In this document: piece by piece, positions 1 to 64,000 of the stretch | How positions within the stretch are numbered: position 1 is the stretch's first letter | How the letters are laid out: every line of letters starts with the position of its first letter | Assembly: GCF_016411865.1 (NCBI RefSeq) | Contig: NZ_JAEKJA010000001.1 | Span: 310,001 to 374,000, forward strand | DNA: 64,000 nucleotides | Reading direction: 5' to 3' | From: Acuticoccus mangrovi | GTDB lineage: Bacteria > Pseudomonadota > Alphaproteobacteria > Rhizobiales > Amorphaceae | The notes under the pieces: model-generated | The model's input: the letters and a program-made list of their open reading frames with translations, nothing else | What the model was told of the DNA's origin: nothing | Database searches by the model: none | Translations under genes and position numbers: made by a program

Positions 1-498
1 GAGCTCGATGTAGCGGTTCTCGGCCCGGTTGCCGCCGACGGCGGTCTGGATGGTGGGCTCCGGCGAGCTCGCCATGCCGAGCGAGCCCATGTCCCCGGTG
101 GGGTGGGCGCGAATGTCGCCGACGGCGTCCACCACCTTGGTGCCGAGGATGGCGGAAGGAAGCCAGGCGTTGAGCGTGGAGGAGCGCCCGTTCTGGCCGA
201 TGATGAGGCCGGCGACGGGGGCGCCCAGTGCATCCTGCAGAAGCTCCACCGCCTTCACGTAGTCGACGCCCTGCATCTCCCACGGTGTGGTGGAGGCGGG
301 CGCGCCGATGGCGGCGGCGGTCGCCACCCACGCGTCGGGGTCGAGCTCGTCGATGGACACGAGCTCCGGCGTGCCGACGGCGACGGCGGCATAGCCGAGC
401 TTGCGGCCGTGGTCGGCCCATCCGCCGCCGCCGGCGGCATAGACGGATCCGCCCTTCACCGCGGCTTCCACATGATGTTCGGTCAGAATGAGGCCCAT
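1..498 (-). CDS. DUF917 family protein, N-terminal part (runs off left edge)
   Basis: The reading frame starts at an ATG at 498 behind a GGGAG ribosome site and stays open for 166 codons to the window edge, so the C-terminal half is missing. The N-terminus begins MGLILTEHHVEAAVKGGS and then has a glycine-rich stretch (YAAGGGGWADHG, residues 20-31), which I recognise as the start of DUF917 proteins, a family related to hydantoinase/oxoprolinase-type enzymes and including S-methyl thiohydantoin desulfurase. Later residues (GLIIGQNGRSSTLNAWLPSA, about 98-117) also fit the family. The substrate cannot be told from the sequence. Its upstream side faces the integrated element; the attachment repeat lies 175 bp away, so the gene itself was not disrupted. 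Confidence 0.75.
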   Translation of the reverse strand, partial: MGLILTEHHVEAAVKGGSVYAAGGGGWADHGRKLGYAAVAVGTPELVSIDELDPDAWVATAAAIGAPASTTPWEMQGVDYVKAVELLQDALGAPVAGLIIGQNGRSSTLNAWLPSAILGTKVVDAVGDIRAHPTGDMGSLGMASSPEPTIQTAVGGNRAENRYIEL

Positions 499-929
499 CG
501 CGCTCCCTCGCGGCACGGGCATCCGGGAGGGTGATCCCGCGCCCGGCGCAAAGCCGTGCACGAAGCCTGCCAACTCAAGGACTTGGAGCGATCGCGCAGA
601 CGCGCGGAGCAACGCGCTCGGCGGCATCGGGCCGCCCGCGGCGCAAATGTCTTCCCCAGGTCTGAAGAGGGAGTGGCTCCCCGGGCCGCACTGAAAGGCC
701 CAAGGAATAACAAGGCGATAGCCTCTTTCAGGACAGGCGGTGTTCTTCGTCTGTCTACGCGTTTCGGCGTTGGAGTGTCCCACGATCCGCGGCCCTTCAT
801 CACGAAGAACGCCGCCCGGGTGGGGGCCCGGAACGGCGTCAATCATCATAGAGTAGAGCAGCAGAGCTCACCCAATATGTACCCCCTGCAGCCCTCGCCG
901 GCAAGGATTCCGAGCATTGGAGGCGCCGC
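499..929. other. Intergenic region spanning the chromosome/element boundary
   Basis: No convincing gene is seen here. The first 175 bp are the chromosomal upstream region of the DUF917 gene. The left attachment repeat follows at 674-688, and the rest is the element's left-end DNA leading to the primase gene, whose GGAG ribosome site is near 917. Confidence 0.6.
674..688. repeat. Left attachment site (attL candidate)
   Basis: Sequence TGGCTCCCCGGGCCG, identical to the last 15 bases of the tRNA-Asn gene at 11364-11378. Identity ends abruptly on both sides, as expected for a crossover core. Confidence 0.75.
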
Positions 930-1523
930 ATGAGCGCCCTCCTCACCGCCGCCCTCGCGCTCGCCGAACGCGGTTGGCCTGTCTTCCCCTGCAACCCTGC
1001 CGCCGACAAGGCGAAGGGCAAGCAGCCGCTCATCGCGAAGGGCTTCAAAGGTGCGTCGACTGACCCCGACACCATTCGCACCTGGTGGCGCGAGCACCCG
1101 GACGCTCTCATCGGCCTGTCGACCGGCCGCGACCTCGGCGCCTTCGTCGTCGACCTTGATCCCCGCGAGGACGACTGCGAGACCCTGTGGCGCAGGCTCG
1201 AGGAGCACATCGGTGCCGAACTCGGCGAGCCGGTTGTGGCGATCACTCAGTCCGGCGGCTGGCATCTCTACTTCGCCTGGCCGGACCTCCCGCAGGGTGC
1301 GAAGCTCGGGAACCGCGGCGGCCTGATCCCACACGTCGACGTCCGCGGCGCCGGCGGCTATGTTATCGCGCTCCCTTCCGTGATGAGCGACGGTCGCACC
1401 TACACGTGGCGCCGCCGTGCCGATGGCGAGCGAGGGCTCACAGCGCCGCCGGCCCCCTCGTTGACTGCATCCTCCGAAGGGGCGCCTTCGCCCCTCAGCG
1501 GCCGCCCCAGGCGATGCGTCTAG
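930..1523 (+). CDS. Bifunctional DNA primase/polymerase (PrimPol) domain protein
   Basis: Archaeo-eukaryotic-type PrimPol domain that would prime and extend DNA for replication of the element. Visible family motifs are the N-terminal ALALAERGWPVFPCNP, the metal-binding FVVDLDP (two Asp, about residues 72-76), the SGGWHLYF His motif (about 109-116) and HVDVRGAGGYVIALPS (about 133-148). The start at 930 has GGAG nine bases upstream. At 197 residues it holds only the catalytic domain: relatives normally continue through a linker into a helical primase C-terminal region and a DUF3987 helicase in one chain. Here the frame stops at 1523 within a linker, and the rest is encoded in another frame starting at 1514. 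Either the gene split by frameshift and the halves work as two proteins, or expression involves recoding. Confidence 0.85.
   Translation: MSALLTAALALAERGWPVFPCNPAADKAKGKQPLIAKGFKGASTDPDTIRTWWREHPDALIGLSTGRDLGAFVVDLDPREDDCETLWRRLEEHIGAELGEPVVAITQSGGWHLYFAWPDLPQGAKLGNRGGLIPHVDVRGAGGYVIALPSVMSDGRTYTWRRRADGERGLTAPPAPSLTASSEGAPSPLSGRPRRCV
1478..1495. repeat. Small palindrome in the primase linker
   Basis: AGGGGCG-CCTT-CGCCCCT forms a 7-bp stem just before the point where the primase and helicase frames part. A related palindrome (GCGAAGGC/GCCTTCGC) sits at 1802-1820 in the second linker of the downstream gene, and both regions encode low-complexity Ser/Gly/Arg/Pro sequence. They look like inserted palindromic elements. 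Confidence 0.5.
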
Positions 1524-3400
1524 ACGCATCGGAACGGCGTCGGAAATATGCCCTTGCTGCGATGGATGCCGAGATCCAGCAGCTCGCGGCCGCACCGGTT
1601 GGCGAACAGAACGATCGGCTGAACCGGGCGGCCTTCGCCCTGGGGCAGCTCGCCGGCGCTGGCGCTCTCTCCGAGGGCGTGGCGCGCGCGGCGCTTGAGG
1701 AGGTGGCGGACACCTGGCCGAACCTGCGGAAGAGCCGCGGCACGATCGCCAGCGGCCTCAAGGCGGGCATGGCGCAGCCGCGCGACCTCGCCGAGGTTGA
1801 AGCGAAGGCGGCGCCTTCGCGCGGCCGCGCCTCTGAGGGAATGCCTCTCCGTTCAGGCGGAGCGGCGAGCTCCGCCGCCGGAGACCGAGGCAGGCCGTTT
1901 CCGGGGGCGCAGGCGGCCGGTGATTGGGTGACGCCGGACCTCACCGTCATCGACGGCGAGGTGCGCAAGGCTCCGCCCTTTCCGACGCATATCCTCGGCG
2001 ACTTCTGGTCACGATGGGTAACCGCACGAGCAGATGCAGCGTCGGCACCGGTCGACTATGTGGCAGCTTCCCTGCTGGCTTGTGCAGGCGCCGCGATTGC
2101 GAACGTGCGGTGGCCGGTCGCCGGCGCCGGGTGGGCGGAGCCGGCGCATCTTTGGGTCGCGTTGGTGGGTTCGCCGTCCGCCGGCAAGTCGCCGGCGATG
2201 AAGGCCGCAGTGAGCCTCATCAGCGAGGCCGAGGGGGCGCTTCGCGTCGGCCTGGACGACAAGCTTCGCGCCTGGCGGACCAAGGAGCAGGCGGCGAAGG
2301 CGCGGCGCGCAGTGTGGGAGCAGGAGGTTGCGGCGGCCGCTCGCGAGGACCGGGATCCGCCGCCGCTGCCGGCGGACGCCGAGCCGCCGGCGCCGTTCGT
2401 CGCGCCGCGCATCCTGATCGCCGATGCCACGAGCGAAAAGCAGGCCGAGCTTGCTGCGGTCCTGCCGCGTGGCCTTCTCCTCGTGAGGGACGAGCTGAGT
2501 GGCTGGCTTGCATCCTTCGGCCGATACAGCGGCGACGGCGCAGACCGCTCATTCGCGCTCGAGGCGTGGAACGGAGGCGCCTATGTGGTCGACCGCAAGA
2601 AGACGGCGGACCCGATCCGGGTCCGCCACCTGAGCGTGGGCGCGCTGGGCGGCATCCAACCAGATCGGCTCGCCCCGATCATCGACGGTCCCGACGACGG
2701 GCTCCCGACGCGGTTCCTGTGGGCATGGCCGGAGCGGCCCCCGGTGTTCCGGATCGCGCGAACCCCGATCGACGACAGCGAGGCCCGCGCCGCGTTCGTC
2801 CGTCTGGCGCGGTTGCCGATCGGCACTGATGGGCACGGGAACCCGGAGCCGAAGCGGCTGCCGCTCTGCGAGGATGCCGTTCTCATCCTCGAGGAGCTTG
2901 CCCGTGACATGGCCGCGAAGGCGGAGGACATCACCGGACCGCTTGCCGGTGCGCTGGGGAAGGCGCGGGGGCATGCTCTGCGGCTGGCCTGCATTCTCGA
3001 GCATCTGGCCTGGTGTGCGGCGCCTGGTGATCCGGAGCCGGAGGGGATCAGCGGAGAAGCGATGCGCCGCGCTGTGGATCTCATCGCGGCCTATTTCGTG
3101 CCGATGGCCGAGCGTGTGTTCGGCGATGCGATCATCCCGCCTGCGGACCGGGGGGCGACGCGCTTGGCACGGCATGTCAGGTCTGAGGGGCTGACCGTGT
3201 TCAATGCTCGCGAGGTGCGTTTGCGGCTTGGCGGAAGCTTGCGGACTTCTGAAGCGATGCTCGCGGCGTGCGGCGAGCTGGAAGAGGCCGGCCTGATCCG
3301 TGAGCTCCATCCTGTTGGTGCCCGAAAGCGGGGGCGCCAGGCGCGGCACTTCGATGTGCATCCCGCCCTCAGCCGCGTGCGCGCGCTGCGAACCGTCTAG
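1514..3400 (+). CDS. Primase C-terminal region plus DUF3987 helicase-like protein
   Basis: Replication ATPase of the element. The N-terminal ~90 residues (RRKYALAAMDAEIQQLAAAP and LNRAAFALGQLAGAGAL onward to IASGLKAGM) are the helical segment that normally follows a PrimPol domain. A low-complexity linker follows, then the DUF3987 domain with a Walker A motif GSPSAGKSP and an acidic ADATSEKQAELAAVLPRG/LLLVRDELSGWL region resembling Walker B. A C-terminal winged-helix-like stretch (EAMLAACGELEEAGLIRE) ends the 628-residue chain. The start chosen is ATG 1514, overlapping the primase stop by 10 bp, so translational coupling is likely; the open frame extends further upstream but that part is antiparallel to nothing recognisable. 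A strong hairpin terminator follows at 3442. Confidence 0.8.
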   Translation: MRLDASERRRKYALAAMDAEIQQLAAAPVGEQNDRLNRAAFALGQLAGAGALSEGVARAALEEVADTWPNLRKSRGTIASGLKAGMAQPRDLAEVEAKAAPSRGRASEGMPLRSGGAASSAAGDRGRPFPGAQAAGDWVTPDLTVIDGEVRKAPPFPTHILGDFWSRWVTARADAASAPVDYVAASLLACAGAAIANVRWPVAGAGWAEPAHLWVALVGSPSAGKSPAMKAAVSLISEAEGALRVGLDDKLRAWRTKEQAAKARRAVWEQEVAAAAREDRDPPPLPADAEPPAPFVAPRILIADATSEKQAELAAVLPRGLLLVRDELSGWLASFGRYSGDGADRSFALEAWNGGAYVVDRKKTADPIRVRHLSVGALGGIQPDRLAPIIDGPDDGLPTRFLWAWPERPPVFRIARTPIDDSEARAAFVRLARLPIGTDGHGNPEPKRLPLCEDAVLILEELARDMAAKAEDITGPLAGALGKARGHALRLACILEHLAWCAAPGDPEPEGISGEAMRRAVDLIAAYFVPMAERVFGDAIIPPADRGATRLARHVRSEGLTVFNAREVRLRLGGSLRTSEAMLAACGELEEAGLIRELHPVGARKRGRQARHFDVHPALSRVRALRTV

Positions 3401-3441
3401 GCGCCGGTCGCCGCCACCGGCCTTCGAAAGGCAGGAGAGTT

Positions 3442-3467
3442 GAAAGGGGGCGCACGCGCCCCCTTTC
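3442..3467 (+). terminator. Perfect hairpin after the replication genes
   Basis: GAAAGGGGGCGC-AC-GCGCCCCCTTTC gives a 12-bp perfect stem 42 bp after the DUF3987 stop codon. There is no long T-run, but position and strength suit a transcription terminator. Confidence 0.6.
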
Positions 3468-3573
3468 CGCATGCGCGGGGGCGAGAGCGTGCGACAGCTG
3501 AGAGGGCATCTGGCCCTCCGAAAAGAGAACAAAATATAAACACACACTTCAAAACCATCTCTATAGGCCGAAA

Positions 3574-3807
3574 TCTCCGAAATCTCCGTAAATCGCAGAC
3601 CGTTGATATCGCACGGTTTTTTCGGGGTATTTTTGAAGAGTGCCGAGTCTCCGAAATCTCCGTAAATCGGTCGACCGGGCCGCGCCGGTGTGTGGGGGCT
3701 GATTTACGGAGATTTTCGGAGACTAATCGGAGACTCGCTATTCTCCGATAAACCGGCTGTAACTCATTGAAATCACAGGGGCTAGAGATTTACGGAGATT
3801 TCGGAGA
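3574..3807. repeat. Origin-like array of four 21-bp repeats, two in each orientation
   Basis: Copies at 3574-3594 and 3648-3668 read TCTCCGAAATCTCC followed by GTAAATC. Inverted copies lie at 3701-3722 (one extra T) and 3787-3807. Three copies are exact. Extra half-motifs (TCGGAGACT, TTCTCCGATAA) lie between 3726 and 3751. The stretch is richer in A/T than its surroundings and lies directly after the primase/helicase genes, so a replication origin with initiator-binding sites is the best reading. An operator array is the alternative. Confidence 0.6.
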
Positions 3808-3947
3808 CTAAATCTCACTCAGACGGAGAGGAGGCGGCCGCCGGCAGGGGCTGGAAGGCGTGGACCTGTCGGCGCGGGTCCTTCCTGGGGAGGAGGATGC
3901 GGGTAGTTCGCGCCGCAGTGTGGCTCCAGTTACAGACGAGATTGAAG

Positions 3948-3973
3948 CCTAAACACTCCGTTTAGTGTTTAGG
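3948..3973. repeat. Inverted repeat, 10-bp perfect stem
   Basis: CCTAAACACT-CCGTTT-AGTGTTTAGG. It lies between the origin-like array and the end of the leftward cassette. It could be a terminator for leftward transcription, a single-strand origin or a protein site. Confidence 0.45.
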
Positions 3974-4017
3974 GGTACTGGCGCGTGTATAAGGTGAGAG
4001 GGCGTAATTTGTGTCGC

Positions 4018-4056
4018 AATCGCAGATATTCTCTATCGTACAGAGTATCTGCGATT
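4018..4056. repeat. Long inverted repeat (17-bp arms, 15 paired)
   Basis: Arms 4018-4034 and 4040-4056, with outer 11 bases (AATCGCAGATA/TATCTGCGATT) perfectly paired and a 5-base loop. It lies 28 bp beyond the last gene of the leftward cassette, so it may end that transcript. No T-run is present. Confidence 0.45.
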
Positions 4057-4084
4057 GGTATCTATTGAACAGACGAAGCGAGTA

Positions 4085-4321
4085 TCAGTTTGCGAAGTCG
4101 GCCGCGTTTGGTATGGATGATCCAACATCCATCAACATAACGGTAGCGCGGAGAGAGGGGGCTTGATCTTTGTCAACGTTGTCGACCGCCCAGCTGACTG
4201 TTTCTACCCGGTAAATTCGGTCAGCAATGTATACAGTGTCGCCCTTGCGTGGTGCACCATTGGCGTCTAGACATAGGATTAAATCGCCTTCGGCACGCGT
4301 ATCGCGAAACTCGATCTTCAT
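4085..4321 (-). CDS. Small protein of unknown function (78 aa)
   Basis: Last gene of a three-gene leftward cassette. It starts at ATG 4321 behind AAAAGG. The sequence (MKIEFRDTRAEGDLILCLDA, then RKGDTVYIADRIYRVETVSWAVDN) has alternating hydrophobic residues suggesting a small beta-rich fold, with no signal peptide or membrane segment. I do not recognise a family. The cassette has lower GC than the flanking chromosome and lies beside the element's repressor, so a role in element control or host interference is possible but not shown. Confidence 0.6.
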   Translation of the reverse strand: MKIEFRDTRAEGDLILCLDANGAPRKGDTVYIADRIYRVETVSWAVDNVDKDQAPSLRATVMLMDVGSSIPNAADFAN

Positions 4322-4333
4322 AGGGTCTACCTT

Positions 4334-4576
4334 TTAAGTCTTTAGGAATGGCAATTTTTGGCTTTCAATTTTTGAGAATCCTGATACTAGCTCAATTGTC
4401 CATCGCATTACTTGTAGATCGGTCTCATTTGCTGTGTCTAGCATGTGTCTTACTTTGGTATATGCATCATTAAGTTGGCTTATGAACTTGGGCCGTACAT
4501 CGGGATCTATTTCTTTGAGGATCTCGATGAGTGCAGCAATAATAACCGCTACTCCTGCCCCGAGATAATTGTTCAT
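4334..4576 (-). CDS. Small protein with an N-terminal hydrophobic segment (80 aa)
   Basis: Second gene of the leftward cassette; its ATG at 4576 directly follows the TAA (4578-4580) of the HTH gene, with GGAG inside the end of that gene, so the two are translationally coupled. Residues 5-20 (LGAGVAVIIAALIEIL) are hydrophobic enough for a membrane anchor. The rest is helical and charged (DPDVRPKFISQLNDAYTKVRHML). No family is recognised. A small membrane-associated protein paired with a repressor could be a superinfection or immunity factor; this is inference. Confidence 0.6.
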   Translation of the reverse strand: MNNYLGAGVAVIIAALIEILKEIDPDVRPKFISQLNDAYTKVRHMLDTANETDLQVMRWTIELVSGFSKIESQKLPFLKT

Positions 4577-4577
4577 A

Positions 4578-4817
4578 TTACTTGTCTCCTTCTTGGATTT
4601 TTATCTGGACTCCTAGCCCGCGGCCACTTTCGTCCGAAACGAACTGAACCCCGGCTGCCTCCAAGGCTCGCTGGATAGCCTGAAGCGTTGACTGCTTGGC
4701 GTCACCACCTTTCTCAATGCGGGTCACGGTATTGGCTGTCACGCCTGCCTCCGCGGCTAGCTCCCGCACTCCCCACCCTAGCCCAGCTCTGGCCATCCTC
4801 AGTTGAATTGGCGTCAT
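4578..4817 (-). CDS. Cro/CI-type helix-turn-helix repressor (79 aa)
   Basis: A short XRE-family DNA-binding protein. MTPIQLRMARAGLGWGVREL and AAEAGVTANTVTRIEKG make up the classic HTH_3 motif, followed by a recognition-domain extension (TLQAIQRALEAAGVQFV) and a tail GRGLGVQIK common in such regulators. The ATG at 4817 was chosen because AAGGA precedes it at good spacing and the fold begins there; an ATG at 4877 would add 20 unrelated residues. The gene is divergent from the rightward gene at 4910 with 92 bp between them, the standard arrangement of a phage-type repressor controlling early rightward transcription. Confidence 0.85.
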   Translation of the reverse strand: MTPIQLRMARAGLGWGVRELAAEAGVTANTVTRIEKGGDAKQSTLQAIQRALEAAGVQFVSDESGRGLGVQIKIQEGDK

Positions 4818-4909
4818 TGGTTCTGGGTCCTTATGCGCGTTGACAGTGTATCGTTTCGAGTGCACTACTAGGGACAAGGTACAAACGCGACGTTACAGGA
4901 GCAACGACA
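4818..4909. promoter_or_regulatory. Divergent control region of the element
   Basis: The 92 bp between the repressor gene and the rightward gene must hold both promoters and presumably repressor operators. AGTGTATCG and AGTGCACTA lie about one helical turn apart (4845-4868) and could be half-sites. No consensus promoter stands out. Confidence 0.4.
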
Positions 4910-5374
4910 ATGCCGAACACCACCGTTCCGGCCGACGGGGAAGCCATGCCCGGCGGCGAGCTGACGCCGGATGAAAAGGTCCGGTTGCGCGAATTGAAGG
5001 AAGAATTCTTCGCGCTGATTGGGCGTGCGACAGATGCTGAGAACAAAGCCGACGAGGACCGCTTGAAGCGCGTGCAGTTCGAGCGCTTCGTGGGTGACAC
5101 TATCCTCGACCTGCTGGACAAGATCTCGGCGGAGTTGCAGCCGCGAATTCACCTTCTCGACCTGGCGGTCGGGGGTGACAGCGTGCCATCGGACGATAGA
5201 GGTGCCCTCCGCTGGGCTGTCGATGACGTGGGCGGCGTGGTCGACGACCTCTATCTCGACCTCAAGGGGATTAGCCGCATCGCGCACCGGCGGGTCGAGG
5301 CTGAGCTTGGTCGGTGGGTGCCGCTGCGGGATGACGAAGAATTCTCGTTGTGCGGGGCCGACGAGAAAGACTGA
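4910..5374 (+). CDS. Uncharacterised helical protein of the element (154 aa)
   Basis: First rightward gene opposite the repressor, with GGAG nine bases before the ATG. It is acidic and helix-rich: residues 19-47 (LTPDEKVRLRELKEEFFALIG and following) and 50-75 look like long amphipathic helices, possibly a short coiled coil. No catalytic motif, signal peptide or membrane segment is visible and no family is recognised. The same frame continues for 54 more sense codons after the TGA at 5372-5374, with composition like the gene itself (see the next entry). Confidence 0.6.
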   Translation: MPNTTVPADGEAMPGGELTPDEKVRLRELKEEFFALIGRATDAENKADEDRLKRVQFERFVGDTILDLLDKISAELQPRIHLLDLAVGGDSVPSDDRGALRWAVDDVGGVVDDLYLDLKGISRIAHRRVEAELGRWVPLRDDEEFSLCGADEKD

Positions 5375-5539
5375 AAGGGCAGGATCGGCCGGGCAGCTGC
5401 GACGTGCGCGAAGCGGCAAGCCCAGGCGCTCGCGCTGTCCTTGGACGAAGCGGCCGATCTCCTCGAGTGGGCGGAAGGCTTTAGGGACACGCTCGACGAA
5501 GTGCGGGCGGAGCGCCGAGCGCATTGTGGTGAGGGCTGA
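5375..5539 (+). other. In-frame continuation after the TGA of the 154-aa gene
   Basis: Directly after the TGA the same frame stays open to a second TGA at 5537-5539 and reads like real protein (KRQAQALALSLDEAADLL, then EWAEGFRDTLDEVRAERRA). No ATG or GTG lies in its first half; TTG near 5442 is the first plausible start. It may be a nonsense-truncated gene end, a read-through extension, or a tiny gene with a TTG start. Confidence 0.4.
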
Positions 5540-5556
5540 TATCCACGTTGTGCGCT

Positions 5557-5612
5557 CACCTACTAGACTTTCTATGAGCCTCGCTATATGCTCACAGAAA
5601 ATCTAATAGGTG
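5557..5612. repeat. Inverted repeat overlapping a ribosome-binding site
   Basis: Arms 5557-5573 (CACCTACTAGACTTTCT) and 5596-5612 (AGAAAATCTAATAGGTG) pair at 15 of 17 positions. The right arm contains AGGTG, the ribosome site of the gene at 5617, so the fold could hide it. It could equally be an operator for a dimeric regulator such as the HTH protein at 4578. Confidence 0.5.
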
Positions 5613-5616
5613 GCTC

Positions 5617-6159
5617 ATGTCCTACACAATTCACGACGGAATGAAGGTGTCCGGCTTCAGCCGTTCTACGCTCGCTGCGGCGGTCGCGAAGTCATGGATT
5701 CCGATGCGCCACATGAATGTCGAGAACGGAAAGAAACGCCCCTTCGATAAGACAGACCTTGTTTGGATCCATGTGGTTGCCGGATTGCGCGCGATCGGCG
5801 TCCCCTGGGATGCGCTCCCCCAAATCTTCACGGATTGCGGGCTCTTCTCCGACGGCTGGTGCAAGAGCCTGACCGATCTCTTCCCGAATGAGGCTGCCAC
5901 CCGAGCCCGGTGGGTGAAGGAGTATCCTTCTGCTACACCCGAGGAACTGGCCCCCGTCCTGTGCGTCAGCCATAGCCTGTGGTCGAGCTTCTTCCGCGTG
6001 GTTGAGCGCGTGAACGGTGAGGTTCAGCCAGGCGAGTTGCGGGGGCGCATCATGCCGCTGGCGCTCGTAATCGACTTCCTTCGCTCGGGGGACGGGGGCG
6101 TCCTGCTGTTCAATCTCGACGAAATCACCGTGATCGTCGAACAGCGTTTGGCGGAATAG
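5617..6159 (+). CDS. MerR-like winged-helix protein in the terminase position (180 aa)
   Basis: The N-terminus (KVSGFSRSTLAAAVAKSWIP, then KKRPFDKTDLVWIHVVAGLRAIGVPWDAL) has the layout of a MerR-type winged helix: a helix-turn-helix, a short wing and a helix pair. The remaining 110 residues carry no motif I recognise. It ends 6 bp before the portal gene, the place where terminase subunits usually sit in head modules, and small terminases of the lambda Nu1 type also begin with a winged helix. A DNA-recognition role in packaging is therefore plausible, but a transcription factor is equally possible. There is no large-terminase ATPase beside it. An inverted repeat covers its ribosome site. Confidence 0.6.
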   Translation: MSYTIHDGMKVSGFSRSTLAAAVAKSWIPMRHMNVENGKKRPFDKTDLVWIHVVAGLRAIGVPWDALPQIFTDCGLFSDGWCKSLTDLFPNEAATRARWVKEYPSATPEELAPVLCVSHSLWSSFFRVVERVNGEVQPGELRGRIMPLALVIDFLRSGDGGVLLFNLDEITVIVEQRLAE

Positions 6160-6165
6160 CCGAAC

Positions 6166-7590
6166 ATGCTTCGCCGCATCGCCTCTGCAATTCGAGGCGC
6201 TGCCCCCAAAGGTGGTTCGGTCCGCCGCTCGCTGGAGGCGGCGGCCGGCGGCCGGCGCTGGGAAGAGACCCCCGGCACGGCCGACGCGGCCCGGATGGCG
6301 CACCAGGGTGCAGCCCTGGTCGCTGCGCGCGCCTCGGCGCGGGTGGCGAACGATCCGCATCTTACGCGCGCGGTCGAATCGTTGGTTGGCAACCTCGTCG
6401 GCACCGGATTCAAGGCGCGGCCGCAGCACCCCGACGACGACGAGCGAGAACGCCTATCGCGGGAGTGGTCGGTCTGGTCGGACATCGCAGACGCTGATGG
6501 CCTGGCGAGCTTCGCGGGGCTTCTGGCCGCGGCGACGCGCGACATCGTGGTGCTCGGCGAGGCGTTGCTGGTGTGGACGACGGACCCCGACAGCGGCGAG
6601 CCGCAGCTCCGCCGCCTGCACCCCGAGCAGCTCGACCGCACCCGAAACACCTGGTCGGAAGGCGCCTCCCGCATTTCGCAGGGGGTGGAGTTCGATGGCT
6701 ATGGCCGGATCGCCGCCTATTGGATTCGTCCCGGCGGGCCGGCCGAACGGATCGGTATGATGGCTCAGCCGTCCGTGAGGGTTCCGCGGTCCGACGTGTT
6801 GCATGTGTGCCGCCCTCTGGCTCCCGGTCAGCATCGCGGCCTGTCCTGGCTGGCGCCGGTCCTCCTCTCGTCGCAAGAGCTACACGGCTACTACGACGCC
6901 ATCCTTGAGCGCGCCCGCCTCGGCGCGGCGCAGCCCGGCGCGATCGCCGTCGATCCGGACTTCCTCGAGGGCGGTGGGAAGACGACGGTCGAGACCTTCG
7001 GCGGCGCGGGGACGAAGATGCCGCAGGCGTCGTTTTTCCAGCTGATGCCCGGCGAAAGCATGACCTTCCCCAACGTCCCGGATACGGGAGACGTTGAGCA
7101 GTTTGCGACCGCGATGCTGCGCATGCTGGCCGCCGGCATTGGCACGACGTTCGAACAGGTGACCGGCGACTACAGCAAGGTGAACTATTCGTCCGCCCGT
7201 GCGGCCGCGCTCGAGTTCCGCCGCTTCGCACGCTCCGTCCAAGAGAGTCTGCTTGTCCATCAGCTGTGCCGTCCCGCCTGGACCCGCTTCATGCGGCACC
7301 AGGTGCTGATGGGACGCGTCTCGGCGGCTGCCTATCAGCGCGACCCTGGCGCCTACCACGCGGTACGCTGGCTGCCGCCGCACTGGCCGAGCGTCGACCC
7401 GGTGAAGGACGCGCAGGCGGCCGTGCTCGATCTGAACGCCGGCCTCCGCAGCCGTAGCGAGCTGGTCGCTGAGCGTGGCCTCGACGCCGAGGAGCTTGAC
7501 CGCCAGATCGCGGCCGACGCCGAACGAGCGCGAGCGCTTGGCATCACGCTTGGGGCGACCGGCGCATCCATCGAGGAGAGCCCGGAATGA
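6166..7590 (+). CDS. Phage portal protein (lambda GpB type)
   Basis: The portal forms the ring at the capsid vertex through which DNA enters. The 474-residue length fits the lambda-like portal family. Typical features include RVANDPHLTRAVESLVGNLVGTGFKARP near the N-terminus (about 59-86), the long middle with RLHPEQLDRTRN, and the signature region TTFEQVTGDYSKVNYSSARAAALEFRR (about 326-352). The C-terminal ~40 residues are charged and disordered as in relatives. It follows the 180-residue gene by 6 bp and overlaps the protease-capsid gene by 4 bp (ATGA), so the head genes are one translationally coupled operon. Confidence 0.9.
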   Translation: MLRRIASAIRGAAPKGGSVRRSLEAAAGGRRWEETPGTADAARMAHQGAALVAARASARVANDPHLTRAVESLVGNLVGTGFKARPQHPDDDERERLSREWSVWSDIADADGLASFAGLLAAATRDIVVLGEALLVWTTDPDSGEPQLRRLHPEQLDRTRNTWSEGASRISQGVEFDGYGRIAAYWIRPGGPAERIGMMAQPSVRVPRSDVLHVCRPLAPGQHRGLSWLAPVLLSSQELHGYYDAILERARLGAAQPGAIAVDPDFLEGGGKTTVETFGGAGTKMPQASFFQLMPGESMTFPNVPDTGDVEQFATAMLRMLAAGIGTTFEQVTGDYSKVNYSSARAAALEFRRFARSVQESLLVHQLCRPAWTRFMRHQVLMGRVSAAAYQRDPGAYHAVRWLPPHWPSVDPVKDAQAAVLDLNAGLRSRSELVAERGLDAEELDRQIAADAERARALGITLGATGASIEESPE

Positions 7591-9320
7591 ACGAGGTGAT
7601 CGAGCGCCGGCGCACGATCGCTTCGCCGACGACAGTTGACCGGGAGAGCCGGGAATTCGAGGCCGTCATCGCGACGGAAGCCACGGTTGGCGGCATCATT
7701 CTCCGCCTGGCCGGTCTGGCGATCGCCGACAACGTGCCGCTTCTCCTCGATCATCGGGCGGAGGCCAGCGCCACCGTGGGCCGGATGATCGAGCACCGAG
7801 CCGAGAGCGGACAGCTCATCGGCCGCTTCCGCCTGTCGAGTGACCCCACGCTTCTATGGCTCGTCTATCGGTTGGCGGATGGCACGCTTTCAGGCCTCAG
7901 CGTCGGCTTTCGCGTCGACGCCTGGGGCGGCAGCGAGGCGGGGTCCCGCGTCGCGACACGAGCAACTTTGTTGGAAGTCAGCATCACGCCGACGCCGGCA
8001 GATGCGAACACGAGGGTGAGAACCATGGACCCTACGACCGAGCCGGCCGCCCAGAACGTGCCCGAGACCATCATCAACCGCGCCGAGGCGAACCGAGAAA
8101 TTCGGGCGCTCGCCACCACGTTCGACCTCGGGCCGGCTTTCTCGGACGAGCTGATCGACCGCGGCGCCAGCGTCGAGGAAGCGCTCGCGGCGGTGCGTCG
8201 CTCGCTTCGGGACCAGCCGGCGGCGCCCGTGGCACGGATCACGGCAGTGCACCACATCGACGGGCCCGAGCAGTTCGTCACCCGCGCTGGCGAGGCGGTG
8301 TTCGCCCGGGCGAACCCTCGCCATGAGGTTTCGGAAGCGGCGCGGCCGTTCGTCAGCATGACGAACCTCGATCTCGCCCGCCACTGCCTTCAGCTCCGCG
8401 GGGAGAGTGCCGCCGGCGCGGCGCACGACGTGATCACGCGCGCGCTGCACACGACGAGCGACTTCCCGCAGATCTTCGGCAACGCCATCGGACGCCAGGC
8501 GCGCCGGGCCTATGAACTGGCCCCCGACGCGCTGAAGACGGTGGCGCGGCAGACCACGGCCCGCGACTTCCGCGCGAAGACGTCCATCCAGCTGAGCGAG
8601 GCGCCGGTGCTCGAGCGGGTGAACGAGAGCGGCGAGTTCACGCACGGCACGCTCAGCGAGGCCAAAGAGAGCTACAGCATCGCCACCTACGGCAAGATCA
8701 TCGCTCTCTCGCGCCCGGCGATCGTCAACGACGACCTCGGTGCCTTCGCCGACCTCGCGGCGCGGCTGGGGCAGGGCGCCGCCGAGACCGAAGCGCGGCT
8801 GAAGATCGGGCTTCTGGAGGCGAATGCCGGAGGCGGCCCGACGATGGAAGACGGCAATGCGCTCTTCCATGCCAACCATGGGAATCTGGCGGGCAGCGGC
8901 GCGACGATCTCCGAAGGCACGCTTTCGGCGGCCCGGCTCGCGATGCGCACCCAGGTCGGCCTGAGTGGGCACCCGGTCAACGTCCGCCCCCGCTACCTCC
9001 TGGTGCCGCCGGCGCTGGAGACCACGGCGGAGAAGGAAATCGCGCAGATCCAGCCGAGCGCCAGCTCGGATGTGAACCCCTTCGCGGGGCGCCTCGAGCT
9101 GCTGGTCGATGCGCGCCTGTCGAGTGCGACGCGCTGGTACCTGATCGCGGACCCCGCGCAGATCGACGGCCTGGAATATGCCTACCTCGAGGGCGAGGAG
9201 GGGCCGCAAACGAGCACGCGGGCCGGCTTCGAGGTGGATGGGGTCGAAATCAAGGTCCGCCTCGACTTTGGCGCGGCCTTCTTGGACTGGCGCGGCTGGT
9301 ACGCGAATCCCGGGGCTTGA
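7587..9320 (+). CDS. Prohead protease / major capsid protein fusion
   Basis: One chain of 577 residues joins two head functions. Residues 1-150 look like a prohead protease: VDRESREFEAVIATE at the start, the LLLDHRAEASATVGR segment containing the likely catalytic His, and TLSGLSVGFRV with the likely catalytic Ser. A scaffold-like charged region follows (about 150-250). The C-terminal half is a major capsid subunit (SMTNLDLARHCLQLRG; LLVPPALETTAEKEIAQI; YAYLEGEEGPQTSTRAGFEV; DFGAAFLDWRGWYANPG), the last part resembling Mu gpT-type head proteins. Fusions of this kind are known in alphaproteobacterial prophages. It would make the shell of its own particle, an important sign that the element is more than a simple parasitic island. 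Confidence 0.9.
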   Translation: MNEVIERRRTIASPTTVDRESREFEAVIATEATVGGIILRLAGLAIADNVPLLLDHRAEASATVGRMIEHRAESGQLIGRFRLSSDPTLLWLVYRLADGTLSGLSVGFRVDAWGGSEAGSRVATRATLLEVSITPTPADANTRVRTMDPTTEPAAQNVPETIINRAEANREIRALATTFDLGPAFSDELIDRGASVEEALAAVRRSLRDQPAAPVARITAVHHIDGPEQFVTRAGEAVFARANPRHEVSEAARPFVSMTNLDLARHCLQLRGESAAGAAHDVITRALHTTSDFPQIFGNAIGRQARRAYELAPDALKTVARQTTARDFRAKTSIQLSEAPVLERVNESGEFTHGTLSEAKESYSIATYGKIIALSRPAIVNDDLGAFADLAARLGQGAAETEARLKIGLLEANAGGGPTMEDGNALFHANHGNLAGSGATISEGTLSAARLAMRTQVGLSGHPVNVRPRYLLVPPALETTAEKEIAQIQPSASSDVNPFAGRLELLVDARLSSATRWYLIADPAQIDGLEYAYLEGEEGPQTSTRAGFEVDGVEIKVRLDFGAAFLDWRGWYANPGA

Positions 9321-9322
9321 TC

Positions 9323-9553
9323 ATGAGTGAAACGATCGAACTGCTCGAGGAGCAGCTTGAGAGGCTCCGGGAAGTCCGCGCGAAGGGCGTGGACTCTTAC
9401 ACTATCAACACGGCGATGGGCTCACGCTCGATGACATTTCGCAGCGACGCCCAGCTGGCCGTGGCTATCCGCGATGTCGAACGGCGCATTTCCGCCCTGA
9501 GCCGGCCGCGTCGTCCTTTCCTTCAGCTTCGTGTGGATCGAGGTTTGTCATGA
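9323..9553 (+). CDS. gpW-like head-tail connector protein (76 aa)
   Basis: Small head-completion protein. SETIELLEEQLERLREVRAKG, the strand SMTFRSDAQLAVAIRDVERR and the basic C-terminus RPRRPFLQLRVDRGL match the pattern of gpW-type connectors, which plug the portal and give the tail a docking site. I use ATG 9323; a TTG two codons upstream overlaps the capsid stop codon. Its TGA overlaps the next ATG by 4 bp. Confidence 0.75.
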   Translation: MSETIELLEEQLERLREVRAKGVDSYTINTAMGSRSMTFRSDAQLAVAIRDVERRISALSRPRRPFLQLRVDRGLS

Positions 9554-9882
9554 AGAACTATGTGCACCGCGGCGACACCGTTACCCTGCCGGCCCCGGCG
9601 GGTGGCGCGACCTCTGGTGACGGCGTTCTCGTCGGCACCGTGTTCGGTGTGGCGGCGTTCGACGCCCCGGAGGGCGAGGAGGTGGAATGCACGCTTGTCG
9701 GCATCTTCGAGTTGCCCAAGGCAGCCGGCGCCGTCACCGCCGGCGCAAAGGTCTACTGGAGCACGGCGAACGGCAACGTCACGACGACGGCGTCCGGCAA
9801 CAGCCTCATCGGCGCCGCGATCGCCGCGCGGCAGAGCGGCGACGCTACGGTGAAGGTGCGATTGAACGGCATCACGATCTAG
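9550..9882 (+). CDS. DUF2190 capsid decoration protein (110 aa)
   Basis: Short beta-rich protein with MKNYVHRGDTVTLPAPAGG, GVLVGTVFGVAAFDAPEGEE and GAKVYWSTANGNVTT, the pattern of DUF2190 proteins found beside capsid genes, which act as cement or decoration proteins on heads. It is the last gene of the head operon; a GC-rich inverted repeat follows at 9922-9961. No tail gene comes after it, which is where tail genes would start in a full prophage. Confidence 0.8.
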   Translation: MKNYVHRGDTVTLPAPAGGATSGDGVLVGTVFGVAAFDAPEGEEVECTLVGIFELPKAAGAVTAGAKVYWSTANGNVTTTASGNSLIGAAIAARQSGDATVKVRLNGITI

Positions 9883-9921
9883 GCTTCCGGCAGGAGAGCC
9901 CGGGCGGTGGTCCCGCCTCAA

Positions 9922-9961
9922 GCGCGCGCCGGCCTGCCGGATGAGCTTTCCCGGCGCGCGC
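9922..9961. terminator. GC-rich inverted repeat after the head operon
   Basis: GCGCGCGCCGG (9922-9932) and CCGGCGCGCGC (9951-9961) pair perfectly over 11 bp around an 18-base loop. No T-run follows, so termination is only likely from its position. Confidence 0.45.
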
Positions 9962-9991
9962 AGACCATCTGTCAGATGAAGGGAAGTCGCC

Positions 9992-10249
9992 ATGGCGCAG
10001 CATCAGGACCGCACCGACGGCCGGGCCTATCCACCCTTCGGCATGACGAGGCAGGAAGCGGCGCGCCACCTGATGGTGTCACCGGCGACCTTTGACAGGT
10101 GGGTGAAGGAAGGCGTGATGCCAAAGCCCCGGCGGCGGGGCGGCATTGCGCGATGGGTGCGGCTCGAGATCGAGGAAGCGGCCTTGCGGTTGCCGACCGA
10201 AGGCGAGGCAACGGACGAGGACAAGTGGCTCGATCGTATCGGTTTGTGA
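9992..10249 (+). CDS. Excisionase-like helix-turn-helix protein (85 aa)
   Basis: AlpA/MerR-type DNA-binding protein: GMTRQEAARHLMVSPATFDR forms the helix-turn-helix and WVKEGVMPKPRRRGGIARW the wing. The ATG has GAAGGGA upstream. Its end overlaps the integrase start by 25 bp, the usual pairing of excisionase and integrase, so it probably controls the direction of recombination. Confidence 0.75.
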   Translation: MAQHQDRTDGRAYPPFGMTRQEAARHLMVSPATFDRWVKEGVMPKPRRRGGIARWVRLEIEEAALRLPTEGEATDEDKWLDRIGL

Positions 10250-11427
10250 CGCGTGACCGCGACCGGCGAGGGAATATCCGGCTCTACTTCCGGCGCCCCG
10301 GCCAGCTGAAAGTGCGCCTGCCAGGCCCCGAAGGGTCCGATGCCTTTCTCAAGGCCTATGGCGATGCGCTGGTGGGACGCTTCCCCGCAAAGCCGGCGTC
10401 ATTGCCGCGAAAGAACAGCACCAGCTTCGAATGGCTGGTCGACCGCTACCAGGAATCGCCGGCCTGGCTTTCGCTGGATGAGAAGACCCAGGTTGCGCGG
10501 CGAGGCATCCTGCGGCGGCTCAATCTCGAATTCTGCGACCTACCATTTGCCGCGATGACGCCACGGATCGTGCGGCGCCTGCGCGATCGGAGCGCGGCGC
10601 GGCCGAACAGCGCGAATCACCTGGTGAAGATCCTGCGGGGTCTCTTCCGCTGGGCGCTCGAAGAGGACCTTGTCGCCAGCAATCCGGCCGCCGAGGTGGC
10701 GTTGATCCCTGTCGTCACGGATGGCTTCCATTCCTGGACGCTGGAAGAGGTGCGCCAGTACGAAGCCCGCCATCCGGTTGGGACGATGGCGCGCCTGGCC
10801 TTCGACCTGATGCTCTACACGGCGGCGCGGCGCTCCGATGCGATTCGCCTGGGGCCGGAGCACGTTCGCGATGGCTGGTTCGTGAAGGTGCAGCACAAGG
10901 GGCGGAACCGGAAGCCCGTCCACTGGGAAGTGCCCGTGCTGCCTCCACTGGCGAGGAGCATCGCTGCGACCCGGACCGGGGCCGGTACTTTCGTCGTGTC
11001 CGAGCTCGGCACGCCGTTCACGGACAAGTCGTTCGGGATGCGCTTCCGTCGCTGGTGCGATGCGGCCGGCCTGAAGCATTGCAGTGCTCACGGGCTGCGC
11101 AAGGCAACGTCGGCCCGCCTCGCCGAGCTGGGATGCACCGAGCACGAAATCGCGGCCGTCACAGGCCACACGAAGCTCGAGCATGTCGCGGTCTATACGC
11201 GGGCCGCGAACAAGAGGCTTCTGGCGGCGTCAGCAATGGCGAGGCTGGAAGAGAGCGGGGCGACCCGCAAGGAAGAGACTGTCCCACCCGAAGCTTTGGA
11301 CGGCGAAGGTGGGACAGCCGAAGTCACTAACCCGAAGTCAGGAAAGGACTTTTCCTATGAAGATGGCTCCCCGGGCCGGATTCGAACCAGCGACCAACCG
11401 GTTAACAGCCGGTTGCTCTACCACTGA
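10225..11427 (+). CDS. Tyrosine integrase
   Basis: Site-specific recombinase of the element. The GTG at 10225 (GAGGAC upstream) gives VARSYRFVTRDRDRRGNIRL, the standard start of this alphaproteobacterial family; the open frame upstream is unrelated. It has 400 residues: an N-terminal arm-binding part, a core-binding SAM-like domain (SFEWLVDRYQESPAWLSLDE) and a catalytic domain with LYTAARRSDAIRLG (first Arg), KHCSAHGLRKATSARLAELG (His-x-x-Arg), GHTKLEHVAVYTRAANK (His and the Tyr nucleophile). The last ~20 codons (SPGRIRTSDQPVNSRLLYH) are the antisense of tRNA-Asn, so the coding end was borrowed from the attachment site on integration. Confidence 0.92.
   Translation: MARSYRFVTRDRDRRGNIRLYFRRPGQLKVRLPGPEGSDAFLKAYGDALVGRFPAKPASLPRKNSTSFEWLVDRYQESPAWLSLDEKTQVARRGILRRLNLEFCDLPFAAMTPRIVRRLRDRSAARPNSANHLVKILRGLFRWALEEDLVASNPAAEVALIPVVTDGFHSWTLEEVRQYEARHPVGTMARLAFDLMLYTAARRSDAIRLGPEHVRDGWFVKVQHKGRNRKPVHWEVPVLPPLARSIAATRTGAGTFVVSELGTPFTDKSFGMRFRRWCDAAGLKHCSAHGLRKATSARLAELGCTEHEIAAVTGHTKLEHVAVYTRAANKRLLAASAMARLEESGATRKEETVPPEALDGEGGTAEVTNPKSGKDFSYEDGSPGRIRTSDQPVNSRLLYH
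11364..11378. repeat. Right attachment site (attR candidate)
   Basis: Second copy of TGGCTCCCCGGGCCG. It covers the encoded CCA, discriminator base and acceptor strand of tRNA-Asn, so integration left the tRNA gene functional. Confidence 0.75.
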
Positions 11428-11438
11428 GCTACCGGGGA
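11364..11438 (-). tRNA. tRNA-Asn (GTT)
   Basis: Reading the minus strand from 11438, the acceptor TCCCCGG pairs with CCGGGGA, and a D-arm (GCTCAGTGGTAGAGC), anticodon loop CTGTTAA, T-loop GGTTCGAATCC, discriminator G and encoded CCA follow. Anticodon GTT reads Asn codons. It is the integration site of the element on its 3' side. Confidence 0.95.
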
Positions 11439-11459
11439 ATGACGCCGTGGCGTTGCGGC

Positions 11460-11488
11460 GATATAGCAACGCTCTGGCCGACGTGCAA
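11460..11488 (-). promoter_or_regulatory. Sigma-70-type promoter of tRNA-Asn
   Basis: On the minus strand TTGCAC (11488-11483), a 17-base spacer and TATATC (11465-11460) lie 21 bp before the tRNA 5' end. The cobP start is only 17 bp away on the other side, so promoters for both must share this short space. Confidence 0.65.
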
Positions 11489-11504
11489 CAGCGGATCGCA
11501 GCTT

Positions 11505-12041
11505 GTGAGTGAGCAACCCTTCATCCTCGTCCTCGGCGGTGCACGCTCGGGCAAGTCTGGCTACGCCGAGCGCCTTGCCCGGGCGGGTGGCCGACCCGTC
11601 ACCTACCTCGCCACCGCCGGCCCCGCCCGCGATGCCGAAATGGCCGCGAGGATCGCCGCGCACCAGGCCCGCCGCCCGCCCGAGTGGGTGACGCTCGAGG
11701 TGACTCACGCGCTCGACGAGGCGATTCGAACCGCGCGCGACATCCTGCTCATCGATTGCCTCACCCTGTGGCTCACCAATCTGATGCTCGACGAGCACGA
11801 CATCGACGGTGCGACCCAATCAGTCGTCGCCGCCCTCGACGCCCGGCGGGCTCCGGTGATCGCCGTCGCCAACGAGGTGGGCGAGGGCATCGTGCCGGCG
11901 ACGCCGCTCGGCCGCGCCTTTCGTGATCGGCAGGGTATGTTAAACCAGCGCCTTGCCCGCGCCGCCGACACGGTCGTGAAGATGGTCGCGGGCTATCCGC
12001 TTGTCGTGAAGCCCAATCCCCACCCGGAGCCGACCCTATGA
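11505..12041 (+). CDS. cobP: Adenosylcobinamide kinase / guanylyltransferase
   Basis: Phosphorylates adenosylcobinamide and transfers GMP to it, giving AdoCbi-GDP before lower-ligand attachment. Residues 8-18 (ILVLGGARSGKS) hold the P-loop, and ATAGPARDAEMAARIAAHQARR carries the catalytic His of the GMP transfer; LLIDCLTLWLTNLM and VIAVANEVGEGIVP are family signatures. GTG 11505 begins the conserved sequence directly; the open frame upstream is not conserved. 178 residues is normal. The stop overlaps cobW by 4 bp. It is the first gene of the plus-strand cob run and starts 66 bp from tRNA-Asn, right at the edge of the integrated element. Confidence 0.93.
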   Translation: MSEQPFILVLGGARSGKSGYAERLARAGGRPVTYLATAGPARDAEMAARIAAHQARRPPEWVTLEVTHALDEAIRTARDILLIDCLTLWLTNLMLDEHDIDGATQSVVAALDARRAPVIAVANEVGEGIVPATPLGRAFRDRQGMLNQRLARAADTVVKMVAGYPLVVKPNPHPEPTL

Positions 12042-13042
12042 GCGAGCGCGTTCCCGTCACCGTCGTCACGGGCTTCCTCGGCGCCGGCAAGACGACGCTG
12101 ATCAAAGGGTTGATCGAGCAGGCGAAGGGGATGCGCATTGGTCTCATCGTCAACGAGTTCGGCGATCTCGGCTTCGACGGCGAGATGCTCGCCTCCTGCC
12201 TCGATCCCGACTGCGCCGACGACGTGGTGGAGCTCACCAACGGCTGCCTCTGCTGCACCGTCGCCGACGACTTCGTGCCGGCGCTCGAGACGTTGCTCGA
12301 GCGCGCGGACCGACCGGAGAGGATCGTCATCGAGACGTCGGGGCTCGCCCTGCCGCAGCCCCTCATCGCCGCCTTCGCCTGGCCGAGCGTGAAGCCGCGC
12401 GTGACCGTCGACGCGGTGGTGACCCTCGTGGACGTGCCGGCCGTCGCCGCCGGCCGCTTCGCCCACGATCCGGCGGCGGTGGAGGCCGAGCGCCGGGCCG
12501 ACGACAATCTCGACCATCACAGCCCGCTCGAGGAGCTGTTCGAGGATCAATTGAAGGCCGCCGATCTGGTGGTGCTGTCGAAGGTCGACGGCGTCGCGGC
12601 GGAGGATGTGGCGCGGGTGAGGGCGCTCGTCGCGGCGGAGATCCGCGAGGGGGTGGCAATGGTCTCGGGGGCGGCGCCGCAGGTGTTCGGCATCGGCGCG
12701 GCGGCGGAGGCCGATCCCGCGGCCCGCGACGGCCACCATAGCCACGACGTCGACCACGAGCACGACGATTTCGACAGCCGCGTGCTGTCCGCCCGCTTCG
12801 CCAGCAAGGCCGCGGCAGAGGCGGTGATCGCCGCGCTCGCCGCCGATCCCACCATTTTGCGGGTGAAGGGCAGCGTGGCGCTCGCCGACCGGCCGGCGCC
12901 GCTCTTCGTGCAGGCGGTGGGGCCGCGCGTCGAGACCTGGTTCGGCCGACCCGGCATGGTGGCGACGGGTCTCGTCGTGATCGGTACCAGCCCCATGAAC
13001 GAGGCCGTGCTCGCCCCGCTCGGAGAATTGAAAGCCGCCTGA
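12038..13042 (+). CDS. cobW: CobW G3E GTPase, cobalt chaperone
   Basis: Metallochaperone thought to deliver cobalt to the CobNST chelatase. Residues 12-20 (GFLGAGKTT) form the P-loop, 69-73 (GCLCC) the metal-binding CxCC motif, and LSKVDG the base-recognition motif. A His/Asp-rich loop (DGHHSHDVDHEHDD, about 230-245) is typical of metal-handling members. The C-terminal CobW_C domain is present (334 residues in total). It sits directly before cobN with a one-base stop/start overlap (TGATG), which supports the cobalt role over other COG0523 roles such as zinc. Confidence 0.93.
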   Translation: MSERVPVTVVTGFLGAGKTTLIKGLIEQAKGMRIGLIVNEFGDLGFDGEMLASCLDPDCADDVVELTNGCLCCTVADDFVPALETLLERADRPERIVIETSGLALPQPLIAAFAWPSVKPRVTVDAVVTLVDVPAVAAGRFAHDPAAVEAERRADDNLDHHSPLEELFEDQLKAADLVVLSKVDGVAAEDVARVRALVAAEIREGVAMVSGAAPQVFGIGAAAEADPAARDGHHSHDVDHEHDDFDSRVLSARFASKAAAEAVIAALAADPTILRVKGSVALADRPAPLFVQAVGPRVETWFGRPGMVATGLVVIGTSPMNEAVLAPLGELKAA

Positions 13043-16000
13043 TGCATCTTCTCGCCGCCGAAGCCCAGCGCATCGACGACGACGAGGCCGTTGACCTCGA
13101 CCTCGCTCCCGCCCCCATCGTCATCCTGTCGGCCGCCGACGGGGAGATCACCGCGTTCGCCCATGCTGCGGGGCGGACGGCGGGGCCGGAGGTGCGGCTT
13201 GCGAGCCTCGCCGCGCTGAGCCACCCGATGTCGGTCGACATGCTCGCCGACAAGACGCTGCGCCATGCCGAGGTGATCGCGGTGCGCGTGCTCGGCGGCG
13301 AGGGCTATTTCGCCTACGGCATCGAGACGCTGCGGCGGGTGGCCTTCGCCACCGGGGCGCGGCTGATCGTGGTGCCGGGCGAAGCGGATTTCGACGAGGC
13401 TCTCGCCGCCCGCGGCACGGCGCCCGTCGAGGTCGCCCGCCGCTTCCACGCCTACTGCCGCGAGGGGGGGCCGGAGAACCGCGACCGGGCGCTCGCGACG
13501 CTGCGCGCCCTCGTGACGGACGCGCCGATGCCGCCGACGGCGACGTCGGTTCCCGCGGCCGGCCTCTACGCTCGCGGGCGGATGCTGAAGGACCTCTCCG
13601 AGCTCGCCGCGATGATGCCCGACGGCCCCGCCGTCGGCCTCGTCTTCTACCGCTCGCACCTGATGGACGGGCAGGTGGGCGGCATCGACGCCCTCGTCGA
13701 GGCGCTCGCCGCCGAAGGCCTCGCCCCGGTGCCGATCTTCGCGGCGAGCCTCAAGGACGAGGTGGCCGACCGCGTCGTGCGGCATCTCCTCGACGAGGCG
13801 GGGGCGGGCGTCGTCCTCACGACGATGGCCTTCTCGGCGGGCGGGGCGGGGACGGCGCTCGACGATCGCCGCCGCGTGGTGCTCGAAGCGGTGCAGGCGT
13901 CGGCGAGCGTGGAGGTGTGGCGGGAAACGAGTGCCGGCCTCGCGGTGCGCGACCTCGCGATGAGCGTCGTCACGCCGGAGTTCGACGGGCGCGTCCTCTC
14001 CCGCGCCTTCGCCTTCAAGACGCGTGGCGAGCGCGACGCCCTGACCGGGGCCTTCCCGGTGGACTTCGTCGCCGAGCCGGGGCGCACGCGCTTCGTCGCC
14101 TGCCTCGCCGCCGCGCACGCCACGCTGGTGGCGACGCCGTTCGCCGAGAAGCGGGTCGCCCTCGTTGTCGCCAACTATCCGGGCAAGGACGGGCGGATCG
14201 CCAACGGCGTCGGCCTCGACACGCCGGCGGCGACGGCGAACATCATCGCCGCCCTCGGCGCGGCGGGGCTCGACGTCGCAGCGGCGCCGCGCACCTCGGC
14301 GGAGCTGATGGCGCACCTTCTCGCCGGCCGCGACGCGCCGCCGGAGCGAGTGTCGATCGCCGACTATCGCGCCTTCTTCGCGGCGCTGCCGGCCGAGGCG
14401 CAGCGGGCGGTGCTCGCCGAGTGGGGCGCCTCGGAGGACGATCCCTCCGCGACGGGCGAGGGCTTCATGATCCCGGCCCATCGCTTCGGCAACCTCGTGG
14501 TGGCGGTGCAGCCGACGCGGGCCTACGAGCGCGACCCCAAGGCGACCTACCACGACCCCGCGCTGGTGCCGACGCACGCCTATCTCGCCTTCTACCTCTA
14601 TCTGCGCGAGACGTTCGGCGCCCACGCGGTGGTGCACGTGGGCAAGCACGGCAACATGGAGTGGCTGCCCGGCAAGGGCGTCGCCCTCTCCGAGACGTGC
14701 TGGCCGGAGATCGCCTTCGGGCCGACGCCGCACGTCTATCCCTTCATCGTCAACGATCCGGGCGAGGGGACGCAGGCGAAGCGGCGGGCGCAGGGGGTCA
14801 TCGTCGACCATCTGACTCCGGCGATGACCCGGGCGGAAAGCCACGGCGCCTCGCTGGAGCTCGAGACGCTGATCGACGAATATGCCGGCGCCCGGGCGCT
14901 CGACCCTCGCCGCGCCGATCGCCTCGCCGGCGACATCATCGAGATCGCGGAGCGCGGGGGCTTCGCCGCGGACCTCGCGCTCGATCTCGGCGGCGATCGG
15001 GATGCGGCGATCGCCGCTCTCGACGCACACATCTGCGATCTCAAGGAGATGCAGATCCGCGACGGTCTGCACATCCTCGGTGAAAGCCCGACGGGGCGGC
15101 AGCGGCGCGATCTCGTGCTCGCCATCGCCCGGGCGCCGCGCGGGGCGGGTCCCGGCGACGCCTCGCTGATGCGGGCCATCGCCGCCGACTTCGGGCTCGA
15201 CTTCGATCCGCTCGACGCCGGCGTCGCCCCCTGGGAGGGGCCTCGCCCGGCCGCCCTCGACCGCCTCGCGAGCCCGTGGCGCACCGCCGCCGACACGGTG
15301 GAGCGGGTGGAGGACTTCGCCGCCGCCCTCCTCGACGGCGAGGCGGAGGCGGGCCCGGCGGCGCGCACCGTGCTCGACGCTCTCGCTCCGATCGCCGCCG
15401 CGCTCGACGTTTCGGGCGAACGGGAGATCGCCGCCGTTCTCGGCGCGCTCGCCGGGCGCTACACGCTGCCCGGTCCCTCCGGCGCGCCGACCCGCGGCCG
15501 GCCGGACATCCTGCCCACGGGCCGCAACTTCTACGCCGTCGACATTCGCGGCATCCCGACCCGCGCCGCCTGGCAGATCGGTACGCTCGCGGCGGAGCGG
15601 GTGGTGGAGCGCTACGTGATGGAGGAGGGCGACTGGCCGCGCTCCATCGTCCTCACCTGCTGGGGCACGGCCAACATGCGCACCGGCGGCGACGACATCG
15701 CCCAGGCGCTCGCCCTCGTCGGCGCCGAACCCGTGTGGGACGGCGCCCGCCTGACGGGCTTTTCCGTGCGCTCCCTCGGCGATCTCGGCCGCCCGCGGGT
15801 CGACGTGACGCTGCGCGTCTCCGGCTTCTTCCGCGACGCCTTTCCCGAGCAGATCGCCCTCTTCGACGCCGCCGCCCGCGCCGTCGCCGCCCTCGACGAG
15901 CCGGACGACCAGAACCCCGTCGCAAAGCGCTTCCGCGAGGCGGGTGAGGGGGGCGACATCTCCGTGTTCGGAGCGATGCCGGGGGCCTATGGCGCGGGCC

Positions 16001-16662
16001 TCCAGGCGCTGATCGACACCGGGGCCTGGGAGGGGCGGACGGATCTCGCCGAGGCGTTCGTCGCCTGGGGCCGCTACGGCTACGGCAAGGGCCGCGCGGG
16101 CGAGACGGCGGAGCACGCCTTGCGCACCCGCCTCGCCGGTATCGACGCCGTGGTGCAGGCGCAGGACAATCGCGAGCACGACCTCCTCGACAGCGACGAC
16201 TACTACCAGTTCGAGGGCGGGCTCGCGGCGGCGGTGGAGGCCGCATCGGGGCGGGCGCCCGTCAGCCTTCACGTCGACACCAGTCGGGCCGAGCGCCCCG
16301 TCGCCCGCACGCTGGGCGAGGAGATCGCCCGCGTGGTCCGCGGCCGGGCGGCGAACCCCAAGTGGCTTCAGGGCGTCATGCGCCACGGCTACAAGGGCGC
16401 CTTCGAGATCGCCGCGACCGTCGACTATCTCTTCGCCTTCGCGGCCACCACCAACGCGGTGGAGAGCCACCATTTCGACCAGCTCTACGACGCCTATCTC
16501 GACGACGAGACGGTGGCCGCCTTCATCGCCGAGGCCAACCGGCCGGCGCTGAGCGAGATCGCCGCCCGATTCGCTGAAGCGATCCGCCGGGGGTTATGGT
16601 CACCGAAGAAGAACAGCGTTCACCAGCGCCTCGAGGCGCTGCTAGCCGAGGACATCCGATGA
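13042..16662 (+). CDS. cobN: Cobaltochelatase subunit CobN
   Basis: Large subunit of the ATP-dependent chelatase that inserts cobalt into hydrogenobyrinic acid a,c-diamide in the aerobic pathway. The 1206 residues have family signatures including VGLVFYRSHLMDGQVGGIDAL, VALVVANYPGKDGRIANGVG, HVGKHGNMEWLPGKG (metal/porphyrin-binding region), FIVNDPGEGTQAKRR and the C-terminal NPKWLQGVMRHGYKG and AATVDYLFAFAATT. Slightly shorter than the Pseudomonas enzyme but complete. Partners CobS and CobT are not in the window; in related bacteria they are often elsewhere. The stop overlaps the cobO start (ATGA). Confidence 0.95.
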   Translation: MHLLAAEAQRIDDDEAVDLDLAPAPIVILSAADGEITAFAHAAGRTAGPEVRLASLAALSHPMSVDMLADKTLRHAEVIAVRVLGGEGYFAYGIETLRRVAFATGARLIVVPGEADFDEALAARGTAPVEVARRFHAYCREGGPENRDRALATLRALVTDAPMPPTATSVPAAGLYARGRMLKDLSELAAMMPDGPAVGLVFYRSHLMDGQVGGIDALVEALAAEGLAPVPIFAASLKDEVADRVVRHLLDEAGAGVVLTTMAFSAGGAGTALDDRRRVVLEAVQASASVEVWRETSAGLAVRDLAMSVVTPEFDGRVLSRAFAFKTRGERDALTGAFPVDFVAEPGRTRFVACLAAAHATLVATPFAEKRVALVVANYPGKDGRIANGVGLDTPAATANIIAALGAAGLDVAAAPRTSAELMAHLLAGRDAPPERVSIADYRAFFAALPAEAQRAVLAEWGASEDDPSATGEGFMIPAHRFGNLVVAVQPTRAYERDPKATYHDPALVPTHAYLAFYLYLRETFGAHAVVHVGKHGNMEWLPGKGVALSETCWPEIAFGPTPHVYPFIVNDPGEGTQAKRRAQGVIVDHLTPAMTRAESHGASLELETLIDEYAGARALDPRRADRLAGDIIEIAERGGFAADLALDLGGDRDAAIAALDAHICDLKEMQIRDGLHILGESPTGRQRRDLVLAIARAPRGAGPGDASLMRAIAADFGLDFDPLDAGVAPWEGPRPAALDRLASPWRTAADTVERVEDFAAALLDGEAEAGPAARTVLDALAPIAAALDVSGEREIAAVLGALAGRYTLPGPSGAPTRGRPDILPTGRNFYAVDIRGIPTRAAWQIGTLAAERVVERYVMEEGDWPRSIVLTCWGTANMRTGGDDIAQALALVGAEPVWDGARLTGFSVRSLGDLGRPRVDVTLRVSGFFRDAFPEQIALFDAAARAVAALDEPDDQNPVAKRFREAGEGGDISVFGAMPGAYGAGLQALIDTGAWEGRTDLAEAFVAWGRYGYGKGRAGETAEHALRTRLAGIDAVVQAQDNREHDLLDSDDYYQFEGGLAAAVEAASGRAPVSLHVDTSRAERPVARTLGEEIARVVRGRAANPKWLQGVMRHGYKGAFEIAATVDYLFAFAATTNAVESHHFDQLYDAYLDDETVAAFIAEANRPALSEIAARFAEAIRRGLWSPKKNSVHQRLEALLAEDIR

Positions 16663-17270
16663 GCGAGTCCGATCTCGACGTCCGCCACGCGGAGAAGATG
16701 CGCAAGAAGAAGGAGGCGCGGGACAAGATCCTCGCCACCAAGACCATCGAGAAGGGCCTCCTGATCGTCCACACCGGCAAGGGGAAGGGCAAGTCCACTG
16801 CCGCCTTCGGCATGGTGATGCGCGCCGTCGGTCACGGCATGAAGGTCGCCGTGGTGCAGTTCATCAAGGGTCGGATCGAGACGGGCGAGAAGGCGGTGCT
16901 CGACCGCTTCGCCGATCAGGTGACGGTGAAGCGCATGGGCGAGGGCTTCACCTGGGAGACCCAGGACCGGCAGCGCGACATCGCCGCCGCCCGGGCCGCC
17001 TGGGACGCCGCCAAGGAGATGATCGCCTCCGGCACCTACAAGATGGTGCTCCTCGACGAGCTCAACATCGTGCTGCGCTACGACTATCTGCCGCTCGAGG
17101 AGGTGGTCGCCTTCCTCCGGGACGAGAAGCCCGAGGACGTGCACGTGATCGTCACCGGCCGCAACGCCAAGGACGAGCTGATCGAGATCGCCGACCTCGT
17201 GACCGAGATGACGATGGTGAAGCACCCGTTCCGCTCCGGCGTGAAGCCGCAGGCCGGGATCGAGTTTTAG
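16659..17270 (+). CDS. cobO: Cob(I)yrinic acid a,c-diamide adenosyltransferase
   Basis: CobA/CobO-type enzyme that adds the upper adenosyl ligand from ATP to Co(I) corrinoids. The P-loop GKGKGKST is at residues 40-47; VVQFIKG, MGEGFTWETQD and LLDELNIVLRYDYL are family signatures; 203 residues is normal. The ATG at 16659 overlaps the cobN stop by 4 bp; a longer in-frame extension upstream would overlap cobN by 67 bp without conserved sequence. Last gene of the cobP-cobW-cobN-cobO operon; a hairpin follows at 17290. Confidence 0.94.
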   Translation: MSESDLDVRHAEKMRKKKEARDKILATKTIEKGLLIVHTGKGKGKSTAAFGMVMRAVGHGMKVAVVQFIKGRIETGEKAVLDRFADQVTVKRMGEGFTWETQDRQRDIAAARAAWDAAKEMIASGTYKMVLLDELNIVLRYDYLPLEEVVAFLRDEKPEDVHVIVTGRNAKDELIEIADLVTEMTMVKHPFRSGVKPQAGIEF

Positions 17271-17289
17271 GCAATATGCGAGAGGTGAG

Positions 17290-17313
17290 CACCGAGCGCC
17301 GAAGCGCCCGGTG
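17290..17313. terminator. Hairpin between cobO and a convergent lipoprotein gene
   Basis: CACCG-A-GCGC-CGAA-GCGC-C-CGGTG forms a 9-pair stem with one internal mismatch between two convergent genes. It could end transcription both ways, though no T-run is present. Confidence 0.4.
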
Positions 17314-17356
17314 TCGCGATGGTCGAGCCGCTGCGGGCCTCAGCGTGGCGCTGGGA

Positions 17357-17617
17357 TCAGGGGCAGGGAACCGGCTCGCCGTATTGGTTGACGCAGCGCG
17401 AGGACGGCGTGGTCGCCGCGCCGAGAACCGCACCGCCGACCGCGCCGACCGCCGCACCCGCGAGCGCGCCGCCCGCATCGGCACCGGCCACCGCGGCGAT
17501 GGTCGCGCCGGTCGCCGCGCCGAGCGCGCCGCCGACGAGTGCACGGTCCTGCTGGTTGGTCGAGTTGCATGCCGCCAGCGCCGTCACGAGGCTCAACGCC
17601 AGAATGATCTTTTTCAT
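17357..17617 (-). CDS. Small glycine-zipper lipoprotein (86 aa)
   Basis: MKKIILALSLVTALAAC is a lipoprotein signal peptide with lipobox LAAC and Cys17 as the acylated residue. The middle (ALVGGALGAATGATIAAVAG and ADAGGALAGAAVGAVGGAVL) is a glycine-zipper repeat like that of small outer-membrane YMGG/OmpA-linked lipoproteins. GGGGG precedes the ATG at 17617. It is convergent with cobO and unlikely to be part of cobalamin synthesis. Confidence 0.85.
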   Translation of the reverse strand: MKKIILALSLVTALAACNSTNQQDRALVGGALGAATGATIAAVAGADAGGALAGAAVGAVGGAVLGAATTPSSRCVNQYGEPVPCP

Positions 17618-17693
17618 GATACACCCCCTTAGCCGGCCCGCAGACATGAGGTCGGCCGACAATTCCTCATCTTGCCAGCCGGCTTAACGGCAG

Positions 17694-19217
17694 ATGAAGG
17701 AAAATCCACCTCTCGGCATGGGAAATCGTTTGACCGTCCCCGCGATCATGATTCAGGGCACCGGGTCGGACGTCGGCAAGTCGCTGATCGTCGCCGGTCT
17801 TTGCCGGCTGTTCGCCCGGCGTGGCCTGCGGATTCGCCCCTTCAAGCCGCAGAATATGTCGAACAACGCCGCGGCGACGCCGGACGGGGGCGAGATCGGC
17901 CGGGCGCAGATGCTGCAGGCGCGCGCCGCGGGGGCGGTGCCGAGCGTTCACATGAACCCTGTGCTTCTGAAGCCACAGTCGGAAACCGGGGCGCAGATCG
18001 TGGTGCAGGGCCGCGCCGTCGCGAGCGCGCGGGCGCGCGACTACGGCGCCATGAAGGGACGTCTCCTGCCGCAGGTACTGGAGAGCTTCACGATTCTGGG
18101 CCGGGACGCCGATCTCCTGATCGCGGAGGGGGCGGGGAGCCCGGCCGAGATCAATCTTCGCGACGGCGATATCGCCAACATGGGCTTCGCCGTCGCGGCG
18201 GGGGTTCCGGCGGTGCTCGTCGCCGATATTGGCCGGGGCGGGGTGATCGCCAACCTCGTCGGCACCCACATGGTGCTCCCCGCCGCCGACCGGGCGATGG
18301 TCGCGGGCTTCATCGTCAATCGCTTTCGCGGCGACGTGTCGCTGTTCGACGACGGGGTCGCCGCCATCGAGGCGCGGACCCGTTGGCCCTCGTTCGGCGT
18401 GGTGCCGCATTTCGCCGAGGCCGCGGCGCTTCCGGCCGAGGACACGCTGGGCCTCGCCTCGGGTTCCGCCCACGGCGCGCTCAAGGTGGTGATGCCGCGC
18501 ACCCCGCACATCGCGAATTTCGACGACGCGGACCCGCTGCGCCTCGAGCCGGAGGTCGACTTCGTGCTCGCCGACCTCGCCGACCCGCTGCCGGCCGACG
18601 CCGACCTCGTGCTCCTGCCGGGCTCGAAGTCGACCATCGCCGACACGCGGGCGCTGAAGGCGGCGGGGTGGGACATCGACTTGCGGGCGCACCTGCGGCG
18701 CGGCGGCCGGATCCTGGGTCTCTGCGGCGGCTACCAGACGCTCGGCCGCACCATTGCCGATCCCGACGGGCTCGAAGGGCCGCCGGGGGAGATGACCGGC
18801 CTCGGCCTTCTCGACGTCGAGACGGTGCTGTCGGCGCCGAAGACCACGCGCCAGACCCGCGGCACGTCGCTGCTGGCGGGGGCGGAGGGGGCGCCGGTCG
18901 AGGGTTACCGGATCCACATGGGGCGCACCGCCGGGCCGGACTGCGCCCGCCCGGCGGTGCGGCTCGAAGAGGGCGTCGACGGCGCCACGTCGCCCGACGG
19001 CCGGGTGTGTGGACTCTATCTCCACGGCCTCTTCGGCTCGGACGCGTTCCGCGCGGCCTTTCTCGGCGGCTTCGGCGTGGCGGCCTCGCTCGCCTACGAG
19101 GCGCGGGTCGACGCGGCGCTCGACGGCCTCGCCGATCACCTCGAGGCCTCGCTCGACGTCGAGGCGCTGTGGCGCGTCGCTCAGGCGAGGGCGGCGGCGA
19201 GCGCGAGGAGGGCGTAG
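17694..19217 (+). CDS. cobQ: Cobyric acid synthase
   Basis: Glutamine-dependent amidase that converts adenosylcobyrinic acid a,c-diamide to cobyric acid. The N-terminal dethiobiotin-synthetase-like ATPase has [11 protein letters not shown] (about 20-30) and [11 protein letters not shown]; the C-terminal glutaminase-like domain has Cys344 in [10 protein letters not shown] and His444 in LYLHGLFGS. 507 residues. ATG 17694 is taken; ATG 17718 ([11 protein letters not shown]) is equally close to the conserved part. The 3' end overlaps convergent cobD by 37 bp, so transcription of the two genes may interfere. Confidence 0.94.
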
Positions 19218-20110
19218 AGCCCCGCCTCGATCAGCCCCACCTGGCGCGAGAGGGCGAGGCCCGCCCGCACGTCGCTCCGGTCCGGGGCGCGTCCCCCGGC
19301 GTTGAGGCGGACCCCGTCGACGAGGCGCCCAGCATAGGTGCGTGGGCCGCCGAGCGAGACGCCGAGCGCGTGGGCGAAGGCCGCCTCGGGCCAGCCGGCG
19401 TTGGGCGAAACGTGCCGGTCCGCATCCGCCTTGATGGCGGCGAAGCGGTGGCGCAGCGCGGGTCGCGCGAGGATCACCAAGGCGGCCGTGAGGCGGGCGG
19501 GCACGAGGTTCATCAGATCGTCGAGCCGGGCGGCGGCCGCGCCGAAGGCCTCATGGCGGGGCGTGCGATGGCCGATCATGGAATCGGCGGTGTTCACCAC
19601 CTTGTAGACGACGAGCCCCGGCAGCCCCGCGACCGCGAGCCAGAAGAGCGGCGCGACGACCCCGTCGGAGAGGCTCTCGCTCAGCGTCTCGATGCTGGCG
19701 CGGGCGATGCCCGCCTCCTCGAGGCTCGCCGTGTCGCGGCCGACGATCATCGCGACGCGGCGCCGCGCCTCGGCGAGCGTTGGGGCGTCGGCGACGGCGG
19801 CGACGTGCTGGTGCAGGCTGCGGTGAGCGATGAGGCTTGAGGCGAGCGCCGCCTCGACGAGGAGGCCGACCGGGCCGGGCAGAAGCGCCAGCGCGCCGGC
19901 GACGACGGCGGCGAGAAAACCGAAGCCGAGGGCGAGGGCGGCGATGGCGAGGACGCCCTTCTGCCGCCGCGCCGCTCCCCGGTTGAGCCGCAGGTCGAGC
20001 GCGTCGATCGCCTTGCCGAACCAGGTCACCGGGTGGCCGACGCGCTGCCAGAGGGTGGGCGGATCGCCGACGATCGCGTCGATCAGGATGGCGAGGACGA
20101 CGAGCGCCAT
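19181..20110 (-). CDS. cobD: Adenosylcobinamide-phosphate synthase (CobD/CbiB)
   Basis: Membrane enzyme joining the aminopropanol arm to adenosylcobyric acid. Start [28 protein letters not shown] is the family signature; hydrophobic segments occur near residues 50-85, 150-165 and at the C-terminus. [23 protein letters not shown] and [15 protein letters not shown] are conserved blocks. 309 residues, full length. It follows cobC by 3 bp on the minus strand, an operon, and converges on cobQ. Confidence 0.93.
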
Positions 20111-20113
20111 CCG

Positions 20114-21097
20114 TCAGACCCCGAGCGCGGCGCGCGTTGCGAGGAGGCTTTGGGCGAGCCGCGGCAATGCCGCGCCGGGCAGGCCGAAGCGCAGCCGGTC
20201 CGGCGCCTCGGTGAAGCGGCGGGTCCAGATGCCCCGCTCGGCGAGGCGATGGTGCCAGGCCGCGGCCTGATCCGTCTCGACGAGGCGGAAGAGGTCGGTG
20301 CCGCCGACGACGGCGAGGCCGGCGGCGGCGAGGGCGCCGTCGAGGGCGATGCGCTCCTCGGCGAGACGCCGGCGCATCGCGGCGGCCCATGCCGCGTCGG
20401 CGAGGGCGGCGCGGCCGACGGCGAGGGCTGGCCCGCTGACGGCCCAGGGGCCGAGCGCGTCGGCGAGGGTGGCGATGTCGGCGGCATCGCCGATCGCGAA
20501 GCCGAGGCGCAGGCCGGCGAGGCCGTAGAACTTGCCGAAGCTCTTGAGGACGAGCGTTCCCGGCCGGCCCGCGGCGGTGGCGGCGGGATCGAGATCGCCG
20601 AAGGCCTCGTCGACGATCACCCGCGCCCCCGTCGCCGCGGCGAAGGCGGCGATCTCGGCGGCGGGCGTGCGCCGCCCGTCGGGATTGTTGGGGGTCACCA
20701 CGACGGCGACGTCGGCGCCCTCGGCTGCGGCGAGATCGGGCACCTCGACCACCTCCGCGCACCGGCGCCAGGTGGCGGCGTGCTCGCCGTAGGTCGGCCC
20801 CACGACGGCGACGCGGCGCGCCGAAAAGAGGCGCGGCAGCCACTGGAGGATCGCCTGGGTGCCCGGCGCCGCCGCGATCGCGGCGGAGGCCGGAACCCGA
20901 TAGGCCTCGCGTGCCGCCGCGAGGCAGCCGGCGAGCATCTCGGACTGCGGCAGCCCGGTCATGGCATCGAGCGGGACGGTCGCGGGATAGGCGTGCGGAT
21001 TGATACCGGTGGAGAGGTCGAGCACTGCCTTGCCGCCCGCCAGGTGGCGCGCCTCGGCGAGATCGCCGCCGTGGGAGACGCTCACGGGGCGCACCAT
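20114..21097 (-). CDS. cobC: Threonine-phosphate decarboxylase
   Basis: PLP-dependent fold-type I aminotransferase-like enzyme making (R)-1-amino-2-propanol phosphate for the nucleotide loop. HGGDLAEARHLAGG and LDLSTGINPHAYP are the N-terminal signature, VVVTPNNPDGR holds the substrate/PLP Asn, and LKSFGKFYGLAGLRLG contains the Schiff-base Lys. 327 residues. ATG 21097 is used because conserved sequence starts immediately; upstream the frame stays open for long but encodes nothing recognisable. It precedes cobD. Confidence 0.9.
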   Translation of the reverse strand: MVRPVSVSHGGDLAEARHLAGGKAVLDLSTGINPHAYPATVPLDAMTGLPQSEMLAGCLAAAREAYRVPASAAIAAAPGTQAILQWLPRLFSARRVAVVGPTYGEHAATWRRCAEVVEVPDLAAAEGADVAVVVTPNNPDGRRTPAAEIAAFAAATGARVIVDEAFGDLDPAATAAGRPGTLVLKSFGKFYGLAGLRLGFAIGDAADIATLADALGPWAVSGPALAVGRAALADAAWAAAMRRRLAEERIALDGALAAAGLAVVGGTDLFRLVETDQAAAWHHRLAERGIWTRRFTEAPDRLRFGLPGAALPRLAQSLLATRAALGV

Positions 21098-21388
21098 CGC
21101 ATTCTGGGGAGAGGCATCGCGTCTCGTCGTCGTTCGGGGCGGGCGACCGGCGGTGGACGACGTCCGCCGCGGGTCTTCGGGGGGCTGCTCGTCGAACCCA
21201 TAGCAAATCCGCGCCCGATCGCAGAGGGGGGGCGGACGATCGCCGCGATCGGCACCACCCTCGGCCTGCGGCCGGCCGGAACGTTCGGTCGAATAGGTCG
21301 GCGGGTGGGGTTTTCCGATCGCCCCGGCGGCGGCTAAATCCTTGGCGCAGGGATCATTCGCCGGTCCCGGCCGACAAGAGGACGAACC

Positions 21389-22150
21389 ATGGAGCTTTCC
21401 CTCGCCGGACAGGTCGCGCTCGTCACCGGCGCGTCGAGCGGGCTCGGCGCCCACTTCGCCCGCACCCTTGCCGATGCCGGGGCCGACGTGGTCGTTGCGG
21501 CACGCCGCCGCGACCGGCTCGACGAGCTCTGCGCCGAGATCGCCGACGACGGCGGGACCGCCGCGGCCGTCGCGCTCGACGTGACCGATCCCGCCTCCGT
21601 CGTCGCCGGCTTCGACGCGGCGACCGAGGCGTTCGGCGTGCCGACCGTCGTCATCAACAACGCCGGCGTCACCACCACCGGCGCGGCGATCGACCTCGAC
21701 GACGCGGACTGGGCCCGCGTCGTCGACACCAACCTCACGGGCTGCTTCACCGTGGCGCGGGAGGCGGCGCGGCGGATGCGGGCGGCCCAGTCCGGCGGCA
21801 GCATCGTCAACATCGCCTCGATCCTCGGCTTTCGCGTCGCCGGAGCGCTCGCCCACTATGCGGCGGCGAAGGCCGGGCTCGTGCAGCTCACCAAGTCGCT
21901 GGCGCTCGAATGGGCGCGCTACGGCATCCGCGTCAACGCGCTCGCCCCGGGCTACATCCTCACCGACATCAACCGCGACTTCTTCGCCACCGATGCGGGT
22001 GCCGCGATCGTCAAGCGCATCCCTCAGCGGCGCCTCGGCGAGGTGGAGGAGCTCGATGCGCCGCTTCTCCTCCTCGCCAGCAGTGCGTCGAGCTACATGA
22101 CCGGCAGCGTCATCACCGTCGACGGTGGTCACCTCGTGTCCTCCCTCTGA
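21389..22150 (+). CDS. SDR family oxidoreductase
   Basis: Classical short-chain dehydrogenase, 253 residues: TGASSGLG cofactor motif at 14-21, NNAGV near 90, catalytic Ser in NIASILG and YAAAK with Tyr/Lys, plus the C-terminal TGSVITVDGGH. The GLxxH-type N-terminus suggests NAD(H) or NADP(H)-dependent oxidation of a small alcohol or hydroxyacyl-CoA. It is 28 bp upstream of an acyl-CoA dehydrogenase, so a role in degrading an acyl-CoA is likely. Substrate unknown. Confidence 0.88.
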   Translation: MELSLAGQVALVTGASSGLGAHFARTLADAGADVVVAARRRDRLDELCAEIADDGGTAAAVALDVTDPASVVAGFDAATEAFGVPTVVINNAGVTTTGAAIDLDDADWARVVDTNLTGCFTVAREAARRMRAAQSGGSIVNIASILGFRVAGALAHYAAAKAGLVQLTKSLALEWARYGIRVNALAPGYILTDINRDFFATDAGAAIVKRIPQRRLGEVEELDAPLLLLASSASSYMTGSVITVDGGHLVSSL

Positions 22151-22177
22151 GGGTGGCAAGAACAAGAAGGAAACTCC

Positions 22178-23407
22178 ATGGACTTCTCTCACAGCCCCAA
22201 GGTGGAGGCGATGCGCGCGCGCCTCTCCGCCTTCATGGCCGAGCACGTGGCGCCCGCCGATGCCGCCTGGCACGAGAGCGCCGCCCGCGGCGTCTTTCCC
22301 GAAGCGCTCGTGGACGGACTCAAGGAGAAGGCGAAGGCGGAGGGGCTATGGAACCTCTTCCTCCCCGGCCTCAAGGACGACGAGCCCGGAACGCGTCTCA
22401 CCAACGTCGAATATGCGCCGCTCGCCGAGATTATGGGCCGGCTGCCGTGGGCGCCGGAGGTGTTCAACTGCAACGCCCCCGATACCGGCAACATGGAGAT
22501 CCTGCACCTCTTCGCGACGCCGGAGCAGCGCGAGCGGTGGCTGATGCCGCTGCTGAACGGGGCGATCCGCTCCGGCGTGTCGATCACCGAGCCGGACGTC
22601 GCCTCCTCGGACCCGACGAACCTCGAGACCACCATCGTGCGCGACGGCGACGACTACGTGATCAACGGGCGCAAGTGGTTCACCACCGGCGCGCTGCATC
22701 CGAAGTTCGCCTTCACGCTGGTGATGGGCATCTCGAACACCGAGCCGGAGGCGCCGCGCCACGAGCGGCACAGCTTCGTCATCGTGCCGGCGGACGCGCC
22801 GGGTCTCACCGTGGTGCGCAATTTGCCGATCATGCAGCACTTCGCCGTGGAGGGGCACTGCGAGGTGCGCTTCGACGACGTGCGGGTGCCCGCCTCGAAC
22901 ATCCTCGGCGAGGCGGGGGCGGGGTTCGCAATCGCCCAGGCGCGGCTCGGGCCGGGGCGCATCCACCACTGCATGCGCACCATCGGCCAGTGCGAGCTGG
23001 CGCTGGAGCTGATGTGCGAGCGGGCCCTGTCGCGCTCCACCTTCGGCCGCCCGCTCGCCGACTACGCCAACCTCCAGGACTGGATCGCGATGTCGCGCAT
23101 CGAGATCGATCAAGCGCGCCTCCTCAACCTCCACGCCGCCTGGACCATGGACACCAAGGGCAACAAGGCGGCCCGCACCGAGGTGTCGGCCATCAAGGTG
23201 GCGGCGGCGCAGCTCCAGACGCGGGTGATCGACCGGGCGATGCAGGTGTTCGGCGCCATGGGCCTCACCGACGACACGCCGCTCGCGGGCCTGTGGACCT
23301 GGGGCCGAGCGCTGCGCTTCATCGACGGGCCGGACGAGGTGCACCTGCGCGGCATCGCGCGCGCCGAGCTGAAGGCGGCGGGCGCGCGCCGGCAGGGTGG
23401 CGGCTGA
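22178..23407 (+). CDS. Acyl-CoA dehydrogenase
   Basis: FAD-dependent enzyme of 409 residues with an N-terminal helical domain, a central beta domain (SGVSITEPDVASSDPTNLET; DDYVINGRKWFTTGA) and a C-terminal helical domain with RIHHCMRTIGQCELALELMC, RSTFGRPLADYANLQD and VFGAMGLTDDTPLAG. The N-terminal ~90 residues (MDFSHSPKVEAMRARLSAFM) place it in the larger ACAD10/11-like bacterial group. RBS AAGGAAA lies before the ATG. Co-transcribed with the SDR gene. Confidence 0.88.
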   Translation: MDFSHSPKVEAMRARLSAFMAEHVAPADAAWHESAARGVFPEALVDGLKEKAKAEGLWNLFLPGLKDDEPGTRLTNVEYAPLAEIMGRLPWAPEVFNCNAPDTGNMEILHLFATPEQRERWLMPLLNGAIRSGVSITEPDVASSDPTNLETTIVRDGDDYVINGRKWFTTGALHPKFAFTLVMGISNTEPEAPRHERHSFVIVPADAPGLTVVRNLPIMQHFAVEGHCEVRFDDVRVPASNILGEAGAGFAIAQARLGPGRIHHCMRTIGQCELALELMCERALSRSTFGRPLADYANLQDWIAMSRIEIDQARLLNLHAAWTMDTKGNKAARTEVSAIKVAAAQLQTRVIDRAMQVFGAMGLTDDTPLAGLWTWGRALRFIDGPDEVHLRGIARAELKAAGARRQGGG

Positions 23408-23470
23408 GCCTCCGGCGCAGCCCGGCGGCGGGCGCATATCGGCTCCTCTCCAAAATGCCGCGGGCGAGAA

Positions 23471-23499
23471 TTGACAGCGTGCCGATGCGGCTCAACCAT
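23471..23499 (+). promoter_or_regulatory. Candidate sigma-70 promoter of the ABC importer operon
   Basis: A perfect -35 TTGACA at 23471-23476, a 17-base spacer and a weak -10 AACCAT at 23494-23499, 52 bp before the binding-protein start. The -10 matches consensus at only half of its positions. Confidence 0.4.
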
Positions 23500-23550
23500 C
23501 GCGCCGACGGCCGCTATTCCGCCTGCCGCCGACATCATGGATGATGGAAC

Positions 23551-25149
23551 ATGACGTTCGCTCTCAGCCGCCGCACGCTTCTCGCCTCCACCGCCGCCGT
23601 GGCGCTCCCCTCGTGGCTGCGCGTGCCGGCGGCGTTCGCCCAGACCAAGGGGGGCACGCTCGTCGTCGCCGCCGACACCGAGCCGCGAAGCCTCAACCCG
23701 GCGATCGTCGCCTCCAACGGCGTCTTCTACGTCGCCTCCAAGGTGGTCGAGCCACTCGCCGAGATGGACTATCAGACGGGCCTGCGCCCGCTGCTCGCGA
23801 GGAGCTGGGACGCCTCCGACGACGGCCTCTCCTTCACCATCCACCTGCGCGAGGGGGTGACGTGGCACGACGGCGAGCCCTTCACCGCCGCCGACGTCGC
23901 CTTCTCGGCGATGGAGGTCTGGAAGCCGCTGCAAAATCTCGGCCGCGTGGTGTTCAAGGATCTCGAAACCGTCGACACCCCGGACGACCACACCGCGATC
24001 CTGCGCTTCGCCGTGCCGACGCCGGGCCAGCTCATCGAGAACGCCCTTCCGGCGCTGACGTCGGTGCTGCCCAAGCACGTCTACGCGGATGGCGACATCG
24101 CCGAGAACCCGGCGAACCTCGAACCAATCGGCACGGGCCCCTTCAAGTTCGCCGAGCACAAGCCGGGCGAGTTCTACCGCCTCGTGCGCAACGAAGACTA
24201 TTGGGAGGAGGGCAAGCCCTATCTCGACGAGATCGTCTACCGCGTGCTGCCCGACGCGAGCGCCAAGTCCGCCGCGATCGAGACGGGGGAGATCGATCTC
24301 ACCGCCTTCTCCGCCGTGCCGCTGACCGACCTCGCCCGGCTCGAGGCGACCGACGGGGTGACGGTGATCCCGGGCGGCTACGAGGGCATCACCTACGACC
24401 TCACGGTGGAGATCAACCACCGCAACCCGATCCTCGCCAACGTGGACGTGCGCAAGGCGATCGCCCACGCCATCGACCGCAACTTCATCGTCGACGTGAT
24501 CTTCCTCGGCTACGCGCGGGCGGCGACGGGGCTGGTGCCGGCGAGCGCTGAGGCCTTCTATACCGACGACGTCACCCTCTACGACTTCGATCCCGCCGCC
24601 GCCGAGGCGCTGCTCGACGAGGCGGGCTATCCGCGGGGGAGCGACGGGACGCGCTTCAGCGTGAGCCTGCGGCCGGCGCCCTGGTTCAACGAGAGCCGCG
24701 CCGCCGGCGACTACGTGAAGCAGGCGCTGCAGCGGGTCGGCATCGCCGTGGAGCTCGTGAGCGCCGATCCGGGCGGGCACATCAAGGCGGTCTACACCGA
24801 TCACGACTTCGATCTCGCGATCGGCACGCCGGTGTGGCGCAACGACCCGGCGATCTCCACCACGGTGCTCTATCAGGGCGGCTTGCCGCCGGGCGTGCCG
24901 TTCGCCAACCAGTACGGCTACGACAGCGCCGAGATGAACGAGCTCATCGCCGCGGGGGCGAGCGAGGTGGACCCGGCCGCCCGCGTCGCGATCTATGCCG
25001 ACATGCAGCGCCTCGCGGCCGACGAGCTACCGCTGTTGCCGCTGGTGGAGTTCACCTTCACCACGGTGGCGCGCGAGCGGGTGCAGAACGTCGCCAACAA
25101 CCCGCGTTGGGCGACCTCGGGCTGGGCGGACGTCTGGCTCGACGCGTGA
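23551..25149 (+). CDS. ABC transporter substrate-binding protein, family 5
   Basis: Periplasmic solute-binding protein of the peptide/nickel/opine class (DppA/OppA-like), 532 residues. The N-terminus FALSRRTLLASTAAVALP has the SRRTLL pattern of a Tat signal. GGTLVVAADTEPRSLNPAI, NGVFYVASKVVEPLAEMD, GVTWHDGEPFTAADVAFS and IGTGPFKFAEHKPGEFYRL are family signatures. Ligand unknown. It overlaps the first permease by 4 bp (GTGA). No ATPase follows the permeases. Confidence 0.9.
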   Translation: MTFALSRRTLLASTAAVALPSWLRVPAAFAQTKGGTLVVAADTEPRSLNPAIVASNGVFYVASKVVEPLAEMDYQTGLRPLLARSWDASDDGLSFTIHLREGVTWHDGEPFTAADVAFSAMEVWKPLQNLGRVVFKDLETVDTPDDHTAILRFAVPTPGQLIENALPALTSVLPKHVYADGDIAENPANLEPIGTGPFKFAEHKPGEFYRLVRNEDYWEEGKPYLDEIVYRVLPDASAKSAAIETGEIDLTAFSAVPLTDLARLEATDGVTVIPGGYEGITYDLTVEINHRNPILANVDVRKAIAHAIDRNFIVDVIFLGYARAATGLVPASAEAFYTDDVTLYDFDPAAAEALLDEAGYPRGSDGTRFSVSLRPAPWFNESRAAGDYVKQALQRVGIAVELVSADPGGHIKAVYTDHDFDLAIGTPVWRNDPAISTTVLYQGGLPPGVPFANQYGYDSAEMNELIAAGASEVDPAARVAIYADMQRLAADELPLLPLVEFTFTTVARERVQNVANNPRWATSGWADVWLDA

Positions 25150-26144
25150 GGGGGGCGGCAGAGGCCGCGGCCCGCATCGGCGCTGCTCTCGGACAGCGCG
25201 TCGTCGTTCTCCTCATCGTGGCGGTGGCGGTGTTCGCGCTGCTCGAGGTGGCGAAGGGCGACGCGGTGGACGCCTACCTCGCGCAGACCGGGGGCGGCGA
25301 TGCCGGCTATGCCGAGACGCTGCGGCAGAGCTTCGGCCTCGCCGGCACAGTGCCGGACCGCCTCTTCACCTATCTCGGCCGTCTCGTCCGCCTCGATCTC
25401 GGCACGTCGGTGGCGTTCGGGCGACCGGTGACGCAGGTGCTCGCCGAGCGCTTGCCGATCACGCTGATCCTGATGGGAAGCGCCCTGCTGATCACCTCGG
25501 TGGTGGGCACGATCCTCGGCATCGTCGCCTCGCGCCGGCCGGGCGGGGTGGTGGACACGCTGGTGATCACGGTGGCGCTGGTGCTCAACGCGACGCCGGG
25601 TTTTTTGGTCGCCCTCGTCGGGCTCCTGGTGTTCGCGGTGATGCTGCGGTGGCTGCCGGTCGGGGGGATCGGCACGATCGGGCGCGCCGAGGGGTCGCCG
25701 GCACTCGACATGGTGCGCCACCTGGTGTTGCCGGTGAGTACGCTGGCGCTCACCTATCTCGCCCTCTACGTGCGCGTCACGCGGGCGGCGATGATCGAGA
25801 TGGCGGGGGCCGACATGGTGCGCACGGCGCGGGCCAAGGGGCTCGGCGGCCGCCGTCTTCTGCTGCGGCACGAGCTGCGGCCGGCGCTGATGCCCATCGT
25901 CACCCTCATCGGCGTGCAAGGCAGCGCGATGCTCGGCGGCTCGGTGGTGGTGGAGACGGTGTTCGCGGTGCCGGGCTACGGTAGCCTCGCGGCGATGGCG
26001 GTCGCCCAGCGCGACACGCTGCTTCTCGCCGGGGTGGTGCTGTCGGGCGCGGTGCTCGTCGTCGCGGTCAACGCCCTGGTCGACATTCTCTACGGGGTGA
26101 TCGACCCGCGCGTGCGGCTCGCCGGGGCGGCGGGAAGGGGCTGA
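25146..26144 (+). CDS. ABC transporter permease (DppB type)
   Basis: Inner-membrane subunit of the family 5 importer, 332 residues. GTG 25146 overlaps the binding-protein stop. Hydrophobic segments occur at about 17-30, 95-125, 135-165, 190-220, 260-285 and 300-320. The coupling motif (EMAGADMVRTARAKGLG, then ELRPALMPIVTLIG) is the EAA loop that contacts the ATPase. VAFGRPVTQVLAERLPITL is typical of DppB. It is followed after one base by the second permease. Confidence 0.88.
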   Translation: MRGAAEAAARIGAALGQRVVVLLIVAVAVFALLEVAKGDAVDAYLAQTGGGDAGYAETLRQSFGLAGTVPDRLFTYLGRLVRLDLGTSVAFGRPVTQVLAERLPITLILMGSALLITSVVGTILGIVASRRPGGVVDTLVITVALVLNATPGFLVALVGLLVFAVMLRWLPVGGIGTIGRAEGSPALDMVRHLVLPVSTLALTYLALYVRVTRAAMIEMAGADMVRTARAKGLGGRRLLLRHELRPALMPIVTLIGVQGSAMLGGSVVVETVFAVPGYGSLAAMAVAQRDTLLLAGVVLSGAVLVVAVNALVDILYGVIDPRVRLAGAAGRG

Positions 26145-26145
26145 G

Positions 26146-26937
26146 ATGCGCGTCGCCTCGCTGATCGGAGGGGGCCTCGTATGCCTGGTGGTGCTCGTGG
26201 CGGTGTTCGCCTCGCAGATCGCCCCGGGCGATCCGGCGGCGATGGTGGCGCGGCCGATGCTGCCGCTCTTCTCGCCCGGCCACCTCTTCGGCACCGACCA
26301 GTTCGGGCGCGACGTGTTGGCGGGGGTGGTGCACGGCGCGCGGATCTCGCTGCTCGTGGGGGTGGCGGCGGCGCTCGCGACGCTCGGCCTCGGCACCGCC
26401 GTCGGGCTTGCGGCGGGCTTTCTCGGCGGTTTCGCGGACGCCGTCGCGATGCGCGTCACCGAGGCGTTTCAGACGGTGCCGACCTTCTTGCTGGCGCTCG
26501 CCCTCTGCGGCGTGATGGGAGCCTCGCTCACCACCATCGTCGTGGCGATCGCGATCGCGTCGTGGCCGCTGTCGGCACGGCTCGTGCGCGGCGAGGTCCT
26601 CCGGTTGCGCACTCTCGAATATGTCGATGCGGCGCGGATGGCGGGGCTACGGCCGCTCTCGATCGCGCTCACCGTGGTGATGCCGGGGGCGCTGGTGCCG
26701 GTCGCGGCGTTGTTCGGGGTCACGGTCGGGGAGGCGATCCTGGTGGAGAGCGCGCTGTCGTTCCTCGGCCTCGGCGATCCCAACGTGTTCAGCTGGGGGG
26801 CGATGGTCGCCAACGGGCGGACGCTGATGCGGACGGCGCCGGCGGTCGCGCTGCTGCCGGGAATGGCGATCGCGGTGACGGTGCTCGGTATCAGCCTGCT
26901 GGGCGATCGATTTGCCACGCGGCAGCGGCCGTCATAG
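26146..26937 (+). CDS. ABC transporter permease (DppC type)
   Basis: Second permease subunit, 263 residues. GTDQFGRDVLAGVVHGARIS near residues 47-66 is the DppC signature, VDAARMAGLRPLSIAL with MPGALVPVA the EAA loop, and SALSFLGLGDPNVFSWGAMV the C-terminal signature. Starts one base after the first permease stop. The usual two ATPase genes are absent; the next gene is on the other strand, so ATPases must come from elsewhere. Confidence 0.88.
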   Translation: MRVASLIGGGLVCLVVLVAVFASQIAPGDPAAMVARPMLPLFSPGHLFGTDQFGRDVLAGVVHGARISLLVGVAAALATLGLGTAVGLAAGFLGGFADAVAMRVTEAFQTVPTFLLALALCGVMGASLTTIVVAIAIASWPLSARLVRGEVLRLRTLEYVDAARMAGLRPLSIALTVVMPGALVPVAALFGVTVGEAILVESALSFLGLGDPNVFSWGAMVANGRTLMRTAPAVALLPGMAIAVTVLGISLLGDRFATRQRPS

Positions 26938-27059
26938 CCGTCTCCGCTGGCAATCGTCTCAAAACGCGGTGTGCGGTGTGGACGGGCGTGGTCCGCGCTG
27001 GGCGCGCTCGGGCCTCATGCCGGTGCGCCGGGGTCTGGTCGCGCCGTGGCGCGGCAGGA

Positions 27060-27884
27060 TCAAACGTCGCGCTGGAACGGGCGACTGCTGTGACGGCCAC
27101 CGAGGCCGTGGGAGCTCGAGGAGGCGACGAGCGAGAGATTGGGGACGTCCGCCTTCTCGCTCCGATCGTCGTCGCGGCGCTGTTCGGCCGGAGGCGCGAT
27201 CTCGCACGGCTGACGCTCGCAGATGAAAGCGTAGCCGGCGAAGCGCTTGGCGTCGATCACGTCGTAGCCGAGGCGCTGGCGCAGCTTCTTGCGCAGCTTG
27301 CTGATGTGACCTTCGATCACCGTCTCGTCGACGTTCTCGTTGAAGAGGCCGTAGATGGCGTTGAAGAGCTGCGTCTTCGTGATCCGCCGGCGCCTGTGTT
27401 TGACGAGATATTCCAGGATCTGGCGTTCGCGGCGGGGCAGCTCCAGCGGCTCGCCGTCGACGGTGGGGTCGCGGGAATCGAAGTAGACGGTGAGGCGGCC
27501 GAAGTCGGCCTGCTCGCGCGCGTCGTTGGAGCGGCGCCAGATGGCGTGGGCGCGGGCGACGAGTTCGCGCACCGGCGCGGGCTTCTTTACCACATCGTCG
27601 ACCCCGACGTTGAAGAGAGACAGCGTCTCGTCGAGGCCGCGCTCTTCCTTGAGGGCGATGATGGGGGTCTTGCCGCGCGGGCGGATGAGGGCCGGGATTC
27701 CGAGCCGATCCTCCGTCTCGCCGACGATGATGGCTTGGACGGCGTTGATGTCGCTGTCGGACAGCGACTGGAGCCAATCGACGAAGTCGTGACCGGCGAA
27801 CGTGGTGCACGCGAGACCTTCGCGGTCAAACCCGGACTTGTAGCCGTTGGCGACGACATCTCGAGAATCGATGACGATGTACAC
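27060..27884 (-). CDS. ftcR: Flagellar transcriptional regulator FtcR (Rem-like)
   Basis: OmpR-type transcription factor known in Brucella and Sinorhizobium (Rem) as master regulator of flagellar genes. The GTG start at 27884 has AAAGG upstream. The receiver-like domain (MYIVIDSRDVVANGYKSGFD onward) shows GETEDR (IIVGETEDR, about 52-60) where the phosphoacceptor Asp normally sits, so phosphorylation control looks absent. The effector domain (LPRRERQILEYLVKHRRRRI; KTQLFNAIYGLFNENVDETV; EGHISKLRKKLRQRLGY) is a winged helix close to FtcR. A ~45-residue C-terminal tail after YAFICERQ is longer than I expect. Its 290-bp upstream region has direct repeats. No flagellar structural genes are in the window. 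Confidence 0.85.
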   Translation of the reverse strand: MYIVIDSRDVVANGYKSGFDREGLACTTFAGHDFVDWLQSLSDSDINAVQAIIVGETEDRLGIPALIRPRGKTPIIALKEERGLDETLSLFNVGVDDVVKKPAPVRELVARAHAIWRRSNDAREQADFGRLTVYFDSRDPTVDGEPLELPRRERQILEYLVKHRRRRITKTQLFNAIYGLFNENVDETVIEGHISKLRKKLRQRLGYDVIDAKRFAGYAFICERQPCEIAPPAEQRRDDDRSEKADVPNLSLVASSSSHGLGGRHSSRPFQRDV

Positions 27885-28019
27885 GGTGCGTTACCTTTCG
27901 ATTGTGGCGCGGGCGCTCGGCTCGATCGCAGGCATGGAATGAGCGTTCTCGCCATCTCCTGATCGGATCGAGGGGGCCTGGTCTGTCGAACGAGACGAGC
28001 ATGGACGGACCTTAATCCA

Positions 28020-28059
28020 ATTGCAACCATATATTGCAACCAGCGGGCGAAAATTCGCC
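28020..28059. promoter_or_regulatory. Direct repeat and palindrome upstream of ftcR
   Basis: ATTGCAACCA occurs twice (28020-28029 and 28033-28042, 13-bp period), followed by the palindrome GGCGAAAATTCGCC at 28046-28059. This is an A/T-rich patch in a GC-rich gap and lies 136-175 bp before the ftcR start. Tandem half-sites with about one-turn spacing are the form OmpR-type dimers bind, so autoregulation by FtcR is possible. Confidence 0.45.
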
Positions 28060-28173
28060 TATTAGATGATTCGTGAGCCATGCAGGGGGTGCGTTGCGTG
28101 CCCTCGCATGGAGAATGGACGTGCACAGAGCCGCTGGTGCTGCGCCGATAGGTCCCGTCCCGACGGAAGGTGG

Positions 28174-28560
28174 TCAGGCCGGCTGGAACACCGACTCGAT
28201 TTTGCCCTTCAGCGTCTGCGCATTGAAGGGTTTCACGATGTAGTTGTTCACGCCGGCTTTCTTCGCGGCCACGACGTTCTCCGACTTCGCCTCCGCCGTC
28301 ACCATGATGAAGGGGAGCTCGGCGAGATCGGGATCGGCGCGGACCTGCTTCAGCAGCTCGTATCCCGTCATCGGTTCCATGTTCCAATCGGAGATCACGA
28401 GACCGTATTTCTTTTCCTTGAGCTTCTGAAACGCCTCGCCGCCATCGGCCGCATCGTCGACGTCTTCGAAGCCGATCTGCCGAAGCAGGTTCTTGATGAT
28501 GCGGATCATGGTTTTGTAGTCGTCGACAACCAGAACGGGCATCTTGAGATCGAGAGACAT
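28174..28560 (-). CDS. cheY: Chemotaxis response regulator CheY
   Basis: Single receiver domain of 128 residues that binds the flagellar switch when phosphorylated. The acidic pair Asp13/Asp14 (VVDD), phosphoacceptor Asp58 (VISDWN), Thr88 (MVTAE) and Lys110 (IVKPF) are all present. Close to the CheY of flagellated alphaproteobacteria. Divergent from cheZ with 186 bp between, and 289 bp upstream of ftcR in the same direction. Confidence 0.93.
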   Translation of the reverse strand: MSLDLKMPVLVVDDYKTMIRIIKNLLRQIGFEDVDDAADGGEAFQKLKEKKYGLVISDWNMEPMTGYELLKQVRADPDLAELPFIMVTAEAKSENVVAAKKAGVNNYIVKPFNAQTLKGKIESVFQPA

Positions 28561-28746
28561 GGAGCGCTCCGCGAGTGAGTAGGATCGGGTATGGCGGTTT
28601 TTCTTTCAGCCAGTGTTTTAGTCGAGAGCGCTTGCTTGAGCCTGTCAGTGAGCCTTGCTCCGACCTGAGAACACACGCCGAGCCAGATTGTAAACGCACT
28701 TCATGCGTGTATCATGCCGCCGTGTGTAGAGGGGAGCCGACGAACT

Positions 28747-29400
28747 ATGCCCAGACCATACAGGGTCGAGATTGCTGAGGCGAAGCGGCTGGCTGGCGGC
28801 TCGCCGATGTCGCATCAGGTGGACCATATTCTGCGCGAGCTCCACACGCTCCGCGGCCAGTCCACCAAGAGCGAGCCCGTGGAGAACGCCATCGCCCTAT
28901 GGAGCGGCGTCGACGACATCCAGAAGCGCATCGAGGTGACGAAGAACGAGATCGGCGCGCTCTACGCCCACGGCGTGGCGGACGCCGGCAACAGCCGGGC
29001 TGCGGACGAATTGCGGGCCGTCGTCACCGGAACCGAGAGCGCCACCGACACCATCCTCGCCGCGGCCGAGACCATCGACAATCTGGTCCAGCCGGCGCTG
29101 AGCGGCCCGCCCGGGCCCGGGCGGGAGAAGGCGCAGACCATCGCGGACGCCGTGGTGCAGATCTTCGAGGCCTGCAACTTCCAGGACATCACCGGTCAAC
29201 GCATCGCCAAGGTGGTGGATTCGCTGCAGTTCATCGAGGAGCGCATCGGCTCGATGGTGGACGTGTGGAAGACGCTGGACCTCACGATGCCGGTGGAGCC
29301 GCGCAAGGAGAAGACCGATCGCGACCTCCTCAACGGGCCGGCGCTCGAGAGCGATCACGGGGTGGTCAGCCAGGACGACGTGGACGCGCTGTTCGGCTGA
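28747..29400 (+). CDS. cheZ: Protein phosphatase CheZ
   Basis: Dephosphorylates CheY-P. The signature EACNFQDITGQRIAKVVDSL carries the catalytic Asp/Gln pair, and the C-terminal VVSQDDVDALFG is the CheY-binding tail. The long helical middle (VENAIALWSGVDDIQKRIEV and following) forms the four-helix bundle. The start at ATG 28747 (MPRPYRVEIAEAKRL) is preferred; ATG 28807 (MSHQVDHIL) is the alternative, as no strong ribosome site marks either. 217 residues. It pairs with the divergent cheY. Confidence 0.88.
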   Translation: MPRPYRVEIAEAKRLAGGSPMSHQVDHILRELHTLRGQSTKSEPVENAIALWSGVDDIQKRIEVTKNEIGALYAHGVADAGNSRAADELRAVVTGTESATDTILAAAETIDNLVQPALSGPPGPGREKAQTIADAVVQIFEACNFQDITGQRIAKVVDSLQFIEERIGSMVDVWKTLDLTMPVEPRKEKTDRDLLNGPALESDHGVVSQDDVDALFG

Positions 29401-29599
29401 CGGAGCGGCGGCGATCTTCCGCACGCCCCGATGGCCGACCGTCGGGGGACACACACGAGCGCATTCAGGACGGGGCGAGGCCCGGTCATCCGCCCGGAAT
29501 GCGCGATCGGGACGACAGCAGCGGAGGGATCGATCAGCGCGAGTTCATCGCACCGGGCTCCGCGCGCAGGATCATCCGCCGACCGCGGCTCATTCGAGG

Positions 29600-29932
29600 C
29601 TAGACGAGGCCGAGCCCCCAGGCGCTCGCACCGAGAAGCGCCAGGATCTGCAGCGCGAGGATGGCCCGGAGCAGCGAGCGAAACGGCTCCTTGCGCGTCT
29701 TGTGGTGCACCGTACGGGAGACGGCCACCATCGCCGGAGCCCCGCCGAGAGCGGCGAGCGTCAGAAGCGCCCGCTCCGGAACGCGCCGGCGCCCCGCGAT
29801 GGCCGCCCGCTTGTCGGCGACGAACACCGCGACACTCGCAACGTTGATCAGCAGCACGAAGGTGGCGAGCGCCACAAGAAGACCCACGACGACGCCCCGC
29901 CACCCGATGGCCGGCGGGATGGCTTCGAACAT
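29600..29932 (-). CDS. DUF1294 membrane protein (110 aa)
   Basis: Small inner-membrane protein with hydrophobic segments at about 12-38, 55-70 and 90-108. The conserved block FVADKRAAIAGRRRVPERAL and LLTLAALGGAPAMVAVSR followed by HHKTRKEPFRSL is the DUF1294 signature. Function unknown. The RBS is not clear. It may be the last gene of a minus-strand run that starts with the MoxR gene at 37 kb. Confidence 0.85.
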   Translation of the reverse strand: MFEAIPPAIGWRGVVVGLLVALATFVLLINVASVAVFVADKRAAIAGRRRVPERALLTLAALGGAPAMVAVSRTVHHKTRKEPFRSLLRAILALQILALLGASAWGLGLV

Positions 29933-30019
29933 CCCCGTGGCCTCACCTCAGCCCCGTCCCGATCGCGTCCGAGGGGACGCGGCGGGCGGTGATCGCTCGG
30001 CCCGTGGCGGACCTGACGA

Positions 30020-31030
30020 TCAGCGCGCTTGTGGCACACCGCTCCCCAGGCTGTCGAGAATTGCCGCTGCGACCCGCGCCGTGTCGGTGTGGTGCACCAT
30101 GTGACCGGCCTCCGCGATCGGCACGAAGCGCGCGTGCGGGCAGGCGCCGGCGAGGCGGGCCGACTGAGACGCGGTCGGGAAGATCTGGTCCTTCTCCCCG
30201 GCGATCAGCGTCGTCGGTACGGCGAGCTCGCCATAGCGGGAGGAGAGTTGCTCCACCGCCGGCTCCATCGCCGCGATGTCTCTGAGGCTCGCGTGGAGCT
30301 GGCTCGGGCGGGACGCCATCGATGGCGAAAACAGCGCGTTGAAGGCGTCCGTCGGCTCGTCAGGCGCAAACATCCGCCGGATCAGCGACGGCATCGCCGC
30401 CCGTGCGAGGCTCGGCATCACGGTCGAGCGCAGCACCCGCCCCACCCCCGGCACGGAGGGGAGGAGGCCGCCCGCTCCGGCGACGGTGGATCCCGCAAAG
30501 AAGACCCCGCCGACGAGCACCAGCGCGCGCGCCGCGGGCGGGCGGAAGAGCGCCATATGGAGCGCCGGCAGGACGCCGAACGAGTGGCCGACCACGGTCG
30601 CCTCGGGGACGCCGAGCCGCTCCAGCAGCGCGGCGAAGAGCGAAGCCTGGCGCCGCGGCGTCCACGTGACGCGGCTCGAGCCCACCGAGTGGCCGTATCC
30701 CGGCCGGTCGATCGCGATCACCCGCGCGTGAGGGGTGAGCGCATCGATGAGCCCGCTCGCGATCCAATCGAGGATCGAGGAGCCGACACCATGGATCAGA
30801 AGGACCGGAGGCCCCGACCCGACGTCGAGCACGTGGAGGCGGCTGCCCCCCATGCGCACGAAGCGGCCGACGGGCGGGAACGCCGTTTCCGCGGTTCGGC
30901 GTTGGTGGGCCTCGAGAAGCGCGGTGCCGACGAGCGCGGCACCGCCGTAGATGAGGGCGGCCCGACCCCAGCCCGCCTCGGAGCGGGCCGGTGTCTCGAT
31001 CGGCGGTTCAGCCATTCGCTCGTCCCTCAT
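30020..31030 (-). CDS. Alpha/beta hydrolase
   Basis: 336-residue hydrolase of the esterase/haloalkane-type fold. An N-terminal hydrophobic segment (WGRAALIYGGAALVGTALLE, about 21-40) suggests an uncleaved membrane anchor. VLLIHGVGSSILDW is the oxyanion-hole loop, VVGHSFGVLPAL the nucleophile elbow (Ser), GEKDQIFP the catalytic Asp, and AEAGHMVHHTD the catalytic His. Start ATG 31030 is preceded by GGGAGGGGG; a second ATG at 31015 is possible. Substrate unknown. Confidence 0.85.
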   Translation of the reverse strand: MRDERMAEPPIETPARSEAGWGRAALIYGGAALVGTALLEAHQRRTAETAFPPVGRFVRMGGSRLHVLDVGSGPPVLLIHGVGSSILDWIASGLIDALTPHARVIAIDRPGYGHSVGSSRVTWTPRRQASLFAALLERLGVPEATVVGHSFGVLPALHMALFRPPAARALVLVGGVFFAGSTVAGAGGLLPSVPGVGRVLRSTVMPSLARAAMPSLIRRMFAPDEPTDAFNALFSPSMASRPSQLHASLRDIAAMEPAVEQLSSRYGELAVPTTLIAGEKDQIFPTASQSARLAGACPHARFVPIAEAGHMVHHTDTARVAAAILDSLGSGVPQAR

Positions 31031-31128
31031 GCCCCCTCCCGATCCTCCGTCGCCATCAACGGGAGGTTAGGCGGATCGTTCCGCCCGCGGGGCCGATCCT
31101 GTGCGGACAAGGCCCCGCCGGCATCGCA

Positions 31129-33207
31129 TCAGTCGTTGGCGCTCATCGAGAAGTTGATGAGGCCGGGGAGTGCCTGCGGCGCCGTCATCGCCGCGCCGAG
31201 GATCTGGGCGACGGCCACGGGATTGGTGGGCGAGGCCGAAATGCTCAGCGACTTGGGGTCGGACAGGTACGCGCGCAGCGTGTCCGACACCTGCTGGGCA
31301 AAGCTCTGATCGCCGGTCACCCCGTTCACCTGGGCGGCGGCCTGCTGGCTCAGCATTTCGACGAACTGTGCGGTCTCCAGTCCGGCCTGCTGCGAGATCA
31401 TGCCGAGCAGGAAGGAGGTGATGCCGTCGTCGCTGAACTTCAGGCTGATGCCGTTGACCGCGGCGGTGGCGATTGCCTCGTTGGCGCGCATCGGGTTCTC
31501 GAACACCAGACGGGGAATGCCCGACAGCGTCGCGTCCGCCTGCAGCGTGCCGACGCCGCCGACGCTCGCATTCTCGTCGAGCTCGACGCGCTGCGTGTCC
31601 TCGTCCCAGCGCAACGTGATCTCCGCGTCGGCCTTGACGGGATCGGCCTTGAGCGCGGTGAGCACCATCGCCGTCTGCGGATTGCCGAGCATCGACACCG
31701 GCAGCTCCAAGCCCTTGAGCGTGATGGCGATCTCGGTCGGGATCGGGGCGATGTAGTCCTTCAGCAAGGTCTCGAAGAGGTCGACCTTGAAGGTCTCGCC
31801 GTCGTCCTGGTTCACCTCCAGCCCCGCGACGCTCACCTTGCCGAGGTAGGGGATCGCGCCGAGCGTGGTCTGAAGGTCCGGCTGCACGCCGATCATGTTG
31901 GCCATGACGGCCTCCATGAAGACGTCGCGCGCGGGAAACACCAGCGAGCCGAGCTCGAAGCTGCCGAGCTTGCCGGAGCCGCCCGGAACGTCGGCTTCGA
32001 GACCGCCGATGAGGAACCGGTCGAGGCCGGCGGAGGAGAGGCCTTCCACGATGAGCTGCGAGAGCCCGACGGAGAAGGGCGGAACGCCGGCGGCCGCGTC
32101 GCCTCCCTCGGGACCGCTGACCTTCACGTCCGACACGCTGAAGGTGCCGATGCCGAACGCACCATAGAGGTCGAGGGCGAAGGGAAGGAATGTCTGCGGG
32201 TCCGGCTCTTCGCCTTGGAGCGCCGGCACCACGAAGGTGTCGAGCTTCTGGAGCACCGGACCGGCGGACGGGTCGAGCGTGACGTTCTCGAGCCGGTTGG
32301 GGCCGATCTTCACGTTGACGAGATCGCCGAACGACATCGAGAAGCCCTCGCTGACGGCGCTCTCGAGCAGCGTGCCCACGCTGCCGTCCGCACCCTTGCC
32401 GGTGAGGAGGGCGACGAGCGGGCGGACGTCGAAATTGGTGATGCGCACCTTCTGCGCGTTCTGAACGAACTCCATCTGCATCGCTTCGGGCGCGCCGGAG
32501 GCGTCGTCGGCGCCCGGGTCCTTGGGCATGATGGTGGTGCCGCGGGTCGTCGTCGGGCCGTACTCCATTGAGCTGAGGAGGCCGTCCTTCTGGGGACCGC
32601 TGGTGATCGGGCCGGTCTCGGTGGTCTGCGTCTGATCGGGGGCGACGACGGTGACGGTGCTCGATGCAAGGCTCGTCCCGTCGAAGGACTGGGTGAGCGC
32701 CCACTCGGCGAGCGGCGCGAAGCGCGACACGGGCGCCTGCGGATCGTCTGCGATGGTGGGCAGCGGCGCCCAGCTCGGGTTCGTGGCGGTGTAGTCGGTG
32801 AACTTCGCGTCCACGCTGACGGTTTCCTTGGCGCCACCGCTCAGCTCGGCGCTCGCCTCCATCGACGGGATGGTGAGGCGGGAGGAGGAGTAGCGGCCGT
32901 CGGCTCTGGCGAAGCCTTCCAGCGAGATGGTGGGCACGTCGATCGTCGCGCGGAACGTCACATCGTCGCTGCCGGCATCCAAATCGGCCGACCATTCGAC
33001 GCGGTAGTTCGTGACGGTGACGGTGTCGCCGTCGGCGGTCACGCTGCCGACGGTGGCGGAGCTCGCCCCCATCGCTGCGGCGTCGGTGAGAAACTCCTTG
33101 ACCTCGCTCACGGGGTCGAACGCGGGGGCGGGATTATCCTGTGCAAATGCTGTCGGCGCACCGAGCGCCGCGAGAGAAAAAGTAAACGCAAAAACTCGTT
33201 GCCGCAT
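31129..33207 (-). CDS. Large exported protein of unknown function (692 aa), paralog A
   Basis: Signal peptide MRQRVFAFTFSLAALGAPTAFAQ with cleavage after AFA. The mature 670 residues show many beta-strand-like alternations (VGSVTADGDTVTVTNYRVEW; LIVEGLSSAGLDRFLIGGLE) recalling AsmA/DUF945-like periplasmic proteins, but no family is assigned. The C-terminal ~120 residues (RANEAIATAAVNGISLKFSD, then SISASPTNPVAVAQILGAAM) align by eye with the end of the 607-residue protein encoded just upstream, so the two are distant tandem paralogs. It may act in the periplasm or be tied to the outer membrane. Confidence 0.7.
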   Translation of the reverse strand: MRQRVFAFTFSLAALGAPTAFAQDNPAPAFDPVSEVKEFLTDAAAMGASSATVGSVTADGDTVTVTNYRVEWSADLDAGSDDVTFRATIDVPTISLEGFARADGRYSSSRLTIPSMEASAELSGGAKETVSVDAKFTDYTATNPSWAPLPTIADDPQAPVSRFAPLAEWALTQSFDGTSLASSTVTVVAPDQTQTTETGPITSGPQKDGLLSSMEYGPTTTRGTTIMPKDPGADDASGAPEAMQMEFVQNAQKVRITNFDVRPLVALLTGKGADGSVGTLLESAVSEGFSMSFGDLVNVKIGPNRLENVTLDPSAGPVLQKLDTFVVPALQGEEPDPQTFLPFALDLYGAFGIGTFSVSDVKVSGPEGGDAAAGVPPFSVGLSQLIVEGLSSAGLDRFLIGGLEADVPGGSGKLGSFELGSLVFPARDVFMEAVMANMIGVQPDLQTTLGAIPYLGKVSVAGLEVNQDDGETFKVDLFETLLKDYIAPIPTEIAITLKGLELPVSMLGNPQTAMVLTALKADPVKADAEITLRWDEDTQRVELDENASVGGVGTLQADATLSGIPRLVFENPMRANEAIATAAVNGISLKFSDDGITSFLLGMISQQAGLETAQFVEMLSQQAAAQVNGVTGDQSFAQQVSDTLRAYLSDPKSLSISASPTNPVAVAQILGAAMTAPQALPGLINFSMSAND

Positions 33208-33344
33208 CGGTCTACACCTTGTTCAAGCGGTCGTCGTGGCTCGGCGTTCTGGCATGGAATGGCGAGAACACCAAGCTGCGGAAATGGCGCGCGGCGAGCG
33301 CGTGTCCACCGCGTCGGCCGCCGCCGGCGGACGGCACAAGCCCC

Positions 33345-35168
33345 TCAATTCCGGTGATCGAGGGTGATCCGCATCAGTGTCGCGATCGCCGCCGGCGCCC
33401 GCATCGCCGCCACCATCAGCTGGGTGACCGGCACCGGTTTCGGCGGAGTGGCCGAGAGCACCAGCTCGCCACCTTCGTGGAGAAAGGCCGCGAACGCCGG
33501 CATCGCCGGTCCGCCGTCCGGAGCGGACACGAGCGGCTCCACGGAGCGGGCAAAGAAGCTCAACGCCATGTCGGTACCGCTGATCGCCACCGTCGGCGCG
33601 AGCTCTTCGATCACCGCCATCATGGTATCGACGAGTCCGTCGTCGGCGAGGGTGAGGGTCATCTGCTTGGCGGCGAGGGTACTGAGAGCCTCACCGAGGC
33701 GGCTGGGGCGAACGAGCACGGCGTAGGGCAGACCCGTCAGGGTGAGGTCGAGGCTCAAGCTGCCGAGGTGGGCGTAGGTGCTGGTGGAGGTGACGTGCAG
33801 CGTCTCGTCGCTGCGCCAGCGGAGCGAGCCGCTCTCCTCGATGCGCAGTTCGTGGATCCCGTGCCGGGCGAGCATGCGCACCACGACCGGCGGGTCGACG
33901 GGGGTGCCGATCGGCGCCGACAGCGACGCCGTCCAGTGCGCCGACGTGGGGAAGGGGCCGACGTGCTCGGAAAGCTCCAACTCGGCCCGGTCGAGGGTGA
34001 CGCGGGCGCTCGCCGTCTCCTGTAGGGCGAGCCCTTCGACGGACACGGCCTCGATGACCGGTACCAGCGCCACCAGGTGCGCGAGGCGCGTGAGCCCGGC
34101 GCTGCGGGTGGTGCAGGCCCGCTGATAGTTCGGCAACACGGCGCGCGAGATCTCGAACCGGTCCAGCCGGGCCGCGCTCGTCGCACTTCGCACCGAGGCT
34201 CCCTCGATGGCGAGCGTCGTCGATCTGTCCGGGTGCACCCCGGTGGCCGTGAGCGTGTCGACGCGAAGGGCGACGTCGCGGTCGCCGCGTGCGACGAGCC
34301 GGGTCGCTTCGATGCGCTCGGCCGACATCGCGCAGAGCGTCCTCGCGACGGCCGTCTCGATGGTTCGCGAGGTCGGCTCGGATCCGGTCGCGATGCTGTC
34401 GAGGAGGGAGACGATGCCACCGTTCGCGGCGAGCCCTTCGACGGTGAGCGAGCCGAGGGACCATGCCGCGCCGTCGGTGCCGACGGCGGAGAGCGGGCCG
34501 ACCCGCCCCCGCCGCAGGAAGGGGCGCGAGCTGCCCGCCCGAGGCTCGGCGGAGAGGCTGGAAAACAGCGCAACGAGGTCGATCCCCTCGAGCGTCGCGT
34601 AGCTCCAGTGAACGGCGGGGCTCGGCTTCGCCGCGTCGCCGACGCCGATCCAGCCGATCCGACCGCGCGCGATGTCGCGGGCGGTCAGCCGGAAGCCGCT
34701 CGGAACGGAGAGTTGCATCTCCTTGGCGGCGAAGCCCGCAAGCCGCTCGAGCGGGCGGCGTTTGTCGCCGATTTCCCAGGAGACGGCGGACAGCGTCAGC
34801 TGTCGCACGGTGATTGCCCAAAGGGAGGAGCCGTCCGCCCGGACGACGCTGATCCGGGCTTCGGTGGCGCGGATCTTATCGGCGCGGACGCGGTCCCCGA
34901 CCCGGCTCAGCCCTTGAAAGACGGCATGCGGGATCCGCAGCAGAAGGTCGGCCCGATAGGGCGGGCGCCCGATGGCCGCATGCCAGACGAGATCCATCGA
35001 GCGGATGGTGACGGTGTCGCGCTCCTGGCGGACGTCGTCGAAATTGATCGCGTCGGCACCGAGCGGCGGCGCGTATGTGACGAGGCGCTCCGCCGTCGCG
35101 TCACCCGAGAGAGCGTGAGCCGGCCCGAGGCCGAGCACCGCGAAGAAGAGGATCGCGCACCATACCAC
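33345..35168 (-). CDS. Exported protein of unknown function (607 aa), paralog B
   Basis: GTG start at 35168 gives a signal peptide VVWCAILFFAVLGLGPAHA. The mature part alternates strands and short helices like paralog A. Its last ~110 residues match paralog A in order: RLGEALSTLAAKQMTLTLAD with DDGLVDTMMAVIEELAP, and LVLSATPPKPVPVTQLMVAA with MRAPAAIATLMRITL. It ends 137 bp before paralog A and starts 34 bp after the CoxE gene, so all four may be one transcript. No function can be given. Confidence 0.7.
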   Translation of the reverse strand: MVWCAILFFAVLGLGPAHALSGDATAERLVTYAPPLGADAINFDDVRQERDTVTIRSMDLVWHAAIGRPPYRADLLLRIPHAVFQGLSRVGDRVRADKIRATEARISVVRADGSSLWAITVRQLTLSAVSWEIGDKRRPLERLAGFAAKEMQLSVPSGFRLTARDIARGRIGWIGVGDAAKPSPAVHWSYATLEGIDLVALFSSLSAEPRAGSSRPFLRRGRVGPLSAVGTDGAAWSLGSLTVEGLAANGGIVSLLDSIATGSEPTSRTIETAVARTLCAMSAERIEATRLVARGDRDVALRVDTLTATGVHPDRSTTLAIEGASVRSATSAARLDRFEISRAVLPNYQRACTTRSAGLTRLAHLVALVPVIEAVSVEGLALQETASARVTLDRAELELSEHVGPFPTSAHWTASLSAPIGTPVDPPVVVRMLARHGIHELRIEESGSLRWRSDETLHVTSTSTYAHLGSLSLDLTLTGLPYAVLVRPSRLGEALSTLAAKQMTLTLADDGLVDTMMAVIEELAPTVAISGTDMALSFFARSVEPLVSAPDGGPAMPAFAAFLHEGGELVLSATPPKPVPVTQLMVAAMRAPAAIATLMRITLDHRN

Positions 35169-35202
35169 TACCCCATCGGTTCAACGATCTCCCATGTCCG
35201 GA

Positions 35203-36408
35203 CTAATAAAATGCGCGATGCACCTCATGTCCGGCAAGTGCGGCGGCAAGATCGGCTACGCTTTCGACCGAATGGATCGGCAACATGGCGTCGACATGGG
35301 GCAGCATCGCGCGGATGCCGCGCGCCTTCGCCTCGAACCCCTCGAACCTCAGAAGCGGGTTGAGAAACAGGAGACGGCGGCAGGAGCGGTGCAGGCGGTC
35401 CGTCTCGCGGGCGAGCTCCGTGGTGTCGCCGTCGCGCTCCAGCCCGTCGGTGACGAGGAGCACGATGGGGCCGCCCGACAGCACCCGGCGCGACCACTCG
35501 CGATTGAAGGTGGCGAGCGAGGTGCCGATGCGGGTGCCGCCCGACCAGTCCGCCACCTGCTGCGAGCACATGGCGAGCGCTTCGTCCGGATCGCGGCGAT
35601 CGAGCGAGCGGGTGACGTTGGTGAGGCGGGTGCCGAACAGGAAGGTGGTCACCCGCCGCCGCTCGCCGAGGGCGTGGAGGAAGTGGAGGAGGACGCGCGA
35701 ATAGTCGGCCATGGAGCCGGAGATGTCGCAGAGCGCCACCACCGGCGGCGGCTTGACGGCGCGCGTCGCCATCTTGGGAAGGATCATCTCGCCGCCGGTG
35801 CGCATCGCGGCGCGCATCGAGCGGCGCGGATCGAAGCGGCCGCGCGGGGCGGCGACGCGGCGGCGCGTTCTCACCCGGTCGCCGTCGAAGGCGAGGCGGG
35901 CGATGGCGGCGCGGGCGGCGTCGAGCTCGGCCGCCGTCATCTGCGAGAAGTCCTTGGTGCGCAGCGTCTCGCGCTCGGAGGCGGTGAGGCGGGCGTCGAC
36001 CTCGATATCCTGTGGCTGCTCCGTGCCCGGGTCGCGGCGCGGCGGATGGAGGGCGTTGGCGACGCGGGCGGCGCCGGCGCGCGGCTTCTCCTCCGCCTTG
36101 CGCTCGTCGGCGACGGGCGACAGGAGCTCCATCATCTTGTCGAGCAGGTTGCGGCCGCGGAAGAAGGCGTCGAAGGCGGCGTCGAACACCGGGATCTGGT
36201 CGCGCTTGTGCACGAACACGGCCTTGAGGGCGGCGTGGACGTCGGTGCGGGAGGCGAGGCCCGCCGCCTCGAGCGCGCGCACCGCGTCGAGCGCATGGGC
36301 CGGCCCCACCGGCAGCCCGGAGTCGCGCAGCACCCGCGTGAACATCGCGATGTTCTCGTGGATGTGGCCGCCGGGGGCGGGGGTCGGTGGCGTCGCCGGG
36401 GCGTTCAT
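35203..36408 (-). CDS. VWA domain-containing CoxE-like protein
   Basis: 401 residues. VVALCDISGSMADYSRVLLH holds the MIDAS DxSxS metal site, followed by SGGTRIGTSLATFN and LVTDGLERDGDTTELARE, which complete it. The N-terminal half (NIAMFTRVLRDSGLPVGPAH; FDAAFDAFFRGRNLLDKMM) is the conserved CoxE helical region. CoxE partners with a MoxR-type ATPase (CoxD) to mature metal enzymes such as CO dehydrogenase or other targets. The partner ATPase gene lies 11 bp upstream. No CO dehydrogenase genes are present, so the client is not CODH here, at least not locally. Confidence 0.9.
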   Translation of the reverse strand: MNAPATPPTPAPGGHIHENIAMFTRVLRDSGLPVGPAHALDAVRALEAAGLASRTDVHAALKAVFVHKRDQIPVFDAAFDAFFRGRNLLDKMMELLSPVADERKAEEKPRAGAARVANALHPPRRDPGTEQPQDIEVDARLTASERETLRTKDFSQMTAAELDAARAAIARLAFDGDRVRTRRRVAAPRGRFDPRRSMRAAMRTGGEMILPKMATRAVKPPPVVALCDISGSMADYSRVLLHFLHALGERRRVTTFLFGTRLTNVTRSLDRRDPDEALAMCSQQVADWSGGTRIGTSLATFNREWSRRVLSGGPIVLLVTDGLERDGDTTELARETDRLHRSCRRLLFLNPLLRFEGFEAKARGIRAMLPHVDAMLPIHSVESVADLAAALAGHEVHRAFY

Positions 36409-36419
36409 GCCGCTCCGGC

Positions 36420-37322
36420 TCAGACCGGATGGGACGCGGCGCGGGCGCGGATCTCGTCGATCATGCGCTGCACCTCGGAGCCGCGCACCTTGGCGATGTC
36501 GTCCTGATATTTCAGGAGCACGCCGAGCGTGTCGTCGGCGACGCCGGGCTCCAGCACCATCTGATCGAGCTCGGCGAGGGCCTGCGCCCAGTCGAGCGTC
36601 TCGGCGACCCCCGGCGGCTTGAAGAGGTCGCCCGCGCGCAGCATCTGGACGAACGCCACCACCTCCTCGGCGAGGCGCTCGCCGGCGCCCGTCGCCTTGC
36701 GCCGCACGATCTCCCGCTCGCGCGTCATCGAGGGGTAGTCCACCCAGTGATAGAGGCAGCGCCGCTTCAGCGCGTCGTGGATCTCGCGCGTGCGGTTGGT
36801 GGTGATGATGACGATCGGCGGCTCGGCCGCCCGCACGGTGCCGAACTCGGGGATCGTCACCTGAAAGTCGGACAGCACTTCGAGAAGGAAGGCCTCGAAC
36901 GCCTCGTCGGCCCGGTCGAGCTCGTCGATGAGGAGCACCGGCGCACCTTCCGTCGGCGTCTGCAGCGCTTCGAGGATGGGGCGCTTGATGAGAAAGCGCT
37001 CGGAGAACACGTCGACGGCATGACCGTCGCTCGCCTCGGCCTGGCGGATCGCGAGCATCTGGGCCGGGTAGTTCCACTCGTAGAGGGCGGCGGCCTGGTC
37101 GAGTCCCTCGTAGCACTGCAGGCGGATCAACTTGCGACCGAGGGCGGAGGCGAGCACCTTGGCGATCTCGGTCTTGCCGACGCCCGCCTCGCCTTCGAGA
37201 AACAGCGGTCGCTGCAGCTTGAGGGCGAGGTAGAGGACGGTGGCAAGCGATCGGTCGGCCACGTAGTCGGCGCCGGCCAGCAGGGCCTCGGTCTCGTCGA
37301 TGGAGGTGGGGAGTGCGCTCAA
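36420..37322 (-). CDS. MoxR-family AAA+ ATPase
   Basis: Chaperone-type ATPase: Walker A GEAGVGKTE (about 37-45), Walker B VLLIDELDRADEAFEAFLLE, sensor-1 IIITTNRTREIHDALKRRC and arginine finger region. I chose TTG 37322 because GAAGG precedes it by 7 bases and homologous sequence (LPTSIDETEALLAGADYVAD) starts right there; an in-frame ATG at 37388 would add 22 residues overlapping the upstream region. 300 residues. The CoxE-like gene follows by 11 bp, the classical MoxR/VWA pair that remodels or activates a client enzyme. Confidence 0.88.
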   Translation of the reverse strand: MSALPTSIDETEALLAGADYVADRSLATVLYLALKLQRPLFLEGEAGVGKTEIAKVLASALGRKLIRLQCYEGLDQAAALYEWNYPAQMLAIRQAEASDGHAVDVFSERFLIKRPILEALQTPTEGAPVLLIDELDRADEAFEAFLLEVLSDFQVTIPEFGTVRAAEPPIVIITTNRTREIHDALKRRCLYHWVDYPSMTREREIVRRKATGAGERLAEEVVAFVQMLRAGDLFKPPGVAETLDWAQALAELDQMVLEPGVADDTLGVLLKYQDDIAKVRGSEVQRMIDEIRARAASHPV

Positions 37323-37458
37323 CGCTGTACCTTCGGGTAGTGGGTTGCGGCCGATGGTGCGGCTCGGCACCCCCGAGGGGTAGCGCATGCCGCGACGGCA
37401 GGACAACCGGCAGCCGGACAATCCGGACTTGCAGTTGGGAAAGAACGGGGCCGTTGCA

Positions 37459-37968
37459 ATGGGTGGGGGCGAGATCGGGATCGTGATCGAGAGGGAGACG
37501 GAGGCCGACTTTCCGGCCATCGACCGCGTGGTAACTGCCGCGTTCGATCGGGGAGCCGAGCGCGATCTGGTGCGCCGGCTGCGCGAGGACGGCGACATGG
37601 CGATCTCGCTTGTCGCCCGGCAGGACGGGGAGGTGGTGGGGCACGTCGCGTTTTCGCAGATGACGGCGCCGCTGCCCGCGGTGGGCCTCGCGCCGCTGTC
37701 GGTGGTGCTCGCCGCCCAGCGCCTCGGCATCGGCAGCGCGCTGGTGCGCGCCGGGCTGGAGGCGGCGCGGCGGGGTGGATGGGAGGTGGCGTTCGTGCTC
37801 GGCGAGCCGGCCTACTACGAGCGCTTCGGCTTCTCGGCGGAGGCGGCCGCGCCGTTCGCCTCGCCCTATGCGGGACCCTACTTTCTGGCGTTGGCGCTGT
37901 CCGACGGGGCGCTCGACGGCCGGGCGGGCCCGGTCGCCTATGCGCCGGCATTTGATGCGCTTGCATGA
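37459..37968 (+). CDS. GNAT family N-acetyltransferase
   Basis: 169 residues of YhbS-type GNAT. IVIERETEADFPAIDRVVTA is strand 1/helix 1, LAPLSVVLAAQRLGIGSALV with RAGLEAARR is the acetyl-CoA pyrophosphate loop, and VAFVLGEPAYYERFGFSAEA the conserved C-terminal strand-turn. ATG 37459 fits the family start; ATG 37387, with its own GAGGGG ribosome site, would add 24 polar residues without similarity. It is divergent from the MoxR gene and 30 bp before the molybdenum enzyme gene. Confidence 0.82.
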   Translation: MGGGEIGIVIERETEADFPAIDRVVTAAFDRGAERDLVRRLREDGDMAISLVARQDGEVVGHVAFSQMTAPLPAVGLAPLSVVLAAQRLGIGSALVRAGLEAARRGGWEVAFVLGEPAYYERFGFSAEAAAPFASPYAGPYFLALALSDGALDGRAGPVAYAPAFDALA

Positions 37969-37998
37969 TCGCGTAAGGTTGCAGTCACCACGTCGCCC

Positions 37999-40086
37999 AT
38001 GGGAACTCACATGAACGCACCCGTCCGTCTGCGCTCAGCCTGCCCGCACGACTGCCCGTCGACCTGCGCCCTGGAGGTGGAGGTGGCCGACGGGCGCATC
38101 GGGCGCGTGCGCGGCGCGCCGGGCAACGCCTACACCGCCGGCGTGATCTGCGCGAAGGTCGCCCGCTACGCTGAGCGCGCCCATAACCCCGACCGTCTCA
38201 CCGTGCCGCTGCTGCGGACCGGGCCGAAGGGGGGGCGCGACTTCAAGCCCATCTCGTGGGAGGAGGCGCTCGAGCGCACCGCCGAGGCGATGCTCGCCGC
38301 CGAGGCGAAGGCGGGGGCGCAGGCGGTATGGCCCTACCACTATTCAGGCACCATGGGCCTCGTGCAGCGCGACGGCATCCACCGGCTGCGCCACGCCAAG
38401 GGCTACTCGCGCCAGTTCGACACGATCTGCACCAATATGGCGTGGACCGGCTTCATCGCCGGCACCGGCCGCCTGGCCGGCCCCGATCCGCGGGAGATGC
38501 GCGAGACCGATTGCCTGGTGATCTGGGGCACCAACGCCGTGTCGACGCAGGTCAACGTGATGACCCATGCGGCGGCGGCGCGGAAGGCTCGCGGCGCCAA
38601 GATCGTCGTCATCGACGTCTATCGCAACGACACCGTGAAGCAGGCCGACATGGGGCTCGTGCTGCGCCCCGGTACCGACGCGGCGCTCGCCTGCGCGGTG
38701 ATGCATGTCGCCTTCCGCGACGGTCACGCCGACCGCGCCTACATGGCCCGCTACGCCGACGATGCCGCCGGCCTCGAGGCCCACCTTGCGACCCGCACGC
38801 CGGAGTGGGCGGCCGCCATCACCGGCCTCGAGGTGGTCGAGATCGAGGCGTTCGCCAAGCTCGTCTGCACCACGCCGCGCACCTATCTGCGCCTCGGCTA
38901 CGGCTTCACCCGCCAGCGCAACGGCGCGGTGGCGATGCACGCGGCCGCCTCCATCGCCACCGTGCTCGGCCTCTGGCAGCGTGAGGGCGGCGGCGCCTTC
39001 CACAACAACGGGGCGATCTACACCCTCGACAAGACGCTGATCGAGGGCACCGACGTGGTCGACCCGACGACGCGCCGGCTCGACCAGTCGATGATCGGCC
39101 GCGTTCTCCTCGGCGAGCCCGAAGCGCTCCTCGGCGGTCCCCCGGTGTCGGCGATGTTCATCCAGAACACCAATCCGATGGTGGTGGCGCCTGAGCACGA
39201 GAAGGTGCGCAAGGGCTTCGCGCGGGAGGATCTCTTCGTCGCCGTCCACGAGCAGGCGATGACGGAGACCGCCCGCATGGCCGACATCGTGATGCCGGCG
39301 ACGATGTTCACCGAGCACGACGACATCTATAAGGGCGGCGGCCATCAGAACCTCCTCCTCGGCCTCAAGCTCGTCGACGCGCCGGGCGAGTGCCGCGAGA
39401 ACCATGTCGTGCAGGCCGAGATCGCCCGCCGCGTGGGGGCGGAGCATCCGGGCTTCGCGATGTCGGCGCGCGCGCTCATCGAGCAGATGGTGACCGCCTC
39501 GGGCCTCGACATGGCGGCGCTGGAGCGCGACGGCTGGATCGACATGCAGCCCCCCTTCGAGGAGGCGCACTATCTGAACGGCTTCGCCAATCCCGACGGC
39601 AAGTTCCGCTTCCGGCCGGATTGGGTGGGCACGCGCGCCCCCAACAACGGCCCGATGGGGCCCGTCGCGGGCCTGCCGACGTTCCCGGATCAGTGGAACG
39701 TCATCGAGGTGGCGACGCCGCAGGAGCCGTTCCGCCTGGTGACGGCGCCGGCGCGCTCCTTCCTCAACACGACGTTCAACGAGACGCCGGGCTCGCAGAA
39801 GCGCGAGGGCGAGCCCTCGGTGATGGTCCATCCCGACGACGCCGCCGCCAACGGCATCGAGGCGGGCGACATGGTGCGTCTCTCCAACGCGCGCGGTGCG
39901 GTGCGGGTGAAGGCGCGTCTCTTCGACGGTGTGCAGAGGGGCACGCTGATCTGCGAGGGCCTCTACCCCAACGAGGCGTTCGTCGACGGCAAGGGCATCA
40001 ACGTGCTGACCGGCGCCGACCCCGTCGCCCCGCACGGCGGCGCCGCCTTCCACGACAACCGCGTGAGCCTCACCCGCGTCGGCTAG
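37999..40086 (+). CDS. Molybdopterin-dependent oxidoreductase
   Basis: 695-residue member of the DMSO reductase superfamily. SACPHDCPSTCALEVEVADG and VICAKVARY hold the Cys residues of an N-terminal [4Fe-4S] site. VWPYHYSGTMGLVQRDGIHR, LVIWGTNAVSTQVNVM and MFIQNTNPMVVAPEHEKVRK are Mo-bis-MGD binding blocks. TARMADIVMPATMFTEHDDI is a C-terminal domain landmark. The N-terminus has no Tat signal, so it should act in the cytoplasm. Related enzymes include formate dehydrogenase H-like and biotin sulfoxide reductase-like proteins; the substrate cannot be told. A terminator hairpin follows at 40088. Confidence 0.9.
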   Translation: MGTHMNAPVRLRSACPHDCPSTCALEVEVADGRIGRVRGAPGNAYTAGVICAKVARYAERAHNPDRLTVPLLRTGPKGGRDFKPISWEEALERTAEAMLAAEAKAGAQAVWPYHYSGTMGLVQRDGIHRLRHAKGYSRQFDTICTNMAWTGFIAGTGRLAGPDPREMRETDCLVIWGTNAVSTQVNVMTHAAAARKARGAKIVVIDVYRNDTVKQADMGLVLRPGTDAALACAVMHVAFRDGHADRAYMARYADDAAGLEAHLATRTPEWAAAITGLEVVEIEAFAKLVCTTPRTYLRLGYGFTRQRNGAVAMHAAASIATVLGLWQREGGGAFHNNGAIYTLDKTLIEGTDVVDPTTRRLDQSMIGRVLLGEPEALLGGPPVSAMFIQNTNPMVVAPEHEKVRKGFAREDLFVAVHEQAMTETARMADIVMPATMFTEHDDIYKGGGHQNLLLGLKLVDAPGECRENHVVQAEIARRVGAEHPGFAMSARALIEQMVTASGLDMAALERDGWIDMQPPFEEAHYLNGFANPDGKFRFRPDWVGTRAPNNGPMGPVAGLPTFPDQWNVIEVATPQEPFRLVTAPARSFLNTTFNETPGSQKREGEPSVMVHPDDAAANGIEAGDMVRLSNARGAVRVKARLFDGVQRGTLICEGLYPNEAFVDGKGINVLTGADPVAPHGGAAFHDNRVSLTRVG

Positions 40087-40087
40087 C

Positions 40088-40112
40088 GCCGGTTCGGGCT
40101 CACCGAACCGGC
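40088..40112. terminator. Hairpin after the molybdenum enzyme gene
   Basis: GCCGGTTCGG-GCTCA-CCGAACCGGC: perfect 10-bp stem with 5-base loop directly after the stop codon, between convergent genes. A bidirectional terminator is likely despite the lack of a T-run. Confidence 0.6.
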
Positions 40113-40129
40113 TCCAGCTTCCTCGGCTA

Positions 40130-40171
40130 CGCGTTCCGAGCGGAAAACCGGCTTCACTTTTCCGGAACGCG
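40130..40171. repeat. Rhizobial palindromic intergenic repeat
   Basis: CGCGTTCCG (40130-40138) and CGGAACGCG (40163-40171) flank GAAAACCGGCTTCACTTTTC. This is the shape of the dispersed palindromic repeats of Hyphomicrobiales genomes. Only one copy is seen in the window. Confidence 0.65.
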
Positions 40172-40173
40172 CT

Positions 40174-40998
40174 TTAGCTCGGGTCCGCGAGCGGGCGATC
40201 GCCGCCGTGTTCCAGGCGGTGGGCGTGGAGGGCGATGGCGCTCGCCGCGGCGACGTTGAGGCTGTCGAAGCCCGAGGCGATGTCGATGGCGAGCGGCTCG
40301 GCGGCGGCGAGGAGGGGAGCGGGCAGCCCCGCCCCCTCGGTGCCGAGCAGGAAGGCGGCGCGCGGGGCGAGCGGTGCCGCTCCGACGTGGCGGCGCGCCG
40401 AGGGGGTGAGGGCGTAGGGCACGATGGCGTGCGCCGCGAGCTCGGCACAGAAGGCGACGGGATCGCCGGTGCGGATCGTCGGCAGGAAGAGCGGGGCGCC
40501 CACCCCGACGCGGATCGCCTTGCGATAGAAGGGATCGGCCGTGGTCGGGTCGATCGCCACGGCCGCCGCGCCGAAGGCGGCGGCGTTGCGGTAGATGCCG
40601 CCGACATTGTCGTGGTTGGCGAGATTGACGAGCACGGGGAGGGCGAGCGGCCCGGAGCCCACCCCGTCGAGTGCGGCCGACGGCGGGATGCGCCCCGCCG
40701 CGAGGATGCCGCGGTGGAGGTCGAAGCCGGCGATCGCGTTGAGCACCTTCTGAGGCGCCACGTAGAGTGGCGTCGCGCCGCGGTGGGCGAGGACGTCGAG
40801 CCGATCGGCCCGCCGCTCGTCGACCAGGATCGCCAGCCGGTCGAGCGGCGAGCGCGTCAGAAGCACCGTCAGGACGGACTGTCCCTCGGCGATGAAGACG
40901 CCCTCGCGCCCCACCCGGTCGCGCTCCTTCACCTCACGGAAGAGGGCGATGCGCGGATCGTCGGGGTTCGTGATCCGCACCGGCTCCGACGGGCTCAA
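40174..40998 (-). CDS. SpoU/TrmH family RNA methyltransferase
   Basis: SPOUT-class 2'-O-methyltransferase of 274 residues acting on rRNA or tRNA. The N-terminal RNA-binding part (DRVGREGVFIAEGQSVLTVL) is followed by LVNLANHDNVGGIYRNAAAF (motif 1), FLLGTEGAGLPAPLLAAAEP (motif 2) and SGFDSLNVAAASAIALHAHR (motif 3), which form the SAM-binding knot. The start ATG overlaps the stop codon of the ABC-F gene by 4 bp (ATGA), so the two are translationally coupled. Exact RNA target unknown. Confidence 0.9.
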   Translation of the reverse strand: MSPSEPVRITNPDDPRIALFREVKERDRVGREGVFIAEGQSVLTVLLTRSPLDRLAILVDERRADRLDVLAHRGATPLYVAPQKVLNAIAGFDLHRGILAAGRIPPSAALDGVGSGPLALPVLVNLANHDNVGGIYRNAAAFGAAAVAIDPTTADPFYRKAIRVGVGAPLFLPTIRTGDPVAFCAELAAHAIVPYALTPSARRHVGAAPLAPRAAFLLGTEGAGLPAPLLAAAEPLAIDIASGFDSLNVAAASAIALHAHRLEHGGDRPLADPS

Positions 40999-42806
40999 CC
41001 CGCTTCGAGCTCCTCGCGCTTCATCTCGAGCTCGAGCCAGCGCTCCTCGGCGGCGGCGTGCTCGGTCTGACGGTCGGCGAGCGTCTTCGTCAGGCTGTCG
41101 AAGCGCTTCGGGTCGCGTGCATAGAGGTTCGGATCGGCGAGACGGTCGGAAAGGTCGGCCATCTCCTTCTCCAACGCGGCGATGCGGTCGGGTAGCGTCT
41201 CGAGGTCGTGCTTCTCGCGGAAGGAGAGCTTCTTCTGTGGCTCCTGGCGGGGCTTTTCCGCCTTCTCCGCCTTCTCGGCCCTGGGCGCGGCGGCCGCCGG
41301 CTCGGTGCCGGGCGCGTCGCCGCGCTGGGTCAGCATGTCGGAATAGCCGCCCGGATATTCGCCCCAGCGGCCCTCGCCCTCGGCGACGAGTGTCGTCGTC
41401 ACCGTGCGGTCGAGGAAGTCGCGGTCGTGGCTGACGAGGAGGAGGGTGCCGTCATAGTCGGCGATCACCTCGGCGAGGAGGTCGAGCGTCTCGAGGTCGA
41501 GATCGTTGGTCGGCTCGTCGAGTACCAGGATGTTGGAGGGCATCGCGAAGGCACGGCCGAGGAGGACGCGTGCCCGCTCGCCGCCCGACAGCGCGCCGAC
41601 GGGGGTGTTGAACTGCTCCGGCGCGAACAGGAAGTCCTTCAGGTAGCCCGCCACGTGCTTGGTGGTGTGGCCGACGGTGATCTGGTCGCCGCCCGACGGA
41701 CTGATCGCCTGGCGCAGCGGCATGTCCGGGTCGAGGGCGGCGCGGCGCTGGTCGAGGAGGTTGATCTCGAGGTCCACGCCGAACTTGACGGTGCCGAGAT
41801 CGGGTGAGAGGCGACCGAGGAGGAGGTTCACCAGCGTCGTCTTGCCGACGCCGTTGGGGCCGACGAGGCCGATGCGGTCGCCGCGCATCACGGTGAGGGA
41901 GAGGTCCTTCACCACGGTCTTGTCGCCGAACGCCTTGGAGATGTGGTCGGCGACGATGAGGCGCTTGCCGGAGCGCTCGGCGCCGGCGAGCTGCATGTCG
42001 GCGAGGCCGGTCTGGCGGCGCGCCTCGCGACGCTCCGTCCGCAGCGCCTGGAGATTGCGCAGGCGCCCCATGTTGCGCTTGCGCCGGGCGGTCACGCCGT
42101 AGCGCAACCACTCCTCCTCCTGGGCAATCTTCTTGTCGAGGCGGCGCCGCTCGTCGTCCTCGGCGGCGAGGATCTCGTCGCGCCAGTCCTCGAAGGCGGC
42201 GAAGCCGCGCTCCATGCGGTGGGTGCGGCCGCGATCGAGCCACACCACGGCGGTGGAGAGATTTTCCAGAAAGCGCCGGTCGTGGCTGATGAGGACGAGG
42301 GCACCGCGGCGCGCCTTGAGCTCGGCCTCGAGCCAGCCGATGGCGGCGATGTCGAGGTGGTTGGTGGGCTCGTCGAGGAGGAGCACGTCGGGGTTGGGGG
42401 CGAGCGCGTGGGCGAGGGCCGCACGGCGGATCTCGCCGCCCGACATCGGCCCGGGGGCGGCGTCGGGGTCGAGCCCCAGCGCCTCCAGCGTGGCGCGCGC
42501 GGCGTGCGGATCGTCGCCCGGGCCGAGCCCCGTCTCCACGTAGGCGCCGACGCTCGCGAACTGGCTGAGGTCGGGCTCCTGGGCGAGGTAGCGCACCGTG
42601 ACGTCGGGTTGCACGAAGCGGCGGCCCGAATCGGGGGCGACGAGCCCCGCGGCGATCTTGAGGAGGGTGGACTTGCCCGAGCCGTTGCGGCCCACGAGGG
42701 CGATGCGCTCGCCGGCGCCGAGCTGCAGCGAGGCAGCCTCGAGCAGCGGCGTGCCGCCGAAGGTGAGGGCGATGTCTTGCAGAGTGAGAACGGGGGGCCT
42801 TGCCAT
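40995..42806 (-). CDS. ABC-F ATPase (Uup-like)
   Basis: Soluble ABC protein with two nucleotide-binding domains that acts on ribosomes or DNA, not transport. Domain 1: Walker A GRNGSGKST (about 40-48), signature MSGGE, Walker B LLLDEPTNHLD. Linker: basic arm DKKIAQEEEWLRYGVTARRK. Domain 2: GPNGVGKTT, LSGGERARVLLGR, LVLDEPTNDLD. C-terminal coiled coil (KKLSFREKHDLETLPDRIAA and following) is the Uup-type DNA/ribosome-binding tail. 603 residues. GAGGAG lies unusually close to the start codon. Confidence 0.9.
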   Translation of the reverse strand: MARPPVLTLQDIALTFGGTPLLEAASLQLGAGERIALVGRNGSGKSTLLKIAAGLVAPDSGRRFVQPDVTVRYLAQEPDLSQFASVGAYVETGLGPGDDPHAARATLEALGLDPDAAPGPMSGGEIRRAALAHALAPNPDVLLLDEPTNHLDIAAIGWLEAELKARRGALVLISHDRRFLENLSTAVVWLDRGRTHRMERGFAAFEDWRDEILAAEDDERRRLDKKIAQEEEWLRYGVTARRKRNMGRLRNLQALRTERREARRQTGLADMQLAGAERSGKRLIVADHISKAFGDKTVVKDLSLTVMRGDRIGLVGPNGVGKTTLVNLLLGRLSPDLGTVKFGVDLEINLLDQRRAALDPDMPLRQAISPSGGDQITVGHTTKHVAGYLKDFLFAPEQFNTPVGALSGGERARVLLGRAFAMPSNILVLDEPTNDLDLETLDLLAEVIADYDGTLLLVSHDRDFLDRTVTTTLVAEGEGRWGEYPGGYSDMLTQRGDAPGTEPAAAAPRAEKAEKAEKPRQEPQKKLSFREKHDLETLPDRIAALEKEMADLSDRLADPNLYARDPKRFDSLTKTLADRQTEHAAAEERWLELEMKREELEAG

Positions 42807-42869
42807 CTCCTCGCATTAGGCGTCCGCACGGTCGCCTGCAATAGGCGCCGGCGGACGGTCATGCGCGTA

Positions 42870-42886
42870 TTAGCGTCTTGTTAACC
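42870..42886. promoter_or_regulatory. CtrA-like site
   Basis: TTAG-CGTCTTG-TTAACC matches the CtrA pattern TTAA-N7-TTAA with one mismatch, 42 bp before the 113-residue gene. CtrA is the cell-cycle regulator of alphaproteobacteria. Confidence 0.4.
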
Positions 42887-42927
42887 AAGAACGTTCACCC
42901 TGCCTCAACCTGGATCGGGAGGTCGCG

Positions 42928-43269
42928 ATGGCGGTGCATGGGGTCTTCATTTCGTCGAAGTCCAAGGACGGAGGGGCGATCGATCGCGCCCTCCGCGAGC
43001 GCTTCAGCGAGGTTTACCGGGTCGGCGTGGAATTCTGGCTGGTCGACACCGCCCGCGACGCCGATCAGCTCGCCGCCGTGATGCGCCCGGCGCTGTCCTC
43101 GTCCGACAAGATGTTCGTGGCCGCGCTGACCCGCGACACCTTCTCGATGCTGTCCTCGGCCGCGCGACTGTGGCTGACCGCGCCGGGCCGCGGCTGGAAC
43201 GAGCGGCGGGACGGACGGGGCCTCGAGGCGGGCGCCGAGACGCCGCTCGCCTTCGCGGTCGCGGCTTAA
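42928..43269 (+). CDS. Hypothetical protein (113 aa)
   Basis: Starts MAVHGVFISSKSKDGGAIDR behind a GGGAGG site. Residues 20-75 (LRERFSEVYRVGVEFWLVDT and DQLAAVMRPALSSSDKMFVA) look like a mixed alpha/beta fold; a hydrophobic stretch (FVAALTRDTFSML) is too short for a clear membrane helix. The C-terminus is disordered. No family recognised. The upstream CtrA-like site suggests cell-cycle-linked expression. Confidence 0.65.
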   Translation: MAVHGVFISSKSKDGGAIDRALRERFSEVYRVGVEFWLVDTARDADQLAAVMRPALSSSDKMFVAALTRDTFSMLSSAARLWLTAPGRGWNERRDGRGLEAGAETPLAFAVAA

Positions 43270-43419
43270 CTCGACCCGAGCGCCCCATATTGGCGTGGGC
43301 GAGACGGAGCCTTCGATGGGGTGAGGGTTGACAGCCTGCTTCCTGCTGAGCCCATCTGGCTGAAATCGCCGGCGTTTGATCGGCGTTCGGCCGAATGGCC
43401 TAAGGGAGGGAGGAAAACG

Positions 43420-44427
43420 ATGACCCCATGGAACACCGTCGCGCGTCTGGCGGCGGCCGGAGCACTTGCCGCGGCGACGGCGATCACGGCGCTGCCGGCG
43501 CAGGCCGAGACCACGCTCCGCATCACGCTGCAGCTGCCGCTGAAGTCGCACCTCGGCCAGAATCTTCTCTACTTCAAGGAGGAGGTGGAGAAGATCTCCG
43601 AGGGTGACGTCAGCGTCGAAATCTACGATTCGGCGCAGCTCTATAAGGACAAGGAAGTGCCCGACGCGGTCGGCTCGGGCCAGATCGAGGCCGGCGTCGC
43701 CTCGCTGACCACCTATGTGGGCGAGATCCCGGCGGTGGACGTCTTCTACATGCCCTTCCTCCTCAACTCCGAGGAGAAGGTGCGCGCCGCCGTCGCCGCC
43801 GGCAGCCCCGTCCGCACGCTGATCGACGACGCCATCGCCGAGACCGGGGCGAACGTGCTCTGGTGGCAGGCCTATGGCACGGTGATCCTCTTGTCGAACG
43901 ACGCGCCCATCAAGACGCCCGACGAGATGAAGGGCAAGAAGGTCCGCGTGTTCGGCAAGACGCTCGGCCAGTGGGTGCAGGCGGTCGGCGGCGTGCCGAC
44001 GCTGATCTCGGGCTCAGAGCAGTTCCTCGCCTATCAGCGCGGCACGGTGGACGTGGGCATGACCGGCGTGTCGGGCGTCCAGTCGCGCTCGCTGTGGGAC
44101 GTGATGGACACCATCACCCGCGTGAACGTCGCCGACATCGAGTTCATCGTGGTGATCAACCAGGACTACTGGGAAGGTCTCTCCGAGCAGGAGCAGATGT
44201 GGATCAACGAGGCCGCGACCCGGGCTCAGGAGCGCGTCCGCGACGAGATGTCCAACATCGAGGCCAAGGCCTATTCCGACGCCGAGGCGAACGGCATGGC
44301 GATCTACGATCCCACACCGGAGGAGATCGAGGCCTGGAAGACCGCGTCCCAGCCCGTCATCGACACGTGGCTGAAGGAAGCGGGCGATCTCGGCCAGAAG
44401 GTCTACGACGCGGCGAAGAGCCTCTGA
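43420..44427 (+). CDS. dctP: TRAP transporter substrate-binding protein DctP
   Basis: Periplasmic binding protein of a tripartite carboxylate transporter, 335 residues. A Sec signal peptide (LAAAGALAAATAITALPAQA) precedes TTLRITLQLPLKSHLGQNLL. GQIEAGVASLTTYVGEIPAV, KGKKVRVFGKTLGQWVQAVG (Arg that pins the carboxylate) and QFLAYQRGTVDVGMTGVSG are DctP signatures. GAGG precedes the ATG. First gene of a dctP-dctQ-dctM-lyase operon; a TTGACA box lies at 43328-43333. Ligand unknown, likely a carboxylate. Confidence 0.9.
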   Translation: MTPWNTVARLAAAGALAAATAITALPAQAETTLRITLQLPLKSHLGQNLLYFKEEVEKISEGDVSVEIYDSAQLYKDKEVPDAVGSGQIEAGVASLTTYVGEIPAVDVFYMPFLLNSEEKVRAAVAAGSPVRTLIDDAIAETGANVLWWQAYGTVILLSNDAPIKTPDEMKGKKVRVFGKTLGQWVQAVGGVPTLISGSEQFLAYQRGTVDVGMTGVSGVQSRSLWDVMDTITRVNVADIEFIVVINQDYWEGLSEQEQMWINEAATRAQERVRDEMSNIEAKAYSDAEANGMAIYDPTPEEIEAWKTASQPVIDTWLKEAGDLGQKVYDAAKSL

Positions 44428-44452
44428 GGCCGCCGTGGAGGGGAATGCGACG

Positions 44453-44983
44453 ATGACGGGGGGCGGCCCCGTGGCGTGGGTGGCGAACGCGCTCGCGGTC
44501 GTGGCCGCCGTCCTGCTCTTCCTGATCGGTGCGATGCTGACCTACGAGGTGGTGGCGCGCTATTTCTTCAATGCGCCCACCATCTGGGCGGAAGAGCTGT
44601 CGCGCCTCTTCTTGACCTGGGCGGTGTTCCTCGCGAGCGCCGCCCTGCTGCGCTCCAACGATCACATCCGCGTCACGGTCCTGCTCGACCTGATGCCCCG
44701 CCCGGCGAAGAAGGTGGCGCACGTGACGAGCCTCACCTTCGTGGCGGTGATTGCCGGCCTCGTCGCCTGGCACGGCTTTCCGACGGTGGCGAAGAGCTTT
44801 GCCACCGGCCGCTCGTCGGGCTCGATGCTCGACATACCGCAGTGGTGGTCGCAGGCCGCCATTCCGCTCTGCTTCGGCCTGCTCTCGCTGCAGGCGCTCA
44901 TCCTGACCGTCTCCACCGTCTGCGGGGGGTGGGACCCGTTCGACTATGACCACAAGGGCGACGAACGCCCGCTGACGGACTAG
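44453..44983 (+). CDS. dctQ: TRAP transporter small permease DctQ
   Basis: 176 residues with four hydrophobic segments (about 8-32, 45-68, 85-108, 130-155) and the family motif YEVVARYFFNAPTIWAEELS followed by RLFLTWAVFLASAALLR. ATG 44453 follows GGAGGGG; a GTG at 44435 is an alternative. It lies between the dctP and dctM genes and forms the membrane complex with the large permease. Confidence 0.88.
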   Translation: MTGGGPVAWVANALAVVAAVLLFLIGAMLTYEVVARYFFNAPTIWAEELSRLFLTWAVFLASAALLRSNDHIRVTVLLDLMPRPAKKVAHVTSLTFVAVIAGLVAWHGFPTVAKSFATGRSSGSMLDIPQWWSQAAIPLCFGLLSLQALILTVSTVCGGWDPFDYDHKGDERPLTD

Positions 44984-44988
44984 GCCCC

Positions 44989-46263
44989 TTGGAAACGCTC
45001 CTCATTCTTGCGGCGCTCTTCGCGCTGCTCCTGATCGGCGTGCCCGTGGCGTTCGCGCTCGGCGGGCTTGGTCTCATGCTTCTGGCCTTCGGCGGCTTCT
45101 CGCCGCTGATGGCGCCGGCGGGCATCCTGTCGTCGATGGACAACTTCGTCCTCGTCTCGGTGCCGCTCTTCCTGCTGATGGCGAACGTCATGCTGAAGGG
45201 GGGCGTCGGCAAGGACCTCTTCGCCGCGCTGCAGGCGTGGGTGGGGCATCTGCCGGGCGGCCTCGCTGTGGCGACCATTCTCGCCTGCGGCGTGTTCGCG
45301 GCGATCTCCGGCTCTTCGGTGGCGACGGCGGCCACCATCGGCACCGTCGCGATCCCGGAGATGACCAAGCGCGGCTATCCGCGCCACTTCACCTTCGGCG
45401 TGCTCGCCGCCGGCGGCACGCTCGGCATCCTGATCCCGCCCTCGCTCATCATGATCATCTACGGCGTCATCACCGAGGAATCGGTGCTCGCCCTCTTCAT
45501 CGCCGGCGTCGGGCCGGGGTTGTTGATGATCGTCTTCTTCATCATCTACTCGATCCTCTATGCGCGGACCCTGCCGTCATTGGAGCGCATCGCCAAGGCG
45601 ACGTGGGAGGAGCGCTGGAGCAGCGGCGTCCGGGCGCTGCCCACGGTGGCGCTCGCGGTGTTCGTCATCGCCGGCATCTATCGCGGCTGGTATACGCCCA
45701 CCGAGGCGGCGGCGATCGGCTTCGCCGGCGCCCTCTTCGTGACCGGGGTCGTTCTGCGGACCCTCAGCCTGCGCGACCTCTGGGACGCGGTGGTGGGCTC
45801 GATGAAGACCACGGCGGTGATCCTTCTCATCGTCGCCGGTGCCAAGGTGTTCGGCAAGGCGATCGCGCTCTACCGGATCCCGCAGGACGTCTCCGCCTTC
45901 ATCTCCACCAACATCGATTCGGCGGGTCTCTTCATCCTGGTGGTGGCGCTGGTGCTCCTGGTGATGGGGCTCTTCATGGAGTCGCTCTCGCTGCTCCTCA
46001 TCATGGTGCCGGTGCTCGCCGGGTCGCTGATGCCGCTCGGCATCGACCCGATCTGGTTCGGCGTCTTCTTCGTGATCATGGTCGAGTGTGCGCTGATCAC
46101 CCCACCGGTGGGTCTCAATCTCTACGTCATACAGGCGGTGGGGAAAGGAACGTTGACAGAGGTCGCCCGAGGGGTTCTTCCCTTCCTGGCCCTCATGCTG
46201 CTGACGGTCCTCGTCATCACCATCTTCCAGGACATCGTTCTATGGCTGCCGTTCCATCTCTGA
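44989..46263 (+). CDS. dctM: TRAP transporter large permease DctM
   Basis: Large permease of 424 residues with about 12 hydrophobic segments. PVAFALGGLGLMLLAFGG, ACGVFAAISGSSVATAATIG, HFTFGVLAAGGTLGILIPPS and VGLNLYVIQAVG are DctM signatures. The start is a TTG at 44989, five bases after the DctQ stop; no earlier ATG/GTG exists in frame. The last 22 bases overlap the start of the lyase-methyltransferase gene, so that gene is translated with the transporter. Confidence 0.9.
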   Translation: METLLILAALFALLLIGVPVAFALGGLGLMLLAFGGFSPLMAPAGILSSMDNFVLVSVPLFLLMANVMLKGGVGKDLFAALQAWVGHLPGGLAVATILACGVFAAISGSSVATAATIGTVAIPEMTKRGYPRHFTFGVLAAGGTLGILIPPSLIMIIYGVITEESVLALFIAGVGPGLLMIVFFIIYSILYARTLPSLERIAKATWEERWSSGVRALPTVALAVFVIAGIYRGWYTPTEAAAIGFAGALFVTGVVLRTLSLRDLWDAVVGSMKTTAVILLIVAGAKVFGKAIALYRIPQDVSAFISTNIDSAGLFILVVALVLLVMGLFMESLSLLLIMVPVLAGSLMPLGIDPIWFGVFFVIMVECALITPPVGLNLYVIQAVGKGTLTEVARGVLPFLALMLLTVLVITIFQDIVLWLPFHL

Positions 46264-47873
46264 TCGCCGAGCGTCTGCGCGGGCTGTTGGCGGAGGAACG
46301 TTGCTACACTGTGCCGTCGGCGTTCGATGCGCTGTCGGCCAAGCTCATCGAGCAGGAGGGGTTCGAGCTCACCTTCATGTCGGGCTTCGCCGTGTCGGCG
46401 GCGCGGATCGGCGCGCCGGACACCGGCCTCATCTCCTACGGCGAGATGGTGGCGGCGGCGCGCGACATCGTCGGCGCGGTGTCGATCCCGGTGATCGGCG
46501 ACGGTGACACCGGCTACGGCAACATGCTCAACGTGCGCCGCACGGTGAAGGGCTACGCCGACGCCGGGCTCGCCGCGGTGATGATCGAGGATCAGCTCGC
46601 CCCCAAGCGCTGCGGCCACACGCGGGGCAAGGCCGTGGTGGGGCGGGAGGAGGCGGTGGACCGTATCCGCGCCGCCGCCGACGCGCGCGACGAGGGGCGG
46701 GACATCCTGATCCTCGCCCGCACCGACGCGCGCCACGAGCACGGCCTCTCCGAAGCGATCGCCCGCGCCGCGGCCTTCCACGAGGCGGGCGCCGACATTC
46801 TCTTCGTCGAGGCGCCGCAGTCGGTGGAAGAGATGCGGCGGATCTGCGAGGAGCTCCCGGGGCCCAAGATGGCGAACCTCGTGGAGGGCGGGGCGACGCC
46901 GATCCTCGCAAACGACGAGCTCGCGGATCTCGGTTTTCGCATCGCCATCTATCCGCTCACCTTGATGTCGGCCGCGATGCGGGCGATGACGCAGGCGCTC
47001 GACGCTCTCAAGGTGGGCGAGGCCCCGGCGGGGCTTCTCGACTTTGCCGAACTGCGTCGCCGGGTGGGCTTCGACGCTTACTATGAGACTGAAAAGCGCT
47101 ACGTCGGCGCCCGCATCGACCCAGTCGAGGCGGCTGCCGGGAGCGATGCCGAGGAGATCGAGACCGTGAACAGCACGACTATGGCCGCCCCCCTGACGGT
47201 GGACGAAAAGCGCGCGCGGGCGGAGAAGATCCACTGGTTCCACACGATGGATCTCGGCGACGGGGTCGTCACCCATGGCATCAAGCCGGCCGATCGGCTC
47301 GCCTATCAGGCGGACCGCGTTTTCGCCCACCCGGTCGAGGGACACAGCGTGCTCGATGTCGGAGCGTGGGACGGCTACTTCTCGTTCGAGGCGAAGCGCC
47401 GCGGCGCGAGCGACGTGCTCGCTACCGACTATTTCTGCTGGAGTGGGCCGGGCCATGCGAGCAAGCGCGGCTTCGATCTCGCGAAGGCCGCGATCGATCC
47501 GACCGTGCGCGAGAAGGAGATCGACGTTCTCGACCTATCCGAGGACGCGGTGGGCACCTTCGACACGGTGCTGATGCTCGGCGTGTTCTACCACCTCAAG
47601 AACCCGTTCCTGGCGGTGGAGAAGGTGGGGGCGCTCGCCAAGCGCATGTTCGTGATCGAGACGCACGTCGATCTCAACATTCCGGCCAAGCCGCCGTCGA
47701 TGGCCTTCTATCCCGGCCGCGAGCTCAACAACGATCCGACCAACTGGTGGGGACCGAACGTCGCGTGCGTCGTGGCGATGCTGAAGGCGTGCGGCTTCCC
47801 GCGCGTCACCGTCGACGCGGAGTATGGCGCGCAGAAGGGGTCTCGCGCCCTCTTCCACGGCTTCCGCGAATAG
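46242..47873 (+). CDS. Isocitrate lyase/PEP mutase-type enzyme fused to a SAM methyltransferase
   Basis: One uninterrupted frame of 543 residues. Residues 1-287 form a complete isocitrate lyase/PEP mutase family TIM barrel: YTVPSAFDALSAKLIEQEGF, metal site IPVIGDGDTGYGN, the active-site KRCGH motif (about 124-128), and LILARTDARHEHGLSEAIAR. Members include oxaloacetate decarboxylases and 2,3-dimethylmalate lyase. A linker (about 288-312) leads to a class I methyltransferase: HSVLDVGAWDGYFSFEAKRR is the SAM loop, DTVLMLGVFYHLKNPFLAVE resembles the DUF1698/CmoB group, and WWGPNVACVVAMLKACGFPR lies near the end. An internal ATG at 47181 lacks a good ribosome site. The transporter operon suggests a carboxylate substrate. 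Confidence 0.85.
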   Translation: MAAVPSLIAERLRGLLAEERCYTVPSAFDALSAKLIEQEGFELTFMSGFAVSAARIGAPDTGLISYGEMVAAARDIVGAVSIPVIGDGDTGYGNMLNVRRTVKGYADAGLAAVMIEDQLAPKRCGHTRGKAVVGREEAVDRIRAAADARDEGRDILILARTDARHEHGLSEAIARAAAFHEAGADILFVEAPQSVEEMRRICEELPGPKMANLVEGGATPILANDELADLGFRIAIYPLTLMSAAMRAMTQALDALKVGEAPAGLLDFAELRRRVGFDAYYETEKRYVGARIDPVEAAAGSDAEEIETVNSTTMAAPLTVDEKRARAEKIHWFHTMDLGDGVVTHGIKPADRLAYQADRVFAHPVEGHSVLDVGAWDGYFSFEAKRRGASDVLATDYFCWSGPGHASKRGFDLAKAAIDPTVREKEIDVLDLSEDAVGTFDTVLMLGVFYHLKNPFLAVEKVGALAKRMFVIETHVDLNIPAKPPSMAFYPGRELNNDPTNWWGPNVACVVAMLKACGFPRVTVDAEYGAQKGSRALFHGFRE

Positions 47874-47877
47874 GCTT

Positions 47878-48690
47878 TCAGGCGACGAGCGGCACAGAAG
47901 CGCCGCGCCGGTCGGGCGTCGACGCCAAGATGTCGGGTGGCAGGCGCGAGAGGTCGACGTCCGGCAGGGCTTCGATCTCAGGGCGGGCGAACAGATAACC
48001 CTGGAAGAGATCGATCCCCATCTCGCGCAGGCAGCGCAGCTCGTCGGCCGTCTCGATACCTTCGGCGATCAGCCGGACATTCATCCGCCGAGCCGCGGTG
48101 AGCACCGCCTCGACGATCGCCTGCCGCACCGCGTCGCGCTGAATGCCGGTGATGAGGCCACGGTCTATCTTGATGACGTGAGGCACGAACTCGGCGAGGA
48201 AGCCGAGGCCGGCGAAGCCGCTGCCGAAGTCGTCGATGGCGGTGGTGAAGCCGAAGGCGGCGTAGTGCCGGGCGATCTGACGCAGCCGGCCGACGTCCTT
48301 CACCTTCTCCTGCTCGGTCCACTCGAACATGATGCGGCTCGGCAGGAAGTTGCGCGCCTTCGCCGCGCGCAGCGTCGCCTTGAGGCAGCGCACCGGGTCG
48401 AACATGGCGTTGGGGAAGATGTTGATCGACAACAGCGTCCCGTCGTCCCGCATCAGCGGCGCGGCGACCTCGATCGCCTTCAGCCGGGCGCGCTGATCGA
48501 ACACGTAGCGGTTGGATTCGTCGAGGCGGGACAGGACGGTGTGCGCCGATTCCCCGTGCGTGCCGCGCACCAGAGCCTCGTAGGCGAAGACTCGGCGATT
48601 CTGGAGGTCGACGATCGGCTGGAACGCGAACGTGAACTCGAAACCGAGGGCGCGATAGATCTTCTCGCAGCTTTCGCAGTTGGTCACCAT
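47878..48690 (-). CDS. Standalone EAL domain protein (c-di-GMP phosphodiesterase type)
   Basis: 270 residues made almost wholly of an EAL domain. AYEALVRG, SINIFPNAM, MFEWTEQEK, TAIDDFGSGFAGLGFL, IKIDRGLI and LIAEGIETADEL keep the usual catalytic and metal-binding residues (Glu, Asn, Glu, Asp-Asp, Lys, Glu), so it should hydrolyse c-di-GMP. A short Cys motif CESCEK precedes the domain and could bind metal or sense redox state. No GGDEF or membrane segment. Convergent with the lyase gene, 4 bp apart. Confidence 0.9.
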   Translation of the reverse strand: MVTNCESCEKIYRALGFEFTFAFQPIVDLQNRRVFAYEALVRGTHGESAHTVLSRLDESNRYVFDQRARLKAIEVAAPLMRDDGTLLSINIFPNAMFDPVRCLKATLRAAKARNFLPSRIMFEWTEQEKVKDVGRLRQIARHYAAFGFTTAIDDFGSGFAGLGFLAEFVPHVIKIDRGLITGIQRDAVRQAIVEAVLTAARRMNVRLIAEGIETADELRCLREMGIDLFQGYLFARPEIEALPDVDLSRLPPDILASTPDRRGASVPLVA

Positions 48691-48939
48691 GGCACTCAAA
48701 CGCCCCGTCGTGGGTACAGCCTTCGTTATACGACGGGCGTTCTGCCGAGACAGACATCCAAACGTATGGGCGGCAGCCTCGGGCCAGGAAGTGGGGTGGC
48801 GAACGGCGCATATGGGGGCGATTCGGCGACGCCGCGCCGGGGAACGATAGCTGGTTATGGGGAAATGCATCGTCCCCGTTCCCTTTGGCCGGGCAAACGG
48901 GCATTCATCGGCGGGAAAGACCGGCAAGGGAGCGACGGC

Positions 48940-49353
48940 ATGACGACGGTGAAGGTGATCGCGGGACCCTATGCGTTCGACGCGGTGCTGGAGGAGGAGA
49001 GGGCGCCCAAGACGTGCGCGGCAATCCTCGCGGCGCTCCCGTTCGAGAGCCAGGTGGTGCACGTGCGCTGGAGCGGGGAGGGGGTGTGGGTGCCGCTCGG
49101 CGAGCGCGATTTCGGCGTGAGCTACGAGAACCACACGAGCTACCCGGCGCCGGGCCAGATGATCCTCTATCCGGGTGGCATCTCCGAGACGGAGATTCTG
49201 CTCGCCTATGGCGGGGTGCATTTTGCGAGCAAGATGGGCCAGCTCGCCGGCAACCACTTCCTGACGCTCACGAGCGGGCTGGAGAATTTGCATGCCCTCG
49301 GCACCCGCACGCTGTGGCATGGTGCGCAATCGTTGCGGATCGAGCGCGTTTAA
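48940..49353 (+). CDS. DUF3830 cyclophilin-like protein (137 aa)
   Basis: Small protein of the cyclophilin-like barrel class. AVLEEERAPKTCAAILAALP, VVHVRWSGEGVWVPLG, NHTSYPAPGQMILYPGGISE and HFASKMGQLAGNHFLTLTSG are DUF3830 signatures. The ATG at 48940 has AAGGGAG upstream. DUF3830 genes are often near amidohydrolases or transporters; here it stands alone between an EAL gene and tRNA-Pro. Confidence 0.85.
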   Translation: MTTVKVIAGPYAFDAVLEEERAPKTCAAILAALPFESQVVHVRWSGEGVWVPLGERDFGVSYENHTSYPAPGQMILYPGGISETEILLAYGGVHFASKMGQLAGNHFLTLTSGLENLHALGTRTLWHGAQSLRIERV

Positions 49354-49356
49354 GGC

Positions 49357-49385
49357 TTGAGGTCACGCCGATCTCCCGCTATGTG
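49357..49385 (+). promoter_or_regulatory. Promoter of tRNA-Pro
   Basis: TTGAGG (49357-49362), 17-base spacer, TATGTG (49380-49385), ending 14 bp before the tRNA 5' end. Confidence 0.6.
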
Positions 49386-49399
49386 GCGGGGGTCGGCAG

Positions 49400-49476
49400 C
49401 GGAGTGTAGCGCAGTCTGGTAGCGCACCTCGTTCGGGACGAGGGGGTCGCAGGTTCGAATCCTGCCACTCCGACCA
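49400..49476 (+). tRNA. tRNA-Pro (CGG)
   Basis: Acceptor CGGAGTG pairs with CACTCCG; D-arm GCGCAGTCTGGTAGCGC; anticodon loop TTCGGGA with CGG; T-loop GGTTCGAATCC; discriminator A; encoded CCA. An integrase remnant abuts its 3' end. Confidence 0.95.
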
Positions 49477-49507
49477 CCGATTTCCTAGCTTTCTCCATCC
49501 CAACCTT

Positions 49508-49900
49508 CTAACCGGCGGACCGTTTCGCGAACCGGTTCACGAAGGATCGGTGGACGGAAGCCGGGTGCAGCGGCGAATGGTGGCCGTACGTCCGCTGCAA
49601 CGTCTCCATGGTCATGCCCAGGTAGCCGGCCACCTCCGAAGGGTCCGCCCAGGACTGCATCAGCCAGGTCGCGCAGGTATGGCGCAGCACGTGCGGCGTG
49701 ACGTCCTCGCCCAGCCCGGCAGCCTCACGCGCCCGCTCGAACGCCTTCCTCACCGACTCCACCGGCTTGCCGTTCCATTCGACGACGTGCCGCATCGGCC
49801 GTCCCTGTCGCCGAGCTGAGACGACCCAGGAGCGGGTGTGCGCGACCAACGGAGTGGGCCGGCGGATGGTCGGCTTCCGTTTGCTTGTCGGCTTCTCCAT
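49508..49900 (-). pseudogene. Tyrosine integrase remnant beside tRNA-Pro
   Basis: Only the C-terminal ~130 residues of a phage-type integrase remain. VVEWNGKPVESVRKAFERAR and VTPHVLRHTCATWLMQSWAD (His-x-x-Arg) are followed by VAGYLGMTMETLQRTYGHHS with the nucleophile Tyr region and RFAKRSAG. The N-terminal and core-binding domains and the first catalytic Arg are missing. It ends 32 bp past the tRNA-Pro 3' end and points at it, as integrases of tRNA-borne islands do, so it is a relic of the insertion of an island to the right. Confidence 0.85.
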
Positions 49901-50031
49901 CGCGGACGACGACCGTCCATCTCTTCGACGAGCCGGTTGCTGTCGAATGCCTCGTCGGCGATGGGGGCGTGAACGCCAGATCCTCGATCGAGGGCGGCAC
50001 ACCGACCATCGCAAGCCAGGGCGTGTGGGGG

Positions 50032-53000
50032 TCAGAAGCGGAACCCCACGCGGCCGGAGATGGCCTGATAGATCGAGTCGCCGCCGGCGGAGACGTCGTA
50101 CTGCGCGCGTAGCTCGAGGCCGCCGCTCGTCACGAGCTCGGCGCCGAGCGTGGCGTCGGCGAGAAGCCGCGCGCCCTCGAACGAGTTGTCGAACGCGGTG
50201 GCTCCGACCGGAGCCGCCGCGAAGCGCGCGCGTTGGTTGAACTCGCGATCCGACCAATAGGTGAGGCCGAGGCGGCCATAGGCCCGCAGTTTCGCTCCGT
50301 CGAAAACCACCTGCGTGCCCACTTCGACCGCCGGTCTGACCGCGACGTTGACGTCCTGCGTGTCCTCGTAGGCGAGGTTGAAGGCGCCTGCACCGTGTTC
50401 GCTGTAGGCTGGAACGCTCGTCCACACCACGTCGAGGTCGGCCATCGGCTTCACGTACATCGGGCCGACGGCACCGTCATAGGAGACCCGCACGCGGCCG
50501 GCGAGCGTGTGTGCCACGGCGTCGGACCGCGCGACGCGGCCACCGGTGGTCGTGAAGCGGGCCGTGGTGCGTTCGTGGTTGAGATCGCTGAACATGTAGG
50601 TGCCCGCCAGCGCGATTTGGAACACGTCGTCGATGCGCTTCTTGACGACCACGCCGGCGGCATAGTCGTCGGCATGGGATTCGAACCGGCCATCGTCGCT
50701 TTCCGCACGCGATTGGCCGTAGCTGACGACGCCGCCGACATACCAGCCGTCGCCGACGAGCTTCTGTCCGCCGACGGCGACGCCGCCGTAGACGGTATCG
50801 ACACCGGACGTGGCGCTGTCGTCATCGAGCGAGGCGAAGCGGCCGATCGGCTTCAGGTAGACACAGGATTCTTCGGTGAGCCGGCCGGTCGCCGCATTGA
50901 CGACAGGGCACGAGTTCTGCGTCTCCAGAACCATCTGTGCCTTGTCGGAGGAATGCACCCCGGTCGTCGCGCTGGCGACGTCGCCGCTCATCTCCTTCAT
51001 CATCGCCACGTAGTCGTCTTCGTCGGTCTCGTTGGCGAGCGCGACAAGTGTGGCACTCAGTCCACCGGAACCCCCGCCGGCGGTGTAGACGGACTGGATA
51101 TGCTGCGCGACATCCTGGGCGCTCGTGCCGGCGAGGCTCTCGGGTGTGGTGTAGTCGATCGTGGCCCCCACGGTGAACGTGCTTCCAACCTGATTGAGCG
51201 AATACTGGGTGGCGAGGGTGTCAACGGGCGATGCGTTCAGCGTGACCGAGCCGAGGTCGGTGGTGAGGAAGGTTGCGGCCTCCTGCGACGGCGTGGGAAG
51301 CGACAGAAGCGTCGGCACGACCGTTCCGCCGAAGGAGAGCGTACCGCCCTCGACCCCGCCGTTGGTGACGTCGATCGTGTCGATCATGCCGTTGGCCGGA
51401 TCCCAGTCGAGGCCGAGCGAGCCGCCGATTTGCGAGAACTCGACCGCTTGGAACTCGGTGGAGCCGATCACGCCCGGGCCGGCGACGTCGATGTGGCCGG
51501 TGTTTTGAAAGCTGCCCTCGCCCCAAAAAGGCTGCTTCGACCAGTTGCCCTGCAGCGCCTGAACCGTCGGCGGGACATAATGCAGCGTGTCGTCGTTGGT
51601 GCCGACGACGACGATCTCGCCGGGATAGAACGTCCCGGAATTGTCGAAGACGTTGCTGCCGAAGCCGAGATCGATGTTGCCGATCAACGTGCCCCGGTTG
51701 GTGAGAGTGACGGAGGCGGGATCGTCGAACGACAGAAGGTGAGCCGCGGCGACGGCGTAGCCGCCCTCGCCGGCAGAGACCGTACCGCCTTCGATGGTGA
51801 TCGTGTTGGACTGATTGCCGCCGAGGATGGCGATCCCCGCCGCGCTCGATCCTGTGCCGCCGGTCACGGTCCCGTTGGTCGTCACGCTGATCGTACCGTT
51901 CGTGACATAGCCCAAGCCGCTGCTCTCGGCGTAGACGGCGACGGAGTGGGCGCCCGTCGCCACGACGTCGCCGACGACGTCGACCGTCACCGCGCCGCCG
52001 GAGCCCCAATTCTCGAGGTCGATCTCGGTCGGAATCGCGGCGAGCGACAGGTGCCCGGCATAGCTGCCGATGGAGCCGCCGCCGCCAGCCGTCGACTGCG
52101 CGAAGATGCCGTGCGCGCCGTAGCCCGTCGTCTTGATCGACACGGTGGCGTCCGCCGCGGTCGTGACGCTCACGCTCCCCCCCGTGTGCGCCGTTCCGTT
52201 CGACACCAGGAAGCTCATCGCATCGGCAAGCTCAGTCCCCAGACCGGCGACGTGACCGCCGCCGCCGGCGACCGTTTGGGCGACGAGCGCGCTGGCGCCG
52301 GTGCCTTCGGTGGAGAGCACGGCGCCGTCGTCGAGCGTGATTTCGACGTTGCCGCCGATGCCGCTGTTGCCGTCGCCGCCGGCGCTGAACGTGAGCGGGA
52401 TGTCGATATAGCCCGAGCCCACCGCGCCAGTGCCACCGCCGCCGCCGACCGACTGACCGAACACGGCGAAAGCGTCGTCGCCCATGGTGGTGATGGTGCC
52501 GCCGACCTCGATGTCGACGAGCCCGCCATTGCCGCCGTTGCTGCCATTCCCGCCGAAGGTGAAGTTGAGCCCTTTGCTTTCGTCCTCCGCTTCGCCACCC
52601 TCGGCGGTCGCGACCGAGGTCGACAGCCCGGGCGTCTCGTAAAGGGGAGCGCCCGAGACGCTCGCCATGCCGTTGTCGTCGAAGCTCTGCCCGTTGAAGT
52701 AGGTGTGGCCGCCGCCACCACCCACCGACTGGGCGAAGATGCCGTGCGAGTGGTTGCCCTGCGTCTTGATGATGCCGGTGTTGGTGACGTCGACCTCGCC
52801 GCCGTTCGACGCGTTGCCGGCGTCGCCGCCGACCTCGACCGTGAGCGCGGCCGACAGGAAAATGCCTTCCTCGGACGTGGCGGCACCGCCCGTGCCGCCG
52901 CCGCCGCCGACCGACTGCGCCTCGATGCCGGGCGAGAAGTTGCCCGCCGTCGTGATCTCGCCGCTGTTCGTGACGGTAACCTGGCCGCCGTTGTTGCCGG

Positions 53001-56000
53001 CGCCGCCGCCACCGCCCACGTTGACGGAGCCGGAAAGCTGGCCGAGTTCGGCACTGGCGCCGCCGCCAAATCCGCCACCACCGCCGACCGACTGAGCGAA
53101 GATGGCACTCGCCGTGTCACCTTCGGTCCAGATCGTTCCCTCGTTGCTCACCTCGATCGTGCCGCCGATGCCGCCGACACCCCCCGAGCCGCCGACGGAG
53201 ATATCCAGAGCGACGTTGGGCAGCTCGATCCCCTCCGGCTCTTCGGGCTCCGAGGCCTCGCCCTCCGGCGAAACCGTCGCGGAAGCGGGGCGGACGGCCT
53301 TGAGGAATTTTTGGATCGTCGTCGCGTCCTGGTGGAGAGCGTCGGCTTCGTCGAGGATCTCGACGGGCAGGTCGTTGCCCGCGCTCGCCGCCCCGCCGGC
53401 GCCGCCGCCACCGCCGATCGACTGTGCTTGGATGCCGAACCCGCCGTGGCCGGAGGTCTTGATGACCGCGCCGGCCTGGTTGTCGACGGTCACGTCACCG
53501 CCGGCGCCGCCGCTCCCGCCCGATCCGCCGACCGAGACCGAGAGTTGCGGGCCGTCGGCGTTGGACGAGGCCTGAGCCCCGCCGCCGTAGCCGCCGCCAC
53601 CGCCGATCGACTGGGCGATGATGCCGGACGAGTTCGGTCCTTCGATGGTGATGGAGCCCGAATTGATGACCTTCACGAGCGCGGACCCCGTCGCCGGTCC
53701 GCCGCTGCCGCCCACGGCCACGCCGGCGGCGATGCCGTTGGCCGCCGCAAGCGAGATGCCGGGAATCGAATACGCCGCGCCGAGGCCTCCGGTACCACCG
53801 CCGCCGCCGATCGACTGCGCGATGATGCCGTGGGAGAATTGACCAGCGGTCGAGATGGAGCCGTCGTTGGTGACGTGGACCTCGTCGCCGTCGCCGCCAC
53901 CACCGGCGGAGCCGCCGACGGCGACCGTGAGGCTGCTGCCCACCGAGTTCTCGGTCGCAAGGCTCGCCGCGACCGCCTGCGAGTTGCCGCCGTTGCCGCC
54001 GCCACCACCGATCGACTGTGCGTGGATTGCGCTCGCCATCATCCCGGTGGTCGACACCGAGCCATAGTTGGTGACGTAGACCTCGTCGCCGCTGCCGCCA
54101 CCTTCGCCGGACCCGCCGACCGAAACCGATGCGTTGAGCGAGACGGTTCCCGGCGAGCGGACGAGGCCGACCGTGTACGACGCGGCGTGACCGCCGGTGC
54201 CGCCGCCGCCGCCGATCGAGGCGGCATAGATGCCGATCGACTCGTCGTCGGCGGTCGACAGGTCGGCCACGTTGTTGACGTGGACCTCGCCCCCGTCGCC
54301 GCCCGCGCCGCCGGATCCGCCGATGGAGATCGCGGCGCCGAACTGGGCTCCGCCGGACGCCAGCGTGATCGGAGCCGCGAATGCGGTGGCGACGGCGCCA
54401 CCCCCGTCGCCACCGCCACCACCGACGGACATCGCCTTGATGCCATACGCCCCGACGGACGAGGTGGAGATGATCGCGCCGTCGACGGCCGCGGTGGCGT
54501 CGGGGTTCACCTCCACCGTGCCGGCGTTACCGCCCGAGCCGCCGGAGCCGCCGACCGCGACCGAGACGAACGGCGCGACCGAGAACGCGCCACCGCCCGC
54601 GCCGCCGCCGCCGCCGATCGAGCTCGCGACGACGGCGTGCGCGTTCGAGCCCGTCGTCTTGACGGTGCCGGTCGTTTCGATCGTGACGCTACCGCCGTCG
54701 CCGCCGGAGCCGCCCGAGCCGCCGATGCCGAACGCTCCGTTGCCGCCGCCGCCCGTTCCGCCGCCGAGATATTCGGACGGAATGGCGGAGCCGAGGACCA
54801 GTCCGCCACCACCGCCGATGCTGAGGCCGTAGAGGCCAAAGGCGCCGTCGCCGCTCGTCGTCACGGTGCCGGGGTTCGTGATGGTCACGGTTCCGCCACC
54901 ACCGGCGCCACCGCCGTCACCGCCGACGCCGAAGAGGCTCGTCGACGGACCGCCGTTGCCGCCGGCGCCACCGATCGATTGGGCGAAGACGCCCATTGCG
55001 CCGTCGCCGCTGGTGCCAACCGTGGTTTCCGCGTTCAGCGTGACCGTCGCCGTGTCCGCGTCGGCGCCCGCGCCGCCCGCATCGCCGGCACCGTAGATCA
55101 GCGAGAAGTTCTCTGCGTTGCCCGATCCGCCGGTTCCGGAGATCGATTGGACGGCGAGGCCGTGCGAGCCGGTGCCGCTCGTCGTGACGTCGAGTGTCCC
55201 GCCACTGACGATCAGGGTGGAGGCGCCGCCGGCCCCGGCTGCGCCCGCGTCGCCCCCGCCGCCGCCCGCGCCTGCCGCGCCGCCGCTGCCGCCGACGCTC
55301 TCCACGAGTGCACCGGGGTTGTAGGAACCCGCTGCCGTAATCGAGTTCGTGCCGCTGGTGAAGACGAGGGTCGCCGGGCCGCCGGCACCTCCCGCACCCC
55401 CGTTCGCGCTGTCGTGGGGATCGCCGGATTGCCCGCCCAAGCTGCCGTTCCCGCCGAGCGAGCTGACCTCGATACCGGGGCTGCCCGTGTTCTGCCCGTC
55501 GGTGTCCGGCTCCGTGTCGATGGTCGCGCCGTTGATCTCGAGGTACGCATCCGCCCCGGCGCCGCCATCGTTTCCGTTGGCACCCTTGAGGGCGAAGTCG
55601 CCCTCGGCGTAGCCTCCGTCACCGCCGACGCTGCGGACCTGGATCGTCGCGAGAGAGCTGCTCGCATGGAGGATCGAGGCGGGGTCGGAGCTCCCTTGTG
55701 CGGGGTCGATCGTCACCGCCACGGATCCGCCTGCACCGCCCGCACCGGCGGTGTGCCGACCGAGAACCGCAGAGCCTGCGGATCCGCCATTTCCCCCGAC
55801 CGAAGCGGCATAGATTGCAGAATAGCCAATAGAGTCGAAGAAGTCGCCCTGCGTGGCTACGGTAACGCTGCTGCCATCGCCGCCGTTGCCACCGCTGTGA
55901 TCGCTCCCGTTACCACCATCACCGCCGGTCGATGTGATGGAAACCGTTGTCACGGTAGCACTTCCGCTTGCGATCACGTCGATCGGTGCAGGTGTTCCAC

Positions 56001-56184
56001 CCCCACCCGCGTCCGAGAAGACACCGTCGTCTTTGCCGTTTGATCCAGTTGCCGCGATCGGGCCGGTATAGGCGGACTGTCCATGCGCCAATGTGGAAAG
56101 TGTCGGGACAGTTGCGACGAGTGCTATGGCGCTCACACCGAACTTCAGAATTCGTACGCTCGCAGAGTGCCTTTTCCGCACCAT
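50032..56184 (-). CDS. Giant glycine-rich autotransporter
   Basis: Type Va secreted protein of 2050 residues. Signal peptide with a long basic start (MVRKRHSASVRILKFG, then VSAIALVATVPTLSTLAHG). The passenger, about residues 40-1770, is built from roughly 60-75-residue units each containing S[IV]GGGGG and a following GG; about 12 such motifs are visible, with strand-forming V-T-N-x-G-x-I segments between them, giving an expected beta-helix. The C-terminal ~270 residues form a beta-barrel (SCVYLKPIGRFASLDDDSAT; GGVVSYGQSRAESDDGRF) ending in GRVGFRF with a terminal Phe. Likely an adhesin or surface fibre. The gene sits just inside the island marked by the tRNA-Pro integrase relic. Confidence 0.88.
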   Translation of the reverse strand: MVRKRHSASVRILKFGVSAIALVATVPTLSTLAHGQSAYTGPIAATGSNGKDDGVFSDAGGGGTPAPIDVIASGSATVTTVSITSTGGDGGNGSDHSGGNGGDGSSVTVATQGDFFDSIGYSAIYAASVGGNGGSAGSAVLGRHTAGAGGAGGSVAVTIDPAQGSSDPASILHASSSLATIQVRSVGGDGGYAEGDFALKGANGNDGGAGADAYLEINGATIDTEPDTDGQNTGSPGIEVSSLGGNGSLGGQSGDPHDSANGGAGGAGGPATLVFTSGTNSITAAGSYNPGALVESVGGSGGAAGAGGGGGDAGAAGAGGASTLIVSGGTLDVTTSGTGSHGLAVQSISGTGGSGNAENFSLIYGAGDAGGAGADADTATVTLNAETTVGTSGDGAMGVFAQSIGGAGGNGGPSTSLFGVGGDGGGAGGGGTVTITNPGTVTTSGDGAFGLYGLSIGGGGGLVLGSAIPSEYLGGGTGGGGNGAFGIGGSGGSGGDGGSVTIETTGTVKTTGSNAHAVVASSIGGGGGAGGGAFSVAPFVSVAVGGSGGSGGNAGTVEVNPDATAAVDGAIISTSSVGAYGIKAMSVGGGGGDGGGAVATAFAAPITLASGGAQFGAAISIGGSGGAGGDGGEVHVNNVADLSTADDESIGIYAASIGGGGGTGGHAASYTVGLVRSPGTVSLNASVSVGGSGEGGGSGDEVYVTNYGSVSTTGMMASAIHAQSIGGGGGNGGNSQAVAASLATENSVGSSLTVAVGGSAGGGGDGDEVHVTNDGSISTAGQFSHGIIAQSIGGGGGTGGLGAAYSIPGISLAAANGIAAGVAVGGSGGPATGSALVKVINSGSITIEGPNSSGIIAQSIGGGGGYGGGAQASSNADGPQLSVSVGGSGGSGGAGGDVTVDNQAGAVIKTSGHGGFGIQAQSIGGGGGAGGAASAGNDLPVEILDEADALHQDATTIQKFLKAVRPASATVSPEGEASEPEEPEGIELPNVALDISVGGSGGVGGIGGTIEVSNEGTIWTEGDTASAIFAQSVGGGGGFGGGASAELGQLSGSVNVGGGGGAGNNGGQVTVTNSGEITTAGNFSPGIEAQSVGGGGGTGGAATSEEGIFLSAALTVEVGGDAGNASNGGEVDVTNTGIIKTQGNHSHGIFAQSVGGGGGHTYFNGQSFDDNGMASVSGAPLYETPGLSTSVATAEGGEAEDESKGLNFTFGGNGSNGGNGGLVDIEVGGTITTMGDDAFAVFGQSVGGGGGTGAVGSGYIDIPLTFSAGGDGNSGIGGNVEITLDDGAVLSTEGTGASALVAQTVAGGGGHVAGLGTELADAMSFLVSNGTAHTGGSVSVTTAADATVSIKTTGYGAHGIFAQSTAGGGGSIGSYAGHLSLAAIPTEIDLENWGSGGAVTVDVVGDVVATGAHSVAVYAESSGLGYVTNGTISVTTNGTVTGGTGSSAAGIAILGGNQSNTITIEGGTVSAGEGGYAVAAAHLLSFDDPASVTLTNRGTLIGNIDLGFGSNVFDNSGTFYPGEIVVVGTNDDTLHYVPPTVQALQGNWSKQPFWGEGSFQNTGHIDVAGPGVIGSTEFQAVEFSQIGGSLGLDWDPANGMIDTIDVTNGGVEGGTLSFGGTVVPTLLSLPTPSQEAATFLTTDLGSVTLNASPVDTLATQYSLNQVGSTFTVGATIDYTTPESLAGTSAQDVAQHIQSVYTAGGGSGGLSATLVALANETDEDDYVAMMKEMSGDVASATTGVHSSDKAQMVLETQNSCPVVNAATGRLTEESCVYLKPIGRFASLDDDSATSGVDTVYGGVAVGGQKLVGDGWYVGGVVSYGQSRAESDDGRFESHADDYAAGVVVKKRIDDVFQIALAGTYMFSDLNHERTTARFTTTGGRVARSDAVAHTLAGRVRVSYDGAVGPMYVKPMADLDVVWTSVPAYSEHGAGAFNLAYEDTQDVNVAVRPAVEVGTQVVFDGAKLRAYGRLGLTYWSDREFNQRARFAAAPVGATAFDNSFEGARLLADATLGAELVTSGGLELRAQYDVSAGGDSIYQAISGRVGFRF

Positions 56185-56630
56185 AACCTTCCCCGACCTG
56201 ACTGCGAGGATGTTGGTCCCACGGAACTTGGAGCTTCAATGCAATTCCCGACGGCAAGCGGGGCGCTCGGACCGTCGCCGGTCGTACTGTTGCCTAAATG
56301 TTTCAGTTAATTTAGCTTCGTAACGATCGATCGGATACCATGGACATAGTTCGATCCTGACCGGCGGAACGCGATGCCTTCGAGCCTGTCTACCGCGAGG
56401 TGAGACGTAGTCCGCAGCCTCTCCAATCTCGAACTGGCGATGCTCTCGGGAACGAGATTGCTTCGCGGTGGTCAATGCCAGAAATCGAGTGGGTGGAGGT
56501 AGGCACAGGGGCAGTGCAGGGAGACACGTTCTCAATCCAGCGCTGACATGTGGTCCACCCCGCGAAGGTCATCGGAACGCGGGAACGACGTCGCTCGCTG
56601 TGGGGCGACGCCTCGACCGAAACCAGATCC
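56185..56630. other. Intergenic region upstream of the autotransporter gene
   Basis: 446 bp with no convincing gene. It must contain the autotransporter promoter. The part from 56280 to 56350 is richer in A/T than the rest. No consensus promoter or operator stands out. Confidence 0.5.
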
Positions 56631-58802
56631 TCAAAATCTGGCAAAAGCCTTCAGCAGGAACTTGCGGCCTTCCCCATAGCCGCAGGTGTAGATGCCCTGA
56701 CAGCCGGAGACATACTCTTCATCGAAGAGGTTGGTCACGTTGAGAGACACGCCATAGTTGTCCCGCTCGTAGGCGAGGCGGGCATCGAAGATGAACGCGT
56801 CGGGCACCTTCAATGTGTTCTCGTTGTCGGCATAGGATTCGCCCTGGTAACGCACGCCGCCGCCGATCTCGACACCCGCGAACCGTCCTGTCGGCACGGT
56901 GTAGTTCATCCAGAGTGAAGCGAGCACGTTCGGGATTAGGTACGGCTGATTGCCGATGATCGCCTCGTTGGCGTCATCCACGATGGTGAGGTCGTAGGCG
57001 GTGAAGGCGCCCTTCACGTCGAGCTGGTTCCACAGCCTCAGAGTCGCTTCGAGCTCGATCCCCTTCGAATTGATCTCTCCCACCGTTTGCGGAATGTAGA
57101 GGGGCGCGACGGACTGCAGGGTGTTGCGGCGCGTCAGATCGAACAGGGACACGGTGAACAGCCCGTCGATGACCCCGGGCTTGAGCTGGGGGCGATACTT
57201 GAAGCCGACTTCGTACTGTTCGCCGGTTTGCGAGTTTACCGGATCGCCGTTCGCATCCGTGCCGATCTGCGGAGCGAAGAAGTGCGAGGCGGAGACGTAC
57301 GGCACCAGGCCGAAGTCGAACTCGTAACCCAGGCCGATCCGGCCGGACAGTGCCGATTCGAACCCCGAGTAGTCCGCATTAGAGGCGGAGCGGTCGTTGC
57401 GGTCGATCCAGACATTGTCGACGCGCCCATTCGCGGTGAGGATGAAGCCGTTCCCGAACCGCGCCTGGTCCTGAGCGTAGAATCCCAGCTGGTGCAGATC
57501 GATGACGTCATCGAGATAGGGGTCGTAGAGGGCGGGGAGCGCGTTGGTGTAGATCGGATTGATTGGATCGAGCGGATCGGCGGGACCGGTCGCCTGCACC
57601 TGATCGATGTGGAAGTAGCGGTAGTCGACCCCCAGCAGGAGTTCGTGCTGGACGAGCGGAGTGGTCTCGCCGCGCAGGACGATCTGGTTGTCGCTGTTGA
57701 ACAACTGCGCGTCGGTGTCGTGCTTGAAGTTGAGCCGATAGAGCGTGTTGTCCGTGGTGTCGTAGTCGTAGGGGTAAGGTCCGTACTCCTCGCGATGGAT
57801 CGCGGTGTATCGCGTGTTGGAGCGCACGGTGACGTTCTCGTTGACGTCGTGCTCCACGTCGGCGCCCACGGCGGCCTGCCAGGCGCGGATGTAATCCTCT
57901 TCCGGCTCGGAGTAGAAGAGGTCGCGCGGGATCCTTCCGTAGGGTGCGTCGACAACTGAGCCGACATAGGGCCAGAAGCCGCCGGTGTGCTGGTTGTCGT
58001 CGTATTGGAAGGAGCCATAGAACTCGGCGCGCGTCGTGCCGTTGTCGAAGGTGAGGTTCGGGTTGATGAGACCGCGGAACTCGTCCGCATATTCGGTCTG
58101 CGTCGCGCCGCCCTTCAGCTTGCCGAGGACACGGTAACTCCACGGACTGTCAGCGTTGAACCGATCACCCAAGTCGAAGGCCCCGTAGCCATTCGGCTCA
58201 TCGGTGATGCCGAATTCGACATATCGGCGTCGCTTGCCGTCCGCCCGCTTGCTGATGATGTTGACGATGCCGCCGGCGTTCGAGCCGCCGTACAGCACCG
58301 ACGCGGCTCCCTTCAGGACCTCGATGCGCTCGGTGATCCACGGATCGATCACGTAGCCGGCGAAGGCATATTGAAAGAGCTGCAGGCTGTCGAGAAAGAT
58401 ACCGGTCTGGCTGGCGTCGAACCCGCGGATGTAGATCCAGTCAGTATCCCCGTCGGGCCCGAAGGGCTGTGCGTAAACGCCCGCCGTATAGCGAAGGGCT
58501 TCGTCGATCTTCTGGGCGCCGAGATCCTCGATCTCGCGCTCGCCGACGACGGAGACCGACTGCGGCACCGCGAGGATATCGGTGGCGGTCTTGGAGCCGG
58601 CGGTGGTCTCGGTGGGCACGTAGCCGACGGGCGGAGCCGGATCGGCGATACCGCCGGGCGTCGTTCCAGCATCGTCGGAGTTGCCCTCAACAACGATCTG
58701 TTCGAGTTGAATCACTTGCGCATACGACGGCGAATGTCCTGCGGTGAGGCAAACCGCGGCCGCACTTGCCGACACAAGTATGGAGATCTTACTACAAGGC
58801 AT
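56631..58802 (-). CDS. TonB-dependent siderophore-type receptor
   Basis: Outer-membrane receptor of 723 residues. Signal peptide SASAAAVCLTAGHSPSYAQ; TonB box EQIVVEG near residue 34; plug domain with DILAVPQSVSVVGEREIEDL, GVYAQPFGPDGDTDWIYIRG and RIEVLKGAASVLYGGSNAGG, VNIISKR. The barrel ends YGEGRKFLLKAFARF with terminal Phe. The plug pattern is that of ferric-siderophore (hydroxamate-type) receptors, but the ligand is not certain. No siderophore synthesis or TonB genes are near. Upstream is an A/T-rich region that could hold iron-responsive sites. Confidence 0.9.
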   Translation of the reverse strand: MPCSKISILVSASAAAVCLTAGHSPSYAQVIQLEQIVVEGNSDDAGTTPGGIADPAPPVGYVPTETTAGSKTATDILAVPQSVSVVGEREIEDLGAQKIDEALRYTAGVYAQPFGPDGDTDWIYIRGFDASQTGIFLDSLQLFQYAFAGYVIDPWITERIEVLKGAASVLYGGSNAGGIVNIISKRADGKRRRYVEFGITDEPNGYGAFDLGDRFNADSPWSYRVLGKLKGGATQTEYADEFRGLINPNLTFDNGTTRAEFYGSFQYDDNQHTGGFWPYVGSVVDAPYGRIPRDLFYSEPEEDYIRAWQAAVGADVEHDVNENVTVRSNTRYTAIHREEYGPYPYDYDTTDNTLYRLNFKHDTDAQLFNSDNQIVLRGETTPLVQHELLLGVDYRYFHIDQVQATGPADPLDPINPIYTNALPALYDPYLDDVIDLHQLGFYAQDQARFGNGFILTANGRVDNVWIDRNDRSASNADYSGFESALSGRIGLGYEFDFGLVPYVSASHFFAPQIGTDANGDPVNSQTGEQYEVGFKYRPQLKPGVIDGLFTVSLFDLTRRNTLQSVAPLYIPQTVGEINSKGIELEATLRLWNQLDVKGAFTAYDLTIVDDANEAIIGNQPYLIPNVLASLWMNYTVPTGRFAGVEIGGGVRYQGESYADNENTLKVPDAFIFDARLAYERDNYGVSLNVTNLFDEEYVSGCQGIYTCGYGEGRKFLLKAFARF

Positions 58803-59448
58803 CGCATGTCATCCAACCGTTCTACAGTTGTGACTATGCACACCAATACTCGCCTTCACGAGTCTAAATTTACCTTCATGCAAAATCTCGAGCAGTCAGC
58901 GTGTCTGTTCAGCAACATTTTTTCATTTTGCGTATTCTATACATTTGGCGAAGGGATGCTGTCTTTTAAAATTCTATGAGACAATCGAACGCCTCTAAAT
59001 ATAAGCAAAGGTAGCGATCCGATCCTTTTCACTGTGACGGAGAGGGCGTGGCGCGGGGAGGGCCCAGCATCTCCGATGACGAGGATCGGCTGACACGCTG
59101 CGTAACCTTGGCGACCCCGCTCGGCGCGCGCGCGAGGGTCTTCGATTTCGATGGGCTCCAGCCTGTGGCGGCGCCAGCGCAGGAGCAACAAGCCGCCGGC
59201 GCGTTCCCACTCCGCCCGCCAACTCATCGACTTCTCGAAGGTCGAGGTTCGCTCCTGCGACCGGCGTGCCGGAAGGATCGGGGCCCAGGGAGGCTAAGGG
59301 GAGGCGGGGCAGGGCGGCATGCGGCGCAGCCCTGCGGAGAGCGGCCATGCAGGCCGGTGTGGATGACGATGGGATCGAGACGGCAGTGGGCGAACCGCCA
59401 CGTTTTGCCTCTGGTGTATCGGGGCGCGGGGTTGTGCCGCCTCGCGAA
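58803..59448. other. Intergenic region, A/T-rich then GC-rich
   Basis: 58803-59030 is A/T-rich and should carry the receptor promoter. 59040-59440 is GC-rich with several short open frames on both strands, none recognisable; degraded coding DNA is possible. No tRNA or repeat seen. Confidence 0.5.
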
Positions 59449-60033
59449 TTATTGGGAGAACGCGGCGTCGGGAAAGTCGTGCCAGCGCTTGATCTTCCAG
59501 CCGTCGGGTCCCTTCACCAGCCAGCCTTCGTAGTTGAGGCTCGACACGGCGCTGAACGTATGCGCATCCGCCGTGCTCGCTAGAAGGCCGACGACGCTGA
59601 CGTGGGCCGTGTCGGCGGTTTGGTCGAGGAAGAGGATGTTTGCCATCAGATGCCGACGCTGCTCGCCGGATGAGCGGAACGCGTTCATCCGCTTCGTCCA
59701 GAACGACCGGAAGCCGTCGCCGGTGAACGACAGCGCCGGCTCGCCCGGCTCACCGGCAACGAACTCGGCGTCCGCCGTGAAGAGGGAGAGCCAGGCGGCG
59801 GCCTCGAAGTTGTCGTAGGCGAACGAATAGGCAGAGATCAGATTGGTGATCGCGGCGCGATCGGTGACGTCGAAATCCGTCGAGCCGGGATTGCCCGTCG
59901 GCGCGTAGGTGTGAAGCGCGGCGACGCCGCTCGCAAAGCTTGCGCCCTCCGGCGGCGAGGTCTGAGCGAGGACCGGCGCGGCGGGCCAAAGGAGAAGCTG
60001 GGCGGCTAGGGCCCGTACGACGATCTGCGTCAT
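59449..60033 (-). CDS. Exported SnoaL-like (NTF2 fold) protein
   Basis: 194 residues with signal peptide VVRALAAQLLLWPAAPVLAQ. The mature part fits the SnoaL-like/NTF2 fold: DRAAITNLISAYSFAYDNFE is helix 1, AAWLSLFTADAEFVAG the cone strand, RRHLMANILFLDQTADTAHV and GWLVKGPDGWKIKRWHDFPD the sheet. Function open: enzyme (isomerase, dehydratase) or ligand carrier. It follows the DUF1254 gene by 110 bp in the same direction, probably one unit. Confidence 0.8.
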   Translation of the reverse strand: MTQIVVRALAAQLLLWPAAPVLAQTSPPEGASFASGVAALHTYAPTGNPGSTDFDVTDRAAITNLISAYSFAYDNFEAAAWLSLFTADAEFVAGEPGEPALSFTGDGFRSFWTKRMNAFRSSGEQRRHLMANILFLDQTADTAHVSVVGLLASTADAHTFSAVSSLNYEGWLVKGPDGWKIKRWHDFPDAAFSQ

Positions 60034-60142
60034 GTGTCCTTCATTCGTTTGATCACCGAAACCTGGTGGACGGACCAGCGCGCGGAGAGCGCCGGTCCGT
60101 CCGTGCCGTTGCCCGGGGCATCACCGTGCGCCCCCGATCTGA

Positions 60143-61597
60143 CTATTGCGCAGGTTGGCTGGCGTGTCCGGCCTTGGCGATCGCCGGAGGCGCCCACTTT
60201 CCGAGGATCGCATCCGGACGCGGTGCGTAAAGGCGCATCGTGACGTTGAACGGCCCGTCGGGAACGGGGAGCCAGTTCGCCTCTTTGTCCGCTCCGGGGC
60301 TTTCGGACTGGAAATAGAGGTCGAGCGAGCCGTCCGAACCGTGCTCGAGCGGCATCCAGCTCGAAAGGGCAAATCGGTTCAGGCTGTTGGCGATCTGGTA
60401 GCCGTCATTGTCGTAGACGGTCACGGACCAGAAGGCGTCGACCGGCGGGATCTCCGACGCTTCGAAGTGCAGGACGTAGTCGTTCTTGCCGTCGAACGGC
60501 TGGCCGTCGCCATCGACGAGCGCGATCGGGTAGATGGCGTCCTGCGGGACGTTGGCGCCGAGGCCGACGTCCGTCAGGATCGCGCGCTTCAGATAGTAGT
60601 TGCCGTAGACACCCACGGTGTCGATGTCCATCGACCAGCCGTTGGTCGTCGGCGCAATCTGGGGGGTCTTCCAGTCCATCAGCGAGAGCGCGGTCTTCGG
60701 CGCGGCCTCGATCGCGGCCTTGACGACCGGATCGGCGGTGTCGACGTCGAAGCTCTGACCCGGCACGATCCCGAGGCGGGCCATGCGGGCGACGATCGGT
60801 TGGTCGGTCAGGTGGGGCGGCTCCACCTCCAAGAGTTTCGCGGCGTAGGTGAAATAGTCCTTGCCGGCCATCTGGCGGATCTGCAGCTTCGGCGGCATCG
60901 AGATGTCGACCGTGGGATCCGGCGTGAACTTCGGCTCGCTCACGGTCTGCCCCCATTTCGACAGCGGGGTCACCTTGTAGCCATCCTGGATCGCATGAAC
61001 GGCGGCATAGTCGGACGGACCGTCGGTCTTGGTGCGGCCGATGATCCAAACGCGATAGGTCGGGGCGTCGATCCGCGCCGTTCCCTCCGGCAGCCCCAGG
61101 GTCTTGGCGAAGTCGCTGCCGAGGTCCGGCCGCCACTTCGGCGGGGCGATGAGGAAGTTCGCCGCCTTCGTCCCCGTGGTCCGCCATCCCGGGGAGGCGA
61201 AGACGTCGGTCCACATATCCAGCATCGGCAAAAGGTAGTAGCGGCCGTTGGTGTCGGGCACCGACACGATCATCGGCTCTTCGCTGAGGTCGAGAAATGT
61301 CGAGGAATAGAGCGTGTCGAAGTTTGGCCGCACCACCGATTTTTCGTTCGCGGTCGGGTAGGCGCGGACGTTGGTGAACCAGTTCTCGCTGCCGCCGAAG
61401 GCGTTCGCGCCCGGCGGAATGCTCGTGAGCTGCCGGCGCGTCAAATCCATGGTCACGATCGGATAGAAATAGAGATAAGCTTCCACTGCGATCGCATCGG
61501 CTTCGCTTTGGGAAATGCCCTGCGCGGACGCGGGCGAAGCCTGCAGCAACGTCGATGCGGCGAACACGGCGGCTATCAAGACACACTTCAGTTTCAT
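60143..61597 (-). CDS. Exported DUF1254/DUF1214 protein
   Basis: 484 residues: signal peptide MKLKCVLIAAVFAASTLLQA, then DUF1254 (AYLYFYPIVTMDLTRRQLTS; VRPNFDTLYSSTFLDLSEEP; RYYLLPMLDMWTDVFASPGW) and C-terminal DUF1214 (NDYVLHFEASEIPPVDAFWS; VTVYDNDGYQIANSLNRFAL; NWLPVPDGPFNVTMRLYAP). The family is widespread in bacteria and its role is unknown. It heads the small unit with the SnoaL-like gene. Confidence 0.88.
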   Translation of the reverse strand: MKLKCVLIAAVFAASTLLQASPASAQGISQSEADAIAVEAYLYFYPIVTMDLTRRQLTSIPPGANAFGGSENWFTNVRAYPTANEKSVVRPNFDTLYSSTFLDLSEEPMIVSVPDTNGRYYLLPMLDMWTDVFASPGWRTTGTKAANFLIAPPKWRPDLGSDFAKTLGLPEGTARIDAPTYRVWIIGRTKTDGPSDYAAVHAIQDGYKVTPLSKWGQTVSEPKFTPDPTVDISMPPKLQIRQMAGKDYFTYAAKLLEVEPPHLTDQPIVARMARLGIVPGQSFDVDTADPVVKAAIEAAPKTALSLMDWKTPQIAPTTNGWSMDIDTVGVYGNYYLKRAILTDVGLGANVPQDAIYPIALVDGDGQPFDGKNDYVLHFEASEIPPVDAFWSVTVYDNDGYQIANSLNRFALSSWMPLEHGSDGSLDLYFQSESPGADKEANWLPVPDGPFNVTMRLYAPRPDAILGKWAPPAIAKAGHASQPAQ

Positions 61598-62072
61598 TAG
61601 TTATTTATTCTCCCCAACTCGTGCCACACGATCGGTGGCTGGATCGTCAACTGCGCTCGGCTTTTGCGTTACATTCAACGTCGCTCTCTCGCGCGACCGC
61701 CATCGCAGTTGAACCGTCAATCGGCGCGACAATGAACCTTGGCCCGAGGAGGCGCAACGGCATTCCCACCGGCGGAGTCTGGATCGGCCGCGTCCTAGAC
61801 GGTCGGTCTAGGCCCGCTCCTTGGCCGGGCATGCGCGAGACCCTGAAAAAGACACGTCAATTCGCTGGCGCCGGATGATGGAGTGCTCCCCTCGGAACCG
61901 GGCTGCAAACTCATTCGGGGTGAGGCCGCCGATGCAAGGAGGCCGGCGTATGACGATCCTTGGGATCGGCCGGCGACGCCTTCGACAATGCGATGTGCGA
62001 GAGCTTCTTCGGCTCGTTCACGGCAACACCGAGCGGACCCGCCTCGGTTCCCGCAATCAAGGTCGCCCGGCC
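61598..62072. mobile_element. IS3-family transposase scars
   Basis: Two fragments of IS3-type transposase lie in opposite orientation. On the minus strand (about 61870-61948) RPPCIGGLTPNEFAARFRGE matches the usual transposase C-terminus (IGGLTPNEFA). On the plus strand (about 61957-62010) GSAGDAFDNAMCESFFGSF matches the catalytic-core end of such transposases. Neither is intact and no inverted repeats are visible. The rest of the gap has no recognisable gene. These scars lie at the edge where the lower-GC genes start. Confidence 0.7.
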
Positions 62073-63293
62073 TCACACAGGAGGGGCTTCGTCCGGTCTG
62101 TATCGCTCCGTGACGCCCGGCGTAAACGACGGTGCCAAGGAGACATAGCGCTTGCCAAATCGGCTCTCACCGATTTCGGATGTGGCTTTGACCGACGACT
62201 GAAACCGAGCCCAGGTGCGAACTTGGCGGTGAATCTCGAACGTCGGATGGCAGAGATGCCCGGTATCGACGAGGTCGTGATACTGCGCGAACTTGGAGTG
62301 GGCCCAGAAATCCTCGTTAAGTTCTGGATCGGGGTTTTTCCCATCACAACCGAGAAGGTAAATCGTGTCGTGAAACGTCGCGGCGACGGGTAACATCATG
62401 ATGTTCAGCACGCTATCCAATCCGGGAAGCCACCACTCCTGATCGAGTGCGAAGTTCGGCAGTGCCGGCCCTTGATTGCATAGGATTATTTGGTCACGTA
62501 ATTTAGGGTATTGTAAAGCTAGTAAGATTCCGAAAGGAGCTGTTGTCAGAAAATACGCCTCGCTCGATCTCATATAACTGAACAGATCATTGCGAAAACG
62601 CTCTGCATAACTCGATACACCAAAATGACTGACCACATCGCCGGCCGAAACTAAGTCGGGATTGATATGACCGAGAAGCTCTTGGCTCTGAACAGTGGAG
62701 TTGCAGACGTGAGTAAAGCAGCTTGAGAAATCAAAATTAAAGGCAGTATCGATCGACGGGCCTGTTCCGAAGACGCACGCTGACTTATAGTTTTTCTCAC
62801 TTACTTGTTTTCCGAATTCGCGAAAGCGACGTCGACCCTTGTGCAATTCCGCGTTACGCTGATCTGCCGAATGCAAGGTCCACATCAGGCGGCAGTAATT
62901 TCCGTACTCTGCGGTGTCGACATCATCCGTGGTTACGTTCACCACGGGGATCTTAGCGTTGCGAAAAATCTCGAGCGCCGAATCGGGGACCCGTGTCCAC
63001 ACCAGGACGAGTTTGGCTCTGCTGAGCGCTTCGGCATAGGCATTCCCAGCGCTCACCAATCGAATGTGAGGAACCGGTTGGCGAGACGCACACATATGGT
63101 CCGGCCGTCGCGCCATGCTGATGTCATTCGATGTCCCAAAAATGACATCGTCCAAGACACCAGGCGTATAGGGAAGATACCAACACGCGCGATGGTAGTG
63201 ATTGTTCAGGTCTTCCTGTGTGGAGAACGGCGGATAGTACACGACCGAGTGCTGGGTGACGTGGACGGGGTCCATTGCCGATACTTGCGTCAT
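62073..63293 (-). CDS. Possible DUF115-like carbohydrate-modification protein
   Basis: 406 residues, lower GC than the chromosome. The first ~170 residues (VVYYPPFSTQEDLNNHYHRA) are unassigned. From about 170, ACVFGTGPSIDTAF is a Rossmann-type loop of the GxGPS pattern, followed by HVCNSTVQSQELLGHINPDL and VSAGDVVSHFGVSSYAERFR, resembling DUF115/Maf-type proteins tied to flagellin or surface glycan modification. The last ~25 residues (SLAPSFTPGVTERYRPDEA) come from antisense of an IS scar, so the natural C-terminus was probably replaced. Assignment tentative. Confidence 0.55.
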   Translation of the reverse strand: MTQVSAMDPVHVTQHSVVYYPPFSTQEDLNNHYHRACWYLPYTPGVLDDVIFGTSNDISMARRPDHMCASRQPVPHIRLVSAGNAYAEALSRAKLVLVWTRVPDSALEIFRNAKIPVVNVTTDDVDTAEYGNYCRLMWTLHSADQRNAELHKGRRRFREFGKQVSEKNYKSACVFGTGPSIDTAFNFDFSSCFTHVCNSTVQSQELLGHINPDLVSAGDVVSHFGVSSYAERFRNDLFSYMRSSEAYFLTTAPFGILLALQYPKLRDQIILCNQGPALPNFALDQEWWLPGLDSVLNIMMLPVAATFHDTIYLLGCDGKNPDPELNEDFWAHSKFAQYHDLVDTGHLCHPTFEIHRQVRTWARFQSSVKATSEIGESRFGKRYVSLAPSFTPGVTERYRPDEAPPV

Positions 63294-63308
63294 ATTCGGC
63301 AGAAATTC

Positions 63309-64000
63309 CTACTTGCTGGGATTGCGTTTGACGATCGCGGCGAGACACGCCAGCGACAGGGCTGGACCCTCCGGTTCCTCCTTGGGAGGCACGCGCACAG
63401 GGGCCACCAACTTGACGGTTCGCTGGGGAGGGCCCGGTTGAAGAACGGCCCCAAAGCTCAGCACATGCGGAGCGTCGACACGAATCCCGAATTGATATGG
63501 CCGGGCTTGGCCATCGAAATACACTCTGAGACCAGGTAGAACAGTGGGATTTGCCACGTCGGCGATCAAAATCTGAACGTGAACAGAGGCGGCATCTCCA
63601 CATATGACTTCGAAAGACGCAGATTCGTCAGAGCCCATCCAACGAAACTCTGCAAATTCCTTCTCGGACGCCTGCTCCGGGGGATACCAACCCTCGCCTT
63701 CGAAGGCGGAGTCAAACACCACGAGATCGAGATGCTCGTCGCCGGAAACGTCCAATGCACTGCTGCGCCATGTCCGAGCGTGATCGGAGCGACGCTGCAC
63801 GATGAGCTGACTGGCCAACGGGCGCCATTCTTCGCCAGTTTGAAATTCGAGCGAGAGCGCCGCAGGGTCGAACTCGTTGAGTTCGGTTGGGTTCAACGAA
63901 CTGATGGTGGACTTCAGAAGCGTGCTCTCGATGGCGATGTCCGCTCGGTCGCCGGATAGCGGCGCTCTTTGGAGGCTTTTCAGCGCCTTGTCGAAGGCGC
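63309..64000 (-). CDS. Hypothetical protein, C-terminal part (cut by right edge)
   Basis: The frame is open from the window edge to a stop at 63309, at least 230 residues; the true start lies outside. A TTG at 63896 is only an internal codon, since sense coding (FDKALKSLQRAPLSGDRADI) continues past it. The part seen has beta-rich segments (FRWMGSDESASFEVICGDAA; VHVQILIADVANPTVLPGLR) and a Pro-rich C-terminus. Family not recognised. It is 15 bp upstream of the DUF115-like gene, one operon, possibly surface-polysaccharide related. Confidence 0.55.
   Translation of the reverse strand, partial: AFDKALKSLQRAPLSGDRADIAIESTLLKSTISSLNPTELNEFDPAALSLEFQTGEEWRPLASQLIVQRRSDHARTWRSSALDVSGDEHLDLVVFDSAFEGEGWYPPEQASEKEFAEFRWMGSDESASFEVICGDAASVHVQILIADVANPTVLPGLRVYFDGQARPYQFGIRVDAPHVLSFGAVLQPGPPQRTVKLVAPVRVPPKEEPEGPALSLACLAAIVKRNPSK

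Follow-up and report, generated by a model that had tools for sequence, protein, structure and literature searches.

A capsid-encoding phage satellite of Acuticoccus mangrovi without a recognisable terminase, which may be packaged by the motor of a resident phage

Phage satellites as described depend on their helpers to different extents: P4 and the PICIs steal head, motor and tail, and the cf-PICIs build their own head and motor but take the tail from a helper. cf-PICIs are described as integrative elements that have their own portal, protease, capsid and connector but no tail (PMC10690885). The cos-type PICI EcCICFT073 and P4 are described as carrying a cos site and being packaged in trans by the helper terminase (PMC6092414, PMC10690885). 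VEIMEs and tycheposons, with which the element studied here may be compared, are phage satellites proposed in marine bacteria (PMC11389934). Charybdis elements, described without an HK97 capsid (PMC12324425), were considered as relatives and rejected as unrelated. A literature search by title and abstract, its scope not extending to the principal papers on cf-PICIs, VEIMEs and satellite surveys, found no capsid-encoding satellite without a terminase.

The window, which is the whole stretch of 64,000 nt of Acuticoccus mangrovi DNA that was analysed (contig NZ_JAEKJA010000001.1; positions below are window coordinates), holds at 674-11378 what is, judging from its genes and borders, an integrated, tail-less, capsid-encoding phage satellite. 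With 10.69 kb it falls within the family length of about 10-12 kb, and it sits at a tRNA 3' end with an att repeat. The 15-bp direct repeat TGGCTCCCCGGGCCG occurs as attL (674-688), where it repeats the 3' end of tRNA-Asn, and as attR (11364-11378), where it is the 3' end of the target tRNA-Asn (GTT) itself (11364-11438, minus strand). These 15 bases are the longest match to the tRNA end in the left 5 kb, and none of 500 Markov-shuffled flanks reached that length (maximum 13). Seven further genomes of the genus, each covered with about 3-15 kb of flank, showed no copy of the element at the same tRNA. In one of them, G005, a different element occupies this tRNA.

The head genes lie on the plus strand and comprise a lambda-family portal (6166-7590; PF05136, 3.9e-77), a prohead protease-major capsid fusion (7587-9320; PF25209 (Phage_capsid_4) 1.4e-59, PF04586 (Peptidase_S78) 1.2e-6, and also PHROG_4523, 3.1e-164), a gpW-like head-tail adaptor assigned through PHROG only (9317-9553; PHROG_2545 5.2e-8, PHROG_118 1.8e-5) and a DUF2190 head decoration or cement protein (Phage_cement_2; 9550-9882; PF09956, 7e-29). 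They are followed on the same strand by an excisionase-like (Xis/MerR-like) winged HTH (9992-10249; 62% identity with the HTH that neighbours the related L257 integrase) and a tyrosine integrase (10246-11427; PF00589, 1.3e-14; 63% identical to that of L257). The minus strand encodes a Cro/C1-type repressor (4578-4877; HTH_31, 8.3e-8), kept in place in 25 sister loci, as well as proteins of 80 aa (4334-4576) and 78 aa (4085-4321) that match no family at E<0.01. The order repressor, gene upstream of the portal, portal, protease-capsid, gpW, DUF2190 and integrase matches that of the sister family. Pfam, PHROG and profile searches found neither a tail nor a lysis gene in the element, which falls short of a complete prophage. 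Gene content, att repeats and profile searches agree with the initial annotation, which had described a compact satellite with its own head and without a recognisable terminase or tail.

A TerL profile, run in all six frames with filters off, found no TerL in the 64 kb (best E 1.4), and no HNH gene was found in the element by Pfam and profile searches. Among the element's genes, none matched terminase families except the Xis-like HTH, whose matches to small-terminase models were weak (PHROG_57 2.9e-6; purpose-built TerS profile 8.2e-4). The purpose-built profile gave nothing else above threshold in the window. Winged-helix HTHs are found in small terminases too, and the match probably reflects this common fold.

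Two proteins just upstream of the portal had been put forward as possible packaging proteins, both encoded on the plus strand. The 180-aa product (5617-6159) is distantly related to, and belongs in, a MerR-like family of regulators that adjoins the portal, directly upstream, in sister satellites as well; in 397 genomes of the order, the protein was found once, as the window's own copy. The 154-aa product (4910-5374), divergent from the repressor, is an orphan with no family matches and a poor structure model (all-helical prediction, low confidence). Their position, the lack of a relative of the 154-aa protein in the sequences searched and the winged-helix HTHs of small terminases might suggest that one of them acts as a terminase or packaging adaptor that went unrecognised. 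We consider this very improbable, as 154-180 aa cannot accommodate an ATPase-nuclease and homologues of the 180-aa protein occur beside distinct TerS and TerL genes in the sisters. The 180-aa protein was accordingly rejected as a terminase, and the case for the 154-aa protein, which is far too small for TerL, is weakened.

Two scans for relatives of the capsid gene confirmed 364 and 550, the best 80 of each being retained. The element belongs to a family of predicted capsid-encoding satellites at tRNA or tmRNA genes that is widespread in Alphaproteobacteria; with relatives this numerous the design is not rare there, which weakens the earlier suggestion that it would be little described. TerL was present in 95 of the 102 loci having enough upstream flank, a count that omits 79 capsid loci with <8.5 kb upstream (TerL was seen in 22 of those 79). 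It was also present in 25/25 loci sharing the window's minus-strand repressor, in the order TerL, repressor, portal, capsid; as L149, L150 and L156 duplicate others at 100% identity, these amount to 22 distinct loci. The window departs from the family in being without TerS-TerL between the replication gene and the repressor. Seven other loci with flank were TerL-less, and six of them (L034, L087, L100, L186, L103 and L145, with L186 a copy of L100) look truncated, fused or rearranged, L143 being the exception. The six damaged-looking loci do not support TerL-less relatives as a functional clade, and no intact TerL-less sister was found among the loci with flank.

Tail-gene matches were obtained in 5/102 loci, three of which are clear prophages (L039, L053, L058), in a search based on tail genes from no more than three phages; just 41 of the 102 loci extend 8 kb downstream. 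According to the initial annotation, close relatives with the same genes plus a full terminase-tail-lysis block at this site would mark the present copy as a deletion remnant. None was seen among the loci examined, in which the sisters carry TerS-TerL and show hardly any tail match. An att repeat of 13-60 bases was found at the tRNA in 21 of 22 non-window elements (L138 is omitted from the att table), with TerL inside in 21/21. The att-to-att spans were 9.85-12.1 kb in 20 elements and 16.7 kb in one, compared with 10.69 kb in the window. The att-to-portal distance of the window element, 5.5 kb, stands at the low end of the 5.3-6.9 kb measured in 14 sisters; since this is in range, the TerS-TerL space appears to be largely filled by a larger replication module and the iterons. 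Sisters such as those of Stappia (L071), Rhodobacter aestuarii (L077), Pararhodospirillum (L091) and contig C56 of the host itself resemble the window element in the order of portal, capsid, integrase and tRNA, in length, mostly in the repressor and, where the site was found, in cos type, but they have TerL and a different left arm.

Where TerS-TerL would begin in the sisters, the window has a cos-like site (3870-3922, plus strand), consisting of GGGTCCTTCC (3876-3885) and GCGGGTAGTTCGCGCC (3899-3914), with a putative 12-nt cohesive end at 3902-3913. It scored 27.8 bits (E 8.6e-8) with a profile of 23 sister sites that excluded the window, whereas the next-best site in the window reached 3.6 bits and the best of 50 Markov-shuffled windows 12.2. 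This profile omits L148, L149, L150, L156 and L215 as copies (100% identity was checked for L149, L150 and L156) and also the odd loci L055, L058, L059 and L097. With 0-1 mismatch, GGGTCCTTCC was present in 32/97 loci between -300 and +60 of the TerS start, against 1.8 expected from shuffles; the core sites were chosen by a motif first noticed as shared with the window, and the independent evidence is only the right half, which played no part in the choice, and the shuffles. The right half is identical in the sister satellite L146, and right-half classes showed no link with TerL clades. The 14-mer CGGGTCCYTCCTGG has two exact occurrences in the 5.46-Mb genome, in the window and in the C56 satellite. 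Just past cosN are three CTAAA/TTTAG sites (3949-3972), a possible cosB or TerS-binding block. This block is absent in 10/23 loci, including the C56-end site and the C56 satellite site (the count omits L148, L149, L150, L156, L215, L059, L074, L075 and L097 and includes L055 and L058).

Cos-like sites of this type were found upstream of TerS in sister satellites, in Paracoccus phages, in the tailed prophage L058, from the same genus, and at a host TerS gene. As terS mostly follows these sites at about 50-140 bases, and the sites themselves fall in non-coding DNA, the conserved site might be a promoter or operator of terS and not a cos, a reading that overlaps with that of a decaying remnant. 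We regard it as unlikely, because the site is retained where terS is gone and because its right half equals, or nearly equals, the 12-base ends of two linear phage genomes as deposited: GGTAATTCGAGC stands at both the end and the start of phage MD8 and within one base of both ends of phage F10, and the window shares 10/12 bases with it. No mention of cos was found in the MD8 paper. The exact core lies 83 bases upstream of TerS in phage Psul1 and 107 bases in Pben1, both of Paracoccus. With the cos profile, Psul1 gave a clear match (9.4e-5), Pben1, MD8 and LPPA33 weak ones (0.03-0.16) and RcOceanus a doubtful one (0.24), and mEp043 has the core alone.

The host genome offers a candidate helper. 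Upstream of a host TerS gene (C56:260882-261523) there is a cos-like site of 28.3 bits (in 3.2 kb), the right half of which agrees with the window's at 15/16 bases. At the start of contig C65, which also has portal and tail genes, lies a near-complete TerL that is 62% identical to that of L058, the lambda-type tailed prophage of the same genus. L058 has a cos-like site of 24.6 bits, and its post-cos block resembles the window's (local score 43, against at most 32 in 2000 shuffles). No match to TerL, portal, capsid, integrase or reference phage genes was found in the 18.7 kb at the C56 end. Since the C56-end TerS and the C65 TerL are on different contigs, we infer rather than observe a single prophage, and the match does not single this prophage out, as the right half is also identical in L146.

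A second satellite in the host genome (C56:39436-50903, tRNA-Phe, 11.5 kb) has TerS-TerL, its own capsid and an integrase 50% identical to that of the window. Residing in the same genome, and with a left cos core identical save one base, it might supply the motor in place of a phage, which would make the window element a second-order satellite. Its cos right half differs from the window's, however, whereas the C56-end TerS site agrees in 15/16 bases. This argument is not decisive because right-half class does not track TerL clade; we nevertheless judge a motor from the C56 satellite to be improbable.

The replication module encodes, on the plus strand, a PrimPol domain protein of 197 aa (930-1523; Pfam PF09250 (Prim-Pol), 3.8e-38) and a DUF3987 helicase-like protein (1514-3400; PF13148, 1.8e-60). 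A putative origin follows, with iterons at 3575-3594 and 3649-3668 (plus) and 3787-3806 (minus); these are three exact 20-mers where 0.01 are expected even when 3 mismatches are allowed, and the origin-like repeats reported initially are thus real. Of the primase/helicase reported with them, both domains are present, but not in one open frame. The helicase frame is open from 1187, and its first ATG past the frame switch, at 1514, overlaps the PrimPol stop. At least three relatives have a single open frame (tblastn), and relative to such fused proteins the break lies near 1457-1466. Helicase matches occurred in 13/199 genomes, the window genome included. Those in G006, G063 and G091 fall in loci with TerL and portal (L058, L048 and L055). 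In the flanks of six helicase relatives no portal or TerL was found (the G011 contig has only 4.2 kb), nor a capsid nearby except for one 26.9-bit match in L276. Among viral contigs, neither the helicase nor the iterons had a relative.

The interrupted PrimPol-helicase frame makes decay a serious rival. A family satellite would have lost TerS-TerL and then its primase frame, leaving the cos-like site as a leftover with no packaging now. Such a course is consistent with the retention of TerL by each of the 25 sister loci that share the repressor and with the apparent damage in 6/7 other TerL-less loci. Nonetheless, int, Xis, repressor, portal, capsid, gpW, DUF2190 and the 180-aa gene have full-length open frames, the att sites are present, overall length is normal, the att-to-portal length is in range, and cosN and its adjoining block are retained though TerS is gone. 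Moreover, the frame break, which falls close to a C homopolymer in what is a draft genome, could be a sequencing error; if it is real, the element may need a replicase from elsewhere too. The remnant option of the initial annotation thus finds both support and opposition, and we hold it to be possible but doubtful. Because the cos-like site was kept, helper-supplied packaging is the best supported of the options originally offered.

We therefore favour, with a probability of roughly 0.55, a reading in which the element builds a small head of its own, its DNA being packaged in trans, at cos, by the terminase of a resident lambda-type phage. The element probably borrows the motor and tail of a resident virus, and it may be partly decayed. 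The att repeats, gene content, family membership, failure to find a terminase, cos-like site and its close match at the host TerS gene are read from sequence. In a still mobile element, int and the Xis-like HTH would excise it from tRNA-Asn, after which replication by PrimPol-DUF3987, starting at the iterons, would yield concatemers. With the Cro/C1-type repressor released and the MerR-like 180-aa protein acting, portal, protease-capsid, gpW and DUF2190 would be switched on and form a small head. The terminase of the co-resident lambda-type phage would then dock on the element's portal, cut the satellite cos and pump about 10.7 kb into the satellite head, and the tail would come from the helper.

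If true, this would mean that satellite head and motor are separable, exchangeable modules. A motor-borrowing head-maker would raise the questions of whether a foreign portal can accept a terminase (portal identity between the window and L058 is 31%) and whether cos alone decides which DNA is packaged. The comparison further yields a consensus of the cos-like site across this widespread family of satellites, with which helper-satellite pairs might be predicted from sequence.

Compared with known systems, the element is cf-PICI-like in having its own portal, protease, capsid and connector and no tail that we could find (PMC10690885). cf-PICIs are described with TerS, TerL and HNH, none of which was found in the element, the comparison being one of descriptions (PMC10690885). 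It may be packaged as the cos-type PICIs and P4 are, with a cos-like site present and a candidate helper terminase in the genome; EcCICFT073 and P4, however, use the helper capsid, whereas the window element encodes its own (PMC6092414, PMC10690885). L058, Psul1 and Pben1 have the window's cos type but their own terminase; L058 and Pben1 have tail genes, Psul1 is known here from its head end, and L058 shares PrimPol (63% identical) and DUF2190 with the element. Set beside the satellites that steal head, motor and tail and those that steal the tail, the element might tentatively stand for a third packaging strategy, with its own small head, the motor discarded and a cos kept like that of the resident phage for the use of its terminase.

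The element is bounded by a 15-bp repeat (window 674-688 and 11364-11378), the right copy of which forms the 3' end of tRNA-Asn. It carries PrimPol, DUF3987 and iterons; on the minus strand, two small genes without an assigned family and a Cro/C1-type repressor; and further genes for a 154-aa and a 180-aa protein, portal, a protease-capsid fusion, a gpW-like protein, DUF2190, an Xis-like HTH protein and an integrase. Family and profile searches of the window detected no terminase, tail or lysis genes within the element and, since it is internal to a 682-kb contig, no gene was lost to a contig end. The initial annotation of an element with its own head, made up of portal, protease-capsid, gpW-like and DUF2190 genes, without terminase or tail, was thereby borne out.

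Its proposal that the 180-aa product may serve packaging was not, as the evidence points to a regulator instead. When 47 profiles, built from genes adjoining portal or TerL in other loci, were compared with this protein, the best match was a 15-member cluster located directly upstream of portal (hhalign probability 36%, E 3.8e-4; next profile 3%), and the alignment revealed a common N-terminal HTH pattern. The predicted model has confident ends (pLDDT 86-96 across most of residues 1-70) and a poor middle, and its top Foldseek matches were MerR regulators, albeit weak ones (best E 0.01). We therefore take the 180-aa protein to be a putative regulator. Searches with the 154-aa protein returned no match, and its model has a pLDDT of 57.

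Scanning with a capsid alignment gave confirmed relatives in both GTDB genomes (364) and IMG/VR (550), and the 80 best from each source were carried forward; with loci from relatives and plasmids added, capsid-profile matches were present in 181 loci. A GpA-type TerL (large terminase subunit) was found in 95 of the 102 loci having at least 8.5 kb upstream, and a tail match in 5 of these 102, where the queries were tail genes of three phages and 8 kb downstream was present in only 41. A minus-strand repressor of the window type separates TerL from portal in 25 loci (3 of them exact copies), all of which have TerL. Each of 22 chosen loci has a tRNA or tmRNA gene, the latter replacing a tRNA at the integrase end of L118 and L140. 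The att search covered 22 elements, namely 21 chosen loci (L138 was left out) and the host's second capsid satellite (L046, G000:C56:39436-50903), which is located at tRNA-Phe with a 19-bp att and carries TerS-TerL; genome G074 has a near copy (TerL 91%), also at tRNA-Phe. Repeats, some of only 13-15 bases, were detected in 21 of the 22, none being located in L130. TerL lies within the att span in 21 of 21, and the span is 9.85-12.1 kb in 20. The element has the same plan and length as these sister satellites, but without TerS-TerL. Its att-to-portal arm measures 5.5 kb (14 sisters: 5.3-6.9 kb), most of the TerS-TerL space being taken up by the iterons and a larger PrimPol-DUF3987 module. The element is a variant of the alphaproteobacterial capsid-satellite family defined here.

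The alternative is that the element is a decaying remnant. PrimPol and the helicase do not share a reading frame, and fused relatives change frame near window 1457-1466, beside a run of C. A true mutation would constitute damage and speak for decay, while a reading error would imply none; since the helicase ATG overlaps the PrimPol stop, the genes may also encode two coupled proteins. Decay is further favoured by the other TerL-less loci, six of which (L034, L087, L100 with its copy L186, L103 and L145) seem truncated, fused or rearranged, the seventh, L143, being the one not classed as damaged. Because of the frame break and these damaged loci, we leave decay about a third of our belief. In L100 (Magnetospirillum), a single open frame at 8611-10008 is hit by the TerL profile (48 bits) as well as by the portal profile (140 bits), apparently through an internal deletion fusing the two genes.

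For the element as a family variant, packaging would involve a putative terminase cut-site. A non-coding stretch upstream of TerS (small terminase subunit) is conserved between the C56 satellite and a relative, and the same stretch was recognised at window 3875. Near the start of TerS, 32 of 97 loci carry the core, GGGTCCTTCC, with at most 1 mismatch, where 1.8 would be expected. When 23 sites other than the window's were made into a profile, it scored window 3870-3922 at 27.8 bits, far above the rest of the window and 50 shuffled windows; these sites had been picked by the core, so the independent part of the match is the agreement in the window's right half, GCGGGTAGTTCGCGCC. The right half is likely a 12-nt cohesive end, judging from deposited phage records, because the linear MD8 genome carries GGTAATTCGAGC at its end and beginning and the F10 record has it at most one base from both ends. 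Core and right half are both present in five of eight phage records (Psul1, Pben1, MD8, F10 and LPPA33, the last three with 1 core mismatch); mEp043 has the core only, neither is clear in RcOceanus, and PAN70 is a partial record of which the ends alone were inspected. The LPPA33 record termini are not at the cos-like site. In a profile scan of the phages Psul1 alone was clear (E 9.4e-5), with Pben1, MD8 and LPPA33 at 0.03-0.16 and F10 outside the scan. Three CTAAA/TTTAG sites follow the window's cos-like site (0 of 2000 shuffles), and 24 follow the site in 23 loci against 4.3 expected, with none in 10 of the 23; this block is possibly the TerS-binding part. A second recurrent motif upstream of TerS in many family loci, with 9-mers such as GCGGTTCCT (26/97) and GGTTCCTCC (24/97), may represent a second cos type.

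Among the possible helpers is L058, a tailed prophage from a different species of this genus (genome G006), which also has a cos-like site upstream of its TerS. Its PrimPol is 63% identical to the window's, its DUF2190 gene shows 71% DNA identity over 293 bases, and it is flanked by an integrase and a lysozyme-like gene. In the host, a single TerS is of the L058 type (40% identity). It is found on contig C56, 1.1 kb short of the right end, and near it C56:260767-260828 scores 28.3 bits as a cos-like site; no other profile match was found in 18.7 kb at this end. At the start of contig C65 is a TerL that shares 62% identity with its L058 counterpart; portal and tail genes come after it. We infer that the two contig ends belong to one prophage split by assembly, a candidate helper. 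Over the 16-base right half, the C56-end site agrees with the window at 15 positions; the right half of the C56 satellite does not match. Since the sister satellite L146 has an identical right half, the match fits a phage-type motor without singling it out.

The nearest matches to the integrase (63%) and to the Xis-like HTH protein (62%) are encoded at 9756-11164 of L257, an IMG/VR contig. Because the contig also has a minor-tail/tape-measure-type gene, with no capsid gene of the satellite family within the stretch examined, this integrase-Xis module appears to be mobile between phage and satellite. At the tRNA-Asn that the window element occupies, another species of the genus (G005) has a different element of ~14.6 kb (L250, 645-15263; 45-bp att), whose repressor is 41% identical to the window's. 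Two plasmids also carry capsid genes. A 7.8-kb Synechococcus elongatus plasmid (L037, NZ_CP006473) encodes a protease-capsid protein at 1082-2686 (26% identity, with 97% of the window protein covered; Phage_capsid_4 3.7e-18, Peptidase_S78 5.5e-6) and a product weakly resembling TerS. The 10.7-kb Rhodovastum atsumiense plasmid RHOAph (L036, NZ_OW485609), for which the accessible part of the genome paper states size alone (PMC9938234), has a capsid fusion, head-tail attachment protein, DUF3987 and ParA. Neither portal nor TerL was detected on either plasmid.

According to the accessible text, cf-PICIs encode capsid, portal, protease, connectors, TerS, TerL and HNH, and need a helper for tails only (PMC10690885). 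The element shares an own head with these satellites, but lacks the terminase that belongs to their definition. A PICI with cos and without TerS has been described, in the part of the report available, as mobilised by lambda and phi80 (PMC6092414); the element likewise has a cos-like site without a motor, but adds its own head. By analogy, a satellite combining own head, cos-like site and no motor would work like a hybrid of cf-PICI and cos-PICI.
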